From: Saccharicrinis carchari
GTDB lineage: Bacteria > Bacteroidota > Bacteroidia > Bacteroidales > Marinilabiliaceae
Direction of reading: 5' to 3'
Assembly: GCF_900182605.1 (NCBI RefSeq)
Contig: NZ_FXTB01000006.1
Span: 124,001 to 188,000 of the forward strand
Length of the DNA stretch: 64,000 nt
Each line of letters begins with the position of its first letter. The stretch's first letter is position 1. Under the pieces are notes generated by a model that was given only the letters and a program-made list of their open reading frames with translations, made no database searches and was not told the DNA's origin. The translations under genes were made by a program, and so were the position numbers. Shown piece after piece: positions 1 to 64,000 of the stretch.

Positions 1-72
1 TTAAGTACGTGGTATAAGCTTATTATGCTGGCAGGCATATTATTCATCCTGGTAGCGAGACAGTTATTCTGA
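1..72 (+). CDS. C-terminal end of a membrane protein (partial)
   Basis: Frame 1 is open from the first base to a TGA at 70-72 and encodes the last 23 residues of a protein cut by the window edge. They are mostly hydrophobic (LIMLAGILFILVA) and end in RQLF, which fits a final membrane helix with a short polar tail. In Bacteroides relatives the gene before maf is often a UbiA-type prenyltransferase, which would fit, but 23 residues cannot establish this. The stop lies 54 bp before the maf ATG, so co-transcription is likely. Confidence 0.5.
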   Translation, partial: LSTWYKLIMLAGILFILVARQLF

Positions 73-126
73 TTTTAAACTAATTCGCATTCAACCAATA
101 GTTTTAACTTGCCGAATATAAACCGC

Positions 127-711
127 ATGCTTCAAAACCATTTAAAACATTACCAAATCATATTAGCCTCCCAATCACCCCGGCGTGCCGAGCTCTTAAA
201 GCAGCTGGGTTTGGATTTTAGCTTGGACTGCAAGAGTGTTGAGGAGATATACCCCAAAGGCCTAAAAAACAAAGAAATAGCAATATACCTCTCCCAATTA
301 AAAGCATCGCCCTTTCAAAAAGAAGTGCGCAACACCAACAAATTGGTCATTACTTCCGATACAATCGTTTGCCTGGGCAATGAAGTGCTCGGGAAGCCTA
401 CAGATAGAAATGATGCCATTAACATGCTCAAAAAACTATCCGGAAAATTACACGAGGTAATTACGGGCGTAAGCCTGACGAGCAGTAACAAACAAAAATC
501 CTTCGCAGTGGCTACCCAGGTATTTTTTAAAACGCTACCCATTACAGAGATAGAATATTATGTAGATAATTTTGAGCCCTACGATAAAGCAGGCGCTTAT
601 GGCATTCAGGAGTGGATAGGCATGACGGGCATCGAAAAAATTGAAGGCTCCTATTTTAACGTGGTAGGGCTACCGCTGCAAAAATTATACATGGAATTGA
701 TGAAGTTTTAG
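127..711 (+). CDS. maf: Maf-like nucleoside triphosphate pyrophosphatase
   Basis: Cytoplasmic Maf/HAM1-fold protein expected to hydrolyse non-canonical or pyrimidine NTPs (dTTP/UTP type) to the monophosphate and pyrophosphate. The family signature ASQSPRR is at residues 14-20, the catalytic Asp lies in SDTIV (D78), a GKP motif follows at about 89, and YDKAGAYGIQ is near 160. The ATG at 127 gives a normal N-terminus (MLQNHLKHYQIILASQSPRR) and about 194 residues, the usual length. An in-frame TTG at 109 would add six residues and is less likely. The membrane-protein gene just upstream may share its transcript. Confidence 0.93.
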   Translation: MLQNHLKHYQIILASQSPRRAELLKQLGLDFSLDCKSVEEIYPKGLKNKEIAIYLSQLKASPFQKEVRNTNKLVITSDTIVCLGNEVLGKPTDRNDAINMLKKLSGKLHEVITGVSLTSSNKQKSFAVATQVFFKTLPITEIEYYVDNFEPYDKAGAYGIQEWIGMTGIEKIEGSYFNVVGLPLQKLYMELMKF

Positions 712-791
712 CGGAAGTTGAAACCTTCACGAATCGTAGTTAAATGCCAAAGTGAAGATTGGCTATCGTATTTTAGGTAAATAAAAAAATA

Positions 792-2648
792 ATGATCATC
801 TATCAGAAAAATATCGACAAGTACAATGCTCTTACATTACGCTTAAAAAAGGTATTGAATAGATTATCTTTACTTAGACTACTTATTTTTGTAATTTCAA
901 GTAGTATTATTATCACTTTGTTTAGTGTCCATTTAATTACGCCCGCGTTTATTGTTCTCCCTATTCTAATAATAAGTTTCGCTTTTGCTATAAAACAGTA
1001 TAACAAAATAGCTTACTTAAGAAAACATGCATCCTTCCTGAATAGAATAAATGAATCCGAAATCCTCAGAGAAAAATGTGAGCTGGACGACTTTGATACA
1101 GGCCATCAATTTATAAATCATAATCATCCCTACACCGCTGATTTAGATATTTTCGGGCAGCATTCCATTTTTCAATTGATTAACAGAACAACCACGGAGT
1201 CGGGCAGGATACGTTTATCGGAATGGCTAATGGAGCCTGCATCAAATAATGTAATACTAAACAGACAAAAAGCCATAAAAGAAATATCTGAAAAATTGGA
1301 TTGGAGGCAGGATTTTCAGGCTTTGGGCATGCACTTTAAAAATAAAAAAAGTGACTATTATAAATTGTTGGATTGGGTAGAAAAACCTGTGGTTTTATTA
1401 AAACATCAAAAATCATATATAGCGCTTGCAATAATCCTTTCGGTTCTGACTTTGCTTAGTTTATATTTTTACACGATTAATATAAGCTCATCCTACTGGC
1501 CAATTTATTTACTTTCCGTTATCACTGTTTTACTTTTCAACTACATATTCTTAAGAAAAGCAAAACCACTGGCGGAGGATATCGTTGAAACCTCACAAGA
1601 GCATATTAACACTTTTAGAGCTTATCAATCGCTTATCCAAAAAATAGAATGCGCGAGTTTCAAGTCGGAGAAATTAGCACAATTAAAATCACTGGTATCC
1701 AATGATACCTACTCAGCATCCAGAGAAATTAAAAAGCTTTGCAAATTATTAGACTTCTCTCAGCAAAGAGGTGTAAATAAGATAAAGATTCCGATCAAAG
1801 GAAATCCCTTTTATTCACTCTTTAACAGTTTTCTACTAATAGATATTTACTTGGTTATTGGGACAGAAAAATGGAAATCGAAAAATAAAACATATTTAAA
1901 ATCTTGGGCCGAAGCAGTTAGTGAGTTTGAAGTAATAAATAGTTTTGCAGGTTTTTGCTATTCAAACCCATCATATACTTTCCCGGAGATAACAGAAAAA
2001 AACAACTACGTACATTTTGAGTTGTTAGGACATCCCTTAATAGATGCTGACAAACGTGTTGGTAATGATTTTCACTCCGAAGGACAGGGTAAAGTTGTTA
2101 TGATAACAGGTTCTAACATGGGAGGGAAAAGTACTTTATTAAGAACCGTTGGCGTAAACCTAGTATTGGCACTGGCCGGTGCGCCTTGCTGTGCTCAATT
2201 AGGGCAGGTTTCGAACCTGAAAGTATTTACAAGTATGCGAACCCAGGATAATTTGAAGGAGGGAGTTTCGTCCTTTTACGCAGAATTGGATAGAATAGAA
2301 AAAATGCTGACATTGATAGGTAATAATTGCAATGTATTTTTTCTGTTGGATGAGATGTTTAAAGGTACCAACTCAAAAGATAGACATAAAGGAAGCTTTT
2401 CCTTGATTAATCAATTTAATGAGCTCCCTACGTCAGGAATTATTGCAACACACGATATTGAACTTGCCAAATTAATGGAGCATAAAAAATGGGTTGTAAA
2501 TTATAGCTTTAACAGTAATATTAAGGATAATTCAATGATTTTCAACTACGAACTCAATCCCGGTATTTGCACTGATTTTAACGCTAGTGAACTTATGAAA
2601 AAGAGCGGAATAAAAATTATACCAAATATTTCAGGTGTACAGCCTTAA
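792..2648 (+). CDS. Membrane-anchored MutS-family ATPase
   Basis: 618-residue protein with a C-terminal MutS-type ABC ATPase domain. Walker A is GSNMGGKST (residues 440-448), Walker B ends LLDE (D520, E521), followed by the family motif GTNSKDR. The DNA-lesion-recognising domain of true MutS is absent. Instead there are two hydrophobic blocks, about residues 28-68 and 210-255, each long enough for two membrane helices, with a soluble segment between them. Such MutS-like proteins are common in Bacteroidota and their role is not established; mismatch repair should not be assumed. The gene is visibly more A+T-rich than the beta-galactosidase gene 42 bp downstream, so the two may have different histories. 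Confidence 0.85.
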   Translation: MIIYQKNIDKYNALTLRLKKVLNRLSLLRLLIFVISSSIIITLFSVHLITPAFIVLPILIISFAFAIKQYNKIAYLRKHASFLNRINESEILREKCELDDFDTGHQFINHNHPYTADLDIFGQHSIFQLINRTTTESGRIRLSEWLMEPASNNVILNRQKAIKEISEKLDWRQDFQALGMHFKNKKSDYYKLLDWVEKPVVLLKHQKSYIALAIILSVLTLLSLYFYTINISSSYWPIYLLSVITVLLFNYIFLRKAKPLAEDIVETSQEHINTFRAYQSLIQKIECASFKSEKLAQLKSLVSNDTYSASREIKKLCKLLDFSQQRGVNKIKIPIKGNPFYSLFNSFLLIDIYLVIGTEKWKSKNKTYLKSWAEAVSEFEVINSFAGFCYSNPSYTFPEITEKNNYVHFELLGHPLIDADKRVGNDFHSEGQGKVVMITGSNMGGKSTLLRTVGVNLVLALAGAPCCAQLGQVSNLKVFTSMRTQDNLKEGVSSFYAELDRIEKMLTLIGNNCNVFFLLDEMFKGTNSKDRHKGSFSLINQFNELPTSGIIATHDIELAKLMEHKKWVVNYSFNSNIKDNSMIFNYELNPGICTDFNASELMKKSGIKIIPNISGVQP

Positions 2649-5861
<3,213 letters not shown>

Positions 5862-6280
5862 GCGCTGCTTACCCATTCATCCTGCCTGAAAATTAAACAG
5901 GTGGCAGGCATGGAATGAATTTTTCAGGCATTACCCTTCGATATTTCGGAAGGTAGTGCCTGATTTTATTTATTTGGATGCTCAAAAAAACCTGAACCCA
6001 CAACACATTGAATTTCCTTTAAACTTCTTTTTTTTTGTATTCTTTGCGTGTATCTTTACGTTCTTTGCGTAAAACCTCGCAGCTCGAAAGTAGATCTAAA
6101 AACCAACGCACCAATGATTACATGGTATAAACATACAGGAGAATTGATAAATCGGCCAGACCAATGATTATAAAAAAATCGTCCGACGCCAAAAGCAATT
6201 CCTTTCTGCTTAGGCAGAACAAATTGTGTTAGCAGTCTCTTATCTCCAGTCTTATAATTTTTCATCTAATTTATACACAT
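5862..6280. other. 419-bp intergenic region
   Basis: No convincing gene. It starts with an imperfect inverted repeat (CCTGCC at 5881 against GGCAGG near 5913), followed by the strong hairpin listed separately. Further on, the 10-mer TTCTTTGCGT occurs twice (6040-6049 and 6061-6070), a T/G-rich direct repeat of a kind often seen between Bacteroidota genes. The promoter of the S46 peptidase gene should lie here, but I see no exact TAnnTTTG box. Confidence 0.5.
5925..5962 (+). terminator. Hairpin terminator after the beta-galactosidase gene
   Basis: CAGGCATTACC pairs with GGTAGTGCCTG with one G-U pair, and the stem extends inward through CTTCGA/TCGGAAG with one mismatch and another wobble. A T-rich tract (ATTTTATTTATTT) follows. 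Confidence 0.75.
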
Positions 6281-8431
6281 ATGAAAAAACTGATCACTTT
6301 ACTGATTTTATCGGCCATCATCATTTTGCCGCTACATGCCAAAGAAGGGATGTGGATTCCCATGTTGCTCAAAAAATACAATATCGAAGAAATGCAGCAA
6401 ATGGGCTTTAAGCTTACTGCCGAAGATATTTACAGCGTAAACCAGGCCAGCATGAAAGACGCTATCGTTATTTTTGGCGGTGGATGTACCGGCGAGCTCA
6501 TCTCCGACAATGGCCTCCTCATTACCAACCACCACTGTGGGTATGGCCAAATACAAAAGCACAGTTCCGTGGAACACGATTACCTCACCAATGGTTTCTG
6601 GGCGCAGGATCCATCACAGGAACTGCCCAATGAAGGCCTGTCGGTTACTTTTTTAAAACGGATGGAAGATGTGACCGATAGGGTGCTTGAGGGCCTGAGC
6701 GACGACATGGAGGGAAAGGCCGACAGTATCCGGAAAAATATAAATGCCATAATCAAAGAGGCCACCGATGGTACGCATTTTACCGCTAATGTAAAACCGT
6801 TTTTTGGCGGTAACCAATATTTTTTATCCGTAAACGAAGTATTCAACGATGTTCGTCTGGTAGGTGCCCCACCATCGGCCATAGGCAAATTTGGCGGCGA
6901 TACAGATAACTGGATGTGGCCCCGCCATACGGGTGATTTTTCCTTGTTCAGGATTTATGCCGACAAAGACAATAAACCCGCAGCCTACTCGGAAGATAAT
7001 GTGCCCTACAAACCATTAAAGCATTTTCCTATTTCGCTAAAAGGTGTCGAAGAAGGTGATTTCACCATGGTGTTCGGCTATCCCGGTTCCACGGAACAAT
7101 ATGCCCCATCGTTTCATTTAAAGATGATTACCCAACAGGTGAACCCCGCCTTGATTGACATGCGTACCCAAAAGTTACAAATAATAAAAAAATACCAGAA
7201 CCAGGATCCTGCCGTCAGAATACAATATGCCTCCAAGGCAGCGCGTATATCCAACAGTTGGAAACGCTGGAAAGGCGAAATAAGCGGACTGGAAAAGTTA
7301 AACGCCATCGAAAAAAAGGAAAAATACGAAAAAGGATTTCAAAACTGGGCGGATAACATTGCTCCAGAATACTCCTCCTTGCTAAACGATTACAAAGCGG
7401 TTTATAACTCCTATGACGACTACCGCTTAGCCTACAATTATATCCTGGAAGCATTGGTACGCAACGGCATGGAAACAGTGCAGATGGCCGGGAGGTTTAA
7501 TCGTTTGAAAGAGGCCTGCCAAAAGGATACGGTAAACATTGAGCAAATCAATAGATTAAAAAAAGAGTTGGCTAAACAACTCGATAATTTCTTTAAAGAT
7601 TACTATCAGCCCATCGATAAGGAAGTTAGCACTGCCGTTTTGCGTATTTATAAAGAAAGGGTGAACCCCGAGTTCCATCCCGATATTTATCAGCTAATAG
7701 ATAAAAAGTATAAGGGTGATATAAACCGTTATGTAGATGCCCTATTTACAAAAACGATATTCGACGATAAAAATGCAAGCATGGAACTGGCCGCTAATTT
7801 TTCGGCTAAAAGTATTAAGAAGCTGCAAAAAGACCCCACCTATATTTTGTTCAGTAGCTTTAGGGATGTACTTGAAAACAAGGTGGCAAAGCCCTATGCC
7901 GAGTTGAGCCAAAAAATAAAGGAGCTCGATAAAAAATATATGGCTGCACAAATGGCTTATCAGCCGGATGCCGTGTTTTATCCCGACGCCAATTTTACCT
8001 TACGGGTATCCTATGGCCAGGTAAAAGGCTACGAACCGCGCGATGGGGTGGTCTTTAAAAACTACACCACGCTGGATGGTATCATGGAAAAAGACAATCC
8101 GGATGTGTACGATTATCGTGTTCCCGAAAAGCTCAAGGAACTCTATGCACAAAAACATTTTGGGATGTACGAAACAAACGGAACCGTACCTGTGTGTTTT
8201 GTGGCCACCAACCATACCACCGGAGGTAATTCGGGCAGTCCGGTGGTGAATGCCCATGGCCACCTGGTGGGCATCAACTTCGACCGTGCCTGGGAAGGCG
8301 TGATGAGCGATATGATGTTCAATCCGGAGCAATGCCGCAATATCAGTCTCGACATGCGCTATGTGCTATTTTTGATTGATAAATTTGCCGGAGCCAACTA
8401 TCTGTTGGAAGAAATGACTTTGTTAAAATAG
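6281..8431 (+). CDS. dpp11: S46 dipeptidyl-peptidase, DPP11 type (Asp/Glu-specific)
   Basis: 716-residue secreted serine peptidase of family S46 that removes dipeptides from the N-terminus of oligopeptides. A signal peptide covers about residues 1-20 (ending LPLHAKEG). The chymotrypsin-like triad is visible: H85 in TNHHCGYG, D219 in RHTGDFS and S651 in GGNSGSP. The residue 18 after the catalytic Ser is Arg (R669, in NFDRAWEG). In the Porphyromonas gingivalis enzymes Arg at this place (R673) marks DPP11, which prefers Asp/Glu at P1, whereas DPP7 has Gly. I therefore call DPP11. It probably works in the periplasm with the DPP III and M18 peptidases encoded elsewhere in the window. It stands as a single gene with its own terminator. 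Confidence 0.92.
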   Translation: MKKLITLLILSAIIILPLHAKEGMWIPMLLKKYNIEEMQQMGFKLTAEDIYSVNQASMKDAIVIFGGGCTGELISDNGLLITNHHCGYGQIQKHSSVEHDYLTNGFWAQDPSQELPNEGLSVTFLKRMEDVTDRVLEGLSDDMEGKADSIRKNINAIIKEATDGTHFTANVKPFFGGNQYFLSVNEVFNDVRLVGAPPSAIGKFGGDTDNWMWPRHTGDFSLFRIYADKDNKPAAYSEDNVPYKPLKHFPISLKGVEEGDFTMVFGYPGSTEQYAPSFHLKMITQQVNPALIDMRTQKLQIIKKYQNQDPAVRIQYASKAARISNSWKRWKGEISGLEKLNAIEKKEKYEKGFQNWADNIAPEYSSLLNDYKAVYNSYDDYRLAYNYILEALVRNGMETVQMAGRFNRLKEACQKDTVNIEQINRLKKELAKQLDNFFKDYYQPIDKEVSTAVLRIYKERVNPEFHPDIYQLIDKKYKGDINRYVDALFTKTIFDDKNASMELAANFSAKSIKKLQKDPTYILFSSFRDVLENKVAKPYAELSQKIKELDKKYMAAQMAYQPDAVFYPDANFTLRVSYGQVKGYEPRDGVVFKNYTTLDGIMEKDNPDVYDYRVPEKLKELYAQKHFGMYETNGTVPVCFVATNHTTGGNSGSPVVNAHGHLVGINFDRAWEGVMSDMMFNPEQCRNISLDMRYVLFLIDKFAGANYLLEEMTLLK

Positions 8432-8438
8432 TATCAAC

Positions 8439-8506
8439 GGTACGTTTCGCTTGGATATCCAAAATTTCGCTCCAAGCGAAACCTTACCGCACTAATATTT
8501 TTTTAA
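8439..8506 (+). terminator. Hairpin terminator after dpp11
   Basis: GGTACGTTTCGCTTGGA (8439-8455) pairs with TCCAAGCGAAACCTTACC (8471-8488) with a single bulge. The loop is about 15 nt, and the T-run ATATTTTTTT follows a few bases downstream. Confidence 0.8.
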
Positions 8507-8675
8507 AATAAAAGCTGGGAGCAAATACCTTTGTTGCTGCTAATGGGAATATCCGGAGGTTATAAGAAAACCGCAAATCATCCACTAACCTCGTAAGCAT
8601 AAAAATGCTTTACGATGGGGTATTCCTATTACTAAGCCGATACTTATTGATTTGTAAATTTTCTACTTTTATGTT

Positions 8676-9881
8676 ATGAAACCGACCAACACCATCGTAA
8701 ACAACAAAGGTATTGAAACCTTAATTTTTGCCCACACATTTGAGAGCGAAGCATTTGATCAGGTAAAAAAGCTGGCAAACTTTGAAGCATATCAGAGTTC
8801 CAAAATACGCATTATGCCCGATGCCCACGCAGGTAAGGGATGTACCGTAGGAACTACAATGACCATAAGGGATAAGGTAACGCCCAATTTGGTGGGCGTT
8901 GATATCGGTTGCGGGATGCTCACCATTAGGCTGAATGACAAAAAAATGGATTTCGCTCAACTCGACGAGATTATCAAAGCTAAGGTACCCAGTGGTTTTA
9001 ATGTACACAAAAAAGCAATAAACAACTTTGATTTATCGAGTTTACGCTGCGCATCAAAAGTGGATGTCAAACGGGCTATGCTTTCTATTGGTACACTGGG
9101 GGGCGGAAACCACTTTATTGAAGTAGGCCTATCTGCAAAGGACGAGTTGTTTTTGATTATACACTCGGGCAGCCGGAAACTGGGGGCCGACGTGTGTAAG
9201 TATTATCAGAACCAAGCCATAGCACAGGCCATTGAACGACTCCCTGATGTGGACGAGCTGATAGAAAAGCGCAAGGCTGATAACAGAGAAAAAGAAATTT
9301 CGAAAGAAATAAAAAAACTTAAAAAAAGCAGACGCAAAAGTCCTGTTCCACATAAAGACCTGGCGTATCTCGAAGGGCAGGGTTTCTCCGATTATATGAA
9401 TGACATGGCTATTGTTCAGCAGTTTGCCACACTCAATCGCCAAACCATGGCCAAAACAATCATTGCCGAAATGGGACTGTCCGAAGCAAACCGCTTTGAG
9501 ACCATTCACAACTACATCGACTTTAAACGCATGATATTACGCAAAGGCGCCGTTAGTGCCGAAAAAGGAGAAACGCTGCTCATCCCCATTAACATGCGCG
9601 ATGGCTCCTTACTGTGTATAGGAAAGGGCAATAAAGACTGGAATTACTCGGCACCACATGGGGCCGGGCGTTTAATGAGCCGAAGAAAAGCCAGGGAAAA
9701 TATTGAACTGGATGATTTTGCAAAAGCAATGAAAGGTGTTTATACAACATCGATAGCATCTGAAACATTGGATGAAGCACCACAAGCATACAAGTCGTTG
9801 GACGAGATAAAATCGACTATTACAGACACCGTTGAAATTGTGGGGAGGATAAAACCAATGTACAATTTTAAAGCCAAATAA
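8676..9881 (+). CDS. rtcB: RtcB-family RNA ligase
   Basis: 401-residue RtcB protein, a GTP- and Mn-dependent ligase joining RNA 2',3'-cyclic phosphate or 3'-phosphate to 5'-OH ends. Visible motifs are MPDAHAGKGCTVG (47-59), the metal-binding GVDIGCGM (D76, C79), GGGNHFIEV, HSGSRKLG, and the guanylylated His in APHGAGR (H328). The length matches the short bacterial RtcB forms rather than the roughly 480-residue archaeal type. No archease, RtcA or RtcR gene is next to it. The alcohol dehydrogenase gene starts 32 bp downstream and may be co-transcribed, although no functional link is evident. The box TACTTTTA at 8664 is one base short of the -7 consensus. Confidence 0.92.
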   Translation: MKPTNTIVNNKGIETLIFAHTFESEAFDQVKKLANFEAYQSSKIRIMPDAHAGKGCTVGTTMTIRDKVTPNLVGVDIGCGMLTIRLNDKKMDFAQLDEIIKAKVPSGFNVHKKAINNFDLSSLRCASKVDVKRAMLSIGTLGGGNHFIEVGLSAKDELFLIIHSGSRKLGADVCKYYQNQAIAQAIERLPDVDELIEKRKADNREKEISKEIKKLKKSRRKSPVPHKDLAYLEGQGFSDYMNDMAIVQQFATLNRQTMAKTIIAEMGLSEANRFETIHNYIDFKRMILRKGAVSAEKGETLLIPINMRDGSLLCIGKGNKDWNYSAPHGAGRLMSRRKARENIELDDFAKAMKGVYTTSIASETLDEAPQAYKSLDEIKSTITDTVEIVGRIKPMYNFKAK

Positions 9882-9913
9882 TTATTTTTAAAGTATTATC
9901 AACATATAACAAC

Positions 9914-11077
9914 ATGAAGAATTTCAACTTTCAGGCCGGTACAAAAATCCTTTTTGGAAAAAATAAAATCAATGAATTGGCAAACGAAGTACTGCGACAC
10001 AGCAATCGGGTTTTAATCACCTACGGACAAGGATCTGTTGTAAAGAGCGGCTTGCTGGATACGATTAAAAGCAAGCTTATCGAAAAGGAAATCCATATTG
10101 AGGAGCTTTCTGGCATACAGCCCAACCCCCGGCTGACAAGTGTACGAGAAGGCATTAAAATATGCAGAGATAAAAATATAGGTTTGATTTTGGCTGTTGG
10201 CGGAGGCAGTATCATTGATGCCAGCAAAGCTATTGCGGCGGGATTTGCCTACGATGGCGACGTGTGGGATTTCTGCACCCGAAAGGCCACGCCTGCAGAT
10301 GCCCTTCCATTGGGCGCTGTACTCACCCTATCGGCCACAGGATCCGAAATGAACGGTTCGGCCGTTATTACCAACGAGCGTACACAGGAAAAACTACCTA
10401 TGGGAAGCGACTTATTACGCCCCCAATTTTCCATCTTAGACCCGGTTTATACTTATACCGTCAACAAGTGGCAAACGGCAGCCGGAACGGCAGATATCAT
10501 GAGCCATCTGTTCGAGAACTATTTTACACCCGATTCAGGTACCGACCTCCAGGACGGCATTGCAGAAGCTATACTGAAAACATGTATTAAATATGGCCCT
10601 ATTGCTATTCAAGAGCCCCGAAATTACGAAGCCAGAGCCAACCTGATGTGGGCATCGAGCCTGGCACTGAATGGGCTTACCGGTACAGGTAAATTAATTG
10701 GCGATTGGGCAACCCACACGATAGAACACGAGTTAAGCGCCATGTACGATTTGACGCATGGTGTTGGCTTGGCCATACTGTTCCCTTATTGGATGAAATT
10801 TGTGCTAAACGAACGAAATGCCTTTAAGTTTGTTCGTCTGGGTAAGCATGTGTTTGGTATCGAAGATGAGAATCCCATGGTCGCAGCCAACAAAACCATT
10901 GATGCCATCCGCGATTTTTTTGTTTCACTGGGTATGCCATCAAAATTGTCGGAGGTAGATATTCCGGATACGCATTTTACCGAAATGGGTAAAAAGGCAT
11001 GTCAGTTTGGACCTATCGGATATTTTTGCAGACTCAATGATGCAGCTGTTACGCAGATACTGGAAATGAGCAAGTAG
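9914..11077 (+). CDS. Iron-containing alcohol dehydrogenase (YqhD/BdhA type)
   Basis: 387-residue group III metal-dependent alcohol dehydrogenase. The dinucleotide-binding motif GGGSIIDASKAI is near residues 96-107. The metal-ligand region contains DIMSHLFE, HTIEHELSA and the later HGVGLAILFP, giving the family's Asp/His/His/His set. The overall length and the N-terminus (FNFQAGTKILFGK) resemble NADPH-dependent aldehyde reductases of the YqhD/butanol dehydrogenase branch, which detoxify short-chain aldehydes. Substrate is inferred only at family level. It follows rtcB by 32 bp on the same strand; no terminator is visible directly after it. Confidence 0.9.
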   Translation: MKNFNFQAGTKILFGKNKINELANEVLRHSNRVLITYGQGSVVKSGLLDTIKSKLIEKEIHIEELSGIQPNPRLTSVREGIKICRDKNIGLILAVGGGSIIDASKAIAAGFAYDGDVWDFCTRKATPADALPLGAVLTLSATGSEMNGSAVITNERTQEKLPMGSDLLRPQFSILDPVYTYTVNKWQTAAGTADIMSHLFENYFTPDSGTDLQDGIAEAILKTCIKYGPIAIQEPRNYEARANLMWASSLALNGLTGTGKLIGDWATHTIEHELSAMYDLTHGVGLAILFPYWMKFVLNERNAFKFVRLGKHVFGIEDENPMVAANKTIDAIRDFFVSLGMPSKLSEVDIPDTHFTEMGKKACQFGPIGYFCRLNDAAVTQILEMSK

Positions 11078-11279
11078 GGTTAGGTTCAAACTACCCACCC
11101 TGATTCGTAATTTGGATTAACCAAACAGCTTTGTAACTGACTCCGGTTATCTGGTAAAGCTATTATTAAAGTATGGCTCCATTTAACATTGTGTAAATGT
11201 AGGCTTGGCACTGCTATCACCTTTAGCAACCTTTAGGTATAGTTTTTGCATTATGATTGAGTATCTTAAAATTAAACAT

Positions 11280-12323
11280 ATGTTAATTAAGCGATTTCTT
11301 ATACTGTTTTTAATAGCACTACTAGGCTCATGTGCAAGCTACGAGGTATTGAACATAGATGTTTTAAAACCGGCCAAACATACTTTTCAGCCCCAAATAA
11401 AATCCGTGGTATTGGTAGATAATTCCATCCCCTTCCGAGGCAAAGATGTGAACAAAGTACAAACACCAACAAGTAAATTTTCGGTAGATACCATTTGGTT
11501 CGACGATTTTTCCACCCGTAATCTGGGTACGCTAAAAGAAGAGATGCAAGTACGTATGTTTTTCGATTCGGTTTACTTACATCCCGACCGCTTAAAAAGT
11601 GATGATAGATTGGTAAACCGGGCTTTAAGTTGGCAACAGGTCAATGCATTGTGCGAACAGTACAATGCACAAGCCGTTATCGCACTTGAAAGATATATAT
11701 ATGACACAAAAATACAAGTAGACCGAAGCTACGACGGGGGGTTGTATGGCTACATGGATGCTTCGGGGGTAATTTTATGGCGGGCATATAACAACCTTAC
11801 AAAGGAACTAATCTATAAAGAAACACAGGTGGACACTATATCGTGGGATGCAATAGGCGGCAACATAGAGCAGGTAGCGCGCCAATTACCTACGATAAAA
11901 GGGGGACTCGAAGAGCTGGCCATTTATTTAGGCGAACAAGCTGCAAATCATTCAACCCCCATATGGGAAGCCCAACTCAGGGGCTATTACGCCACAGGCA
12001 CTTATCATTTTTTACAAGCCACAGAATTTGTGCGCCAAAATCAATGGGGCGAAGCCATCAAACTTTGGAAGTATGCCTTTGATCACTCCAAAAAAAAGAC
12101 CAAGGCACGTGCCGCCTATAATTTAGCCTTGGCATCGGAAATGTTAGACGATTATGAATCTGCACAATATTGGCTCGATCAGGCAACAGAGGCCTTAAGT
12201 TTTCTATCAGGTCAATCCGTTAATGTGGACAAAAAGAGAATCATATCGTACTCCTTTTATATGAACAAAAGAAGGAAGGAAATAAAGGATTTAAAACAAC
12301 AAATAGGAGGCGTAGTACAATGA
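11280..12323 (+). CDS. Lipoprotein of unknown function (DUF6340-like)
   Basis: 347-residue protein from the ATG at 11280, which gives a compact lipoprotein signal (MLIKRF, hydrophobic run, LLGSC) with the lipidated Cys at 18. A longer reading from 11205 puts non-signal sequence first and is less likely. The opening of the mature part (LNIDVLKPAKHTF) and a KSVVLVDNS strand resemble Bacteroidota lipoproteins grouped as DUF6340; this is from memory. The C-terminal third (about 230-310) looks like TPR helices. Its stop overlaps the start of the next gene (dacB) by 4 bp (ATGA), so the two are translationally coupled, which suggests a role in envelope or cell-wall biology. No enzymatic motif is seen. 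Confidence 0.75.
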   Translation: MLIKRFLILFLIALLGSCASYEVLNIDVLKPAKHTFQPQIKSVVLVDNSIPFRGKDVNKVQTPTSKFSVDTIWFDDFSTRNLGTLKEEMQVRMFFDSVYLHPDRLKSDDRLVNRALSWQQVNALCEQYNAQAVIALERYIYDTKIQVDRSYDGGLYGYMDASGVILWRAYNNLTKELIYKETQVDTISWDAIGGNIEQVARQLPTIKGGLEELAIYLGEQAANHSTPIWEAQLRGYYATGTYHFLQATEFVRQNQWGEAIKLWKYAFDHSKKKTKARAAYNLALASEMLDDYESAQYWLDQATEALSFLSGQSVNVDKKRIISYSFYMNKRRKEIKDLKQQIGGVVQ

Positions 12324-13711
12324 AAAAATCGTTGCCCACCTTGCTTTTTTTCTTCATCCTAACCAATTGTTATGCCCAATTTCAAACAGAAGACAAAGGT
12401 ACAATTGTTACCCTAAAAGTAGCAGAAGTATCAACAGGCGAAATACTACTGTCTCAGCACGAGGAATTGCGTTTAACACCCGCTTCGCTTACCAAAATAA
12501 TAACTACTGCAACAGCGCTGGAATTGCTGGGACCCGAATTCACTTATTCTACTAAGTTTTATGCTTTAGGAAAGATTAAAAAAGGCAAGTTGTTAGGTAA
12601 CTTGCTTATAAAATCAAGTGGCGACCCTACCTTGGGTTCGAAATATTTTGAGCAAACCAAGCCCGAGATAATTTACAACAGCTTGGCCAATGCGCTTAAT
12701 ATGGCCGGCATAAAAAGTATCGACGGAACAGTTGTTATTGAATCGGATAAGATAAATTATTCGGCCCCGAGACTATGGGAAGACATGGGCAATTATTATG
12801 GTGCCTCGCCCCAAGGCTTTAACTGGCGCGACAATACCGCCGTGCTCACATTGCGGTCGGCAGAAATCGGCAGTACGGCTACACTTGTTTCTTTAGAGCC
12901 GCATATTGCACCTTATACAGTTCGTTGCCTTGCCGTGGCAGGATCGCACAACAAGGATAGTGCCTACGTATATGGCCTAAAAAACCTGCCTGAATGGTGG
13001 ATAGAAGGATCTATACCGCCACATCGCCATAAATTCAGGATTAAATCGGCTCTGCCCGATCCGGCACAAGCCTTTAAAAACGGTCTGGAGGATTTTCTGC
13101 GCAATCGAGGGATAAACATCAGTCACAACCCGCCTTTGCACGCTGCTAGTACGGAGCAAATCACCCTATTTACGCATCAATCACCCCCACTGTCCGGGAT
13201 AATCAAAACCATTAATCAGCAAAGCCATAACCTTTTCGCCGACCAACTTTTATTAACATTGGGTAAACTATTCAAGGGAACACCATCATGGGATAATGGC
13301 AACCAAGTTGTTCGGGAGTTTTGGCTAAATAAAATATCTTTTGAAGATAATTTCCGTTTACGCGACGGAAGTGGTCTTACGCCCAAAAACCTGATTTCGG
13401 CCAGTGGGATGGTAGAGCTGCTTATCTGGATGGAGCAAAACAGTAAAAACTTTGCGTTTTATGCCCAGTCCCTCGCCAAAGGCGGTGAGACAGGCACCTT
13501 GCGCACCACTTTTAAAAATCCGGCAATAAAAGGCAAACTGATAGGAAAAAGCGGGTCGATGGAAGGGGTACTGGGCTACTGTGGTTATCTCACCACGCTT
13601 TCCGGAAAAAAAACTGCCTTCTGCATCCTTACCAATAATTATATAGTGCCTACAAAACAGATAAGAGAAAAAATAGATCAGATAATGACCGGGCTGATAC
13701 TTGAAAAATAA
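12320..13711 (+). CDS. dacB: D-alanyl-D-alanine carboxypeptidase/endopeptidase (PBP4, S13)
   Basis: 463-residue class C penicillin-binding protein that trims or cleaves peptidoglycan peptide cross-links in the periplasm. The signal peptide is about residues 1-19 (ends NCYAQ). All three active-site motifs are present: SxxK at 56-59 (SLTK), SxN at 302-304 (SHN), and the KTG-box variant KSG at 410-412. The long insertion between SxxK and SxN is the family's extra domain. Its start overlaps the upstream lipoprotein stop by 4 bp, and the nitrilase gene begins 21 bp after its stop, so the three genes form one operon. Confidence 0.95.
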   Translation: MKKSLPTLLFFFILTNCYAQFQTEDKGTIVTLKVAEVSTGEILLSQHEELRLTPASLTKIITTATALELLGPEFTYSTKFYALGKIKKGKLLGNLLIKSSGDPTLGSKYFEQTKPEIIYNSLANALNMAGIKSIDGTVVIESDKINYSAPRLWEDMGNYYGASPQGFNWRDNTAVLTLRSAEIGSTATLVSLEPHIAPYTVRCLAVAGSHNKDSAYVYGLKNLPEWWIEGSIPPHRHKFRIKSALPDPAQAFKNGLEDFLRNRGINISHNPPLHAASTEQITLFTHQSPPLSGIIKTINQQSHNLFADQLLLTLGKLFKGTPSWDNGNQVVREFWLNKISFEDNFRLRDGSGLTPKNLISASGMVELLIWMEQNSKNFAFYAQSLAKGGETGTLRTTFKNPAIKGKLIGKSGSMEGVLGYCGYLTTLSGKKTAFCILTNNYIVPTKQIREKIDQIMTGLILEK

Positions 13712-13732
13712 TTAAAACGGAAGGAATCTATT

Positions 13733-14509
13733 ATGACTTTTAATATCGCATTGGTTCAACACGACATCATTTGGGAAGATACCAAAAGTAATTTAAGCAA
13801 GCTGAGCGATTTGATTGATAACACTCAACCCCATGTTGACTTAGTAGTTCTGCCCGAAATGTTTGCTACAGGCTTTTCGATGAACAGCACAAAAATTGCA
13901 CAAGGTATGGACGGTGAAGTCCTTAGCTGGTTAAAGCAAAAAGCCAAAGAAAAAGGAATGGCTATCATGGGTTCACAAGCAATCAAAGAAAAAGGGAAAT
14001 TTTACAACCGCGCACTATTCGTATTCCCCAACCAACAGGTGCTCCATTACAACAAAAGGCATCTTTTTAGTCCCGGAAATGAGCATCTAAATTATTCTCC
14101 GGGTCGCGAGCGGCAAATATTCAATTACAAAGGTATTCGTATTTTACCGCAAATATGTTACGATTTGCGATTCCCTGTTTGGAGCCGAAACAGAAACGAT
14201 TACGATTTGGCTATTTATATGGCCAACTGGCCGGCTGCCCGACAACATGTTTGGAACACCTTATTAAAAGCCAGAGCCATCGAAAACCAATGCTATGTTT
14301 GCGGCCTCAACCGGGTGGGCTCAGGTGGCAACATCAATTACATAGGCGAATCGCAAGTTATTGACTTTAAAGGTGTATCCCTATTAAATTTAGATAAACA
14401 AGTAGATGTTATAAGATATTGCACTTTTGATTTTAATAAACTAAAATTATTTAAAGAGAAATTTGCCGCACACAAAGACGGGGATAACTTTAATTTGATT
14501 GTAGATTAA
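13733..14509 (+). CDS. Nitrilase-superfamily omega-amidase (YafV/NIT2-like)
   Basis: 258-residue cytoplasmic carbon-nitrogen hydrolase. The Glu-Lys-Cys triad is E42 (LPEMF), K108 (NKRHLF) and C142 (QICYDLRFP). The FSPGNEH and CYDLRFPVW contexts are typical of the branch containing YafV and NIT2, omega-amidases that hydrolyse alpha-ketoglutaramate or alpha-ketosuccinamate to oxoacid and ammonia as metabolite repair. It is the last gene of the lipoprotein-dacB-amidase operon and is preceded by a purine-rich GGAAGGA, one of few Shine-Dalgarno-like sequences here. Family assignment is firm; the exact substrate is inferred. Confidence 0.9.
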   Translation: MTFNIALVQHDIIWEDTKSNLSKLSDLIDNTQPHVDLVVLPEMFATGFSMNSTKIAQGMDGEVLSWLKQKAKEKGMAIMGSQAIKEKGKFYNRALFVFPNQQVLHYNKRHLFSPGNEHLNYSPGRERQIFNYKGIRILPQICYDLRFPVWSRNRNDYDLAIYMANWPAARQHVWNTLLKARAIENQCYVCGLNRVGSGGNINYIGESQVIDFKGVSLLNLDKQVDVIRYCTFDFNKLKLFKEKFAAHKDGDNFNLIVD

Positions 14510-14607
14510 TTTTTACAATTCCTTCGCTTGCAAACTAACAATTTTATAGTTAAATTTAAAACAAATACTTTTTGATTAGTATTTAATCGACTCAATCCGC
14601 AAAAATT

Positions 14608-14907
14608 ATGAAAAACTATAAAATACAAATTGAGGATACAGAGGTGCAGTTTTTTAGACATCTGATGGATAAATTGGGTTTTACAAAGTACGAAGAAATA
14701 AAACCTGTTAACGAGCCACGTGTATATCCCGGTGGAAATTTTGAGATTCGATCCTCAAATAATCCAGCTCCAAAGTCAGATACAAACCTATCCGCAGGTA
14801 ATAGTAGTTTAGGTAAGCAACAATCTTCTAATACAAGAAAAGATGCCATGAAAGATATCAGGGACATCATCTCCCGAATTGACCGGGAAAGAAATAAAAA
14901 CAAATAA
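14608..14907 (+). CDS. Small hypothetical protein, antitoxin-like N-terminus
   Basis: 99-residue soluble protein, not firmly recognised. The first 35 residues (KIQIEDTEVQFFRHLMDKLGF then YEEI) resemble small Bacteroidota proteins that open with a beta-strand, a helix with FF..L...LGF, and often accompany RelE-type toxins. The middle is Ser/Asn/Pro-rich and low in complexity. The C-terminal 20 residues (MKDIRDIISRIDRER) form a charged amphipathic helix. No toxin gene lies beside it. It is a single-gene unit followed by a strong terminator. Confidence 0.7.
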   Translation: MKNYKIQIEDTEVQFFRHLMDKLGFTKYEEIKPVNEPRVYPGGNFEIRSSNNPAPKSDTNLSAGNSSLGKQQSSNTRKDAMKDIRDIISRIDRERNKNK

Positions 14908-14933
14908 TGTATTACTCTATATTGGAATAAATT

Positions 14934-14955
14934 AGCCCCTTTGGGGCTTTTTTTT
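14934..14955 (+). terminator. Intrinsic terminator
   Basis: AGCCCC and GGGGCT form a tight stem with a TTT-type loop, followed directly by seven T residues; classic Rho-independent form. Confidence 0.9.
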
Positions 14956-15020
14956 ATGCAAAAAATGACATAAGGCATAAATTTTGTTTAAAATATTTTG
15001 CCAAATAAAAAACTAACAGC

Positions 15021-15653
15021 ATGAAAACTCTACTATTTACAATCATTTTTGCAATTTTATCGCTATCTGCTTATACACAATCAGAGGAAATACAAGCGGA
15101 GAAAATATACGAAACGGTAAACCAGGTGCCTGTTTTCACAAAAAACAGAGGGCATGTTCAAAAATATTTAAGCAAAAACCTGCAATATCCTGTAGACGCA
15201 CTGGCCAAAGCTGTTGAAGGCAAGGTACTGGTGTCATTTGTGGTAAGCAGCAGTGGTAATATCAAAGACATTAGGCTAGAAGAAGGCCTTACCCCAAGCA
15301 CCAACGAAGAAGCCTTAAGGGTGGTAGGTACAATGGAAAAATGGAAACCTGCCAAATTAGACGGGCGCAACGTAGCCACACAAGTAACTATTCCCGTACA
15401 TTTTTATCTGTCGGAGGAAAACAAGCAACTAAGCCAACAGTTAAAACCATTTTACATAAATAACAACCCTCCCCTATTTATAGTGGATAAGAAAAAAGTA
15501 CTGGGACTCACCACCTTGGCATATTACAACATAAAATCGATTCGCGTAATAAAAGGTGAAAAAGCGATGGATTTATACGGCAAAGACGCAAAAAATGGTG
15601 TGTTGGTAATTGAAACTAAAAGAGGAACACCAAGAAATTATCAGAGGTATTAG
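15021..15653 (+). CDS. Secreted TonB-C domain protein with a plug-like C-terminus
   Basis: 210 residues. A signal peptide covers about 1-20 (ends SAYTQS). Residues 45-130 are a TonB C-terminal domain: LQYPVDALAKAVEGKVLVSF, VVSSSGNI, then MEKWKPAKLDGRNV and the closing strand TIPVHFYL. Residues 150-202 look like part of a TonB-dependent receptor plug: PLFIVDKKKV, IKSIRVIKG, DLYGKDAKNGVLVIETKRG, matching the usual VVDG/IExIEVLKG/YGxxGANGVIxITTK pattern. There is no proline-rich spacer and no obvious uncleaved anchor. It therefore does not look like a functional TonB energy transducer and may bind partners in the periplasm. No receptor gene is adjacent. Confidence 0.82.
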   Translation: MKTLLFTIIFAILSLSAYTQSEEIQAEKIYETVNQVPVFTKNRGHVQKYLSKNLQYPVDALAKAVEGKVLVSFVVSSSGNIKDIRLEEGLTPSTNEEALRVVGTMEKWKPAKLDGRNVATQVTIPVHFYLSEENKQLSQQLKPFYINNNPPLFIVDKKKVLGLTTLAYYNIKSIRVIKGEKAMDLYGKDAKNGVLVIETKRGTPRNYQRY

Positions 15654-15820
15654 TAATTTCATACACATTCCTTTTTCAGTACAGACCATCGCACGGGCAC
15701 CGTTGAATGGAGGCTTATAATATTTTACAGGAAGTCTTTATTCATAAATAACGATGTTCGTCAGGTAAAATACAAGCAATCATCATTCAGATAACCGGCG
15801 GCCTCCTTCCAAAAATGGAA

Positions 15821-15854
15821 GTTGCATGTTATGCTGCACAGCATGTTATGCAAC
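15821..15854. terminator. Hairpin between convergent genes
   Basis: GTTGCAT pairs with ATGCAAC and CATGCTG-type bases pair inside (6 bp) across a 3-base internal loop. The 11-mer GCATGTTATGC occurs twice in it as a direct repeat. It lies between two converging genes and probably serves both, although the T-run on the right side is weak (CCTTTTC). Confidence 0.5.
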
Positions 15855-15893
15855 CTTTTCAACAACATTGAACATTGGTATTTTTTTATGTGC

Positions 15894-16310
15894 TTAGTCC
15901 AATTGCCTAAGCACCGCTTCAACCTTACCCATTTGGGCTTGGCGTGCTAGCGAATACGTTGCCGATTCTAAGTCCACCAGCTTGTAAAGCTGCATTGATT
16001 TAAGGTAACATTCTTTAGCTTTTTCTTGGTCATGGTTTTTAAGATGAAGATCGCCACCGGCCGATATTAAGCCTGCCAGCACTTCGAGCCCTTCAAAACT
16101 TTCGCCAAATTTATTTTCTAAAACAGCACGCAGCTGCCTAATATCCATATCCAGCATGGTATCTTCATTTATATCAAAACCCCGTTTTAGCCCCTGGATA
16201 TAGAGCTTCTGTGCCTCTTCTGTATCTCCCTTACTAAGCAAAGCAAGCATGGCGGCAATCATTTTGCCAATCTCCTCTATCATCCGTAAAATATAATCTT
16301 TTCGTATCAT
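15894..16310 (-). CDS. Small hypothetical helical (TPR-like) protein
   Basis: 138-residue soluble protein, entirely helical by composition. It opens MIRKDYILRMIEEIGKMIAAM, which recalls small proteins grouped as DUF6483 (tentative, from memory). A TPR-like stretch follows (LISAGGDLHLKNHDQEKAKECYLKSM), ending in a polar helix. There is no signal peptide and no catalytic motif. It converges on the TonB-C/plug gene and lies downstream of another small unknown gene on the same strand, separated from it by a strong terminator at 16442-16478, so it should have its own promoter. Confidence 0.75.
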   Translation of the reverse strand: MIRKDYILRMIEEIGKMIAAMLALLSKGDTEEAQKLYIQGLKRGFDINEDTMLDMDIRQLRAVLENKFGESFEGLEVLAGLISAGGDLHLKNHDQEKAKECYLKSMQLYKLVDLESATYSLARQAQMGKVEAVLRQLD

Positions 16311-16441
16311 TCTCTGCCAGCTTCAATTTTAGTACACTAAAGCAATTTGGGATGTTTTTTTATTTTAAATACAACACCTCACTAAAATACTAATATTTAC
16401 CAAATAAACTGATTACCCGGTACAAACACTTCACATTCAAA

Positions 16442-16478
16442 AAAAACGCCGTTTTGAAATTCAAAACGGCGTTTTTAT
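16442..16478 (-). terminator. Strong symmetric terminator
   Basis: AAAAACGCCGTTTTGA and TCAAAACGGCGTTTTT form a perfect 16-bp stem around a 3-nt loop. It ends the minus-strand gene at 16506-16964. With A and T tracts on both sides it could act in either direction. Confidence 0.88.
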
Positions 16479-16505
16479 TCTTATCCTTTGGCATTCCACT
16501 TTGTC

Positions 16506-16964
16506 CTATTCGGCATATCCTTCGTCGTCGGCAATAGGCCCAAACTGTATTTCCGTTACCTGATCATTTTCGAGCCAGAAGTTTAAATCTGCATCATAAA
16601 AAGATATCAGCTCATGGTTCGGTGTTTCAACCGACGAAACGTCTTCCCTTTCATATTCACCCAAATCAAGTTTGGCTACCTTTTGCAACAGTTCCTCGCT
16701 CGAGGTGCCTATTAACTGGAGCCCTTCCAGGCGAACCTCAGGGCTGCTTACGGCTATTGAACTTAAGTGCCACCCGTCGAGCTGATCAAAAGAAACGGAA
16801 ACTTCCATCTCGTCGTAATGATACGCTTCCGTGTTATCATCCTTCATATCGCTACTGCTGTAAGTATCAATCTCATCGGGCTGACCCCATATTTTTTTTA
16901 CTTCGTCACGAGTCATTCCAAAACGGATATTACCCATGCCCTCACCTATTAAAATATTATCCAT
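16506..16964 (-). CDS. Hypothetical acidic protein (SmpA-like opening motif)
   Basis: 152-residue acidic cytoplasmic protein. The opening IGEGMGNIRFGMTRDEVKKIWG with Q-P-D-E next matches the general 'I..G.S..EV...LG.P' pattern found in SmpA/BamE-like domains and several immunity-type proteins. The rest alternates beta-strands and short acidic helices (VSVSFDQLDGWHLSSIAV, FYDADLNFWLE). No signal peptide. It is a single-gene unit with a strong terminator. I do not recognise a function; a housekeeping or immunity role are both possible. Confidence 0.7.
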   Translation of the reverse strand: MDNILIGEGMGNIRFGMTRDEVKKIWGQPDEIDTYSSSDMKDDNTEAYHYDEMEVSVSFDQLDGWHLSSIAVSSPEVRLEGLQLIGTSSEELLQKVAKLDLGEYEREDVSSVETPNHELISFYDADLNFWLENDQVTEIQFGPIADDEGYAE

Positions 16965-17127
16965 TACAATATATGTTTAAATAAATCACTTTTTTAATGA
17001 TTTGTATTTGATATTGCATGCAATATAGGCTAATAATTATTTAATACAAGCCACAGAAAAGCAATATTTATCTTTCCCTGCGATTCTCACAAAAAATAAT
17101 AGGTGACTGGGAAAAACTACTTAAATA

Positions 17128-18006
17128 TTACAATTTTTTTATGATTTGTTTAAAATCGCGTGAGCAGCTAACCAGATAAAAGTTATCAGGCACTTCATCG
17201 GCGTGATGTTTTATCTGAAGTCCTGTAAGAATAAATGGTGTGTCGGGAAAGGTAGATTTGTATCTCTCCAGTTTTTCCTTCACATCGGTATTAGATGGAG
17301 GATTTACGAGTGCGGTAAAAAAAGCATCGGCTTTTTGTATTTGATGTATGGTTTCTAAATCGGTAAATGGTACAGATATCCCAAGGTAGATAACACCGAA
17401 ACCTTCTTTACGAGCCAAAAGACTATAAAACAGCAAACTAATTTCGTGGAGCTCCCCTTCCGGCAAGAAAAATATAATCCGTTTATTGCGATGCTCCGTT
17501 GCCATCTCGTTATCAATGGCAACAATTAGTTTTTGGCGTATCAAGTTACTAATAAAATGTTCCTGTGCAGGGTTAATGGTTCCGGCCTGCCACAAAATAC
17601 CTATTCTGTCTAAAAATGGAAACAGGATTTTTTCAACAGTGTTTTCAAAACCAATTTTTATAATGGAATTGGTTAATATTCCATTGAACTTATGCTCGTT
17701 CAGCTCTAACATACTCACTACTAAACCTTCTATCTGAACATTGGTATTGCTGTGATCCAAGCTTAGATCTATCACCTTTTCTTTGAGCTGGTGGTTATTG
17801 AGACCCGCTATTTTAGATATCTTAAACCCATTTTGATATAAAATAGATATATTAAGAATCCGTTTTAAATCATCATCCGTATATTGCCTGATATTGGTTT
17901 CGGTTCGCATTGGCTCAATAACAGCATATCTTCGTTCCCAAATACGTATGGTATGGGCTTTGATTCCGGATATTTTTTCTAAATCTTTTATTGAATATAC
18001 TGCCAT
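17128..18006 (-). CDS. MerR-family regulator with B12-binding domain (CarH/LitR-like)
   Basis: 292 residues. The N-terminal MerR winged helix is at about 4-70 (YSIKDLEKISGIKAHTIRIW, then ERRY). A helical bundle follows at 90-165 with the adenosylcobalamin-cap signature W-x9-EH (W139, E149, H150). A Rossmann-like B12 domain starts near 177, with ELHEIS at 185-190 in place of the usual (D/E)xHxxG, so the lower-ligand His (H187) is kept and the Gly is Ser. CarH proteins bind AdoCbl in the dark, repress, and fall apart in light. The position after the Trp, which is the light-adduct His in Thermus CarH, is Gln here (Q140), so photochemistry may differ. No carotenoid genes are nearby; the FAS1 lipoprotein gene is upstream on the same strand. 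Confidence 0.87.
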   Translation of the reverse strand: MAVYSIKDLEKISGIKAHTIRIWERRYAVIEPMRTETNIRQYTDDDLKRILNISILYQNGFKISKIAGLNNHQLKEKVIDLSLDHSNTNVQIEGLVVSMLELNEHKFNGILTNSIIKIGFENTVEKILFPFLDRIGILWQAGTINPAQEHFISNLIRQKLIVAIDNEMATEHRNKRIIFFLPEGELHEISLLFYSLLARKEGFGVIYLGISVPFTDLETIHQIQKADAFFTALVNPPSNTDVKEKLERYKSTFPDTPFILTGLQIKHHADEVPDNFYLVSCSRDFKQIIKKL

Positions 18007-18193
18007 GATTTAAATTGTGTTCGGTTTGCGTTTAAGGTGATCCTGTTTTTTTTTGAATTCAAAAGCTTCAACAAGGTATTTCTACAAAGCTTTAAGCCAA
18101 AACTACAATTCTTTAACCCTTACTTGCTTGTTTTTGTTCATCAAATTTAATATAACTTTAGGCAAAAGCAAGCGATGGAGCCATGTATATAAA

Positions 18194-18268
18194 AAGAGCA
18201 GAGCGTCCACAGTAAAACCACCTGCCATATGGCCAGTTTGATTTACTGAAAACTCTCCGCTCTCTGAT
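18194..18268 (-). terminator. Long two-part hairpin downstream of the FAS1 gene
   Basis: Read on the minus strand, AGAGAGCG pairs with CGCTCTGCTCT (bulged) and CAGTAAA pairs with TTTACTG, with an inner CCATATGG palindrome. A TTTTTAT tract follows. It probably terminates the FAS1 gene, but it is larger than a plain terminator. The surrounding 301-bp gap (18007-18307) contains nothing else I can support. Confidence 0.55.
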
Positions 18269-18307
18269 ACGGCCTTTAATAAGTATTAAACTCTATCCGT
18301 TATATGC

Positions 18308-19960
18308 TTATGGCATAATAACTTTGCCAACAACATGTACAACGCCATTATCTGCATCCAGGTCTGCTGTTATAACATTCACATCTCCATCTATTACAAC
18401 ACCATGGCTTATATCCACAGCTATTTTTTTGGCCGTATTCAATGTTTGAACTTCACCATTGGTCAAATCTGTGGACATCACCTTACCAGCTACAACATGA
18501 GAGAGTAAAATTGGTGTTAATGTTTCTTTTGACAGATCGGCTATTCCAGTCACGCCATCCAGTGTGGCAAATAATGCTTCAAAAGCTGCATTATTGGGTG
18601 CAAATACTGTGAAAGGACCTTCCCCCTGCAATGTTTCAACCAGCTCAGCTTTTGTGAGTGCTTCTACCAGTATGGAGAATTCCATATTTCCAGCTGCTAT
18701 ATCTACAACAGAGGTTGCATTGGATGCTGAAATTACCTTATCAATAACATGAACCACACCATTACTTGCGCTTATATCGGCGGCTGTAACCGTAATACCA
18801 TAATCAATTTTTACACCATCACCAACATCAACACGAATGCTTTTGCCATCATTTAAAGTGGGCACTGAACCGCTTGACAAGTCCGTTGACATAACATTAC
18901 CGGCAACAACATGAGAAAGCAATATAGGTGTTAAGGCTTCTTTGGAAAGATCTGCTATTCCCGATACACCTTCCAAGGCGGCAAACAATGCTTCAAAAGC
19001 TGTGTTAGTTGGTGCAAAAACCGTAAACGGACCTTCGCCCTGCAATGTACTAACCAATTCGACTTTGGCCAGCGCCTCTACTAAGATAGAGAAATCAGGA
19101 TTCCGAACTGCAATATCTACAATGGTATAATTTTGGGCAGATATCACCTTATCAACAATATGAATAACCCCATTATCACCAAGCACGTCGGCATCAGTAA
19201 CGTTTACATCTCCATCAATTACAACACCCGCGCTAATATCCACAAATAGTTTTTTGTTTGTATTTAATGTAGGCACGGTTCCATTAGCCAAATCTGCTGC
19301 CAAAACATTGCCGCTAACAACATGCGATAACAAGATAGGCGTTAAAGCTTCGGCTGAAAGATCAGCTATGCCGGACACACCATCCATCGTGGCAAATAAG
19401 GTCTCAAAAGCGGCATTGTTTGGTGCAAAAACCGTAAAAGGACCCGTTCCACTAAGTGTTGATACCAAATCGGCTTTCGTGAGCGCTTCTACCAAAATGG
19501 AGAAATCATCATTTCCAAGCGCGATATCTACAACCGTGTTAGGTTCTTCGTAATTTTCCGGGGAGATCACCTTGTTAACAATGTGCACAACCCCATTATC
19601 TGCAACTTTATCGGCACCGGTTACTGTTACATCTCCGTCTATAACAACACCATTACTTATATCTACTACAATACTTTTACCTGTATTTAAGGTTGGTACT
19701 GCTCCATTGGTCAGCGCTGATGATCGTACATCCCCTGCCACAACGTGTGAAAGTAAGATCGGTGTTAAGGCTTCCGCTGAAAGGTCGTCTATACCGGAAA
19801 CACCTTCCATAGTAGCAAATAAATCGGTAAAGGCAGTATTGGTTGGCGCAAAAACAGTAAATGGCCCATTTCCATTTAGGGTAGAAACCAAATCGGCTTT
19901 TGTAAGTGCCGCCACCAATATAGAAAAGTCCTGACTGCTAAGTGCAATATCTACAACCGT
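18308..19960 (-). repeat. Four tandem FAS1-encoding DNA repeats (~410-425 bp)
   Basis: Units of roughly 410-425 bp, with boundaries near 18718, 19127 and 19540, share long runs of similar DNA such as the segments encoding GPFTVFAP and ILLSHVVAG. Their similarity makes the locus prone to recombination and copy-number change. Confidence 0.8.
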
Positions 19961-20074
19961 ATTGGTTTCTACAGGTTTCGGCTTGTCGTCATCATCATCG
20001 CATGAAGTTAGTGAGAACCCTAAAAACATTAGCATCGCAAAGATGGAATAAAAACTAAATTTTTGTGCTTTCAT
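18308..20074 (-). CDS. Lipoprotein with four fasciclin (FAS1) domains
   Basis: 588-residue surface or periplasmic lipoprotein. The signal ends FSLTSC with the lipidated Cys at 25, followed by an Asp run. Four FAS1 domains of about 137 residues fill the rest, starting near 39, 178, 316 and 455. Each opens VVDIA...DFSILVEAL, then GPFTVFAP.N.AF, a second box ILLSHVVAG, and ends NGVVHIVDKVI. FAS1 domains mediate adhesion between cells or to polysaccharides. The four copies are very alike, which points to internal duplication. It is a single-gene unit upstream of the B12-type MerR regulator; whether that regulator controls it is unknown. Confidence 0.94.
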   Translation of the reverse strand: MKAQKFSFYSIFAMLMFLGFSLTSCDDDDDKPKPVETNTVVDIALSSQDFSILVAALTKADLVSTLNGNGPFTVFAPTNTAFTDLFATMEGVSGIDDLSAEALTPILLSHVVAGDVRSSALTNGAVPTLNTGKSIVVDISNGVVIDGDVTVTGADKVADNGVVHIVNKVISPENYEEPNTVVDIALGNDDFSILVEALTKADLVSTLSGTGPFTVFAPNNAAFETLFATMDGVSGIADLSAEALTPILLSHVVSGNVLAADLANGTVPTLNTNKKLFVDISAGVVIDGDVNVTDADVLGDNGVIHIVDKVISAQNYTIVDIAVRNPDFSILVEALAKVELVSTLQGEGPFTVFAPTNTAFEALFAALEGVSGIADLSKEALTPILLSHVVAGNVMSTDLSSGSVPTLNDGKSIRVDVGDGVKIDYGITVTAADISASNGVVHVIDKVISASNATSVVDIAAGNMEFSILVEALTKAELVETLQGEGPFTVFAPNNAAFEALFATLDGVTGIADLSKETLTPILLSHVVAGKVMSTDLTNGEVQTLNTAKKIAVDISHGVVIDGDVNVITADLDADNGVVHVVGKVIMP

Positions 20075-20307
20075 AATTTTTTGTTTTAGTGCTGATTTTT
20101 AATTTAAATAATAGTCTGAAAATTTGTTTGTTGGCCACTTCTTAATTGACGTGGTCAAGTTTGTTTAATAAATTAGTTTAAAAGCTAAACATCAACATGC
20201 TTATTTTTGTTCATTCTTTTTTGTATTTTATTAAACACTATATGAAAAATCTATTATTCTACTCACAAACAGCGGTGTGCTTATCCGTTAAATCCGAGTT
20301 AAAAGAT

Positions 20308-20315
20308 TAACTTTG
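20308..20315 (+). promoter_or_regulatory. -7 box of the yicC-gmk-nadD operon
   Basis: TAACTTTG is an exact match to the Bacteroidetes TAnnTTTG box, ending 27 bp before the yicC ATG. No clear -33 TTTG is visible. Confidence 0.5.
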
Positions 20316-20342
20316 TGGCTTCAAAAAAAACAGTTTTACCTT

Positions 20343-21218
20343 ATGATTAAATCAATGACAGGTTTCGGAAAAGCTACTTGTGAGCTTTCGGATAAAAAAA
20401 TTAGCATCGAAATAAAATCGCTCAATAGCAAACAGTTAGACCTCAACTTGCGCTTACCCAATATTTATCGTGAAAAAGACATGCTACTTCGCAACGAGCT
20501 TGCAGGTAATTTAGGAAGAGGTAAGGTAGATGTTGGGTTTTACATTGATTATTTAGGCTCAGAAAAAAATGCTTCTATCAACTCGCATATTGTCGAAAAC
20601 TATTTCAGCCAGTTACAGCCCATTAGTGACAAACTGGGTTTAAGTAAAAACAGTGATATGCTGCGGGTAATTATGACCCTGCCCGACACCGTAAAAATAG
20701 AACAGGCCGAGCTGGACGAAAAAGAATGGGGTATTGTTTTTGAAACTTTTAAAGAAGCATTAAACAACCTGAACAACTTTAGGGAACAGGAAGGTGAGGT
20801 ACTGCAAAAGGAGGTAACAGCCAGAATAAACAATATCCGACGGTTACAGGCCGCCGTTGAACCCTATGAAAAGCAACGGATAGAAAAAGTACGCGAACGG
20901 ATTTTGGATCAACTGAACGAATTAAAAGAGAAAATAAGTCTGGATCAGAACCGCTTTGAACAAGAAATGATTTTTTACCTGGAGAAGTTAGATATCACCG
21001 AGGAAAAGGTACGCTTGACAGCTCATTTGGACTATTTTTTACAAACCATGGAAAAAGAAGAACAAGTGGGACGGAAGCTTAGTTTTATCACCCAGGAAAT
21101 AGGACGCGAGATAAACACCATGGGTTCAAAAGCCAATCATTCCGAAATACAAAAATTGGTAATTCAAATGAAGGACGAGTTGGAAAAAATAAAAGAACAG
21201 AATTTAAATGTGCTTTAA
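20343..21218 (+). CDS. yicC: YicC family endoribonuclease-like protein
   Basis: 291-residue YicC/YloC protein, opening with the family's hallmark MIKSMTGFGKA, which fixes the ATG at 20343; an upstream ATG at 20313 would add ten atypical residues. The C-terminal DUF1732 part shows the conserved LDITEEKVRLTAHLDYF, KLSFITQEIGREINTMGSKAN. E. coli YicC is reported as an endoribonuclease acting on small RNAs; that role is known for the family, not shown here. The adjacency to gmk is conserved in many bacteria. It leads an operon with gmk 78 bp downstream, then nadD. Confidence 0.94.
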   Translation: MIKSMTGFGKATCELSDKKISIEIKSLNSKQLDLNLRLPNIYREKDMLLRNELAGNLGRGKVDVGFYIDYLGSEKNASINSHIVENYFSQLQPISDKLGLSKNSDMLRVIMTLPDTVKIEQAELDEKEWGIVFETFKEALNNLNNFREQEGEVLQKEVTARINNIRRLQAAVEPYEKQRIEKVRERILDQLNELKEKISLDQNRFEQEMIFYLEKLDITEEKVRLTAHLDYFLQTMEKEEQVGRKLSFITQEIGREINTMGSKANHSEIQKLVIQMKDELEKIKEQNLNVL

Positions 21219-21296
21219 GCAAAAGCTACCGGCCATTTAAAATAGCCATCCTATTCTGTATAGACATATTCAACGCCATAATTTACGCCTTAACCA

Positions 21297-21878
21297 ATGA
21301 ACAGCACAAACCCCAAGAACGGCAAATTAATTATTTTTTCTGCTCCCTCCGGATCGGGCAAAACCACCATTGTAAAAAGCTTGCTCACGAAAAATTTCAA
21401 TCTCGAATTTTCCATCTCAGCCACTACGCGTGCTCCTCGTGGCCAGGAAAAACACGGTGTGGATTATTACTTTTTACAACCCGATGAGTTCAGAGCAAAA
21501 ATAAATGCCAACGAACTTTTAGAATGGGAAGAAGTTTATGCCGATAAATATTATGGCACACTAAAAAGCGAAGTCGAACGCATCACCAAACAGGGAAAAA
21601 ATGTAGTGTTTGACGTAGATGTTGTAGGCGGACTCAATATAAAAAAAATGTTTCCCCAAAACTCACTGGCTATTTTTATTCAACCTCCATCCATTGCAGC
21701 ATTAAAAACCAGGTTAATTTGCCGTGGCATCGACACCCCGGATGTAATTACACAACGCCTTAATAAAGCCGAAGAAGAATTACAATATGCCAAAAAATTC
21801 GACCACATTGTGGTTAACAACGACCTGCAAACAGCTATTGACGAAGCTGCGCATCTATTGACAGACTTTTTACAATGA
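21297..21878 (+). CDS. gmk: Guanylate kinase
   Basis: 193-residue cytosolic enzyme phosphorylating GMP to GDP with ATP. The P-loop is APSGSGKTT (16-24). The GMP-binding region contains SATTRAPRGQEKHGVDYYF and the lid region follows with LEWEEVYADKYYGT. Its stop overlaps the start of nadD by 4 bp (ATGA), which implies translational coupling. Confidence 0.96.
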   Translation: MNSTNPKNGKLIIFSAPSGSGKTTIVKSLLTKNFNLEFSISATTRAPRGQEKHGVDYYFLQPDEFRAKINANELLEWEEVYADKYYGTLKSEVERITKQGKNVVFDVDVVGGLNIKKMFPQNSLAIFIQPPSIAALKTRLICRGIDTPDVITQRLNKAEEELQYAKKFDHIVVNNDLQTAIDEAAHLLTDFLQ

Positions 21879-22459
21879 ACAAAAAAAGAATAGGTTTATT
21901 TTTTGGATCGTTTAATCCGGTTCATGTGGGACATTTGGCATTGGCCAATTATATAGTTGAAAATTCCTACATTGAACAGATATGGTTTGTAGTGAGTCCT
22001 CAAAACCCCTTTAAGGAAGAGGATGAACTGGCTAACACCACCCTGCGCTTACAAATGTTAGAGGCATCGGTTAAGGGATACCCGAAATTTAAAATCTGTG
22101 ATATCGAATTGAACCTCCCCACCCCATCCTATACCTATCTTACCTTAAAAAAATTACAAGCAACTTATCCCGACTTTACTTTCACCATTATCCTGGGATC
22201 CGATAATTTGCAGCAGTTGCACCGCTGGAACAATGCCCAACAGATTGCCGCAAATTACTCCTTTATGGTATATCCTCGCCCGGGATTTAAAACAGAGCAG
22301 AAACACCTTAAAATTCAACTCGAAACGATTGAAGCCCCTGTTTTTAACATCGATTCCACTACTATACGCAAAGGCATTCGCGAGGGTAAAAACTATACGT
22401 TTATGGTGCCCAAAGAGGCATATGCTTATATTGTTAAAAAGGGCATGTACAAACCGTAA
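21875..22459 (+). CDS. nadD: Nicotinate-nucleotide adenylyltransferase
   Basis: 194-residue NadD, transferring AMP from ATP to nicotinate mononucleotide in NAD synthesis. It has the nucleotidyltransferase motif GSFNPVHVGHLALAN (11-25), ILGSDNLQQLHRW, and the second ATP motif as DSTTIRKGI, a variant of ISSTxIR. It is the last gene of the yicC-gmk-nadD operon. Confidence 0.95.
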   Translation: MNKKRIGLFFGSFNPVHVGHLALANYIVENSYIEQIWFVVSPQNPFKEEDELANTTLRLQMLEASVKGYPKFKICDIELNLPTPSYTYLTLKKLQATYPDFTFTIILGSDNLQQLHRWNNAQQIAANYSFMVYPRPGFKTEQKHLKIQLETIEAPVFNIDSTTIRKGIREGKNYTFMVPKEAYAYIVKKGMYKP

Positions 22460-22811
22460 TCCAATTCAACACTCAATAATTAGAATGGACAAATAGTTCG
22501 CTCATCTTCGTAAATTTATTTGGCATATTTTATTATAGAAAATTGCTTTGAAGAATTGGGAATCACGACAACTCTATGTTGAACACCATTCACTATTCTG
22601 TCAATACACGCAGTGAAAACACGAAGTTATCCTATAATCTAACACGGCTGCCGGTACCAAGAAAATAACCCGGTACCTACATACAGGCTGCTGATTTGCT
22701 GATAAATTTCTGTAAAAACCAGGAGGTGCGGCACCATAAAATACCCCATAATAAAACTACAGGCAAGATCTTTTTACTGCACTACCCCTGATGTGCCAGC
22801 TCCGAGCGTAA
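22460..22811. other. 352-bp gap between convergent nadD and aroC
   Basis: No gene seen in either direction. GGTACC occurs twice (22653 and 22672) and could form a 6-bp hairpin around a 13-nt loop. No T-run follows, so I do not call a terminator. Confidence 0.4.
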
Positions 22812-23888
22812 TTACAAATACATCTTGTTTAGATAAATCATATCTACCATCACCATGGCCGCCATGGCTTCCACAATGGGTACTGCACGCGGTAGTACAC
22901 AGGGATCGTGACGACCTTTTACCGTGCTGGCCACCTCCTCGCCCTGCTTGTTAACAGTGTGCTGCTCCTTTAAGATCGTAGCGATAGGTTTAAACGCAAC
23001 ATTCATATATACATCCTCGCCATTGGTAATTCCACCTTGCACACCTCCCGAGCGGTTTGTTTTGGTACGCACCTTGTCACCATCCATATAAAACTCATCG
23101 TTATGCTCGGAGCCTTTCATGTCGCAGGCCTTAAAACCCATACCATACTCAAAACCTTTAACGGCATTAATACTTAGCATAGCCTGCCCCATTTGGGCAT
23201 GAAACTTATCAAACACAGGTTCTCCCAGACCTACGGGAACATTTTTTATGACGCAGGTAATCACCCCTCCTACCGAATCTTTATCCTGGCGTACCTGATC
23301 GATATAGGCGATCATCTGTTGTGCCACCTCGGCATCCGGACAACGTACTATATTTTCTTCGGCTTTAGCCAAATCCATCTCGTTGTACGCTTTTTCCAAT
23401 TTTATGGCGCCCACTTGCGAAGTATAGGCATTTATCTGTACAGCATATTTTTTTAACATGAGCTTAGCAATAGCGCCCGCCACTACCCGGGCCACCGTTT
23501 CGCGCGCCGAAGAACGACCTCCTCCCCGATGGTCGCGAATACCATATTTTTGCTGATAGGTGTAATCGGCATGTGATGGACGATACACATCCTTTATGTT
23601 GCCATAGTCTTTGGAACGCTGATCTGCATTCCAGATGACAAAACCCATAGGAGTTCCCGTGGCTTTTCCGTCCATAACGCCAGAGAGTATTTCCACTTTG
23701 TCCTTTTCGTCGCGAGGCGTAGTAATAGCACTTTGACCGGGACGACGACGGTTCAGCTCAGACTGGATAAAATCCAAGTCGATTTCTGTACCCGGCATAA
23801 CGCCCTCAATAACACCACCCACAGCTTTGCCGTGCGACTCTCCGAATGAGGTTAATTTATATATGTTTCCAAAAGTATTACCAGCCAT
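22812..23888 (-). CDS. aroC: Chorismate synthase
   Basis: 358-residue FMN-dependent enzyme converting EPSP to chorismate, the last shared step of aromatic amino acid synthesis. Signature stretches are [18 protein letters not shown] at the N-terminus, the [16 protein letters not shown] region near 121-136, and [14 protein letters not shown]. Full length. No other shikimate gene is adjacent. Confidence 0.97.
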
Positions 23889-23990
23889 GTTTATGAATTA
23901 AAAAGATAAGAGATTTTAGGTAAGAAAAGATGAAATTGGCTCATGATGAATTGTTTTGTAATAGATGATATGCAGTTCCCCGAAAAACGT

Positions 23991-24022
23991 AAAAAACCTG
24001 CTCTTATATAAGAACAGGCTTT
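23991..24022 (-). terminator. Terminator after slyD
   Basis: On the minus strand AGCCTGTTCTTA pairs with TAAGAGCAGG (one mismatch) and is followed by TTTTTT. It lies between slyD and aroC, separating them. Confidence 0.8.
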
Positions 24023-24084
24023 ATATTTTTAAAGTTAAGCATATCCGGCTTACTCTTTATTGCCAACGTTTAACTTTCAGGTTA

Positions 24085-24672
24085 CTAACAACCGCAGCCA
24101 CCAGAACCGGAACCGTCGGGACCACATGATCCGCTTTCGCAACCCACTGTTTCACCGCTTTCACATCCACAACCTGATCCACATCCACCGCCACCAACAG
24201 CAGCCATCAATTCGGACTCAGTAGCTTCGCGAACGTTGCTAACTGAACCGGAGAAATATAGGTCGTCGCCAGCCAATGGGTGATTGAAATCCATCTTCAC
24301 ATTTTGGTCTGTAACTTCCAGAACAATACCATTCAATCGGTTTCCCTGCGCATCCTGCATCGGAACCATATTACCCACTTTAATCAGTTCCTCATCAACT
24401 TTCCCATCCACTTCAAAAATATTTCGTGGAATTTCCACTTTAGCTTCGGGATTGATCTCTCCATAAGCCTCTTCAGAAGTTAGTTTAAAGCTAAAGTTAT
24501 CGCCAGCTTTTAAACCGTCTAACTTTTCTTCAAACATTTGAAGCATACGTCCTGTCCCAAAGATAAACTCTAATGGCTTATCTTCGGGTGTTTCTTCTAC
24601 AATCTCCCCTTCAAACCCTTGTAATCTTAATACGTAGGAAACGGTTACGTACTTATTTCTTGAAATCTCCAT
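24085..24672 (-). CDS. slyD: SlyD-type FKBP peptidyl-prolyl isomerase with Cys-rich tail
   Basis: 195-residue cytosolic prolyl isomerase/chaperone. An FKBP core (1-70) is interrupted by the IF chaperone domain (about 75-130) and resumes with FNHPLAGDDLYFSG. Residues 160-195 form a Gly/Ser tail with seven Cys (164, 168, 170, 178, 183, 193, 195) and no His. E. coli SlyD uses a His/Cys tail to bind nickel for hydrogenase maturation; here a thiol-only tail suggests zinc, copper or other soft-metal binding (inference). It forms a single unit with its own terminator. Confidence 0.93.
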   Translation of the reverse strand: MEISRNKYVTVSYVLRLQGFEGEIVEETPEDKPLEFIFGTGRMLQMFEEKLDGLKAGDNFSFKLTSEEAYGEINPEAKVEIPRNIFEVDGKVDEELIKVGNMVPMQDAQGNRLNGIVLEVTDQNVKMDFNHPLAGDDLYFSGSVSNVREATESELMAAVGGGGCGSGCGCESGETVGCESGSCGPDGSGSGGCGC

Positions 24673-24807
24673 ATGTTTTATTTTTAATGAATTCTGTTCT
24701 ACCCAAATCGTTCAGGCTAAATTAATTATTGTGCAAAGAAAGCGAGTTTTTTAAGAAATGCCAAAGCAATTATAAAAAAACCGATTTCTACGCAAAGGTT
24801 ATTTTAA

Positions 24808-26757
24808 CTATTCCAACTCTTCTATTGCGTTTAAAAAACCGTATTCTGCAGAGTACTGCATCATTTGTTGGGCGTAATCGGTAACATATTTTATCCTAAC
24901 ATCTTTAATATGCCCATCCTTGTATATTGGCACCAGGTTAGGATTCAAAAACCCGGTGAAGGGCGGCACCTTTAGCTTCTCGAAACGCTGCAACACCTCT
25001 TCGTGCAGTTTACGGTTTATATTAACACCGTAAGCCTCCACAATGTTCTGAGCCGAAACAAAATCACCTTCCGATTTAATCCGTTGTATTTCTCTTAGCA
25101 TCTCGCCAAATATTTTATGCAGGGTGGCATAATCCTTAATTATAAAATACGTCTTCTCGTTTTTTACTACTCTTTCTATCACTTTACCCTGCCCTGCTTC
25201 ATATGCCCTAGCGGCAATCATCTGTCGGTTACGCATATGAGCCTGTTCTATTTTATCGCCCCGCTTAATTCGTGTAATTTGCGTTAAAAGACCGTTGCGG
25301 ATGTAGGCATTGTAATGTGCCTTGACTACGTCTAAATTAGGCATAAGACCCAGTTCAATCATTTTAGGACTATACATAAAATACAACCCACACAAATCAG
25401 CTCTGGCCTCTTCAATAACAGCACCATAGTTTTTTAATCTCTCGGCACTTACCCCGGGCAGCATTTTTCCGGAGCCATGTCCAATGCATTCGTGCAAATG
25501 CGTATGAAGGTTATCTGCCAGGGCACCATATTTTTTATCTAAGGCCATTTCCTCCTCGGTTAATGTAAACTCCTCGGTTATACCTGTGCTCAGCGAGGCC
25601 TTATGGTGTGCGTTAGAAATATTGATTAGGGTAACTGATTTAGATCCGTATTCTTCCCTAATCCACTCGGCATTGGGCAGGTTAATGCCCAGCGGACTGG
25701 CCGGGTAACAATCACCACCAAGCATAACAGCATTTATTGCTTTTAAGGATACAGCACTTACCTTCTCTTTTTTATACTTTTTGTGTGTAGGCGAATTTTG
25801 TTCAAACCAATCGGCATAATCAGCTATGGTGGTCGCTTTTCGTGTTTCCTCTTTATCAATCCATTGCACCACACCTTCCCAGGTGGCTTTTATACCCAAT
25901 GGATCGCCATAGGTTTCTATAAAACCATTGATAAAATCAACATCACCATCCAACTCAGCTAACCATTTTATACTGAAGGTGTCGAACAAATCCAGACGAC
26001 CTGTTTTATAAAAATCAATCAGTAAGCTGATAATCTCTTGTTGCTCTTTGTTTTCGGCAAAAGGGAGTGCTCGTTTTAAATGCCCGTTAATTGCCGACAA
26101 TGCCTTGCCATAAAGGCCGCCTACGCTATATTTTTGATCTTTTAATCTGCCATTCTCCTTTATGAGTTTACTGTTGAGCCCAAAGGACAATTTTTTATTT
26201 TCCGACTTTTCCTTTTGCTGCTCATAATACGCTTCCACTTCGCTTTGGGTAAGGCCCTGGTAAAAATTATTGGCCGAGCCTGCTATCAAATCAACATTAG
26301 GGTTCATATTTACGCGCTTGGGCAAAAAATCCGCATCAAAAATCAAGCGCTGCAACAAACTTATGTTCTCGGCCCTAAGATGTTCCGGTGTAAGCTTAGC
26401 CATGCCGGGTTTGAGTTGCGAAATCCAACTATGGTAGGAATCAACTGAAAAACCGGGCACAAATTTATCGGTGCTATAATGATGGTGCGGACCGCTGGCA
26501 AACCATACTTTTTTCAGGTAAACCACAAAGTTATCCCACTCCTCCCCCTCTTCATCCAGAAGATAAATAGCTTCCAATACATCGCGCAACATCAAATTGT
26601 ATTTCCCATGCTGATCCCATAGAATATCTCTACCGGCCAGGGTAGCCCGGCTTAAATGATAGATAAACAATTTTTTTTTCAAGTCAAGGTTTTCAAAACC
26701 CGGCACCTCAAAACGCAATATTTTAATATCATCAAACTTATCTACAATTATTTCCAT
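24808..26757 (-). CDS. Dipeptidyl-peptidase III (M49 zinc peptidase)
   Basis: 649-residue M49 metallopeptidase releasing dipeptides from the N-terminus of short peptides. The zinc motif HECIGH is at 422-427, with the catalytic Glu at 423. The second motif EEARAD is at 449-454 and supplies the third ligand. No signal peptide is seen, so it is probably cytosolic, where it would act on peptides taken up after DPP11-type digestion. Bacteroidota homologues are sometimes mislabelled dihydrofolate reductase; nothing of that fold is visible. The cysteine inside the HExxGH motif is a normal variant. Confidence 0.93.
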   Translation of the reverse strand: MEIIVDKFDDIKILRFEVPGFENLDLKKKLFIYHLSRATLAGRDILWDQHGKYNLMLRDVLEAIYLLDEEGEEWDNFVVYLKKVWFASGPHHHYSTDKFVPGFSVDSYHSWISQLKPGMAKLTPEHLRAENISLLQRLIFDADFLPKRVNMNPNVDLIAGSANNFYQGLTQSEVEAYYEQQKEKSENKKLSFGLNSKLIKENGRLKDQKYSVGGLYGKALSAINGHLKRALPFAENKEQQEIISLLIDFYKTGRLDLFDTFSIKWLAELDGDVDFINGFIETYGDPLGIKATWEGVVQWIDKEETRKATTIADYADWFEQNSPTHKKYKKEKVSAVSLKAINAVMLGGDCYPASPLGINLPNAEWIREEYGSKSVTLINISNAHHKASLSTGITEEFTLTEEEMALDKKYGALADNLHTHLHECIGHGSGKMLPGVSAERLKNYGAVIEEARADLCGLYFMYSPKMIELGLMPNLDVVKAHYNAYIRNGLLTQITRIKRGDKIEQAHMRNRQMIAARAYEAGQGKVIERVVKNEKTYFIIKDYATLHKIFGEMLREIQRIKSEGDFVSAQNIVEAYGVNINRKLHEEVLQRFEKLKVPPFTGFLNPNLVPIYKDGHIKDVRIKYVTDYAQQMMQYSAEYGFLNAIEELE

Positions 26758-26827
26758 TCGTAATTATTCAAGTTGCTATTCTATCTTTAAACAACCCATA
26801 ACAGACAAGGGTTGAGATAATTTGGGA

Positions 26828-28072
26828 CTATTGTGTTATTGTCGGATTAAAAACATCTACATCTTTTACAAGCACCCATTTTTCTTTATCAAAAACATAC
26901 GCATCGTACGAAAAATCGGGGCCATAAAACCTTTTGTTTTGGATATACATACTATTGGGCGGAGCCAGGTGGTCCAGTACAATCCTTTGGTTTTCCTTAT
27001 CGTATTGCAGCATCATATTTGCCGCCGCGCCATATTCAAAAACCAAGCGTTTGTACAAGTACCTGTTTTCCCGAAAAACGCTATGGCCAAAGCGCACCTG
27101 TCCGTTGCCCACCACCATCAATGTTTCCACCACTTTTTTCTTGGTCATTTCGTTATTGGGTTTATAGCCGAGTAGCAAATAGTACACCCGTTTATTTTTA
27201 TCTTTTACCTGCACCATATCGTAATAGATGGCCCCATACCAGCTTTTATTTGTCAAAGAGGATCGCTCGGGCGAACGTATCTTGTCCGTATTATCGTTTA
27301 ATGGCGACACTTTAACGCCATTTTTTGTTTTAACAACCACGGCACCATAAAAATTATTAGTGGAATTGGGAAGTACAAGATTCCAGGTGCACACCTTTAC
27401 CTTACCATCCTCCGACAGTAAAGTCGACATTCGCTTTATACCGTTAAAATTGTCGGTAAATAACTCGGGGTTTTCCCATAATATTTGCATTCTATGCAGG
27501 ATAGAATCATTTAAGGAAAGACGCTCTGCTTCAGTTTTTCGCTGCATCAGTTCTTCAAAATAGCAAATCACAGCCACATCACGATACTCCTTGTAGGTTT
27601 TCTTATCTTCTTTAAACGAAAAAGTTAAAGGGTACAAGTAGAGTTGCTTATGTTGCTGTCGAGCCAGATGCAATTCCAATTCGCCATTTCCCTTTTTCAC
27701 CTGCTTACTCACCTGGTCGTCGAAACCGTGCAAAACTTTGCGCCTATCGATATCGCCATACAGCACAAACCAATCAATCCTGTAAATAATTCCATTGGCA
27801 AAGGTGTTAAAATAATAGAGGGTGTATTTTGAATCGCTGGAGTTGGTTGTTTTAATATACGAATCCTCACCGGCAGCTATGGTCACAACATTTTGCTCCA
27901 GATAATTCGCAAACGCACTGGCAAATTCTGTGAGTTGGTATTTTTTTTCGTTGATATCGTCCAAGTCAGAAATAGATTTGGCTTTCAGGTCAAAATCCAC
28001 CCCATTATTTTGGGCCCCGCCATTCAAGGAAAAAAGGAATATGAACAAAAATGACAATTTAAATATATACAT
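26828..28072 (-). CDS. Exported protein of unknown function
   Basis: 414 residues from the ATG at 28072, which gives a clean signal peptide (MYIFKLSFLFIFLFSLNGGAQ). A longer reading from 28153 puts polar sequence in front and is less likely. The mature protein is rich in Tyr and Lys, with beta-rich segments (YTLYYFNTFANGIIYRIDWFV written in part) and a central helix (YFEELMQRKTEAERLSL). No enzymatic motif, lipobox or repeat is seen. Similar exported proteins occur in other Bacteroidota as far as I recall, without known function. It is divergent from the DUF6132-like gene, with 51 bp between the start codons. Confidence 0.75.
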   Translation of the reverse strand: MYIFKLSFLFIFLFSLNGGAQNNGVDFDLKAKSISDLDDINEKKYQLTEFASAFANYLEQNVVTIAAGEDSYIKTTNSSDSKYTLYYFNTFANGIIYRIDWFVLYGDIDRRKVLHGFDDQVSKQVKKGNGELELHLARQQHKQLYLYPLTFSFKEDKKTYKEYRDVAVICYFEELMQRKTEAERLSLNDSILHRMQILWENPELFTDNFNGIKRMSTLLSEDGKVKVCTWNLVLPNSTNNFYGAVVVKTKNGVKVSPLNDNTDKIRSPERSSLTNKSWYGAIYYDMVQVKDKNKRVYYLLLGYKPNNEMTKKKVVETLMVVGNGQVRFGHSVFRENRYLYKRLVFEYGAAANMMLQYDKENQRIVLDHLAPPNSMYIQNKRFYGPDFSYDAYVFDKEKWVLVKDVDVFNPTITQ

Positions 28073-28087
28073 TGTTATATATTTTAA

Positions 28088-28095
28088 TATATTTG
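28088..28095 (+). promoter_or_regulatory. -7 box of the DUF6132-like gene
   Basis: TATATTTG matches TAnnTTTG exactly and ends 28 bp before the ATG at 28124. It lies in the short divergent spacer. Confidence 0.45.
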
Positions 28096-28123
28096 TTTCT
28101 TTGATATTTATAAAAGCGAAATT

Positions 28124-28315
28124 ATGAAGATTTGGGAGAAAATAAAACAACAAAGTTTAAAGCGTATCTTATTGGGAGTTTTTTTGGGTGCCGTAGCAGG
28201 ATATGCTTACTACTATTTTATAGGGTGTAACACAGGCTCCTGCGCCATAACTTCAAATCCGGTAAACAGCGTTTTATATGGTTCCTTTGCCGGATTGGTG
28301 CTGGTTTTTAAGTAA
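28124..28315 (+). CDS. Small membrane protein, DUF6132-like
   Basis: 63 residues. One or two membrane helices (LLGVFLGAVAGYAYYYF and the C-terminal VLYGSFAGLVLVF) flank a Cys pair in GCNTGSCAITSNPVNS. This Cys/ITSNP arrangement is the pattern I associate with DUF6132, often found with thioredoxin or rhodanese genes; here no such partner is adjacent. The two cysteines could form a disulphide or bind metal. It ends with a short Lys tail. Confidence 0.82.
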   Translation: MKIWEKIKQQSLKRILLGVFLGAVAGYAYYYFIGCNTGSCAITSNPVNSVLYGSFAGLVLVFK

Positions 28316-28453
28316 TTTGTGGTCAGTGAGATTGTGAAATGGTGGGGCAATAAGTTGAGCCTGTTTGGCATACTATATTCGATGTGACATAGCAATTCAG
28401 GCCAACTATTTTTCTGAGCAGCGATTACAGCACAGCGATTCTGCTACGGGATT

Positions 28454-28498
28454 GCTCAAGGCACAATAATACCACTAGAATATTGTTGCACCTTGAGC
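28454..28498. terminator. Possible hairpin between convergent genes
   Basis: GCTCAAGG (28454-28461) pairs with CCTTGAGC (28491-28498), with a further imperfect ACAATA/TATTGT stem inside. There is no clear T-run, so this is a weak call. Confidence 0.4.
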
Positions 28499-28510
28499 TT
28501 AATTGTAAAT

Positions 28511-29545
28511 CTAATCCCAATTGAGGATTATTTTTCCGCTATTGTGCGATTCCATGATATCGAAACCTTTTTGAAATTCATCAATGGGAAAACGATGTGT
28601 GATGATAGGTGTTAAATCGATACCTGACAGTATCATTTGTTCCATCTGATACCAGGTTTCGAACATCTCTCTACCATATATTCCTTTAAGCGTAAGCCCT
28701 TTAAAAATTATTTTACTCCAATCCACCTGGGTATTTGAAGGGAGCAAGCCCAACAACGAAATCTTACCCGAATTATACATATTATCTACCATGGAGTTAA
28801 ATGCCATCGGGTTTCCGGAGCACTCCAGTCCAATATCAAAACCTTTCATTTTAAGGTCGTCCACCACCACCTTGTGTAAGTCCTCATTCAAGGGATTAAC
28901 TACTCGTGTTGCCCCCATTTTACGCGCCAAATTGGCCCGGTATTCATTGGTTTCGGTGGCCACCACATAACGCGCTCCTGCAAATTTTGCAATGGCCACG
29001 CACATACTGCCAATTAAACCACTTCCTGTTATTAGTACATCTTCACCAATAATAGGGAAACTAAGTGTAGTATGAGTTGCATTTCCAAAGGGATCCATGA
29101 TAGAAGCTACCTCATCCGAGATGTTGGGATGCACCTTAATTACATTATTAGCGGGCACCTTTACATACTCAGCAAAAGCGCCATCAATATTTACCCCTAT
29201 TCCCACGGTATTTTCACAAATATGCTGTCTTCCGCGTCTACAGTTTCTGCAATGTCCACATGCGATATGCCCCTCGCCTGTAACCCGATCGCCTTCTTTA
29301 AACTGTTTTACCTCGGATCCCACTCCGGCTACATAACCCACGTACTCATGCCCTATGATCATTGGGGTTTTAATGGTTTTTTGTGCCCATTCATCCCAAT
29401 GGTAAATGTGTAAATCAGTACCACAGATGGCCGATTTTGACACTTTTATCAGCACCTCGTTTACCCCTATTTCGGGCATATCCACTTCTTGTAGCCAAAT
29501 ACCTTTTTGGGGCTTAGCTTTTACAAGCGCTTTCATTTTTGCCAT
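28511..29545 (-). CDS. tdh: L-threonine 3-dehydrogenase
   Basis: Zinc-dependent medium-chain dehydrogenase oxidising threonine to 2-amino-3-oxobutyrate with NAD. It shows [15 protein letters not shown] (catalytic zinc Cys plus the Tdh-specific HIYHWDEW), [12 protein letters not shown], the structural zinc cluster [15 protein letters not shown], and an LITGSGLIG Rossmann turn. ATGs at 29545 and 29536 are both plausible starts. The usual partner kbl (2-amino-3-ketobutyrate CoA ligase) is not adjacent. Confidence 0.95.
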
Positions 29546-29648
29546 AAACAATTTACTTATTTGTTTTTATACTTCCACTTTAACGGCATAAAGATAGAGG
29601 CAAAATAAGTATGACATAGTGATAAATCTCAATTACAAATACTTTTAT

Positions 29649-31697
29649 TTATTCGCTTACATCGCTCAACCATTTATAAAACTCCAATTGGGAGCGAAAC
29701 TCACCTTTGTCTACTTCAACTTCTCTAATTTTGTTATCCATTTCGTTATTTAGCAAGCGTGCCGAACAATTATCTTTCATTTGCATTTCCAACATCATCT
29801 TCAGTTCATTCTGTATTTTTACATCGTAAATAGGACACGCTACTTCTATTCTACGATCCAGGTTACGCGTCATACAATCGGCAGAGGAAATATACATTTT
29901 CTCCTTTCCATTGTTACAAAAAACATATATCCGTGAGTGCTCCAGAAAGCGGTCGATAATTCCAATAGACTCAATGGCACTTTCGTTGCTGTCGAACTTC
30001 GGATATACCGAAAACATACCCCTTACATTCAACTGCACCTTCACGCCTAATCGCTGGGCATCGTACAACTTAAAAATCAAGTCAAAATCAACCAGGTTGT
30101 TCACTTTTAAATAGATGTACGCTTCTTTTCCTTCCTGGGCATTTTTTATTTCGCGGTCGATAAAGCCCTCCAGGCTACTACGCAAAATAAAAGGCGCCAC
30201 TAACAGGTGTTTAAAGGTAGGGATATTGTAGTTTTTATTAAAGAACTCGAAAATAGATGCCACTTCCCGTGTAATGCCAGTATGTTTTGTAAATAGTAAA
30301 TGATCGGCAAATACCTCGGCCGAATCTTCGTTAAAGTTACCCGTACCTACACACACGTATTGCGCCATTTTGCTTCGTTCTTTGCGCACTACCATGCACA
30401 ACTTGGCATGTACTTTTAATCCGGGCACACCAAATATTACCTTTACGCCTGAATCCCTTAAACGGTTAGCCCATTTAATATTGGCTTTTTCATCGAAACG
30501 CGCTTGCAGTTCCACTACGGCGGTCACTTTTTTACCATTGCGAGCCGCGTTAATCAAGGCCTTGATTACAGGCGCATTTTTTCCTACCCTGTAAATGGTA
30601 ATTTTTATTTCGCGCACCATAGGGTCAATAGAAGCTTCGCGCAGATAATCGATGAAATAATGAAACGAATGATACGGGAAATGAAAAAGGATATCTTTTT
30701 TACTAATTATCTTAAAAAAAGAAGATTGCGGCTCAATATCGCGATGTATTATGGCAGGCAGAGCAGGGTAGGTCATGCTTTTACTCCCTATCTTAGGAAA
30801 GTCGATGAAATCTTTAAAATTATGGTAACGGCCTCCTTTTATAATGGAGCTGTTTGATGAATAGTGAAGCTTTTTTAACAGAAGACTCAATAGGGGTTCG
30901 GGCATTAATTTGTCGTAAACAAAACGCACGGGTTCGGCTTCCTTTCGTCGTTCCAAGCCCTTTGATACTTTTTTTACATAACTCTCTGATATGTCTTCGT
31001 TGATATCGAGTTGGGCGTCGCGGGTCAGTTTAAAGGTATAGGCACCTATCTCATTAAACTTAAACATATAAAATATATCGCCCAGCTCGTAACGAATTAC
31101 ATCATCCAACAGCATAATATATTTTTTACCGTCTTTTGATGGCAACAAAACAAAACGATCCAGCGATGGAGGTATTTCTATCAGTGCGTAATGAACACGG
31201 CGGTTGTCTTTTCGTTTTAAGTACACCGCCAAATAAATTCCATCATCGGCTAAATCGGGTAAAGGACGACTATTGCTGATAATTATAGGCATAAGTTTGC
31301 CGCGTACTTTTTTATGAAAATAGCGTTGCACAAATTCCCCCTGTTCTTTGCTCAGGTCGTTTTCATTTATGAGGTAAATATTTTCTTTGGCCAGATCTTT
31401 TATAACCATACGGTAGGCCTGGTCGAACATTGCACCTTGCTTGCGCACCAACTCATGCACTCCTTGTAATATTTCCTGCGGGGATCCTCCCTCAAAGACG
31501 GTATTTTTATCTAACTGAACTATTCTTTTAAGTATTGCAACCCTAACGCGAAAGAATTCATCCATATTGTTGGAGTAGATTCCCAGAAATTTTATCCGCT
31601 CAATTAAGGGAACATTATCGCGCATAGCCTCCTGCAATACCCTTTCGTTAAACGAAAGCCAACTAATCTCTTTACTTCTAAAATTCTTTACACTCAT
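29649..31697 (-). CDS. ppk1: Polyphosphate kinase 1
   Basis: 682-residue Ppk1 making inorganic polyphosphate from ATP. The N-terminal domain opens EISWLSFNERVLQEA. The catalytic half contains FHYFIDYLREASIDP, EIKITIYRVGKNAPVIKAL, the ELQARFDEKANIKWA segment, the phosphorylated-His region GLKVHAKLCMVVR, and a second phospholipase-D-like block ending RNLDRRIEVACPI. Full length. No ppx gene (exopolyphosphatase) is adjacent. It is divergent from the reductase gene, with 111 bp between starts. Confidence 0.95.
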   Translation of the reverse strand: MSVKNFRSKEISWLSFNERVLQEAMRDNVPLIERIKFLGIYSNNMDEFFRVRVAILKRIVQLDKNTVFEGGSPQEILQGVHELVRKQGAMFDQAYRMVIKDLAKENIYLINENDLSKEQGEFVQRYFHKKVRGKLMPIIISNSRPLPDLADDGIYLAVYLKRKDNRRVHYALIEIPPSLDRFVLLPSKDGKKYIMLLDDVIRYELGDIFYMFKFNEIGAYTFKLTRDAQLDINEDISESYVKKVSKGLERRKEAEPVRFVYDKLMPEPLLSLLLKKLHYSSNSSIIKGGRYHNFKDFIDFPKIGSKSMTYPALPAIIHRDIEPQSSFFKIISKKDILFHFPYHSFHYFIDYLREASIDPMVREIKITIYRVGKNAPVIKALINAARNGKKVTAVVELQARFDEKANIKWANRLRDSGVKVIFGVPGLKVHAKLCMVVRKERSKMAQYVCVGTGNFNEDSAEVFADHLLFTKHTGITREVASIFEFFNKNYNIPTFKHLLVAPFILRSSLEGFIDREIKNAQEGKEAYIYLKVNNLVDFDLIFKLYDAQRLGVKVQLNVRGMFSVYPKFDSNESAIESIGIIDRFLEHSRIYVFCNNGKEKMYISSADCMTRNLDRRIEVACPIYDVKIQNELKMMLEMQMKDNCSARLLNNEMDNKIREVEVDKGEFRSQLEFYKWLSDVSE

Positions 31698-31808
31698 ATG
31701 GTAATTTTTTCATGCAACTGTTTGCCCCTGCAACGGGTTGAACAAATCATCTTATTTTAAGTTGTAATAGCAATCCTATAAAAATAGAAAATAAAAGAAT
31801 ATTATATA

Positions 31809-32474
31809 ATGAATATGATCAGAAAACGCATGAATTTACATGAGATTTTGGAAGTAAGAAATTTAACCGAGTCCACGTTTATTCTTCGATTTGAAAAAAA
31901 CGGGCTGGAATTTACCCCCGGGCAACACGTTTGCGTTGGACCTCCAAACGGAATACACACACGCGAGTATTCTATTTACAGTGCAGTTAACGATCCGTAT
32001 ATTGAAATTTTGGTAAAAGAGGTGCAAAACGGGTTGATAACGCCCGTACTCAAAAAACTTAAGGTGGGCGATTCGGTGGTTGTGGAGGAACCGGTAGGCT
32101 ATTTTGGTCTTAACGGTGCCGACAAGACAAAGAAAAAATTTTTATTTATTGCTACAGGAACAGGCATCTCGCCTTTCCACTGCATGGTAAAATCATATCC
32201 CGAACTGGATTATCAAATCATACACGGGGTACGATCACTTAACGAAGGTTACGAAAAAGAAGAGTACGAGAAACAACGCTATACCCTATGTTCCTCGCGC
32301 GATACAAGTGGGGATTACACCGGTAGGTTGACAAATTATTTGCTTGAATTAGAAATTGATAAAGAATCTGAAGTATATTTGTGCGGAAATTGCAACATGA
32401 TACATGACGCATACGATATTCTGGAAAACAAAGGGATACCCAATGAGCGCATTCATGCTGAGGTTTATTTTTAA
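31809..32474 (+). CDS. Ferredoxin-NADP(+) reductase-like flavoprotein
   Basis: 221-residue FAD/NAD(P)-binding oxidoreductase. The FAD domain shows HVCVGPPNG and the flavin-binding REYSIYSA (R-x-Y-S). The NADP half shows FIATGTGISPFHCMVKSYP and the C-terminal YLCGNCNMIHDAYDIL, then HAEVYF. There is no iron-sulfur or other partner domain, so it should take or give electrons through a separate ferredoxin or flavodoxin. The exact partner is unknown. It precedes the methylthiotransferase gene by about 95 bp. Confidence 0.88.
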   Translation: MNMIRKRMNLHEILEVRNLTESTFILRFEKNGLEFTPGQHVCVGPPNGIHTREYSIYSAVNDPYIEILVKEVQNGLITPVLKKLKVGDSVVVEEPVGYFGLNGADKTKKKFLFIATGTGISPFHCMVKSYPELDYQIIHGVRSLNEGYEKEEYEKQRYTLCSSRDTSGDYTGRLTNYLLELEIDKESEVYLCGNCNMIHDAYDILENKGIPNERIHAEVYF

Positions 32475-32568
32475 GAACACAAAGGGATAGGTAGTTAAGA
32501 GATATTGGGATTATTCATCTTTTACGCTTTGTGCCTTGTTATTTAATCAATTAATAATATAAAAAATT

Positions 32569-33909
32569 GTGAAGTACTTTTTAATGACACTTGGATGTCA
32601 AATGAACATGAGCGATTCGGAACGCGTAGCATCAGTGCTTGATGCGGCAGGTTGCGAAAAAGTAGAGACTGAGGAGGAAGCGAATTTTATTGGGATACTG
32701 GCATGTTCTGTCCGCCAAAAGGCAATTGATAAAGTTTACAATAAAATAGCGAAGTGGAACAAATGGAAAGATAAAAAAAATCTGGTTACCTTTATATCAG
32801 GCTGTATGCTGCCTTCGGACAAAGAGCGATTTTTAAAGCTATTTGACATTGTGTTTACCATGCCCGAGTTGCCTCAACTACCGCGTATGCTTGGTGAATA
32901 TGGTATTGCCAACCCGCTGAGTTTGATCGCCGAGCCACAATCGCCCGTTGATGAGATAAAACTTTTTTGGAAAGTGAAGCCCAAGTACGATAGCAAATTT
33001 GAAGCTTTTGTGCCCATACAAAATGGTTGTAATAAATACTGTACCTATTGCGCTGTACCCTACACGCGTGGCCGGGAAATATCACGACCATCGGACGAAA
33101 TATTGCAGGAAGTAAGAGAACTGGCCGAAAAAGGATATAAAACCATTACCCTATTGGGACAGAATGTAAATTCCTATGGGCTGGATAAAAACGGACACGA
33201 AATAAACTTTGCCCAGCTGTTGGAAAAAGTTGGTCAAATGGGCGAAGAAATCGACAACGAGTTCTGGGTATATTTCACTTCGCCCCATCCACGAGACATG
33301 ACCACCGATATTTTTCATATCATTGCCAAGTACGAATGCCTGGGTAAACAAATCCATTTTCCTTTGCAGAGTGGCGACGAAAAGGTATTGATTAAAATGA
33401 ACCGTAACCACTCGGTGAGCAAATACCGCGAAACCATGCATGCCCTTCGTGAAATACTACCGCAGGCTACTGTTTTTACCGACATTATTGTTGGTTTTAC
33501 CGACGAAACAGATGAACAGCTGGAAAATACACGTAAGGTGATGGAAGAGTTTAAATACAATATGGCCTATATTGCGATGTATTCACCGCGACCCGGTGCG
33601 GCCTCGTACCGTTGGAAAGATACCGTTAGCCTGGAAGACAAGAAAAAACGCTATGCCATATTAAGTGAGGAGCTGGCCAAACATACCTTGACATACAATC
33701 GTGCCATGATTGGAAAAACCGTTAAAGTTTTGGTACGCGAGCACGACCGCAAAGAAGGTTATCTGTCCGGACATACCGATGGAAAATTGGTCATCCGCTT
33801 TCAATCAGACAACGAAGCTTTAATAGGTCAAATAATTGAGTTAAAAGTTAGTGCGGCAGCTAAGTTTTCGTTAGAAGGTGAGTTAGTGACTGTTCCGGCT
33901 GAGGCCTAA
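32569..33909 (+). CDS. miaB: MiaB-type tRNA methylthiotransferase (radical SAM)
   Basis: 446-residue methylthiotransferase. The N-terminal UPF0004 domain supplies C10 (GCQMN), C46 (CSVRQKA) and C79 (SGCMLP) for the auxiliary cluster. The radical-SAM cluster is C154, C158, C161 (CNKYCTYC). QSGDEKVLIKMNR follows, and a C-terminal TRAM domain runs from about 380. It is expected to add the 2-methylthio group to i6A37 of tRNA. The start is GTG at 32569. The first motif MTLGCQMNMSDSERV is somewhat unlike the ETYGCQMN of typical Bacteroidota MiaB, so a sister enzyme is possible; MtaB or RimO is less likely because of the CSVR motif. Confidence 0.87.
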   Translation: MKYFLMTLGCQMNMSDSERVASVLDAAGCEKVETEEEANFIGILACSVRQKAIDKVYNKIAKWNKWKDKKNLVTFISGCMLPSDKERFLKLFDIVFTMPELPQLPRMLGEYGIANPLSLIAEPQSPVDEIKLFWKVKPKYDSKFEAFVPIQNGCNKYCTYCAVPYTRGREISRPSDEILQEVRELAEKGYKTITLLGQNVNSYGLDKNGHEINFAQLLEKVGQMGEEIDNEFWVYFTSPHPRDMTTDIFHIIAKYECLGKQIHFPLQSGDEKVLIKMNRNHSVSKYRETMHALREILPQATVFTDIIVGFTDETDEQLENTRKVMEEFKYNMAYIAMYSPRPGAASYRWKDTVSLEDKKKRYAILSEELAKHTLTYNRAMIGKTVKVLVREHDRKEGYLSGHTDGKLVIRFQSDNEALIGQIIELKVSAAAKFSLEGELVTVPAEA

Positions 33910-34020
33910 GTCATTATCATTGAGCAAGGTAACATGGCCGCATGTGGGTGTTCAGTTGTCGCATACTGCGAATAAAATACGACTATTCAGTTGGTAGCTT
34001 TGTAAAGAGATTTTCAATAG

Positions 34021-34059
34021 AAAAGAGCCTGTCGATCGAACGATGACAGGCTCTTTTTT
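34021..34059 (+). terminator. Intrinsic terminator
   Basis: AAAAGAGCCTGTC and GACAGGCTCTTTT form a perfect 13-bp stem with an 11-nt loop, followed by a T-run. It ends the methylthiotransferase unit and may also serve hutH on the opposite strand. Confidence 0.9.
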
Positions 34060-34187
34060 ATTTAATAAATCATGATTCTTTCAAGGATTGTTTGTAAAAG
34101 TGCCTATGCAACCAAACTGTTATATGGCCAAAACCTATCTAAACAGCATCGTGCATAAACATCTTATAAAGCAGAAGGAAATAGTAT

Positions 34188-35699
34188 TTACCCCTGGCTT
34201 TTAAACTCATCGAACTCACCCTTATGTAAAAATTCGAGAGCGGCCTCCATTTGTTGGTACATTATTTTATCTTCGGTAACAAAAGGAACATATTGCCTGA
34301 AAGCAGATAAAAACTTTTCGAGGTAAGGCGAAGTTTTCATAGGTCGTCTGAACTCAATAGCTTGTGCTGCATTAAAAAGCTCCACTGCAATCACCCGTTC
34401 CACATTTTCCACTATCTTGAGGGCTTTGGTTGCTGCGTTACCGCCCATGCTTACATGGTCTTCCTGCTCATTGGAAGAGGGGATGGAGTCTACCGACGAG
34501 GGTGTTGCCATTTGCTTATTAAGACTTACAATTGAGGCGGCAGCATACTGCGGAATCATAAAGCCTGAGTTTAAACCCGGGTTGGCTACTAAAAACTCCG
34601 GCAAACCACGTTCACCGGAAATAAGCCTATATGTTCGTCTTTCAGAAATACTGCCTATCTCGGCCAGTGCTATGCTCAAGAAGTCGAGCGCCAAGGCTAA
34701 AGGTTCGCCATGAAAATTACCCCCTGAAATAATACTTCCTTCCTCCGGAAACACGATGGGGTTATCTGTTACTGAATTTATTTCGGTACAAACAACCCCT
34801 GCCACATAATTTATGGCATCTTTGATTGCCCCATGCACCTGCGGAACACACCGAAACGAATAAGGATCCTGTACTTGTTTGTCTTTTTGTTCAATTATTT
34901 GGCTACCTGCCAACAGGGCCGTAATATTTTTTGCGGTCTCTAATTGTCCGGCATGGGGCCTGATCACATGCATTTGCTGCCTAAAGGGGTCTATCCGTCC
35001 GTTAAAAGCATCAAGAGACAAAGCCGCCACAATATCGGCATATTTTGCCAGGCGGAATGCTTTTAGCAAGGTATATACGGCATGCGAACTCATAAACTGG
35101 GTTCCGTTAAGCAATGCCAGCCCTTCCTTAGCTTCGAGTTTGATAGGCTCCCATCCTTGCCTTTTGAGCATCTGCGAGGCAGGCATCTTCTCGCCTTTAA
35201 AATACACCTCGCCACGCCCAATCAAAGGGAGAAACAAATGCGCCAGGGGAGCCAGATCTCCCGATGCACCAAGCGAACCCATCTCGAGAACGATAGGATA
35301 TACTGAATGATTATAAAAATCCAATATCCGCTCTACCGTTTTTACCTGCACACCCGACTTACCCAAACTCAATGCATGTGCCTTAAGCAATAGCATCATT
35401 TTAACCACTTCGGCCGGCACTTCTTTTCCGGCACCACAGGCATGGCTAAGCAATAAATTTTCTTGCAGTTTACTCAGATCCTCTTTTGATATTGATTTAT
35501 TGTGTAAGGCACCAAATCCGGTGTTTATTCCGTAAACCGGTCCTTCGTGATTTTTTAAAAAATCATTCAAAAAACTTTTACAGTTTTGAATCAGATCCTT
35601 TGACTCGGACGACAATTTAACAGTCACCGGATTGCGCATCAATTCGTCGAGCCTATCAAAAGTTAAAGGTGCAGGGGATATATAATGTGTATTTTCCAT
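34188..35699 (-). CDS. hutH: Histidine ammonia-lyase
   Basis: 503-residue MIO-dependent enzyme deaminating histidine to urocanate. The self-cyclising triad Ala-Ser-Gly is at 145-147 in SLGASGDLAPLAH. The catalytic Tyr lies in VYGINTGFGAL (Y56). It also shows QEDHVSMGGNAATKA. Length is typical. The other hut genes (U, I, G) are not here. Instead it lies 70 bp downstream of hisS on the same strand, with no terminator between, so the two may be co-transcribed. A related aminomutase or tyrosine ammonia-lyase cannot be fully excluded from sequence alone. Confidence 0.92.
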   Translation of the reverse strand: MENTHYISPAPLTFDRLDELMRNPVTVKLSSESKDLIQNCKSFLNDFLKNHEGPVYGINTGFGALHNKSISKEDLSKLQENLLLSHACGAGKEVPAEVVKMMLLLKAHALSLGKSGVQVKTVERILDFYNHSVYPIVLEMGSLGASGDLAPLAHLFLPLIGRGEVYFKGEKMPASQMLKRQGWEPIKLEAKEGLALLNGTQFMSSHAVYTLLKAFRLAKYADIVAALSLDAFNGRIDPFRQQMHVIRPHAGQLETAKNITALLAGSQIIEQKDKQVQDPYSFRCVPQVHGAIKDAINYVAGVVCTEINSVTDNPIVFPEEGSIISGGNFHGEPLALALDFLSIALAEIGSISERRTYRLISGERGLPEFLVANPGLNSGFMIPQYAAASIVSLNKQMATPSSVDSIPSSNEQEDHVSMGGNAATKALKIVENVERVIAVELFNAAQAIEFRRPMKTSPYLEKFLSAFRQYVPFVTEDKIMYQQMEAALEFLHKGEFDEFKSQG

Positions 35700-35769
35700 T
35701 TTAAACTATGCGAGTTTTATTGAGCTACCAGTTTTTTTTAAGTCCCGCAAACTATATAAAAATCTTACT

Positions 35770-37131
35770 TTAGCCGATGATATTAATCACCTCTTCAACC
35801 GATAAAAGTTGCTGCTCGCCACTGTGCATATTTTTAAGTGTTAGCTTGCCCTGCTGTATTTCATTTTCGCCGGCCATGGCCACAAAGGCGATTTCTTTTT
35901 TGTTGGCATAATTCATTTGCTTTCCCATTTTAGCTGCATCAGGATAAAGCTCGGCATTAATACCAGCGTTTCGAACCTTTTGCAGCGCTTGCAGAGAATA
36001 CATAGCTTCTCGCTGACCAAAATTCACAAACATCAAACGCGTAGAAACAATCGATTCTTTAGGATACAAATCCAATTGGTTCATCACATCGTATATACGA
36101 TCGGCACCAAACGAAATACCTACGCCTGATACGTTGCGCAAACCAAATACGCCTGTTAAATCATCATACCGGCCACCACCAGTTATACTGCCAATTTCCA
36201 TATCCAGCGCTTTCACCTCAAAAATAGCTCCGGTATAATAATTTAGGCCACGTGCCAGGGTCAAATCCAATTCAACTTTTGTGGTCACATTAATATTTTG
36301 CAGATAACTAAATACGGTTTCCATTTCCGCTACCCCTTTTAGGCCTGTTTCCGAAGCTTTAAGAACAGTTTTTAAAGTATCGAGTTTTTGCTGATTGGTT
36401 CCGGAAAGATTAATAATAGGCTGTAACTTATCCACCGCTTCGCGAGGTAATCCTTTCTGAATTAACTCATCGTTCACTTTTTGAATACCAATTTTATCCA
36501 ACTTGTCTATAGCCACAGTGATGTCAACAATTTTATCCGCCTGCCCTATGATATCCGCAATTCCGCTCAAGATCTTCCGATTGTTCATCTTAACCAACAC
36601 ATTAATTTTGAGCGCTTTGTACACATCATCTACAATTTGTATAAGCTCTACCTCATTTATTAAGGAGTTAGAGCCAACCACATCCACATCGCATTGATAA
36701 AACTCGCGGTAACGTCCTTTTTGCGGCCTGTCGGCTCGCCATACGGGTTGCATCTGGTAACGCTTAAACGGAAAAGTTATGTTGTTTTGGTGCTGCACTA
36801 CAAAACGGGCAAATGGAACGGTAAGATCGTAACGAAGTCCTTTATCCGCAATTTGTGTGGTAGTTTTAATTGAGTTTTTTTCCTTTAAGGCATCAATATC
36901 TGCTTTGGCCAAAAAATCTCCCGAATTCAATATCTTAAAAAGCAGCTTATCCCCCTCTTCGCCGTATTTTCCCATTAATGTGGATAAGTTTTCCATGGCA
37001 GGCGTTTCGATAGGCTGATAACCATACTTTAAAAAAATTGCTTTAATGCTATCAAAAATATAATTCCGTTTTGCCATTTCAACTGGCGTAAAATCTCTTG
37101 TTCCTTTTGGTATAGCGGGTTTTTGAGCCAT
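35770..37131 (-). CDS. hisS: Histidyl-tRNA synthetase
   Basis: 453-residue class II aminoacyl-tRNA synthetase. Motifs are KGTRDFTP at the N-terminus, LTVPFARFV, the motif 2 region [20 protein letters not shown], the histidine-specific [14 protein letters not shown], and motif 3 [13 protein letters not shown]-like ([11 protein letters not shown]). A C-terminal anticodon-binding domain is present. It is preceded by a good -7 box. hutH follows downstream. Confidence 0.96.
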
Positions 37132-37156
37132 AGTATTTATTTTTATTTTAGAGGCG

Positions 37157-37164
37157 CAAAGTTA
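37157..37164 (-). promoter_or_regulatory. -7 box of hisS(-hutH)
   Basis: Minus-strand TAACTTTG is an exact TAnnTTTG match, 25 bp before the hisS ATG. It is followed by GCG, as at several other start regions in this window. Confidence 0.5.
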
Positions 37165-37341
37165 TTTATTTTTTTAAACTTACGTAATCCTATAATAGCA
37201 AGTACAAGCAGCAATAATTTCCATCACGTCTCCTTATCGTATACGGCTACAGTATTTCATCGCCTAAATAGCGTTATCTACAAACAAAACAGCACCTTTT
37301 GCCACATACTTTTAACCATTTTACTTATTGCAAGTAAAAAT

Positions 37342-38478
37342 ATGTACGAAATAGAATCTAAGAATGATGAGAATTCCAAAAAAGAATATTACTCGATGGA
37401 TACTGGTAAAATATTATTAATAGGAAAAGATTATTGTAATTTGGAACTATTGGAACACCAGTTGATGTCCTTTAGCGAAGAGTGGCGTATAAAAGTAAAA
37501 TTATTTCATGATTCGGTGTACGAATTGAACAATACACATCACGATTTGGTGATTATAGATTTTGGGGGGTCACCTGAAAAACTATTAAAGAAAATAGAAA
37601 TCGTAAAGAAATCGCATCAAAATCACAATACACCGATACTTGTATGCTTTGTAGAAAAAAGTGCTAAACTAATTAAAACAATGCTTGAAGCAGGAGCACT
37701 GGATTTTATACAAAAACCTTTTAAGCCCATTGAATTATTTGCACGTGTGCGCACCGCCCTTATTTTATCCAGTACCGTAAAAAAGTTAAACCATCAGGCT
37801 GATGTTATCAGGGAAAGTCAAAATAAAGTAAACGAAATAATATCGGGTCTGTTACCCAAAAAAATCATTGATGAGCTGACCGTTTCGGGCGAATCAAGAC
37901 CAAAAAAATACCGGGAAGCTTCGGTGCTATTTGTGGACCTGGTTGATTTTACAAAAAAATCAACCACGCTGGCACCCAAAATATTAATTGACGAACTAAC
38001 CCAGATTTTTAATGCTTTTGATTCCATTATTAAAAAAAATGGATGTACGCGTATAAAAACAATGGGAGATGGCTATTTGGCTGTTTCAGGAATTCCCACT
38101 CCACATAAACAACATGCCGTTAAATTAATACAAACAGCTATTGATATGAGAGCGTATCTATCCCAAAGGAATGAAAGCAATGCGGTAAAATGGGAATTAA
38201 AAATCGGAATTGATTCGGGCGAAGTAATAGGCAGTATACTGGGTACAAATAATTTTTTGTTCGATATTTTTGGCGACACAGTAAATACTGCAGCACGGAT
38301 GGAAAAGACTTGCGCCCCCAACCAAATCAACATTGGTATGCGCACGTATTTATCTACGCGTGATAAGTTCCGATACATAGAGCGCTTACCCAATGACGTT
38401 AAGGGGCTGGGAGTAAAGAATATGTATTATTTAAAGTCAAAGATAAACAGTTCCCATTTGAATAGATGGCAACAATAG
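37342..38478 (+). CDS. Receiver-adenylate cyclase protein with degenerate receiver
   Basis: 378 residues from the ATG at 37342; an upstream ATG would overlap hisS and add unrelated sequence, and the ATG at 37396 is a further option. The N-terminal receiver keeps an Asp at the phosphorylation place (D73, LVIIDFGG) and the Lys (IQKPF) but lacks the acidic Asp-Asp pair (LLIGKD instead of LLVDD), so phosphorylation is doubtful. A short coiled linker (GLLPKKIIDEL) leads to a class III cyclase domain with metal ligands D199 and D243, adenine-selecting K239 and D308, and N315 and R319. All catalytic residues for cAMP formation are present. It is the first of a tandem pair and starts 58 bp before its paralogue. 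Confidence 0.88.
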   Translation: MYEIESKNDENSKKEYYSMDTGKILLIGKDYCNLELLEHQLMSFSEEWRIKVKLFHDSVYELNNTHHDLVIIDFGGSPEKLLKKIEIVKKSHQNHNTPILVCFVEKSAKLIKTMLEAGALDFIQKPFKPIELFARVRTALILSSTVKKLNHQADVIRESQNKVNEIISGLLPKKIIDELTVSGESRPKKYREASVLFVDLVDFTKKSTTLAPKILIDELTQIFNAFDSIIKKNGCTRIKTMGDGYLAVSGIPTPHKQHAVKLIQTAIDMRAYLSQRNESNAVKWELKIGIDSGEVIGSILGTNNFLFDIFGDTVNTAARMEKTCAPNQINIGMRTYLSTRDKFRYIERLPNDVKGLGVKNMYYLKSKINSSHLNRWQQ

Positions 38479-38536
38479 ATGGTAATAACTTTATATTCAC
38501 TTTAAAAGACAAGCACAGATATAAACCGTTTAAAAC

Positions 38537-39634
38537 ATGACTCCTTCTTCGTTGAAAATACTGTTGGTAGATGATATGGCAATTATTTTGGACATCATCA
38601 TATTACATTTGGATACCATGAACCAGGATTTCACCTACCTGAAGGCCAATGATGGAAGAAGTGCATGTAAAATTGCACAGCAGTCGAAGCCTGACTTAAT
38701 ACTGATGGATTGGGAGATGCCCAAAATGAATGGAATTGATGCCTTGATGTTGATGAAGAAAAATGAATCCATCAAAGATATTCCTGTTATTATCATGTCC
38801 AGTTTTACAGATGTAAGAAAGGCACTTGAAGCTGGCGCAGTTGACTATATAAAAAAACCAATAGACCCCACAGAACTTATTGCTCGTGTTCAATCCGCCA
38901 TTAACTTAACACAATCGTTTAAAGCGTTGATTGAAAAACAAGAGGAACTGGAATTGGAACGACAAAAAGTAGAACGAATATTAAAAGGCTTACTACCTCC
39001 TAAAATTCTTGAGGAGATAAAGGAAACCGGCAATTCAAAACCCAAACGATACAAAAATGCCACGGTGATGTTTACCGACTTAGTTGGTTTTACCGCAAAA
39101 ACCACTTCTATGTCGCCTAAAAGATTAATTAATGAGTTAAATGATATATTCTCTTCATTTGATAAAATAATTACAAAAAACAGATGTACCCGTATCAAGA
39201 CTATTGGAGATGCCTACCTTGTTGCTTCGGGGCTCCCGGAAGAGGACGAGAATCACGCTAGCAACATTATCCGGGCAGCAATTGAGTTTCGTCAGTTTAT
39301 TCTGGAGCGGAACATGTTGAGTTCGATAAAATGGGAAATTACCACAGGCATTAATAGCGGTGAAATAGTTGGTAGTTTAATTGGACTTGAAAATTATCTT
39401 TTTGATATTTTTGGAGAAAATGTAAATACAGCCTCACGCATACAACACCAATGTTCGCCAATGGATATCGCCGTAAGCACTTCTACTTATGAATTAACAA
39501 GTGAGGATTTTATTTTTGAAAAACAAGGTGTTGTGAGCCTAAAAGGCATGAATAAAATGGAGATTTATAATGTGATGAATGTTTACTCTAATCTTGAGCT
39601 TTCAAAAGTGTGCAAAAATTTTGATTTATACTGA
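38537..39634 (+). CDS. Response regulator-adenylate cyclase
   Basis: 365 residues. The receiver is intact: D12/D13 (LLVDD), phosphoacceptor D58 (LILMDWEMP), S88 and K107 (YIKKP). A coiled linker of about 40 residues (EKQEELELERQKVERIL) ends in GLLPPKILEEI and joins a class III cyclase with D181, K221, D225, D290, N297 and R301, the full set for ATP cyclisation. Phosphorylation by an unknown kinase should set cAMP output. It is clearly a paralogue of the gene before it; one of the two has kept receiver chemistry and the other seems to have lost it. Confidence 0.92.
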   Translation: MTPSSLKILLVDDMAIILDIIILHLDTMNQDFTYLKANDGRSACKIAQQSKPDLILMDWEMPKMNGIDALMLMKKNESIKDIPVIIMSSFTDVRKALEAGAVDYIKKPIDPTELIARVQSAINLTQSFKALIEKQEELELERQKVERILKGLLPPKILEEIKETGNSKPKRYKNATVMFTDLVGFTAKTTSMSPKRLINELNDIFSSFDKIITKNRCTRIKTIGDAYLVASGLPEEDENHASNIIRAAIEFRQFILERNMLSSIKWEITTGINSGEIVGSLIGLENYLFDIFGENVNTASRIQHQCSPMDIAVSTSTYELTSEDFIFEKQGVVSLKGMNKMEIYNVMNVYSNLELSKVCKNFDLY

Positions 39635-39635
39635 C

Positions 39636-39671
39636 AAAAAAAGGCTGCCGAAAAACGACAGCCTTTTTTTC
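39636..39671. terminator. Bidirectional terminator
   Basis: AAAAAAAGGCTG and CAGCCTTTTTTT form a 12-bp stem with an 11-nt loop, between the second cyclase gene and ettA, which converge. A and T tracts on both flanks allow use in either direction. Confidence 0.88.
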
Positions 39672-39679
39672 CAATAATA

Positions 39680-41365
39680 TTAACTCATTAGCTTTTTATA
39701 CCTTAATCGCTTCGGTTCAACATCGCCCAGGCGACGTTTCTTATTTTCTTCATATTCACTAAACGAACCTTCAAAATAATACACCCCCGAATCACCTTCA
39801 AACGCAAGTATATGCGTGGCTATACGATCTAAAAACCACCTGTCGTGCGAAATAACGACGGCACAACCGGCAAAGCCTTCCAGACCTTCTTCGAGGGCTC
39901 TTAACGTGTTTACATCAATATCGTTGGTAGGCTCATCCAGCAGCAGCACATTACCCTCTTCGCGAAGGGTCATGGCCAGGTGCAAGCGGTTTCGCTCACC
40001 ACCCGATAGTACCGCACATTTTTTTTCCTGATCCGAACCTGCAAAGTTAAAACGGCTCAGGTAAGCTCTGGAGTTCAACTCTCTCCCCCCCATTTTTATG
40101 GTTTCTTGCCCGTTGGCTACCACCTGATAAATTGACTTTTCGGGATCTATGTCCTGGTGTGTTTGATCAACATAAGCTATTTTTACCGTTTCGCCCACTT
40201 CAAAAGTACCCTTATCTGCTTTCTCCTGCCCCATTATCATCCTAAACAAGGTGGTTTTACCTGCTCCATTAGGACCTATTACACCCACAATACCATTTTT
40301 AGGCAGCACAAATTCCAAACCCTCAAAAAGCAAACGATCGCCAAAAGCCTTGGAAACGCCATGTGCCTCAATTACTTTGTCGCCTAACCTGGGGCCATTA
40401 GGGATAAATATCTCCAGTTTTTCTTCTTTAGCCTTGGTGTCCTCATCCATTAACTTATCATAGGCCGACAAACGGGCTTTGGATTTGGCATGACGGGCCT
40501 TGGGTGCCATCCTAACCCATTCAAGCTCGCGCTCCAATGTTTTGCGTCGCTTAGAAGCTGTTTTCTCCTCCTGGGCCATGCGTTTGGTTTTTTGCTCTAA
40601 CCAGGATGAGTAATTACCTTTCCACGGGATACCCTCTCCCCTGTCGAGTTCTAAAATCCAACCCGCCACATTATCCAAAAAATAGCGGTCGTGGGTAATC
40701 GAAATCACCGTTCCTTTGTACTGTTGCAAGTGTTGCTCGAGCCATTGTACCGATTCGGCATCCAGGTGGTTAGTAGGCTCATCCAGCAAAAGCACGTCGG
40801 GCTCTTTAAGCAATAAGCGGCAGAGTGCCACCCTACGCTTTTCGCCTCCCGACAGATATTTAATTAATTTATCCTCTTCCGGACAGCGCAGCGCATCCAT
40901 AGCCCGTTCCAACTTACTGTCCAGGTTCCACGCATCGTACTGATCTATCTTTTCCTGCAAGCGTGCTTGTTCCTTAATAAGTGCATCCATTTTATCCGGG
41001 TTATCCAGGACATCAGCATCGCCAAACTTTTCGTTCACCTGATTGTAGGCGCTCATCACGTCAACCACTTCCTGTACGCCTTCTTCCACTACCTGCTTTA
41101 CCGTTTTTTCATCATCCAACCATGGTTCTTGCTCCAGGTAACCCACCGAATAACCTTGCGATGAAACCACTTCGCCCTGGAAATTCTTATCCACACCAGC
41201 GATAATTTTCATCAAGGTTGACTTTCCTGAGCCATTTAAACCTATGATACCAATCTTGGCTCCATAGAAAAAAGAAAGGTAAATATTGTTTAGTATCTTT
41301 TTTTGGGGCGGCACCACCTTGCTTACGCCAACCATCGAAAAAATTATTTTTTTATCGTCAGACAT
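39680..41365 (-). CDS. ettA: Energy-dependent translational throttle protein EttA (ABC-F)
   Basis: 561-residue ABC-F ATPase with two nucleotide-binding domains and no membrane part. First NBD: GLNGSGKSTLMK and LSGGEKRRVALCRLL, with LLLDEPTNHLD. Second NBD: GPNGAGKTTLFR, LSGGERNRLHLAMTL and LLLDEPTNDID. The linker contains the P-site tRNA interaction region (AKEEKLEIFIPNGPRLGD). The length and close match to EttA set it apart from Uup or resistance ABC-Fs. EttA binds the ribosomal E-site and gates the first elongation step according to ATP/ADP. Confidence 0.95.
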   Translation of the reverse strand: MSDDKKIIFSMVGVSKVVPPQKKILNNIYLSFFYGAKIGIIGLNGSGKSTLMKIIAGVDKNFQGEVVSSQGYSVGYLEQEPWLDDEKTVKQVVEEGVQEVVDVMSAYNQVNEKFGDADVLDNPDKMDALIKEQARLQEKIDQYDAWNLDSKLERAMDALRCPEEDKLIKYLSGGEKRRVALCRLLLKEPDVLLLDEPTNHLDAESVQWLEQHLQQYKGTVISITHDRYFLDNVAGWILELDRGEGIPWKGNYSSWLEQKTKRMAQEEKTASKRRKTLERELEWVRMAPKARHAKSKARLSAYDKLMDEDTKAKEEKLEIFIPNGPRLGDKVIEAHGVSKAFGDRLLFEGLEFVLPKNGIVGVIGPNGAGKTTLFRMIMGQEKADKGTFEVGETVKIAYVDQTHQDIDPEKSIYQVVANGQETIKMGGRELNSRAYLSRFNFAGSDQEKKCAVLSGGERNRLHLAMTLREEGNVLLLDEPTNDIDVNTLRALEEGLEGFAGCAVVISHDRWFLDRIATHILAFEGDSGVYYFEGSFSEYEENKKRRLGDVEPKRLRYKKLMS

Positions 41366-41449
41366 GATTTTTTAAATTATTCTATTGTTTTATATTAATG
41401 CTAATTACAATTAAGCGCTAAATTACAAATTACTTTCAACAAAAAACAA

Positions 41450-41485
41450 TCAACAAAGCCCTGTCAAATTAGTTTTAACAGGGCT
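41450..41485 (-). terminator. Terminator of the exported protein gene
   Basis: AGCCCTGT (41457-41464) and ACAGGGCT (41478-41485) pair fully with a 13-nt loop. On the minus strand a T-rich stretch (TTGTTGATTG then TTTTTTG) follows. Confidence 0.72.
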
Positions 41486-41519
41486 GTACCAACAATTATC
41501 TATTTCAAGATTACTTTTT

Positions 41520-42371
41520 TTAATTCTTTCCCATAGCTTTAAAATCTTTAGCTAACAAACCATCTCGTTTTTTAAGGCTCACCATATGCCAATCGAAATA
41601 ATAAAACTGCGAATCGTTCGCACCTATAATTATTTTATAACAACGGGCTTTAAACTTAGTACCTTCAGGTCCTACCTTGTGTAAAAAAACAACATCAGGA
41701 TCCTCTTTTTCAATAGCTTCGGCAATCTTCTCTTGCGAAACAATTTGCACCGCATACGGATACACCGCTTCTATTTTATTTATGGTATTTACATCAGGTG
41801 CCAAATCCTCCTTTACAACATACAATATTTTATTACTTAAACTCTTTACATTTTTATTGTAATACTTAAACATATTATTGCTGATGATTTTAGGCTCACG
41901 ATTTACCAACTCAACGTGGTCTTGCATAAACCTTATAAATCCTTCCATTTTATATGCATAACTATCGTCCTCCACGCGTACGTAGGATAAGGGAATGGAA
42001 CACAAATCGGGCATTTCGGTTATCGACTTTACATCTTTGCCCATCAATAGGCTAACAAAAGTGTATCGCGCCTTGGTTTTGTCCCTGTCGAAAGTTACCG
42101 TTGAAGTTACAATAAATGAATAGGAAGGGTCACGTCGCTTCTCTTCAAATTCAGCCTGCGAAATCACTTCGTAATCGGTGATGTTCCATATTCTCGGCAT
42201 CACTTTTTTAATCATAAAGTTAAAATCCGACATTGGATTTTCATCTAATACCACAAAAGTTTTGGTGTTTAAAAAATCTTTATAGTCCTTTGGCGTTGGA
42301 AGGTGCTTTTGCGCATTGGCAGCTCCGGCAAAAAACAGAAACAGCAACAGGTGTATAAATAAATGCTTCAT
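41520..42371 (-). CDS. Exported protein of unknown function
   Basis: 283 residues with a cleavable signal peptide (about 1-20, ending AGAANAQ). The mature part contains alternating beta-strands and helices, with two possibly related halves: FVVLDENPMSDFNFMI followed by KKVMPRIW, and ILYVVKEDLAPDVN followed by INKIEAVYPYAV. Each strand is followed by a helix and a strand reading YEVISQAEFEE or VQIVSQEKIAEAIE. That looks like an internal duplication of a roughly 60-residue unit. No catalytic motif. It forms a single unit between ettA and the divergent degenerate kinase gene. Confidence 0.75.
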   Translation of the reverse strand: MKHLFIHLLLFLFFAGAANAQKHLPTPKDYKDFLNTKTFVVLDENPMSDFNFMIKKVMPRIWNITDYEVISQAEFEEKRRDPSYSFIVTSTVTFDRDKTKARYTFVSLLMGKDVKSITEMPDLCSIPLSYVRVEDDSYAYKMEGFIRFMQDHVELVNREPKIISNNMFKYYNKNVKSLSNKILYVVKEDLAPDVNTINKIEAVYPYAVQIVSQEKIAEAIEKEDPDVVFLHKVGPEGTKFKARCYKIIIGANDSQFYYFDWHMVSLKKRDGLLAKDFKAMGKN

Positions 42372-42615
42372 TAATTTGTTTTTATAATTAGTGTAATAAA
42401 TGGTTGGTATTAGACAAAACTGTAGATTTATTAGAATATTGTCAGCAATACTATTTTTATAATAATTTTATACTATATTTCCCGCGTTCGTAAATATCCT
42501 AACGCAGCATAATTGGAAACCACCTTATACGATATGCCGCATAAATAGTTATACTGATTAGGGAAATATTTCACACGAATATAACAGTTATTATTGCTTT
42601 ATACTTAATTTACAT

Positions 42616-44355
42616 ATGAAATCTATCAATAAATTTCTATTGCTCTTTGCCTTTGATCACGATGAAAAACTTGACGTTGAAACCCAAGCTTTTTTGTTAC
42701 TATCAAATGTTTTAAACTTTTTTTTATTTGTTATTGTCTTTGTAGAAGGAATCATATCTTTATTGGAAGAGAAACTTTTTTTTGCCGGCACATTGTTGTC
42801 TCTTAGTGTATTATTTGCATTTAATTACCTCTACATCAGCCGACGCCCTAACATAGCATTATATAATAGGTTATTATTTCTATTTATTATACTCACTTTT
42901 GTTTTCTTTATCATATTTGGTGGTTCCACCGGAGTCAACATCGTTTGGGTAGGTAGCTTTCCCTTTATTGCGATCAATCTTTTTGGACGAAAAGCTGGCT
43001 CATTGTATTCATTAGGGATGTTTGTTTTTATTTTAATTGATTTTTTATTATTGAGCAAAATCATTCCTCTGGCCCAACATTACACACTAAATATGAGTGT
43101 TCTTATTTCTATTTATGTGTTGTTTTCATTTATTTTGGCTTACACCCTTAAGTTTGTTTTTGCCCAGGTACTCTTCAGTAAGGAACGGGCAATGATAAAC
43201 TCGCAAAACAATCGTACATCAAGAGACGAACAAATTGCCGATTTATCCAGGCAAATACGTACCCCTTTAAGCAACATTACAGGCATCCTGGATATCTTGG
43301 GTAAAACAAACTTAAGCGACGATCAGCGCGATTACATCAATACCATACATGCCTCGGCCAATAATTTGGTCAATGTAGTTTCCAATATGGTATCTACAAC
43401 AAAATCAAATGAGCTTCGCATTCAGGAAGAAAAAATAAGTTTCAACCTATTTTCTACACTAAACAATACGATTAGGCTATTTTCCGAAAACAACAGCAAA
43501 CAAAAGTTCAGCCTTTCGTTTTCGGCAGAAGTCCCTTCTAACATGACGGGTAATGCTATTAAAACAAAGCAAATTTTTCTTAACATCTTAAACTCCATTG
43601 CTAAATACAACCTGTCCGAAAACAAAGAAATTACTATTGAGGTGAGCCGAACCAACAACATGCCTGGTACCCTTGAATTATTATTTAAAATTACCGCTAC
43701 CGGCAATATCCCTTTCCCTAAGGAGTACCGATCCGACGAGTCGCTTTATGGTACCGACATATTATTGCTAAACACCTCCAAGCACATTCAGTTTTTAGAG
43801 TTGGGGCTAACCCAGAAGTTGATAGAACAAGACGGTCATTTGTTATCCATAAAGCCGGAAGCAGACAAAACCACTTTTGAATTTGGCATTACCTTTAAGG
43901 AAAGTACGCAAAGCTATTCGGTTAAAAACATAAAAGAAAAAGTTTCAAATAGCACCTCGTTCTACAAACCTTCGGTTGATATTAAAGATGCTAATATTTT
44001 GTTGGTGGAAGACAATTTCAGCAACCAGCAAATAATTATTTTATACATTAAAAACCTGGTAAATAAGATTGAGGTAGCCTACAACGGTAAGGAAGCGCTC
44101 GATAAGTTTGGTAAAACCAAGTACGATCTGATTTTGATGGACGTTCAAATGCCCATTATGGATGGGCTCAAGGCAACAAAGAAAATTAGAGAGATTGAAA
44201 AGAGTACAAACACACATATACCTATCATAGCCATTACAGCCAACGCTTTTCCTGAAGACAAAGAACGGTGCATAGCCAGCGGAATGGACGATTATATAAG
44301 CAAACCCTTTCAAACGGAAGAGTTGGTGAGCAAATTAAAAGCCCATCTAAAATAA
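42616..44355 (+). CDS. Membrane hybrid histidine kinase-like protein, kinase core degenerate
   Basis: 579 residues. About six membrane helices fill residues 25-190. The dimerisation helix then reads SRQIRTPLSNITG where active kinases have SHEIRTP: the phosphoacceptor His is Arg (R212). In the ATP-binding domain the N-box is NILNSIAKY (key Asn is Ser), and the DxGxG box is replaced by ATGNIP (A361), with no clear G2 box. By contrast the C-terminal receiver (459-579) is complete: E465/D466, phosphoacceptor D509 (LILMDVQMP), T/A switch region AITAN and K563. It probably works as a sensor or scaffold whose receiver is phosphorylated by another kinase. The Arg codon is AGG, two changes from His, so a simple read error is unlikely. 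Confidence 0.88.
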   Translation: MKSINKFLLLFAFDHDEKLDVETQAFLLLSNVLNFFLFVIVFVEGIISLLEEKLFFAGTLLSLSVLFAFNYLYISRRPNIALYNRLLFLFIILTFVFFIIFGGSTGVNIVWVGSFPFIAINLFGRKAGSLYSLGMFVFILIDFLLLSKIIPLAQHYTLNMSVLISIYVLFSFILAYTLKFVFAQVLFSKERAMINSQNNRTSRDEQIADLSRQIRTPLSNITGILDILGKTNLSDDQRDYINTIHASANNLVNVVSNMVSTTKSNELRIQEEKISFNLFSTLNNTIRLFSENNSKQKFSLSFSAEVPSNMTGNAIKTKQIFLNILNSIAKYNLSENKEITIEVSRTNNMPGTLELLFKITATGNIPFPKEYRSDESLYGTDILLLNTSKHIQFLELGLTQKLIEQDGHLLSIKPEADKTTFEFGITFKESTQSYSVKNIKEKVSNSTSFYKPSVDIKDANILLVEDNFSNQQIIILYIKNLVNKIEVAYNGKEALDKFGKTKYDLILMDVQMPIMDGLKATKKIREIEKSTNTHIPIIAITANAFPEDKERCIASGMDDYISKPFQTEELVSKLKAHLK

Positions 44356-44434
44356 AAGCGTAGCATTTTTTGTTATTGACCGCAGGCCGCTATAAACCGC
44401 TCCATACAATTATTTCAGTGTGATTATACAAAAC

Positions 44435-47380
44435 CTAAAATAGCGGGTTTGACACGGAAGCAAGACCCTTTTTACCATTTATTTTAACCAATAGGGGCTT
44501 ACTGAATCGAACGTGTTTTATCCATTCATCCTCATATACCGCCGGTTGTTGTAGCAAAAGAGATTCGTTATAATAATCACTGCCTGCAAACCTGTTTACC
44601 GTTAAATATCCCACACGCAAAGAGGTGAGGTTTTGAAAAAAGTGCGTTCCCTGGCTCGGATCAACGGAGAACCCATCCATGGCCGTCTCCACAATAAGTC
44701 GTGCACCCGATATTTGAGCCCACTTAACCGGAACCCCCAGCCAGGGATCTTGCGAGCCCCACCTACCGGGCCCTATTAAAATGTAATTGGTATCTTTTTC
44801 CAATAAGGTACTGTTTATTTTTTCTATAACAGGTACCATATTTATCATATTAGCTGCCGAGAACCCATTGGTTTTAACAAAAACCACGTCGCAAATATCA
44901 TTAATTACACCGTTGCCCAATGCCGATGTTGAATAAATCAACTGCTTTGCCGGATCCAGGCTTTCAACCTCCTCTCCAATAGCCTCTTCGAGCTCTACTA
45001 TAGGTCTTATTTGAAGCAAATAAAATATTGGTTTGGCATTGGGTATTTGCAGGTCTACCGCAAACTCTATCTCTACCGGTTGATTCATTTTATCTTGCCC
45101 CAACTCCAAAAGACGTTGCAGCATACTTGCCAATGGCAATGCATCATGCTTTAAGATATTGGCAAAGGTAACCAGAGGAATACCTTCCCTGCCCACACCA
45201 TCGCGTATAATATTATTTTGATGGTCGAAAACGGAGCCCAACCATTTTAAGGAACCATCCTTAAGTGCTGTCCGAATACTAAGGCGTTGCAGGTTAATAC
45301 CATCATTTACCGAAGGCTTAAAAGTGGTATTATCCATATCCAGCGCAAAAAATTCCTTTTGCGTATCTTTAATAGTAAACTCTGTACTGGATAATTGTAA
45401 TGCTTTTTTAGGGTATTTGGGCGAAAAACGCAGCGAAGTTCCTCCCTCCACAATCTGTTTACCCAAGCCAAGCGCTACGTTAACAATACCATCCTCAGTT
45501 TTTTCGGGTGCAATGGGATAAAAGTTGATCGACCGAGCTACGCCCGATATCGTAGGATAAAACCGATTATTATGCTGTTGACCTACCACTTCTTGCAATA
45601 CAATGCCCATTTTTTCCTCATCAATAATATTCATTGTGGCCCGCATGTAGGCTTTGCTCGATTTAAAGTAAACCGAGGCGTACACGCACTTTATAGCATC
45701 GCTTATTTGTTTCAGCACCACTTCCACTTCGTCGGTATTAGAAACCATGTAAGTAGAATAGATTCCGGCAAAAGGTTGGTAATGGCTATCCTCTAACACA
45801 CTAGAGGAACGTATAGCAATAGGATTATCTATAACAGAAATAAATTTACGCAGATACAAATGAGCTTTAGGCGGTAATTTGGATTGAACAAAACAATCTA
45901 ATATCTCCTCATCAGATTTATCCGAGAGTGCTATCTGATACAAGTTGTTCGACTCCATAAACTGTTCAAAAACATCAGTAGCAATAACCACGGTACGCGG
46001 TATGGTAATATCCAGATTGTCAAAATAAAGATAGTCTGCTTTTTTAGAAAGTACGGTATTTAAAAACGCCAGCCCTCGTGCTTTACCTCCAATAGACCCC
46101 TCCCCGATGCGCGCAAATTTTACCAACCTATCGTAATTCTTAATGTCAAAAGTAGCAATAACACCTCTGTTTTTTGATATTCTAAAATTTACGATCGTAT
46201 CATAGATAAATTGCTTTGTGGCCTCGAGTGATTCAAAATCGTCGACACTCAAGCTTTTAATCACATCAGATATGGCAAAAAGTGCCCTGGCTTTAAGCCA
46301 TTTTGATACATGGTCCCGTTGAAAGTGATACCGCAATGAATCGTCAGGCAGTACAAACAGTTGCTCCTGCAATTGTTTTAAATTGCTTACTCTGCCCACT
46401 TCACATTGTGTTACGGGATCGGTAAATATAAAATCGCCAAAGGCCAGGTATATTTTTAAAAATTGTTTCAATTCCTGCAAAAGGCTTTTTGAATATTTAT
46501 GTAAAAAACCCACCCTTATAGATTTAGCCACTTCTGCCACCGAAATGTCAGACGACTGTAATAAAAAGGGCATGTAAGGGTCGTCCTTTTTAACCATTTC
46601 GGCCAATTCAATCCCCGCATGGTTATATTTTTCGTTGTTTTTGGTAAAAGTAACATCTGATATTACTCCCAATAGATTAGCTCTGTATTTTTTATAAAGG
46701 TGTACGGCTTCTGTATAATTACGTGCCAATAATATTTTAGGCCTACCACGCATTCGCATCATCTTTTGATGTTCATTAAGCGCTTCGCTCATAAATTTTT
46801 TCGACTGGTTAAACACAATCCGATAGATGATAGGAAGGTAACTGGAATAGTAGCGTATAGAGTCCTCAACCAATAAAATACACTGTACCCCTACGGTTAA
46901 AATATCGTGAGCGGCATTCATCTCATCTTCAATGAGCTTAATGATGGCCACCAGTATATCGGCATTACCCAGCCAGCAGAACACATAATCGATGGCACTG
47001 GTATCCTCCTGCGATAATTTAATACTCACCTCTCGCGAAAAGGGTGTTAAAACAACGATGGGAATATCCGGATAGTCATTTTTTATTTGTTTGGCCAGGC
47101 AAAAAGGATTCATGCCTCCAACACTTAACATGGAGATAATTAAATCAATTGGTTCGTTTTGTACTATGCGCAGGGCATCTTCTGCATTTGTTACCTGTAT
47201 AAACCGGGGTGGGTAACGTAGGTTTAACGATACATACTCGTTAAAAATTTGTTCTTCTATCCTACCATCTTCCTCCAATAAAAAAGCGTCGTAACTGCTC
47301 GAAATCAACAGTACCGACTGGATACGTTTTTGCATTAACTTATTGAACTGTGTATCTGTAAATGAGCTTGCGGAATCCAT
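44435..47380 (-). CDS. Two-receiver ATP-grasp protein (PEP synthase-type nucleotide-binding domain)
   Basis: 981 residues in three parts. A first receiver-like domain (20-150) has Met at the Asp place (DLIISM, M84) and Ser-Ser instead of the acidic pair. A second receiver (165-310) keeps E172/D173 (LLVEDS), D242 (VISDVTF) and K295 and carries a long insertion. The PEP/pyruvate-binding ATP-grasp domain (about 425-830) has EGSIGGKARGLAFL, IPRTVVIATDVFEQFM and IAIRSSSVLEDSHYQPFAG. The C-terminus has IGPGRWGSQDPWLG. The phosphohistidine (GGxTSH-type) and PEP-barrel domains of PEP synthase are missing, so it cannot make PEP in the usual way. It probably phosphorylates or transfers phosphate to an unknown partner. 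Known in Bacteroidota as an uncharacterised family. Confidence 0.87.
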   Translation of the reverse strand: MDSASSFTDTQFNKLMQKRIQSVLLISSSYDAFLLEEDGRIEEQIFNEYVSLNLRYPPRFIQVTNAEDALRIVQNEPIDLIISMLSVGGMNPFCLAKQIKNDYPDIPIVVLTPFSREVSIKLSQEDTSAIDYVFCWLGNADILVAIIKLIEDEMNAAHDILTVGVQCILLVEDSIRYYSSYLPIIYRIVFNQSKKFMSEALNEHQKMMRMRGRPKILLARNYTEAVHLYKKYRANLLGVISDVTFTKNNEKYNHAGIELAEMVKKDDPYMPFLLQSSDISVAEVAKSIRVGFLHKYSKSLLQELKQFLKIYLAFGDFIFTDPVTQCEVGRVSNLKQLQEQLFVLPDDSLRYHFQRDHVSKWLKARALFAISDVIKSLSVDDFESLEATKQFIYDTIVNFRISKNRGVIATFDIKNYDRLVKFARIGEGSIGGKARGLAFLNTVLSKKADYLYFDNLDITIPRTVVIATDVFEQFMESNNLYQIALSDKSDEEILDCFVQSKLPPKAHLYLRKFISVIDNPIAIRSSSVLEDSHYQPFAGIYSTYMVSNTDEVEVVLKQISDAIKCVYASVYFKSSKAYMRATMNIIDEEKMGIVLQEVVGQQHNNRFYPTISGVARSINFYPIAPEKTEDGIVNVALGLGKQIVEGGTSLRFSPKYPKKALQLSSTEFTIKDTQKEFFALDMDNTTFKPSVNDGINLQRLSIRTALKDGSLKWLGSVFDHQNNIIRDGVGREGIPLVTFANILKHDALPLASMLQRLLELGQDKMNQPVEIEFAVDLQIPNAKPIFYLLQIRPIVELEEAIGEEVESLDPAKQLIYSTSALGNGVINDICDVVFVKTNGFSAANMINMVPVIEKINSTLLEKDTNYILIGPGRWGSQDPWLGVPVKWAQISGARLIVETAMDGFSVDPSQGTHFFQNLTSLRVGYLTVNRFAGSDYYNESLLLQQPAVYEDEWIKHVRFSKPLLVKINGKKGLASVSNPLF

Positions 47381-47502
47381 GTATAGGCTAATTATAAATT
47401 AATGATTACTGAGAGGCCACATCAGTAAAGATACACAATTAATAATACCAGATGAGTGAATGGATTAATTGAATTAGGGTAGAACGATAATTTTGGAGCA
47501 AT

Positions 47503-47538
47503 AAAAAAAGGGAAACCTTTTGGGTTCCCCTTTTTTTT
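47503..47538 (-). terminator. Terminator of the ExbB/ExbD operon
   Basis: AAAAAAAGGGAAACC pairs with GGTTCCCCTTTTTTTT (one bulge) around a 5-nt loop; T-runs lie on both strands. Confidence 0.85.
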
Positions 47539-47558
47539 AATATAAAGAGCAATTTTTA

Positions 47559-48029
47559 TTAATACTCTGATTTTTGACGCGCCGAATAATTAATTTTAAG
47601 CGCCTGCGCTTTACGCAATGCTTGCTTTATTTCGGTTATAATTCCCATCGGGGTATCATAGTCGGCCTTAATAGAGGTTGTCATTTTCGGACGGTCATTC
47701 TCTTTCATGGCCTCACGTTCTTGTGCTATATAACTTTGAATATCTCCTACTGTTGCAAACGCATCGTTAAGCTGAATACGCGGTTCGGTACCGTACATTC
47801 CCTGATATTGTTTTGTGGGTACTCCAACATAAATATAGGTTACCAGACTCTTTTTTTCCAACTTTGCCAACTCGGTTGCTTCAGGAGCTTGGATACTCAC
47901 CTTCATGGTTACCTCCTTCATAGTTGTAGACACCATAAAGAAGAATAAAAGCATGAAAACGATATCAGGCAAAGATGCTGTGTTAATGGCAGCTTGCCCT
48001 TCACTTTTCTTCTTTCTAAACTTTGCCAT
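47559..48029 (-). CDS. exbD: ExbD/TolR family protein
   Basis: 156 residues. A cytosolic basic start leads to one membrane helix (LPDIVFMLLFFFMVSTTM) that contains the proton-path Asp (D22). The periplasmic domain follows, ending KALKINYSARQ-like residues. It energises outer-membrane transport with ExbB and a TonB partner. It is the last gene of the four-gene operon, 2 bp after the other exbD. Confidence 0.92.
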   Translation of the reverse strand: MAKFRKKKSEGQAAINTASLPDIVFMLLFFFMVSTTMKEVTMKVSIQAPEATELAKLEKKSLVTYIYVGVPTKQYQGMYGTEPRIQLNDAFATVGDIQSYIAQEREAMKENDRPKMTTSIKADYDTPMGIITEIKQALRKAQALKINYSARQKSEY

Positions 48030-48031
48030 AG

Positions 48032-48607
48032 CTAATTTTTACCGATGTTTTTAGGTTCTGCTTCTGAAATTTTTTGAGGATAAATTTTACGAATCGCCTT
48101 TTGTTGATCATCATCCAGTTGTTCGTAATCTTTATCCCATTTTCTTCGAGCCAGTTCATTTCGCAACTCATTATATGCCCTTTGAAGTTCATTTTGAACC
48201 ATTAAATATTGTGCATACTGGGTTCCATTGTCATTTTGCAAAGAAATTACCCCTTTTGAAACTTCGTAAAGACCAAAAAATTCGATCTCTTCTTGTTTAA
48301 ACTCCGGTAATTTTTCATCCCTGTTCGGATTCAAAACAAATTCTTTAGCAGCATCCTTGAGTTCACCTATCTTCATGGGTTTACCTTTTACCAACAGCTG
48401 ATTTTTACTGTTAATAAGCACCGTAAAAACGTTTCTGTCTTTAATTGGCGGTGGCGGCTCTTGATTTTCGGGCACCGGTGGTGGCAAAAGCCTGGCCAAT
48501 CCGGAGTCCGTATCCATGGTAGTGGTTACAAGGAAGAATATGAGCAGAAGGAACGCTATGTCGGCCATAGAACCGGCGTTTACTTCAGGTACATCTCTTT
48601 TTCCCAT
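48032..48607 (-). CDS. exbD: ExbD/TolR family protein (larger paralogue)
   Basis: 191 residues from the ATG at 48607, which gives a normal start (MGKRDVPEVNAGSMADIAFLL, D16 in the membrane helix); the longer reading from 48670 overlaps the upstream gene. The periplasmic part is extended and charged, with a helical tail (YAQYLMVQNELQRAYNELR then NELARRKWDKDYEQLDDDQQ). The two ExbDs probably form one complex with the ExbB encoded upstream. Confidence 0.92.
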   Translation of the reverse strand: MGKRDVPEVNAGSMADIAFLLLIFFLVTTTMDTDSGLARLLPPPVPENQEPPPPIKDRNVFTVLINSKNQLLVKGKPMKIGELKDAAKEFVLNPNRDEKLPEFKQEEIEFFGLYEVSKGVISLQNDNGTQYAQYLMVQNELQRAYNELRNELARRKWDKDYEQLDDDQQKAIRKIYPQKISEAEPKNIGKN

Positions 48608-48620
48608 AATAATTGTCCAA

Positions 48621-49067
48621 TTATTTGAATATTTTCGAAAGTTCTGTTCCCAGTATGGTAACAAATACAATTCCTAAAAGTATGTAAGTACCATACAGAA
48701 AAGCACCCGCCATTTTAAGCATCGAAGGTACGTTGTCTGCACCTTCGTATCCACTTAATCTTAAGGCTGTATCATCTGCCATGCTGTAGGAAACCAATGC
48801 AATAACAATTAATACACCTGCTGAAATTAGGCTTCGGACAGCATTTTTTGGATTCAGTACTATATTAACAAGCTCGAACAGCACAACAATGGCAGCGGTA
48901 GCCACCACCAATATTTTTGCCCAGTTCAAAAATGTGTCGGTATAAACAGGTGTTCTAAAGGTTTCGCCGGGAACATCGCCACCGGTGAAATACATTATTG
49001 TTAACACCACTGTTACACCCAACAAAGCATATAGTACCAAACTTAATATTTTTGAAAGCTTAGTCAT
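48621..49067 (-). CDS. Four-helix membrane protein of the ExbB/ExbD operon
   Basis: 148 residues with about four membrane helices (near 8-28, 46-66, 78-98 and 122-146), e.g. ILSLVLYALLGVTVVLTIMYF. No homologue with a known role comes to mind. It sits 6 bp downstream of exbB and 13 bp upstream of exbD, a place that I recall as conserved in Bacteroidota, so it is likely a part or an assembly factor of the complex. Confidence 0.8.
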   Translation of the reverse strand: MTKLSKILSLVLYALLGVTVVLTIMYFTGGDVPGETFRTPVYTDTFLNWAKILVVATAAIVVLFELVNIVLNPKNAVRSLISAGVLIVIALVSYSMADDTALRLSGYEGADNVPSMLKMAGAFLYGTYILLGIVFVTILGTELSKIFK

Positions 49068-49073
49068 GTTTTA

Positions 49074-49889
49074 TTATTTTTTCATGTTGTATTTTACCAA
49101 AATATCTAACAGGGAGATAGAAGCATCTTCCATTGTATTAACAATACCATCGATTTTAGAAACGATGTAGTTGTAAAACACTTGCAGAATGATGGCTACA
49201 ATCAAACCCGATACTGTAGTAATAAGTGCTACTTTAATACCACCCGCCACAGCCGTTGCCGAGATATCACCCATAGCCTGAATCTTGTCAAAGGCTTCGA
49301 TCATACCGATTACCGTACCCATAAACCCGAGCATAGGTGCAATAGCGATAAACAACGAAATCCATGTCAGCCCTTTTTCCAGAAGACCCATCTGAACCGA
49401 TCCGTAAGAAACCACTGATTTCTCAACTACGTCCATACCTTCGTCGGCACGATCCAATCCTTGATAAAAAATTGATGCAACAGGTCCGCGTGTGTTACGG
49501 CAAACTTCTTTTGCAGCTTCAACACCCCCTTCGCTCAAGGCATTTTCAATGTTCTGAAGCAATTTTTTTGTGTTTGTGGAAGCAAGATTCAAATAAATGA
49601 TTCTTTCGATACACAATGCCAATCCAAAGATTAGACACAAAAGCACAAAGCTCATGAAACCAGCACCACCCTCGATAAATTTGGCTTTGATTTGTTTGTG
49701 AATCCCCTTGGGGGCTTCGGCTTGGTCTGTAGCTACTTCTTCTACAGCCATCTCTTCATCAGCCCCTTGGCTGGCAACTTCCTCAACAGTTTCTACATCT
49801 TGTGCTCCAGTTTCATCCTGCGCATAAATTGTTGATGCTCCAAGAGTCATCATTCCGAAAACTGCAAAAAACGCAAATAGCTTTTTCAT
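49074..49889 (-). CDS. exbB: MotA/TolQ/ExbB proton channel family protein
   Basis: 271 residues from the ATG at 49889, which gives a signal-like N-terminus (MKKLFAFFAVFGMMTLGAS); the longer reading from 49937 is less likely. An acidic, Glu/Ala-rich periplasmic segment follows, then a helix (FMSFVLLCLIFGLALCIERII) and the ExbB core with GLTWISLFIAIAPMLGFMGTVIGM (TVxGM motif) and ATAVAGGIKVALITTVSGL. It is the first gene of exbB-membrane protein-exbD-exbD and is preceded by a promoter-like region. No tonB lies beside it. Confidence 0.93.
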   Translation of the reverse strand: MKKLFAFFAVFGMMTLGASTIYAQDETGAQDVETVEEVASQGADEEMAVEEVATDQAEAPKGIHKQIKAKFIEGGAGFMSFVLLCLIFGLALCIERIIYLNLASTNTKKLLQNIENALSEGGVEAAKEVCRNTRGPVASIFYQGLDRADEGMDVVEKSVVSYGSVQMGLLEKGLTWISLFIAIAPMLGFMGTVIGMIEAFDKIQAMGDISATAVAGGIKVALITTVSGLIVAIILQVFYNYIVSKIDGIVNTMEDASISLLDILVKYNMKK

Positions 49890-50009
49890 AGTCTGTAATA
49901 AATTTTTAATTTGCATTAGTTTGTTAATAAATAGCATAGTTTAAATATCCCTATTTTTTTTAAGATATCAAACAAGTTAATAATAAAATTCTTAGATTTT
50001 TCAGGTGTG

Positions 50010-50038
50010 CAAAATACAAAAAAAACAGCAAATACAAA
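50010..50038 (-). promoter_or_regulatory. Candidate promoter of the ExbB operon
   Basis: Minus-strand TTTG (plus 50035-50038), 18 nt, then TATTTTG (plus 50010-50016), which is one base shorter than TAnnTTTG. Spacing fits the Bacteroidetes -33/-7 pattern. It lies about 120 bp before the exbB ATG. Confidence 0.4.
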
Positions 50039-50042
50039 CTGT

Positions 50043-51068
50043 TTACAGGTAGATTTCGCCTTTTAATGATTTATTTAATCCAATTTTAACCTCATCTATA
50101 TTTAATGTATTACCTAATAAGTACATAAGTTTAGTGATTGCCGCCTCTGTTGTCATATCGCCACCATTGTACACACCCATCTCCATCAAATGTATACCCG
50201 TTTCGTATCTTCCCATGGCTACGCTCCCCGCCAAACACTGTGTTACATTTAAAATAATAAGGTCGTTTCGGAGTGCTTTTTCTATTAAACCCAAAAAATA
50301 TTTGTCGGTAGGTGCGTTTCCCGAACCAAATGTTTCCAAAACCAAAGCTTTTAATCCGGGAGCTTGGAGAACCGCCTGTAGAAAGGTGCTGCTGATACCG
50401 GGAAAAATTTTTAATAAACCTACCCTATTGTCCATATTTTTAGCAACCGAAAAAGCGGCCTCGGGATCTACTTTATGAATATAGGGGTTGTTGTATTTTA
50501 CATGAACCCCGGCTTCGGCCAGGGGAGGATAGTTGTCAGAGCGGAAAGCCCTGAAATGTTCTGCATTATATTTTGTTGTTCTATTGCCCCTGAAAAGCTT
50601 GTCTTGAAAAAAGATACACACCTCAGGCACTTTGGCCAATCCGTTTTCATACGTTGATGCGATATCCAGGGCAGTAATAAGGTTTTCTTTACCATCTGTA
50701 CGGATAGTACTCAGGGGTAACTGACTACCGGTAAAAACCACAGGCTTACCCAGATGATGCAACATAAAACTTAATGCACTTGCCGTATAGGCCATGGTAT
50801 CGGTACCGTGCAACACTACAAAGCCATCGTATTTTGGATAATTATCCTGAATAATGGTAGCTAACTTTATCCACACTTCCGGTTTCATGTCGGAGGAATC
50901 GATGATGGGGCTAAACGAAGTACTGTCCACATTAAAATCAAAACGTTTTATTTCCGGCACTTTTTCTTCAATCATCGAAAAATCAAAGGACACCAGCGAA
51001 TTGGTATCCGGGTCGATAGCCATACCTATTGTACCACCTGTATATATTATAAGTACTTTTCGTTTCAA
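50043..51068 (-). CDS. ansA: Type I L-asparaginase
   Basis: 341-residue cytoplasmic asparaginase hydrolysing asparagine to aspartate and ammonia. It has the nucleophile-Thr motif IIYTGGTIGM near 8-17 and the second catalytic Thr-Asp in VVLHGTDTMAYTASAL. There is no signal peptide, so it is the lower-affinity housekeeping type. tatD lies 31 bp upstream on the same strand, so the two are likely co-transcribed. Confidence 0.94.
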   Translation of the reverse strand: MKRKVLIIYTGGTIGMAIDPDTNSLVSFDFSMIEEKVPEIKRFDFNVDSTSFSPIIDSSDMKPEVWIKLATIIQDNYPKYDGFVVLHGTDTMAYTASALSFMLHHLGKPVVFTGSQLPLSTIRTDGKENLITALDIASTYENGLAKVPEVCIFFQDKLFRGNRTTKYNAEHFRAFRSDNYPPLAEAGVHVKYNNPYIHKVDPEAAFSVAKNMDNRVGLLKIFPGISSTFLQAVLQAPGLKALVLETFGSGNAPTDKYFLGLIEKALRNDLIILNVTQCLAGSVAMGRYETGIHLMEMGVYNGGDMTTEAAITKLMYLLGNTLNIDEVKIGLNKSLKGEIYL

Positions 51069-51099
51069 ATGAATCCTCCCGTATTTTTTGACGACATTA

Positions 51100-51870
51100 T
51101 TAGAGCTTAAATAGTTGCTTGGCGTTGTGGGTAGTTACCTTTTCTACCTTCATTTCGCTTGTTTTAAATAGCGCTGCTAATTTAGCTTTTATAAACTTAA
51201 GGTACGAAGGTTCGTTCCTCTTACCCCTATAAGGCACTGGGGTTAAGTAAGGTGCATCGGTCTCTAAAATCAAATGTTTTAAACCTTGCTTTTTAATTAC
51301 TTCGCCTAAATTAGAATTTTTAAACGTAACAACACCGTTTATACCTAACTTAAAACAACCGTATGACAATGCTTTTTGGGCTTGATCGTCATTTCCCGAA
51401 AAACTATGAAACACTCCTGTAATACCGTCAAGATCAAAACCATCGAGTACCTGAAAAATTTCATCGAAGGAATCACGAACATGCATTACTACAGGAAGAT
51501 TGTACTTTTGCGCCCAGGAAAGCTGGATTTTAAAAGCGTCAATCTGTTGGCTTAGAAATGTTTTATCCCAATATAAATCGATACCTACTTCACCTACGGC
51601 ACAAAATTTACGCTTACTAAACCACAGCTCCATTGCTTTTAACTGCTCCATATAGTTTTCATCAACCGATGTTGGATGCAAGCCCATCATTGAAATACAT
51701 TTTCCGGGATACTTATCTTCAATCTGTAACATCGGGATAACAGAGTCTACATCAATATTGGGCATTAGTAGGGTATCTACGCCTGAATCAAAAGCCCGCT
51801 GAATGACATCATCCCTATCCTTGCTAAATTGTGATGCGTAAATGTGCGTGTGCGTATCAATAATGGACAT
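51100..51870 (-). CDS. tatD: TatD family metal-dependent deoxyribonuclease
   Basis: 256-residue TIM-barrel metallohydrolase. Metal ligands are visible in IIDTHTH, the Glu of GEVGIDLYWDK, HVRDSFDEI, FHSFSGNDDQA and LETDAPYLTPVPYRGKR. The family acts as a 3'-5' exonuclease on DNA or as a D-amino-acyl hydrolase. It precedes ansA. Confidence 0.93.
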   Translation of the reverse strand: MSIIDTHTHIYASQFSKDRDDVIQRAFDSGVDTLLMPNIDVDSVIPMLQIEDKYPGKCISMMGLHPTSVDENYMEQLKAMELWFSKRKFCAVGEVGIDLYWDKTFLSQQIDAFKIQLSWAQKYNLPVVMHVRDSFDEIFQVLDGFDLDGITGVFHSFSGNDDQAQKALSYGCFKLGINGVVTFKNSNLGEVIKKQGLKHLILETDAPYLTPVPYRGKRNEPSYLKFIKAKLAALFKTSEMKVEKVTTHNAKQLFKL

Positions 51871-51940
51871 AAAGCATTAAGTTGTAATAAATGGCAAAAG
51901 TTACGCTATTGGGTAACCAATGTATGTATAAGTAGGTGTA

Positions 51941-51979
51941 AAAAAACCTTGGGATTGCAAAGCTGCCTCCCAAGGTTTT
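51941..51979 (-). terminator. Terminator of gdhA
   Basis: AAAACCTTGGGA and TCCCAAGGTTTT make a perfect 12-bp stem with a 13-nt loop. On the minus strand T's follow (TTTTTTACACC). Confidence 0.88.
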
Positions 51980-52004
51980 AATTTATAATTATTTTTTTCG
52001 ATTG

Positions 52005-53342
52005 CTAAACAACTCCTTGAGCAATCATGGCATCCGCCACTTTTACAAAGCCACCAATATTGGCACCCTTTATATAATTCACCTTTCCGTTCATCTCTGT
52101 TCCATAACGTACACATTCGTTATGGATGCTGGTCATAATCTGGTTCAAACGGGCATCTACCTCTTCGGTGCTCCAGTTTAAACGCATACTGTTTTGTGTC
52201 ATCTCCAGACCCGATACGGCCACACCACCTGCATTAACCGCTTTACCTGGTGCAAATGTAATTTTTTCCTCTGCCAAATAGGCGGCCTCAGCCGTACATC
52301 CCATATTACTAGCTTCTGCAATAAGCTGACATCCGTTTTCAATCAGCATTTTACAATCCGTTTCATTCAGCTCATTTTGGATAGCACACGGTATAGCAAT
52401 ATCTACCTTTTGCTCCCAGGGCTTCTTCCCGGCAAAAAATTCTACCCCAAATCGTTCGGCGTATGGTTGTATTACATCCTGATTGGAAGCACGAAGCTCT
52501 AACAGGTAATCGATTTTTTCGCCACTTACTCCTTCGGGATCATAAACGTAACCATCGGGGCCGGACAGGGTAACCACTTTACCGCCCAGCTCGCTGGCCT
52601 TTATGGCCGCACCCCAACAAACATTGCCAAAGCCCGATAATGCAATAGTTTTACCTTTTAACGAATCACCTTTCAGCTTCAACATTTCGCGAACAAAGTA
52701 AATTGCTCCAAAGCCTGTTGCCTGCGGACGGATTAAACTACCTCCGTACTCGCGTCCCTTACCGGTGAGCACACCGGTAAACTCGTTTCGTAACTTTTTA
52801 TATTGTCCAAATAAATATCCTATCTCTCGCCCTCCAACACCTATGTCGCCTGCCGGCACATCCGTATTAGCACCAATATGCCGGAATAGTTCGCTCATAA
52901 AATTTTGACAAAACCGCATGATTTCATAATCCGATTTTCCTTTAGGATTAAAGTCTGAACCACCTTTACCTCCGCCCATAGGCAGACTCGTAAGGCTGTT
53001 TTTAAAGGTCTGCTCAAAACCCAGAAACTTAAGACCACTCAAGGTAACACTAGGGTGAAAACGGATACCGCCCTTGTAAGGTCCGATTGCGCTGTTAAAC
53101 TCCACCCTATACCCCCGGTTCACCTGAACCTCTCCACTATCGTCAACCCAGGGAACCCTAAATATAATAACGCGCTCGGGCTCTGTCATCCGCTCCAGGA
53201 TCTTCGCCTTTTGGTATTGCGGGTTTTCGCAATAAAAATCCCAAACCGTTTCAACCACCTCTTGAACAGCCTGTAAGAACTCATCCTCACCGGGATTTTT
53301 CATTTTAACAACATCTATAAACTGCTTAATTTTTGCATCCAT
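52005..53342 (-). CDS. gdhA: NADP-specific glutamate dehydrogenase
   Basis: 445 residues from the ATG at 53342; the open frame runs further upstream to 53474 but there lacks GDH similarity. It interconverts 2-oxoglutarate plus ammonia and glutamate. Visible motifs are GGIRFHPSV, the substrate-Lys loop LPMGGGKGGSDF, DVPAGDIGVGGREIGYLFGQY and the Rossmann turn ALSGFGNVCWGA. The K-G-G-S-D-F form marks the NADP type of hexameric enzyme. It stands alone, with a good -7 box and terminator. It is likely the ammonia link of the amino acid-degrading enzymes in this window. Confidence 0.95.
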   Translation of the reverse strand: MDAKIKQFIDVVKMKNPGEDEFLQAVQEVVETVWDFYCENPQYQKAKILERMTEPERVIIFRVPWVDDSGEVQVNRGYRVEFNSAIGPYKGGIRFHPSVTLSGLKFLGFEQTFKNSLTSLPMGGGKGGSDFNPKGKSDYEIMRFCQNFMSELFRHIGANTDVPAGDIGVGGREIGYLFGQYKKLRNEFTGVLTGKGREYGGSLIRPQATGFGAIYFVREMLKLKGDSLKGKTIALSGFGNVCWGAAIKASELGGKVVTLSGPDGYVYDPEGVSGEKIDYLLELRASNQDVIQPYAERFGVEFFAGKKPWEQKVDIAIPCAIQNELNETDCKMLIENGCQLIAEASNMGCTAEAAYLAEEKITFAPGKAVNAGGVAVSGLEMTQNSMRLNWSTEEVDARLNQIMTSIHNECVRYGTEMNGKVNYIKGANIGGFVKVADAMIAQGVV

Positions 53343-53375
53343 GGCAATATGTTTAGTTTTGCGTTTGTTCTGAAC

Positions 53376-53383
53376 CAAAATTA
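53376..53383 (-). promoter_or_regulatory. -7 box of gdhA
   Basis: Minus-strand TAATTTTG is an exact TAnnTTTG match, 33 bp before the gdhA ATG. A TTTA about 16 nt further upstream could stand in for the -33 element. Confidence 0.45.
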
Positions 53384-53653
53384 TATATTTCGATATATCT
53401 AAAGCATGACTTGCGTCAGGATAAGCGGAAAAGTAAGGCCTATTAAAAAACATAATAAGATAAGCACACCCCAACTGTTGTTTTCATTGACAATACAGGC
53501 TTTTCAACTAACTTTCGACAATTTTAATACTTAAAATTAGAAACAGAAAGTTTTTTCAATTACAGTTAGAATAAATTATGCTACAATTATAATAACGACT
53601 GCGAACAACTCTATTGCTTTTATCGATAAAACCAATCTCTTAATAAAATCACA

Positions 53654-54347
53654 ATGAACTCATTTAAAAGCGATTTAAGATATAAAGATGCTTCTTTATC
53701 CCCTGCGATACGAGCCAATAATTTACTCAAGCACATGACCCCTGGCAGAAAAAGTGACACAAACTATTTGTGTATGGGAAAGTAATGCCGATCAATTATT
53801 GGATGCGGAGGGAAAGTGGAATGCAAAAAAAGTGCTCTTTGGCGAATACAATCCGGGCGGAAAACTACCCATCTCGTTCCCCCGTTCGGTCGGGCACATC
53901 CCTGCCTATTACAACCATAAGCCTTTCGACAGAAGAGGTTACTTTAACGACGAGGTTACCCCACTCTATCCTTTTGGCTATGGTTTGAGCTACTCGCGAT
54001 TTGAAATATCCGCTCTCCAACTATCGACTATTAAAACGTCAAAAGATAAAATTTTTAAAGTAACGGTAGATGTTAAAAATACCGGCAATGTAGCTGCGGA
54101 TGAAGTGGTTCAATTATATATTCGGTACATGGTAAGCTCTGTAACCCTTCCTATTAAAGAACTAAAAGGATTTAGCAGGGTCTCGCTTGAGGCCGGAAGC
54201 AGTAAAACAATTGAATTTGAATTGACTCCCGATCACTTTGCCTTTTATAGTATCGACAAGAGTTTTGTTGTGGAACCGGGGAAGTTTAAAATTATGGTAG
54301 GAAACAGTGCTGCAAATTTAAAAGAAGCAGTGTTAGAGGTAGAATAA
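53654..54347 (+). pseudogene. Collapsed GH3 beta-glucosidase gene (large internal deletion)
   Basis: Two pieces of a family 3 glycoside hydrolase lie side by side. From the ATG at 53654, about 29 codons read as a GH3 N-terminus (LRYKDASLSPAIRANNLLKHMT) and then run to a stop at 53785. From about 53754, in another frame, 197 codons encode the end of the GH3 C-terminal domain (KVLFGEYNPGGKLPISFPRS, YNHKP, LYPFGYGLSYSRF) and a full fibronectin type III-like domain. The TIM barrel, nucleophile Asp and acid/base region (roughly 500 residues) are gone. The remnant cannot be an active glucosidase. Whether the C-terminal part is still translated is unknown; there is no signal or convincing start. Confidence 0.85.
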
Positions 54348-54795
54348 TACAACATCAACCCTTAAGCGCGTATTTCGCAGGAGGCACGCTCTTTTGGTTT
54401 TGTCACCTAATACAAACGATACGGCTTTGCCAACCATAAATGGATAGTAAGGGCAAACCTACAAAGCAGCGTAACCATACAAGATAAAAGAATCAATAAA
54501 ACACCACACCGCAGGCCTAGTCTGCCACAACCTTCCATTTTATTGGTGGTTATTACTACTACAAACAAACAGATAAGTTCATTAACCCAAGAATCCATTT
54601 CCTACCCATCTCTAAAAACAATGTAGCTGAGGTGCTGTTATTTTATCGAACCTTGCAGCAATATTACCGATGCTTATCTGTATTTTTGAGAGCATTAAAA
54701 TAAGCTGTTAGTAAAATATTTAGCTTACACAACTAATAAAATCAGACCGACATGCGCTTAATAGGCGTTGCGGCATATCTGCAAATTAAAAAAAG
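54348..54795. other. 448-bp region without a supported gene
   Basis: It follows the GH3 remnant and holds no convincing gene, repeat or hairpin. A 63-codon minus-strand frame at 54407-54598 has odd composition (many Leu, Cys, Arg), no start context and no recognisable similarity. The region may be further eroded sequence, plus the upstream control region of the GNAT-nitrilase gene. Confidence 0.4.
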
Positions 54796-56337
54796 ATGGA
54801 CGTACAAGGAATAGAAAATATTGAATTGGTATTTCTTAAAAATGAAGACTATCCCGAGGTGAAAAATGCCATGATAGAGGCATATCCAAACCTACCCGAA
54901 TCGTATTGGCAGGAAAAACACATCAAATCCTTGATAAAAAAGTTTCCGGACGGGCAGGTAGCCATAAAAGTAGATGGAGTATTGGCCGGATGCGCACTGT
55001 CCATTATTGTAGATTATAGTAATTTTGATAACAAACACACCTACGCCGAGATAACGGGCAATTACACCTTCAACACCCATACCAATGATGGCGACATATT
55101 ATATGGTATCGATGTTTTTATTCGTCCTAAATTTCGCGGCCTTCGATTGGGACGCCGCTTATACGATTACAGAAAAGAACTGTGCGAGCGCCTTAACCTG
55201 AAGGGCATTGTTTTTGGGGGCCGTATACCCAACTACCATAAATATTCCGACAAAATTACACCCCGTCAGTACATTGATAAAGTGCGAAACAAAGAGATAC
55301 ACGATCCGGTGCTGAACTTTCAAATGTCGAACGATTTTCATCCATCGAGGATAATGCGTGGTTATTTGGAGGGTGATAAAGACTCGAAAGAGTTTGCCGT
55401 ATTGCTCAGATGGTACAATGTATATTACGAAAAAACATCGACCAAAGCCGCCAAAAACAAAACCATTGTACGTTTAGGATTGATACAGTGGCAAATGCGC
55501 CTGTATAAAGATTTTGACGAAATGATGCAGCAAGTAGAGTATTTTGTCGATGCCGTATCCGGATACCGTTCAGATTTTGCACTATTCCCTGAATTCTTTA
55601 ATGCACCTTTAATGTCGGAATACAATCACCTCTCAGAGCCTGAAGCCATACGCCGCCTGGCAGAATATACTGAGGAGATAGTTAATCGTTTTTCTGAGTT
55701 AGCTATCACTTACAACATCAACATTATTACCGGCAGCATGCCCGAGGTGGTGCACAACAGTTTGTATAATGTGGGTTATCTGTGCAAGCGCGACGGCGGA
55801 ATTGAACGCTTTGAAAAGCTGCATGTAACACCCGACGAGAAAAAGGTGTGGGGTTTGCAGGGCGGTTCACAGATTCATACTTTTGATACTGATTGCGGTA
55901 AGATTGGCATATTAATATGCTACGATGTGGAATTCCCCGAACTGAGCCGCCTGCTGGCCGACCAGGGTATGAACATATTGTTCGTGCCTTTTTTAACGGA
56001 CACACAAAACGGCTATTCAAGGGTGCGCCATTGTGCCCAATCAAGAGCCATCGAAAACGAGTGTTACGTAGCCATCGCCGGCAGTGTTGGTAACTTGCCC
56101 AAAGTACACAACATGGACATTCAGTATGCCCAGTCCATGGTATTTACACCGTGCGATTTTTCCTTTCCCACAAATGGAGTAAAGGCAGAAGCTACCCCCA
56201 ACACCGAAATGATATTGATAGCTGATGTAGACATAGATTTGCTACGCGAATTAAATCATAGCGGTGGCGTGCGAAACTTAAGGGACAGAAGAACCGACAT
56301 TTATACCCTGACTAACAACAGTACAATTGAAAACTAA
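54796..56337 (+). CDS. GNAT acetyltransferase-nitrilase fusion
   Basis: 513 residues. The N-terminal part (1-215) is a GNAT acetyltransferase with the acetyl-CoA loop at RPKFRGLRLGRRLYDY (R/Q-x-x-G-x-G/L pattern). A linker leads to a nitrilase-superfamily domain (about 225-510) with the triad E266 (LFPEFF), K341 (FEKLHVTPDEKK) and C375 (LICYDVEFPE). Such fusions are known in many bacteria, with no agreed function; one idea is that the nitrilase part hydrolyses an amide and the GNAT part modifies the amine. The two domains suggest sequential use of one substrate. It is monocistronic, with its own terminator. Confidence 0.92.
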   Translation: MDVQGIENIELVFLKNEDYPEVKNAMIEAYPNLPESYWQEKHIKSLIKKFPDGQVAIKVDGVLAGCALSIIVDYSNFDNKHTYAEITGNYTFNTHTNDGDILYGIDVFIRPKFRGLRLGRRLYDYRKELCERLNLKGIVFGGRIPNYHKYSDKITPRQYIDKVRNKEIHDPVLNFQMSNDFHPSRIMRGYLEGDKDSKEFAVLLRWYNVYYEKTSTKAAKNKTIVRLGLIQWQMRLYKDFDEMMQQVEYFVDAVSGYRSDFALFPEFFNAPLMSEYNHLSEPEAIRRLAEYTEEIVNRFSELAITYNINIITGSMPEVVHNSLYNVGYLCKRDGGIERFEKLHVTPDEKKVWGLQGGSQIHTFDTDCGKIGILICYDVEFPELSRLLADQGMNILFVPFLTDTQNGYSRVRHCAQSRAIENECYVAIAGSVGNLPKVHNMDIQYAQSMVFTPCDFSFPTNGVKAEATPNTEMILIADVDIDLLRELNHSGGVRNLRDRRTDIYTLTNNSTIEN

Positions 56338-56349
56338 ATAATACTAACG

Positions 56350-56390
56350 CAAAAGCCCCTGTAGGCAATGCAAACAGGGGCTTTTGTTAT
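56350..56390 (+). terminator. Terminator of the GNAT-nitrilase gene
   Basis: CAAAAGCCCCTGT and ACAGGGGCTTTTG form a perfect 13-bp stem with an 11-nt loop, followed by TTATTATTCT. It also lies downstream of def on the opposite strand. Confidence 0.88.
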
Positions 56391-56445
56391 TATTCTATCT
56401 ATGTTTTAAATTGTGTTTTGTAACCGTTTAAAATTATCGGAACGG

Positions 56446-56997
56446 TTACGCCGTTTTTATCCGGTAGCGCACATCTACTTTGCCCTTTGAAATGGCATTT
56501 AACTTACCTTTAAGCAAGCGCTTTTTTAAGGGCGACAAGTGATCAATAAAGAGTTTACCTTCCACGTGGTCGTACTCATGCTGAACTACCCTGGCAGCAA
56601 AGCCATCAAGCTCTTCCTCAACCAACTCAAAGTTTTCGTTTTCGTACTCCACCGTTATTTTTTTTGGTCTTTTTACCTCCTCACGTATGCCGGGCAAGCT
56701 CAAACAACCTTCAGACTCTATGCACTGATCCTCACCATGCTCTGTAATAATCGGATTTATCAACACGCGCTTAAAGCCTTCCAACTCAGGAAACTCATCC
56801 GAAAGTGGATCCCCATCAATTACGATCAGGCGAATGTTTTTTCCGATTTGGGGAGCTGCCAGACCTATTCCGTCCGAATCGTACATGGTTTCCCACATGG
56901 CTTCTATCAGCTGTTCTAAACCTTCATAATTCTCGTCTATTTCGTCCGACATCTTTCGTAAAACAGGATGTCCATATACAACTACCGGTAATGCCAT
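56446..56997 (-). CDS. def: Peptide deformylase
   Basis: 183-residue metalloenzyme removing the formyl group from nascent proteins. All three motifs are present: [10 protein letters not shown] (43-52), EGCLSLPG with metal Cys C98, and HEYDH with H140, E141 and H144. The ruvX gene ends 15 bp upstream, so the two form an operon. Confidence 0.97.
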
Positions 56998-57012
56998 ATT
57001 ATTTTTTCTTAA

Positions 57013-57429
57013 TCATCTACAATGTTGTTCTAAGTACGACTGCAATATAATGGTAGCACTAATTTTATCAACTAATCCTTTATTTTGACGGGCCTTTTTT
57101 TTAAGACCTCCGTCAATCATAGTCTGAAATGCTATTTTTGAGGTATATCGCTCATCTACCCATTGAACGGGTATATGGGGGAATTTGTTTTTTAATCGAT
57201 TAAAAAAAGGTTTGATAAAGCGCATCGAATCAGAGTCCAACCCTGATGCTTGTTTGGGATAACCTAATAAAATTAAATCGACCTGTTCCTGTGCACAATA
57301 CTTTTCCAGATATTCTATCAAGGTATGTGAAGGCACAGTGTCCAACCCGCTTGCAATAATCCGTAAAGGGTCGGTAACAGCCAGCCCTGTCCTTTTTTGT
57401 CCGTAATCAATCGCTAAAATCCTACCCAC
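57013..57429 (-). CDS. ruvX: Holliday junction resolvase RuvX/YqgF
   Basis: 138-residue RNase H-like nuclease. Motifs are ILAIDYGQKRTGLAVTDP at the start, LLGYPKQ in the middle, VDERYTSKIA and the C-terminal DKISATIILQSYL. The family acts on Holliday junctions or in 16S rRNA 5'-end processing. It is the first gene of ruvX-def. Confidence 0.95.
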   Translation of the reverse strand: MGRILAIDYGQKRTGLAVTDPLRIIASGLDTVPSHTLIEYLEKYCAQEQVDLILLGYPKQASGLDSDSMRFIKPFFNRLKNKFPHIPVQWVDERYTSKIAFQTMIDGGLKKKARQNKGLVDKISATIILQSYLEQHCR

Positions 57430-57448
57430 TAATAAAATTTAAAAAGCA

Positions 57449-57456
57449 CAAAAGTA
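57449..57456 (-). promoter_or_regulatory. -7 box of ruvX-def
   Basis: Minus-strand TACTTTTG is an exact TAnnTTTG match, 19 bp before the ruvX ATG. Confidence 0.5.
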
Positions 57457-57474
57457 GTTGTTTTTGTTGGAAGT

Positions 57475-57515
57475 AAAAAAGCCGTGCCGATAATCGCAAT
57501 GCGATTATCGGACTG
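57475..57515 (-). terminator. Terminator of the sulfatase gene
   Basis: CCGATAATCGCA and TGCGATTATCGG form a perfect 12-bp stem around a single base, possibly extended by AAGC/GCTT. On the minus strand the sequence then runs CACGGCTTTTTT. Confidence 0.82.
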
Positions 57516-57538
57516 CTTAATGAATATTTATAAATGTT

Positions 57539-58963
57539 TTAAAATTTAAATAAGGGTGATTCTACGTGTGCTTCCTTCATTATGTCCACGATTTTATCAA
57601 CAATATCGGGATGATTAGCCGCCACATTGTTTTCCTCCCCCAAATCCTCATTTAAATTATACAGCTCAATCGGTGCATCCGGATTTTTGGAAATATCGTA
57701 CTGTACAGCTTTCCACTGCCCCATGCGCACTGCTTTACGGCCACCTACAGCCGCAAACTCCCAATACAGATAGTTATGTTCCTTTTGAGTTCCGTGTCCT
57801 GTTAAGCTTGGTAACATAGAAATACCGTCAATGTTGTCGGGATGCTCCATGCCAAGCAGGTCGGTAAAAGTAGGTAGCATATCCCAAAAGGCCGAAATAT
57901 GATCGGATGTGGTGCCCGGCTTTATCTGACCCGGCCAACTGGCCACAAAAGGAACACGAATACCACCTTCGTACAAATCACGTTTATAGCCTCTAAGCGG
58001 CCCGTTGCTGTTAAAATAATCCGGCTGAGCACCACCCTCCTTGTGTGGTCCGTTGTCGGAAGTAAATATGATCAGTGTGTTATTGGTCAGTCCCAGCTCA
58101 TTTACTTTCGCCACAATTTCGCCCACCTGGGTATCCAATAAATCAATCATGGCTGCAAACGCTGCATGCGATTCGGGCTGCGATCCGTATGCTCCTTTTC
58201 TAAAACCTTCACCACTATCCACCCCTTTGTACTGATGTTCCGGATCAAATTTACCACGATATTTAGCCATATACTCTTCGGGTGCAAACAACTCGGCATG
58301 AGGTATGATGGTAGGAACATATAAAAAGAAAGGTTTATCCTTGTTATCGTCTATAAACTCTAAAGTTTTTTCGTGAATAAGATTAGGTGCATAAACTCCC
58401 TCTTTATTGCCTGCATTGGCTTCAAGCACAAGACTGTCCTGATTCGATCGTAAAAAATAAGGATAATAGTGATGTCCTAACCTTTGACAGTTGTATCCAA
58501 AAAACACATCAAAGCCCTGGTTATTAGGATCGCCCTCCGAACCGGGATACCCCAGCCCCCATTTTCCGAAAGCACCCGTTGCATAACCCGCCTTTTTCAT
58601 CAGCTCGGCTATTGTTACCGCTTCTTCTTTCAAAGGATGCTGTCCTTCGGGTTGGTATTCGCGGTTACCACGGATGTAGGTGCGCCCGGTATGCTGCCCG
58701 GTCATAAGTGCCGATCTGGAGGGTGCACATACTGTGCTCCCCGAATAATGCTGGGTAAAGCGAATACCGCTCTCGGCCAGCTTGTCTATATTGGGTGTAG
58801 AAAACTTACTTTGTCCATAACAGCTCAAATCGCCATATCCTAAATCATCCGCTAATATATAAATGATATTGGGTTTTGGGCTATTCTCCGTATCCCTCTC
58901 CCCTGTTCTGCATGAAGCAAGCCCAATCAATATAAAAAGCGATAATAATAAATTTCTTGTCAT
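57539..58963 (-). CDS. S1-family sulfatase, lipoprotein
   Basis: 474 residues. The lipoprotein signal ends IGLASC (C18). The sulfatase core starts NIIYILADDLGYGDLSCYG, with calcium ligands D39/D40. The maturation motif C-x-P-S-R is CAPSR with the formylglycine Cys at 79, followed by SALMTGQHTGR. A second metal site lies in FTSDNGPH. It should act outside the cytosol on sulfated glycans or esters and needs an anaerobic (anSME) or FGE maturase, neither of which is in the window. Such sulfatases usually sit in polysaccharide-utilisation loci; here it is alone. Confidence 0.94.
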   Translation of the reverse strand: MTRNLLLSLFILIGLASCRTGERDTENSPKPNIIYILADDLGYGDLSCYGQSKFSTPNIDKLAESGIRFTQHYSGSTVCAPSRSALMTGQHTGRTYIRGNREYQPEGQHPLKEEAVTIAELMKKAGYATGAFGKWGLGYPGSEGDPNNQGFDVFFGYNCQRLGHHYYPYFLRSNQDSLVLEANAGNKEGVYAPNLIHEKTLEFIDDNKDKPFFLYVPTIIPHAELFAPEEYMAKYRGKFDPEHQYKGVDSGEGFRKGAYGSQPESHAAFAAMIDLLDTQVGEIVAKVNELGLTNNTLIIFTSDNGPHKEGGAQPDYFNSNGPLRGYKRDLYEGGIRVPFVASWPGQIKPGTTSDHISAFWDMLPTFTDLLGMEHPDNIDGISMLPSLTGHGTQKEHNYLYWEFAAVGGRKAVRMGQWKAVQYDISKNPDAPIELYNLNEDLGEENNVAANHPDIVDKIVDIMKEAHVESPLFKF

Positions 58964-59024
58964 CAGTTTGTCCTTTTTAGTTTTAATTTATGCACCTGAA
59001 ATGAATTCCCAGGAATCCAACAGA

Positions 59025-59032
59025 CAAAAGTA
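59025..59032 (-). promoter_or_regulatory. -7 box of the sulfatase gene
   Basis: Minus-strand TACTTTTG is an exact TAnnTTTG match about 60 bp before the sulfatase ATG. It lies in the 300-bp divergent spacer, which holds no gene. Confidence 0.4.
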
Positions 59033-59203
59033 AACATTTTTGTTATGCTTTCCTTTTTTAAGAAAATGAATAATTTTGAGATTTATAATGTTTGACTCAT
59101 GTATAACTAACCAACACCAATGCCGCGGATATGTCGGTACAATTTCTTGCGCAGCATGGCGCATATTTTTACAACTGCGGTATACCCTTACCAACAAATC
59201 TCA

Positions 59204-59211
59204 TACATTTG
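59204..59211 (+). promoter_or_regulatory. -7 box of the M18 peptidase gene
   Basis: TACATTTG matches TAnnTTTG exactly and ends 52 bp before the ATG at 59264. Confidence 0.4.
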
Positions 59212-59263
59212 TGTTAGTTGATTTATACCCAAATTCATTAAATTGCATCCAAAATTTTACGAT

Positions 59264-60568
59264 ATGAACAATGAAACCGCATTCGCACAAGAATTGATAG
59301 ATTTTATTTACCAAAGCCCCTCCCCCTATCAGGTAGTTAGCAACATTAAATCAGCGCTTTTAAAAAACGGATTTGAGGAACTGAGCCTCACCGAAACATG
59401 GAAAATAGCTAAGGGTAAAAAATACTTTGTCACCAAGAACGATTCGGCAATATTTGCCATCACTATAGGCAACAAAGCAATGCCTCAAACTGGCATAAAA
59501 ATGATTTGTGCACACAGCGACTCACCGGGTTTTAAGATAAAACCACAACCCGAAATGTTAGTCAGTAACCACTTACTAAAACTTAACACCGAAGTGTACG
59601 GTGGACCTATATTAATGACCTGGCTGGACCGTCCGCTTTCCATTGCCGGCAGAGTAAGCTTAAAAAGCAACGATCCGTTGCACCCCACTTCTGCTTTTGT
59701 TAATTTCGATCGTCCCTTGCTCATCATCCCTAACCTGGCTATCCATTTAAACCGCGCTATAAATGACGGTATCGCTTTGAACCGTCAAAAGGATATGCTT
59801 CCTTTAATGGGTATTGTGAACGATACTTTTGAAAAAAATAATTTTCTATTGAGCCTACTATCCAAAGAGTTAGATATAAAACAGGAGGATATCATCGACT
59901 TTGACCTTACGCTTTACGAATTTGAGAAGGGCTGTATAATGGGTATGAACAACGAAATGATCAGTTCGCCTAAACTCGATGACCTGGCCATGACGCATGC
60001 AGGTTTAGAAGCATTATTGGAATCAAACAACAACGAAACCACACAAATGCTATGCATCTTCGACAATGAAGAGGTGGGCAGTGTTAGCAAGCAGGGTGCC
60101 GGATCGCCGGTTCTGAATAATATTCTGCAGCGCATCAACTTTGCACTAGGCAATAATGCCGACGATTTTTACAAAACGATTTACAACTCGTTTATGATAT
60201 CCGCCGACATGGCTCATGCCATTCATCCCAACCTGATTGAAAAGCACGATCCGGTTTTACAGCCTACCATAAACGGTGGCCCGGTAATTAAGATTAACGC
60301 CAAACAAAAATATACCACCGATGGCGATTCCAGTGCCGTGTTCGAAACCATATGTAAAAAAGCCGGTGTGCCCTTCCAAAAATTTGTAAACCGATCGGAT
60401 ATGGAGGGAGGCTCAACATTAGGCAATGTATCAACCAGCCAAATAGATATGCGTACTGTGGACATTGGCAACCCGATGCTGGCCATGCACTCGGTGCGTG
60501 AACTCGGAGGCGTATTGGATCATGCCTATGCAAAAAAAGCATTTGTTACTTTTTATAATTTAAAATAA
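59264..60568 (+). CDS. M18 family aminopeptidase (aspartyl aminopeptidase-like)
   Basis: 434 residues from the ATG at 59264; a TTG at 59243 would add seven residues. Cytosolic zinc aminopeptidase that removes N-terminal (often acidic) residues. Metal ligands and catalytic residues are in CAHSDSPGFKIKP, KLDDLAMTHAGLEAL, FDNEEVGSVSKQG, SADMAHAIHPN and the C-terminal HSVRELGG. Full length for bacterial M18. It would finish peptides released by the DPP enzymes. Confidence 0.93.
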   Translation: MNNETAFAQELIDFIYQSPSPYQVVSNIKSALLKNGFEELSLTETWKIAKGKKYFVTKNDSAIFAITIGNKAMPQTGIKMICAHSDSPGFKIKPQPEMLVSNHLLKLNTEVYGGPILMTWLDRPLSIAGRVSLKSNDPLHPTSAFVNFDRPLLIIPNLAIHLNRAINDGIALNRQKDMLPLMGIVNDTFEKNNFLLSLLSKELDIKQEDIIDFDLTLYEFEKGCIMGMNNEMISSPKLDDLAMTHAGLEALLESNNNETTQMLCIFDNEEVGSVSKQGAGSPVLNNILQRINFALGNNADDFYKTIYNSFMISADMAHAIHPNLIEKHDPVLQPTINGGPVIKINAKQKYTTDGDSSAVFETICKKAGVPFQKFVNRSDMEGGSTLGNVSTSQIDMRTVDIGNPMLAMHSVRELGGVLDHAYAKKAFVTFYNLK

Positions 60569-60843
60569 AGCTGGTAAATGCGATGAGTGAAGGAGATAAA
60601 TGGAAAGCAATACAGGGGAATGCGGAGAGTGGGAAATGAATAGCGGATAGCACAAAGCGGAAATCCTAAAAAATCATAGCCACTCACGCGCACTTCTGTT
60701 GACAGATACAACAGGCTTGTAAAGCAAAAAAACGAGGGAGTCTCCAACCAAAACGAACATAAGTGCTGAGTATAACTATATCTTAAATAAATAGTTGTAT
60801 CTTTTATGTCATTTACTTACAGCATTATCCGTAAAAAAACACC

Positions 60844-61617
60844 ATGAACCTTAATATACGTAACTGCACTTTTTTGGTAACCGGCGTAACCAGTGGTTTT
60901 GGCAAAGCTACTGCCGAACATCTGATGGCCGGGGGTGCCAAAATAATTGGCGTGGCGCGCACCCAATCCAATTTGAACAGAATGACCAAGCTGCATAAAG
61001 AAAAAATGATTCCTTTTTGCGGCGATATAACCGAGATAGACAACGTAGTAAAAGTGGCCAAAATAGCGATGGAAAGCGATATATCGGGTGCTTTTATTAA
61101 TGCCGGCGGACCTCCTGCCATGCAGTTTGAGGAAACCGAACTCGATGATTGGGACAATGCGTACCACCAACTACTGCGCTGGAAAGTGGCACTTACCAGG
61201 GCACTACTCCCCCATTTTAAAACAAAACAGTACGGACGCATCGTTTATTTAGAAAGCGCCTCGATAAAACAACCCATCGACAATTTGGTACTGAGCACAG
61301 CGTTGCGCCTATCTGTGGTGGGTATGATGAAAACCGTGTCGCAAGAGTTGTCGGGCCAAGGCATCACCTTTAACATGATTGCACCGGGATCGCATGATAC
61401 ACCGGCCATCGACCGTTTGATACAAAAACAGGCCGATCTGCAAAAAATTAGCTTTCAGGAATCCAAAGCTATCTTCTTAGACAAACAACCCTCAAAAAAC
61501 ATGGGAAAACCGGAGGGAGCGGGATCACTGGCCGCCTGGCTGCTTTCGCCACTTTCAGAATTTGTAAACGGGCAGGTATATGCCATCGAGGGTGGCACTA
61601 TTAAAGGAACGCTTTAG
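60844..61617 (+). CDS. SDR-family protein with non-canonical active site
   Basis: 257-residue short-chain dehydrogenase/reductase fold. The cofactor turn is VTGVTSGFGKA (12-22), and R39 after the second strand suggests NADP. NAGGPPA (86-92) replaces the usual NNAG. The catalytic Ser is kept (ESAS, 137-140), but the Tyr-xxx-Lys pair aligns with S151 and R155 (NLVLSTALR). This matches a known SDR branch with 'NLVLSN.LR' at that place, annotated only as putative oxoacyl-ACP reductase, so it may not be a normal dehydrogenase. The C-terminal end VNGQVYAIEGG is intact. It is a single-gene unit. Confidence 0.88.
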   Translation: MNLNIRNCTFLVTGVTSGFGKATAEHLMAGGAKIIGVARTQSNLNRMTKLHKEKMIPFCGDITEIDNVVKVAKIAMESDISGAFINAGGPPAMQFEETELDDWDNAYHQLLRWKVALTRALLPHFKTKQYGRIVYLESASIKQPIDNLVLSTALRLSVVGMMKTVSQELSGQGITFNMIAPGSHDTPAIDRLIQKQADLQKISFQESKAIFLDKQPSKNMGKPEGAGSLAAWLLSPLSEFVNGQVYAIEGGTIKGTL

Positions 61618-61740
61618 AATAACAAACAATTATATTTTTCATAAGCCTGAGACACTATGAAACCATAGGGTATAGAAGCTACTGCCTAAACAAGGCGTAA
61701 CGATATTTTATCCAGATATGGTGGTTTCGTTGCTTTTTGT

Positions 61741-61748
61741 TACTTTTG
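61741..61748 (+). promoter_or_regulatory. -7 box of the sulP gene
   Basis: TACTTTTG matches TAnnTTTG exactly, about 72 bp before the ATG, leaving a leader of some 65 nt. Confidence 0.5.
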
Positions 61749-61763
61749 CGCCCTTATTTAAAA

Positions 61764-61803
61764 AGTAGGCACCTTACGGTGTAAACCTGTGGGCAATCCT
61801 ACT
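61764..61803 (+). promoter_or_regulatory. Structured mRNA leader upstream of sulP
   Basis: AGTAGG (61764-61769) pairs with CCTACT (61798-61803). Directly inside, CACC and GGTG (61770-61781) form a hairpin with a TTAC loop, followed by an unpaired TAAACCTGTGGGCAAT segment. The element ends 17 nt before the start codon. The compact closed fold is riboswitch- or protein-site-like, but I cannot match it to a known class. Confidence 0.4.
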
Positions 61804-61820
61804 AACAAAAAGCTACAATA

Positions 61821-63410
61821 ATGAAATTCAATTTTTCCTTTATCGATAAACGCCAAGTATCTGTCAAAGATGACATTATGGCGGGCATAACGGTGGCCTT
61901 AGCACTTGTACCCGAAGCGGTTGCCTTTGCCTTTGTGGCCGGCGTATCGCCCATTGTAGGCTTGTACGGAGCTTTTATGATGGGTATTGTTACAGCTATT
62001 TTTGGAGGACGCCCCGGCATGATATCCGGTGCTACGGGTGCACTGGCCGTTGTTATGGTTAGTCTGGTGGCCGAGGGAAATCAAATGGGAGGCGACTCCG
62101 CCGGACTGCAATATTTGTTTGCCACCATTGTGTTGGCAGGCCTCATTCAAATGACAGCCGGCATTTTAAAATTAGGTAAATTTATACGTATGGTGCCCCA
62201 ATCGGTAATGATGGGGTTTGTAAACGGTTTGGCCATCGTAATATTTACCTCGCAGTTGGGTATGTTTAAAACCAACGGGGAATACATATCCGGATCTGCA
62301 CTCTATGTGATGCTTGGCTTAGTACTGCTCACTATGGCCATAATGTATATCCTGCCCAAGTTCAGCAAAAAAGTTCCGGCAGCATTGGTTGCAATTATCG
62401 TTGTTTCGTGCATCGTAATATTTGGTGGAGTAGAAACCGAAACGGTACGTTCTTTTGTGATTGCAAAAGGTGGCACCGGTATTAAAGCCGGATTACCCAG
62501 CTTTAATGTACCCATGATACCACTTAATTGGGAAACGTTACGATTTATTAGTCCATATGCCTTTATTTTAGCTATGATTGGCTTAATTGAATCGCTTATG
62601 ACACTTACCTTGGTAGATGAGCTCACCGAAACTCGGGGCAGCGGCAACCGCGAATGTGTTGCTCAGGGGCTTGCCAATATCACCAACGGATTTTTTGGTG
62701 GCATGGGTGGCTGTGCCATGATAGGACAAAGCATCATCAACATCAAATCGGGCGGTAGAGGTCGTTTGTCGGGCATTGTGGCTGCACTGGCTCTGCTCGG
62801 CTTTATCGTATTTGCCTCTACCTATATCGAAATGATTCCGATTGCCGCATTAGTGGGGGTAATGTTTATGGTGGTTATTGGCACCTTTGCATGGAGTACA
62901 TTTAAAATCATCAATAAAATTCCCCTGGCCGATGTTATTGTTATCGTATTAGTTACTGTACTTACCGTGCTATTTGATTTGGCCGTAGCTGTTGCAGCAG
63001 GTGTAGTGGTTTCGGCATTGGTATTTGCCTGGGAAAATGCAGTTAAAATAAGGGTTTCGAATGTTACCGACCGGAAAGGAGTAAAGCATTATATTGTGCA
63101 TGGCCCATTGTTTTTTGCCTCCACAACCTCCTTTATTTCTAAATTTGATGTTAAAAACGACCCCAAAGAAGTGGTCATCAGTTTTGAGGAATCCAGAATT
63201 ATGGACCAATCAGCTATTGAAGCCATCAATAAACTGGCCGAAAGGTATCAATTGATAGGTACCAACGTACACCTGCGTTACCTTAGTGGTGATTGCGTTA
63301 AACTGATAAAAAGAGCTGAAAAAATATGCGATGTAAACATACTAAAAGACCCTGATTACCATGTAGCTATCGATGACTACCGTAAGAAAGTGGTAGACGC
63401 ATCAATATAA
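61821..63410 (+). CDS. SulP family anion transporter with STAS domain
   Basis: 529-residue inner-membrane protein. The first ~410 residues hold the 12-14 helices of the SulP fold, starting VKDDIMAGITVALALVPEAVAFAF and including ISGATGALAVVMVSLV. The C-terminal STAS domain (about 430-529) has the MDQSAIEAIN segment with the regulatory Ser. Substrates in the family are sulfate, bicarbonate and other anions; no carbonic anhydrase or sulfate-assimilation gene is adjacent, so the substrate is open. A structured leader precedes it and a strong terminator follows. Confidence 0.93.
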   Translation: MKFNFSFIDKRQVSVKDDIMAGITVALALVPEAVAFAFVAGVSPIVGLYGAFMMGIVTAIFGGRPGMISGATGALAVVMVSLVAEGNQMGGDSAGLQYLFATIVLAGLIQMTAGILKLGKFIRMVPQSVMMGFVNGLAIVIFTSQLGMFKTNGEYISGSALYVMLGLVLLTMAIMYILPKFSKKVPAALVAIIVVSCIVIFGGVETETVRSFVIAKGGTGIKAGLPSFNVPMIPLNWETLRFISPYAFILAMIGLIESLMTLTLVDELTETRGSGNRECVAQGLANITNGFFGGMGGCAMIGQSIINIKSGGRGRLSGIVAALALLGFIVFASTYIEMIPIAALVGVMFMVVIGTFAWSTFKIINKIPLADVIVIVLVTVLTVLFDLAVAVAAGVVVSALVFAWENAVKIRVSNVTDRKGVKHYIVHGPLFFASTTSFISKFDVKNDPKEVVISFEESRIMDQSAIEAINKLAERYQLIGTNVHLRYLSGDCVKLIKRAEKICDVNILKDPDYHVAIDDYRKKVVDASI

Positions 63411-63501
63411 ATTATCTTTACTAGTACCTTAATTAACAGCGCCATCAGGAACCTGCCGTAATCGGGAGGTAAACACAATAGCCATATTAAACTTTACTTT
63501 G

Positions 63502-63545
63502 CAAACCCCGGTATTGCCTGGCAACACTCCGGGGTTTGTTGGTTT
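63502..63545. terminator. Terminator between convergent sulP and the AstE-like gene
   Basis: CAAACCCCGG and CCGGGGTTTG form a perfect 10-bp stem with an 18-nt loop, followed by TTGGTTTT. It can serve both converging genes. Confidence 0.8.
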
Positions 63546-63565
63546 TAATAGGTAAGTACAGGTAT

Positions 63566-64000
63566 TCAATCCACGTGCGTGTTCTCCTCAACACTAACAT
63601 GGAATATGGCGTCGCCCTTATAAACGATAGGAGCGGTATTCACACCAAAAATATAGCCATTGAAGGGGGCATAAATTTTCTTCTCAAATTCGCCGTAAGG
63701 ATCCGAAATCCTGCCTATGATTGCTTTGCGCTGCACCCGGCAACCATTATTTACCAGGGGCTCAAATATACCTGAATACGGGGCACGCAACCACTTGCTA
63801 TCTTTTAAAACAATGGGCTCTTCCTCTATTTTTATTTCACCGTCTTGCATTTTCAGGTGTTTCATTAGGTTAAGCGTGCCCTCCACACCGCATTTAACAA
63901 CCGACTGATCGAGTTGCAAGGATTTACCTCCTTCGAACAACAATATACTTTTCCCCATTTTATTGATGGTTTCCCGTATTGATTTGGCTATATAGTTTGA
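63566..64000 (-). CDS. Succinylglutamate desuccinylase/aspartoacylase family protein (3' part)
   Basis: The frame is open from the right window edge to the stop at 63566, giving the last 144 residues of a longer protein. They match the C-terminal half of AstE/AspA-type M14 proteins: LLFEGGKSLQLDQSVVKCG, then WLRAPYSGIFEPLVNNGCRV, IGRISDPYGEFEKKIYAPFNG and the closing strand APIVYKGDAIFHVS. The zinc-binding half lies outside the window. An internal ATG at 63958 is not the true start, because similarity continues upstream of it (YIAKSIRETINKMGKS). The family deacylates amino acids or acts in other amide hydrolysis. Confidence 0.85.
   Translation of the reverse strand, partial: SNYIAKSIRETINKMGKSILLFEGGKSLQLDQSVVKCGVEGTLNLMKHLKMQDGEIKIEEEPIVLKDSKWLRAPYSGIFEPLVNNGCRVQRKAIIGRISDPYGEFEKKIYAPFNGYIFGVNTAPIVYKGDAIFHVSVEENTHVD

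Follow-up and report, generated by a model that had tools for sequence, protein, structure and literature searches.

The gene at positions 42616-44355 of the analysed stretch of Saccharicrinis carchari DNA (64,000 nucleotides, hereafter the window; source genome of 4.64 Mb in 31 contigs) encodes a protein built like a hybrid histidine kinase, in which an earlier note, made from the sequence alone, had found the kinase core disabled and the receiver intact. This raises the question of whether such a protein is a local mutant or a member of a maintained family and, in the latter case, of what a receiver attached to a dead kinase could serve for.

Domains and altered catalytic residues

The reading frame is open from the ATG at 42616 to the stop codon at 44353-44355, as found in the list of open reading frames and in the translation. 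The features of the gene are as follows.

42616..44355, + strand: pseudo-hybrid histidine kinase, 579 aa (open reading frame and translation, Pfam, homologues)
42616..43179, + strand: N-terminal membrane domain, residues 1-188, with about six predicted transmembrane helices, weakly MASE6-like (AF2 helices, MASE6 matches)
43213..43398, + strand: HisKA/DHp hairpin, residues 200-261, with R212 for His, Q213 for Glu and T216 kept (Pfam, alignments)
43408..43911, + strand: pseudo-HATPase (CA) domain, residues 265-432, with S327 for the N-box Asn and without DxGxG and GxGLGL (motifs, AF2, fold match)
43990..44352, + strand: intact receiver, residues 459-579, with D466, D509, T541 and K563 (Pfam, alignments)

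The residues on which the earlier note had based its claim were all confirmed in the translation: the H-box is S211-R212-Q213-I214-R215-T216-P217 with R212 in the place of His, the N-box Asn is replaced by S327, the DxGxG box is replaced by A361-T-G-N-I-P366, and D466, D509 and K563 of the receiver are present. We found one further kinase lesion that it had not listed, the loss of the Glu after the His place, where Gln213 stands. In the Pfam search, HisKA (46.0 bits; cut-off, 26.9) and Response_reg (95.1 bits; cut-off, 30.2; one stretch, residues 461-574) passed, and no HATPase_c match was obtained at E ≤ 1 with the whole protein; the isolated CA domain scored 12.8 bits, which is under the cut-off of 26.4. 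Thus, as regards the domains of a hybrid histidine kinase, HisKA and a receiver with both Asp, the Thr and the Lys are present, HATPase_c with its N, G1 and G2 boxes is absent, and the CA fold is predicted to be kept. MASE6 was matched by 11 of the 16 family members at E ≤ 0.1 (best, 3.8e-10), the present protein reaching just 0.02, and the whole-chain AF2 model places the helices of the membrane domain at residues 21-50, 54-72, 80-100, 108-113/115-123, 125-149 and 158 onward. Judged from its sequence, the protein falls under the definition of a pseudo-histidine kinase, that is, a histidine kinase homologue which lacks at least one histidine kinase function and is nevertheless maintained.

The loss of the His is above the base rate, HisKA domains without it amounting to 0.9% (722 of 76,471) in a published survey, according to the part of it consulted (PMC12632262). 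A PF00512 profile search of the genome gave 50 HisKA stretches at E ≤ 0.001, and an alignment of all 50 to a profile from 32 canonical ones indicated that the H-box has His in 49, the sole exception being the present protein. Change in the ATP boxes is not in itself unique in this genome, because two other proteins keep the His with damaged ATP boxes (L169 and L170) and two have an altered G1 box (L153 and L163). Two genes of this genome, L004:679-1848 and L005:697-1869 (both − strand), each directly follow a hybrid kinase gene of the same orientation and encode proteins of about 390 aa with an N-terminal receiver, a HisKA domain that keeps the His (SHELRTP and SHQINTP) and damaged ATP boxes; these receiver-DHp proteins may pass on or hydrolyse phosphate.

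Conservation and order of losses

In the homologue search, the nearest proteins of named relatives were those of Saccharicrinis, with 81% and 63% identity. A codon alignment of nine species of the genus (that of the window and eight others) indicated that residue 212 is Arg in all nine and that it is encoded by AGG in four, AGA in three, CGT in one and CGA in one. The mean pS among the nine was about 0.8, so that synonymous sites are saturated and no dN/dS could be obtained; Arg212 is, on this alignment, retained through synonymous change across the genus. The mean pN was lowest in the receiver (0.070), followed by the DHp (0.094), CA (0.142), TM (0.179) and linker (0.241) regions, and no internal stop was present in the nine full-length genus matches. 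Arg was also found in one further genus (L038, codon CGC), which fell in the same clade with an ultrafast bootstrap of 96 and an SH-aLRT of 95 in a careful tree of 47 rows.

To place these residues in the order, homologues were collected in two sets. The first, of 50 rows including the query, consisted of 57 loci from three homologue searches (30 + 12 + 15) minus eight repeated proteins; the last search contributed 15 of its 80 loci (≥36% identity), and the other 65 (≤33%, matching from residue 126 or later) were left out. The second, of 86 rows, was obtained by adding 45 loci (29 + 16 fetched, with five repeats) and dropping four, namely L127, L128, L129, which has Tyr at the His place and keeps the receiver, and L130, a canonical hybrid kinase. 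An order-wide search with the family profile gave matches at E ≤ 1e-80 in 72 of 295 genomes and full-length matches (start ≤30 and end ≥574 of the model) in 49 of 295, one of them with an internal TAG (G184); partial matches starting at about residue 80 or later were left out of the residue counts.

Position 212 was His in 30 of the 50 rows, Arg in 10, Tyr in seven, and Asn, Thr and Gln in one each; in the 86 homologues, the His place held His in 62, Tyr in 13, Arg in 10 and Asn in one. The next residue was Gln in 75, Asp in five, Glu in three, Lys in two and Asn in one, and the Thr at +4 (T216) was present in 83 of the 86, including all 62 that keep the His. The N-box position 327 was Ser in 40 and Asn in 23, and the G1 Asp was found in none. 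When the same patterns were applied to the other 49 HisKA proteins of the genome, DxGxG was found in 46 and GxGLGL in 36, whereas neither was found in any of the 86 homologues; the full N-box pattern was present in nine of the 86 and in 41 of the 49. Each of D466, D509, T541 and K563 of the receiver was present in 86/86; these homologues had, however, been chosen by a likeness that extends over the receiver, and this biases the set towards members with a good one. Mean conservation was 0.72 in DHp alpha1, 0.63 in DHp alpha2 and 0.43 in CA.

On the 86-row tree, which was built by a quick method with SH-aLRT only and gave long-branch warnings, Arg needs one change and Tyr five, three of them forced by the starred branches; for the four states His, Tyr, Arg and Asn the total is six changes. 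The G1 and G2 boxes are absent throughout, although the His survives in most members, which makes it most likely that the ATP site went first and that the His followed in several lineages; the persistence of the N-box Asn in numerous distant members indicates that the ATP site itself decayed stepwise. ATP-site loss is thus family-wide and, most likely, older than the loss of the His. The earlier note had taken the three changed sites together as a sign of selection for a non-catalytic sensor. One part of this stands, namely a dead kinase core with an intact receiver that has been long maintained (Arg212 genus-wide, the four receiver residues throughout, DxGxG nowhere); the sites did not change in one event, since homologues that still have the His are already without the ATP site and, in most cases, without the Glu. 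It had also considered a strain-specific mutation, to be revealed by orthologues with a normal His. Such orthologues exist outside the genus (62/86), yet they are also without the ATP-binding boxes, and, because of this and of the genus-wide Arg, Arg212 is not a strain mutation.

These alignments point to a real, conserved family of kinase-dead hybrid sensors within the known class of pseudo-histidine kinases; in the open-access literature searched, a description of this Bacteroidales family was not found. A single tree displays successive stages of kinase death: nearly all members are without the ATP boxes and the Glu, and the His disappeared afterwards, the receiver remaining whole and the Thr at the phosphatase position being nearly always kept. 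As an observation outside the 86, the dropped L127 and L128, from one genus (G012 and G030) and with 24 and 22% identity, have Thr and Gln at the His place and have lost the two Asp and the Lys of the receiver; they are possibly an end state without phosphorylation.

Predicted fold and possible roles

The whole-chain AF2 model was mediocre (pLDDT 73.4, pTM 0.39), and the CA domain was modelled alone because the whole-chain model matched receivers only among the best 50 matches listed. The CA model, for which the input was 16 family sequences with no canonical kinase in the alignment, had a pLDDT of 75.7 and a pTM of 0.73, with a lid region (residues 374-391) under 50. With this model, ranks 1-11 in Foldseek were 11 RetS chains (entries 6dk7 and 6dk8; best E, 1.8e-12), and VIA gave Z scores of 17.4 for RetS (rmsd 3.7, 155 aligned), 17.2 for ETR1 (2.3, 142), 17.1 for GacS (2.5, 147), 17.0 for phytochrome A (2.8, 148) and 14.7 for DivL (4q20; 3.0, 142). 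RetS, ETR1, GacS and phytochrome A are thus tied at 17.0-17.4, with RetS having the largest rmsd (3.7 versus 2.3-2.8), and in this model the tie indicates the kinase CA fold and not RetS function. With the family profile, GacS (7z8n, 1.3e-9) and RetS (2e-7) came first among the solved sequences of the PDB. The CA domain is accordingly modelled as a kinase CA fold minus the ATP-binding motifs.

We give a probability of about 0.5 to the reading that the protein is a RetS-like pseudo-hybrid kinase, the receiver of which takes phosphate from a partner kinase and so drains or buffers the pathway of the latter. RetS of Pseudomonas aeruginosa is described as having a degenerate HATPase and taking phosphate from GacS at D858 of its second receiver; it is also reported to dephosphorylate the GacS receiver via the Thr of its HExxT motif and to block GacS autophosphorylation (PMC5992135). 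The present protein resembles it in the degenerate HATPase, in the kept HisKA with Thr at +4 and in a receiver that, in RetS, accepts phosphate; it differs in having RQxxT (R212, Q213, T216) instead of HExxT and one receiver instead of two. By sequence, the parts for the kinase reaction (ATP boxes, catalytic Glu and here also the His) are gone, and the DHp hairpin, Thr216 and the whole receiver active site are kept. Because the kinase machinery is lost, the receiver is intact and this design is common to its relatives, the protein probably takes phosphate from other kinases instead of generating it itself. In the proposed mechanism, the six-helix membrane domain would sense something in or near the membrane, and phosphoryl groups would be passed to Asp509 by another kinase, from its phospho-His, or by an Hpt. 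The protein's own DHp, via Thr216, may speed the hydrolysis of these groups or of those on the receiver of the partner, so that the protein, probably in a hetero-complex with the partner kinase, would act as a drain or buffer of the partner pathway's phosphate under the control of the membrane domain.

The absence of ATP motifs and of the Glu, together with a kept Thr and a whole receiver, is what such a drain would be expected to need. In CrdS, E372Q is reported to abolish kinase but not phosphatase activity, H371A still lowers the half-life of CrdA~P from 53.5 to 2.6 min, and N375, at the +4 place of Asn or Thr, is required for phosphatase activity (PMC3510030). Counted against the drain are PleC H610A, which, as told in the same paper, indicates that His loss can also abolish phosphatase activity (PMC3510030), and the argument from His-loss frequencies against phosphatase as a general role of pseudo-kinases (PMC12632262). 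The conservation of T216 is weak evidence because HisKA domains often have Thr at +4, as seen in the 50 stretches of this genome. We also counted against the RetS-like reading that HATPase_c was matched weakly by 11 of the 16 family members at E ≤ 1 (best, 1.1e-5) and that L127 and L128 lost their receiver residues. Receivers of hybrid kinases are the subject of a further paper (PMC9981736). A wider proposal, which we hold to be doubtful, is that the order-wide Bacteroidales family is a self-emptying phosphate drain, in which phosphate from other kinases passes to the receiver and is hydrolysed by the DHp of the same protein. Once the ATP site was lost, the His would have become superfluous and given way to Arg a single time and to Tyr repeatedly, and Arg212 may now dock the acidic pocket of the receiver, holding DHp and receiver together.

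The same residues would also suit a phosphorylation-gated scaffold, a quite possible though less favoured explanation, in which the phosphorylation of D509 by another kinase reshapes the pseudo-kinase and so lets it bind and switch a partner kinase or another membrane protein, phosphate draining being irrelevant. DivL of Caulobacter, a kinase-dead regulator in a histidine kinase fold, has Tyr in place of the His and is not known to have a receiver; the present protein differs in its Arg, Tyr being the residue of 13 of the 86 homologues. It is in favour of a scaffold that DHp alpha1 and alpha2 are well conserved, compared with CA, in a catalytically dead protein, that the CA model also matches ETR1 and DivL, and that DivL is described as a catalytically inactive pseudo-kinase that toggles CckA (PMC12189002). 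Caulobacter CCNA_03265, which we liken to the present protein by its description, is likewise a hybrid kinase without the His that keeps the receiver Asp; it emerged from a screen for hyperadhesion, whose authors suggest that it may be fed by an Hpt, work as a heterodimer or use another His (PMC11481889). Plant ethylene receptors are also membrane receptors with a histidine kinase domain, with or without a receiver, and ETR1 is a top fold match of the CA model; they differ in the reported Ser/Thr kinase activity of subfamily II, in the ethylene-binding sensor and in the association with CTR1 (PMC3485614). Against a scaffold, no output partner is linked to the gene and the phosphate-sink reading fits the same facts; from sequence, drain and scaffold cannot be told apart. 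With homologues that naturally carry His, Arg or Tyr at the His place, it becomes testable whether a pseudo-histidine kinase acts as sink, phosphatase or scaffold.

The remaining explanations are far less probable. Autophosphorylation by way of an unusual ATP site or at another His, such as H245, would accord with the predicted CA fold and with the presence of H245 and H408 in all nine genus members, but it is very improbable given that DxGxG and GxGLGL are absent in 86/86 homologues, Gln stands in place of the Glu, the lid is modelled with low confidence, and H245 lies on the second helix and is His in just 31 of the 50 homologues. ChpT and Spo0B are DHp-type phosphotransferases between receivers, and such a role may hold for the 62 homologues that keep the His without DxGxG; with Arg throughout the genus, transfer via position 212 is impossible, which refutes this role for the present gene unless another His serves and leaves it hardly any probability. 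Equally improbable is a gene decaying under relaxed selection, for which the lost kinase motifs, the receiver residues lost in L127 and L128 and the internal TAG in one of the 49 full-length order matches could be cited; it is opposed by an Arg212 kept through four codons with synonymous differences near saturation, by a mean pN of 0.07-0.24 by region, by stop-free genus matches and by full length in 49 of the 295 order genomes.

Neighbouring genes and candidate partners

A partner for the favoured RetS-like reading was sought around the gene and in the genome; the neighbouring features are as follows.

41520..42371, − strand: divergent conserved neighbour (P0002), 283 aa, with a start that by eye resembles a signal peptide; no Pfam family above cut-off, one sub-threshold match
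37123-38478 and 38537-39634, + strand: tandem receiver-adenylate/guanylate cyclase genes, about 3 to 5.5 kb upstream of the pseudo-kinase gene
44435-47380, − strand: 981-aa protein with a partial receiver-like stretch and a PPDK_N domain, convergent to the pseudo-kinase gene

The window contains no other HisKA stretch by PF00512, which we counted against the RetS-like reading. The divergent neighbour lies within 1.5 kb of the kinase gene in 43 of 54 loci (36 of 47 minus seven repeat-protein loci) and has homologues in 45 of 61 related genomes, and this adjacency supports the orthology of the loci. As a partner it was rejected, since some genomes (e.g., G044, G045 and G054) have it but gave no full-length homologue of the pseudo-kinase, so that the link is positional only. 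A partner kinase sharing the membrane domain was not obtained either: 13 of the 21 genomes searched gave a single match each, and this was the homologue itself (in G010 a fragment at a contig end). As for Hpt donors, two in the genome exceed the cut-off and lie at C3:83.8-84.4 kb, on a contig other than that of the pseudo-kinase gene; a third falls below the cut-off. A promoter and terminator scan of 42360-44500 stayed at the level of shuffled sequence (11 versus 8.2 ± 2.5 and 1 versus 1.5, respectively).

The pseudo-kinase may have partners in the receiver-cyclases. The receiver of the first is matched weakly (32.4 bits) and by eye has no acidic pair, that of the second is matched strongly (85.8 bits), and in six of 12 related loci (L039-L050) the same ABC-F gene has homologues of one or both upstream of it. 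In seven of these 12, the place of the 981-aa PPDK_N gene downstream is taken by a gene for about 1100 aa with no match to the proteins of the window. Finally, a stand-alone receiver of about 129 aa with 48% identity to the receiver of the pseudo-kinase is encoded at G000:C3:140832-141179, and similar single-receiver genes (44-56% identity, frames of 129-155 aa) were observed in at least 27 of the 37 genomes of the taxonomic family.
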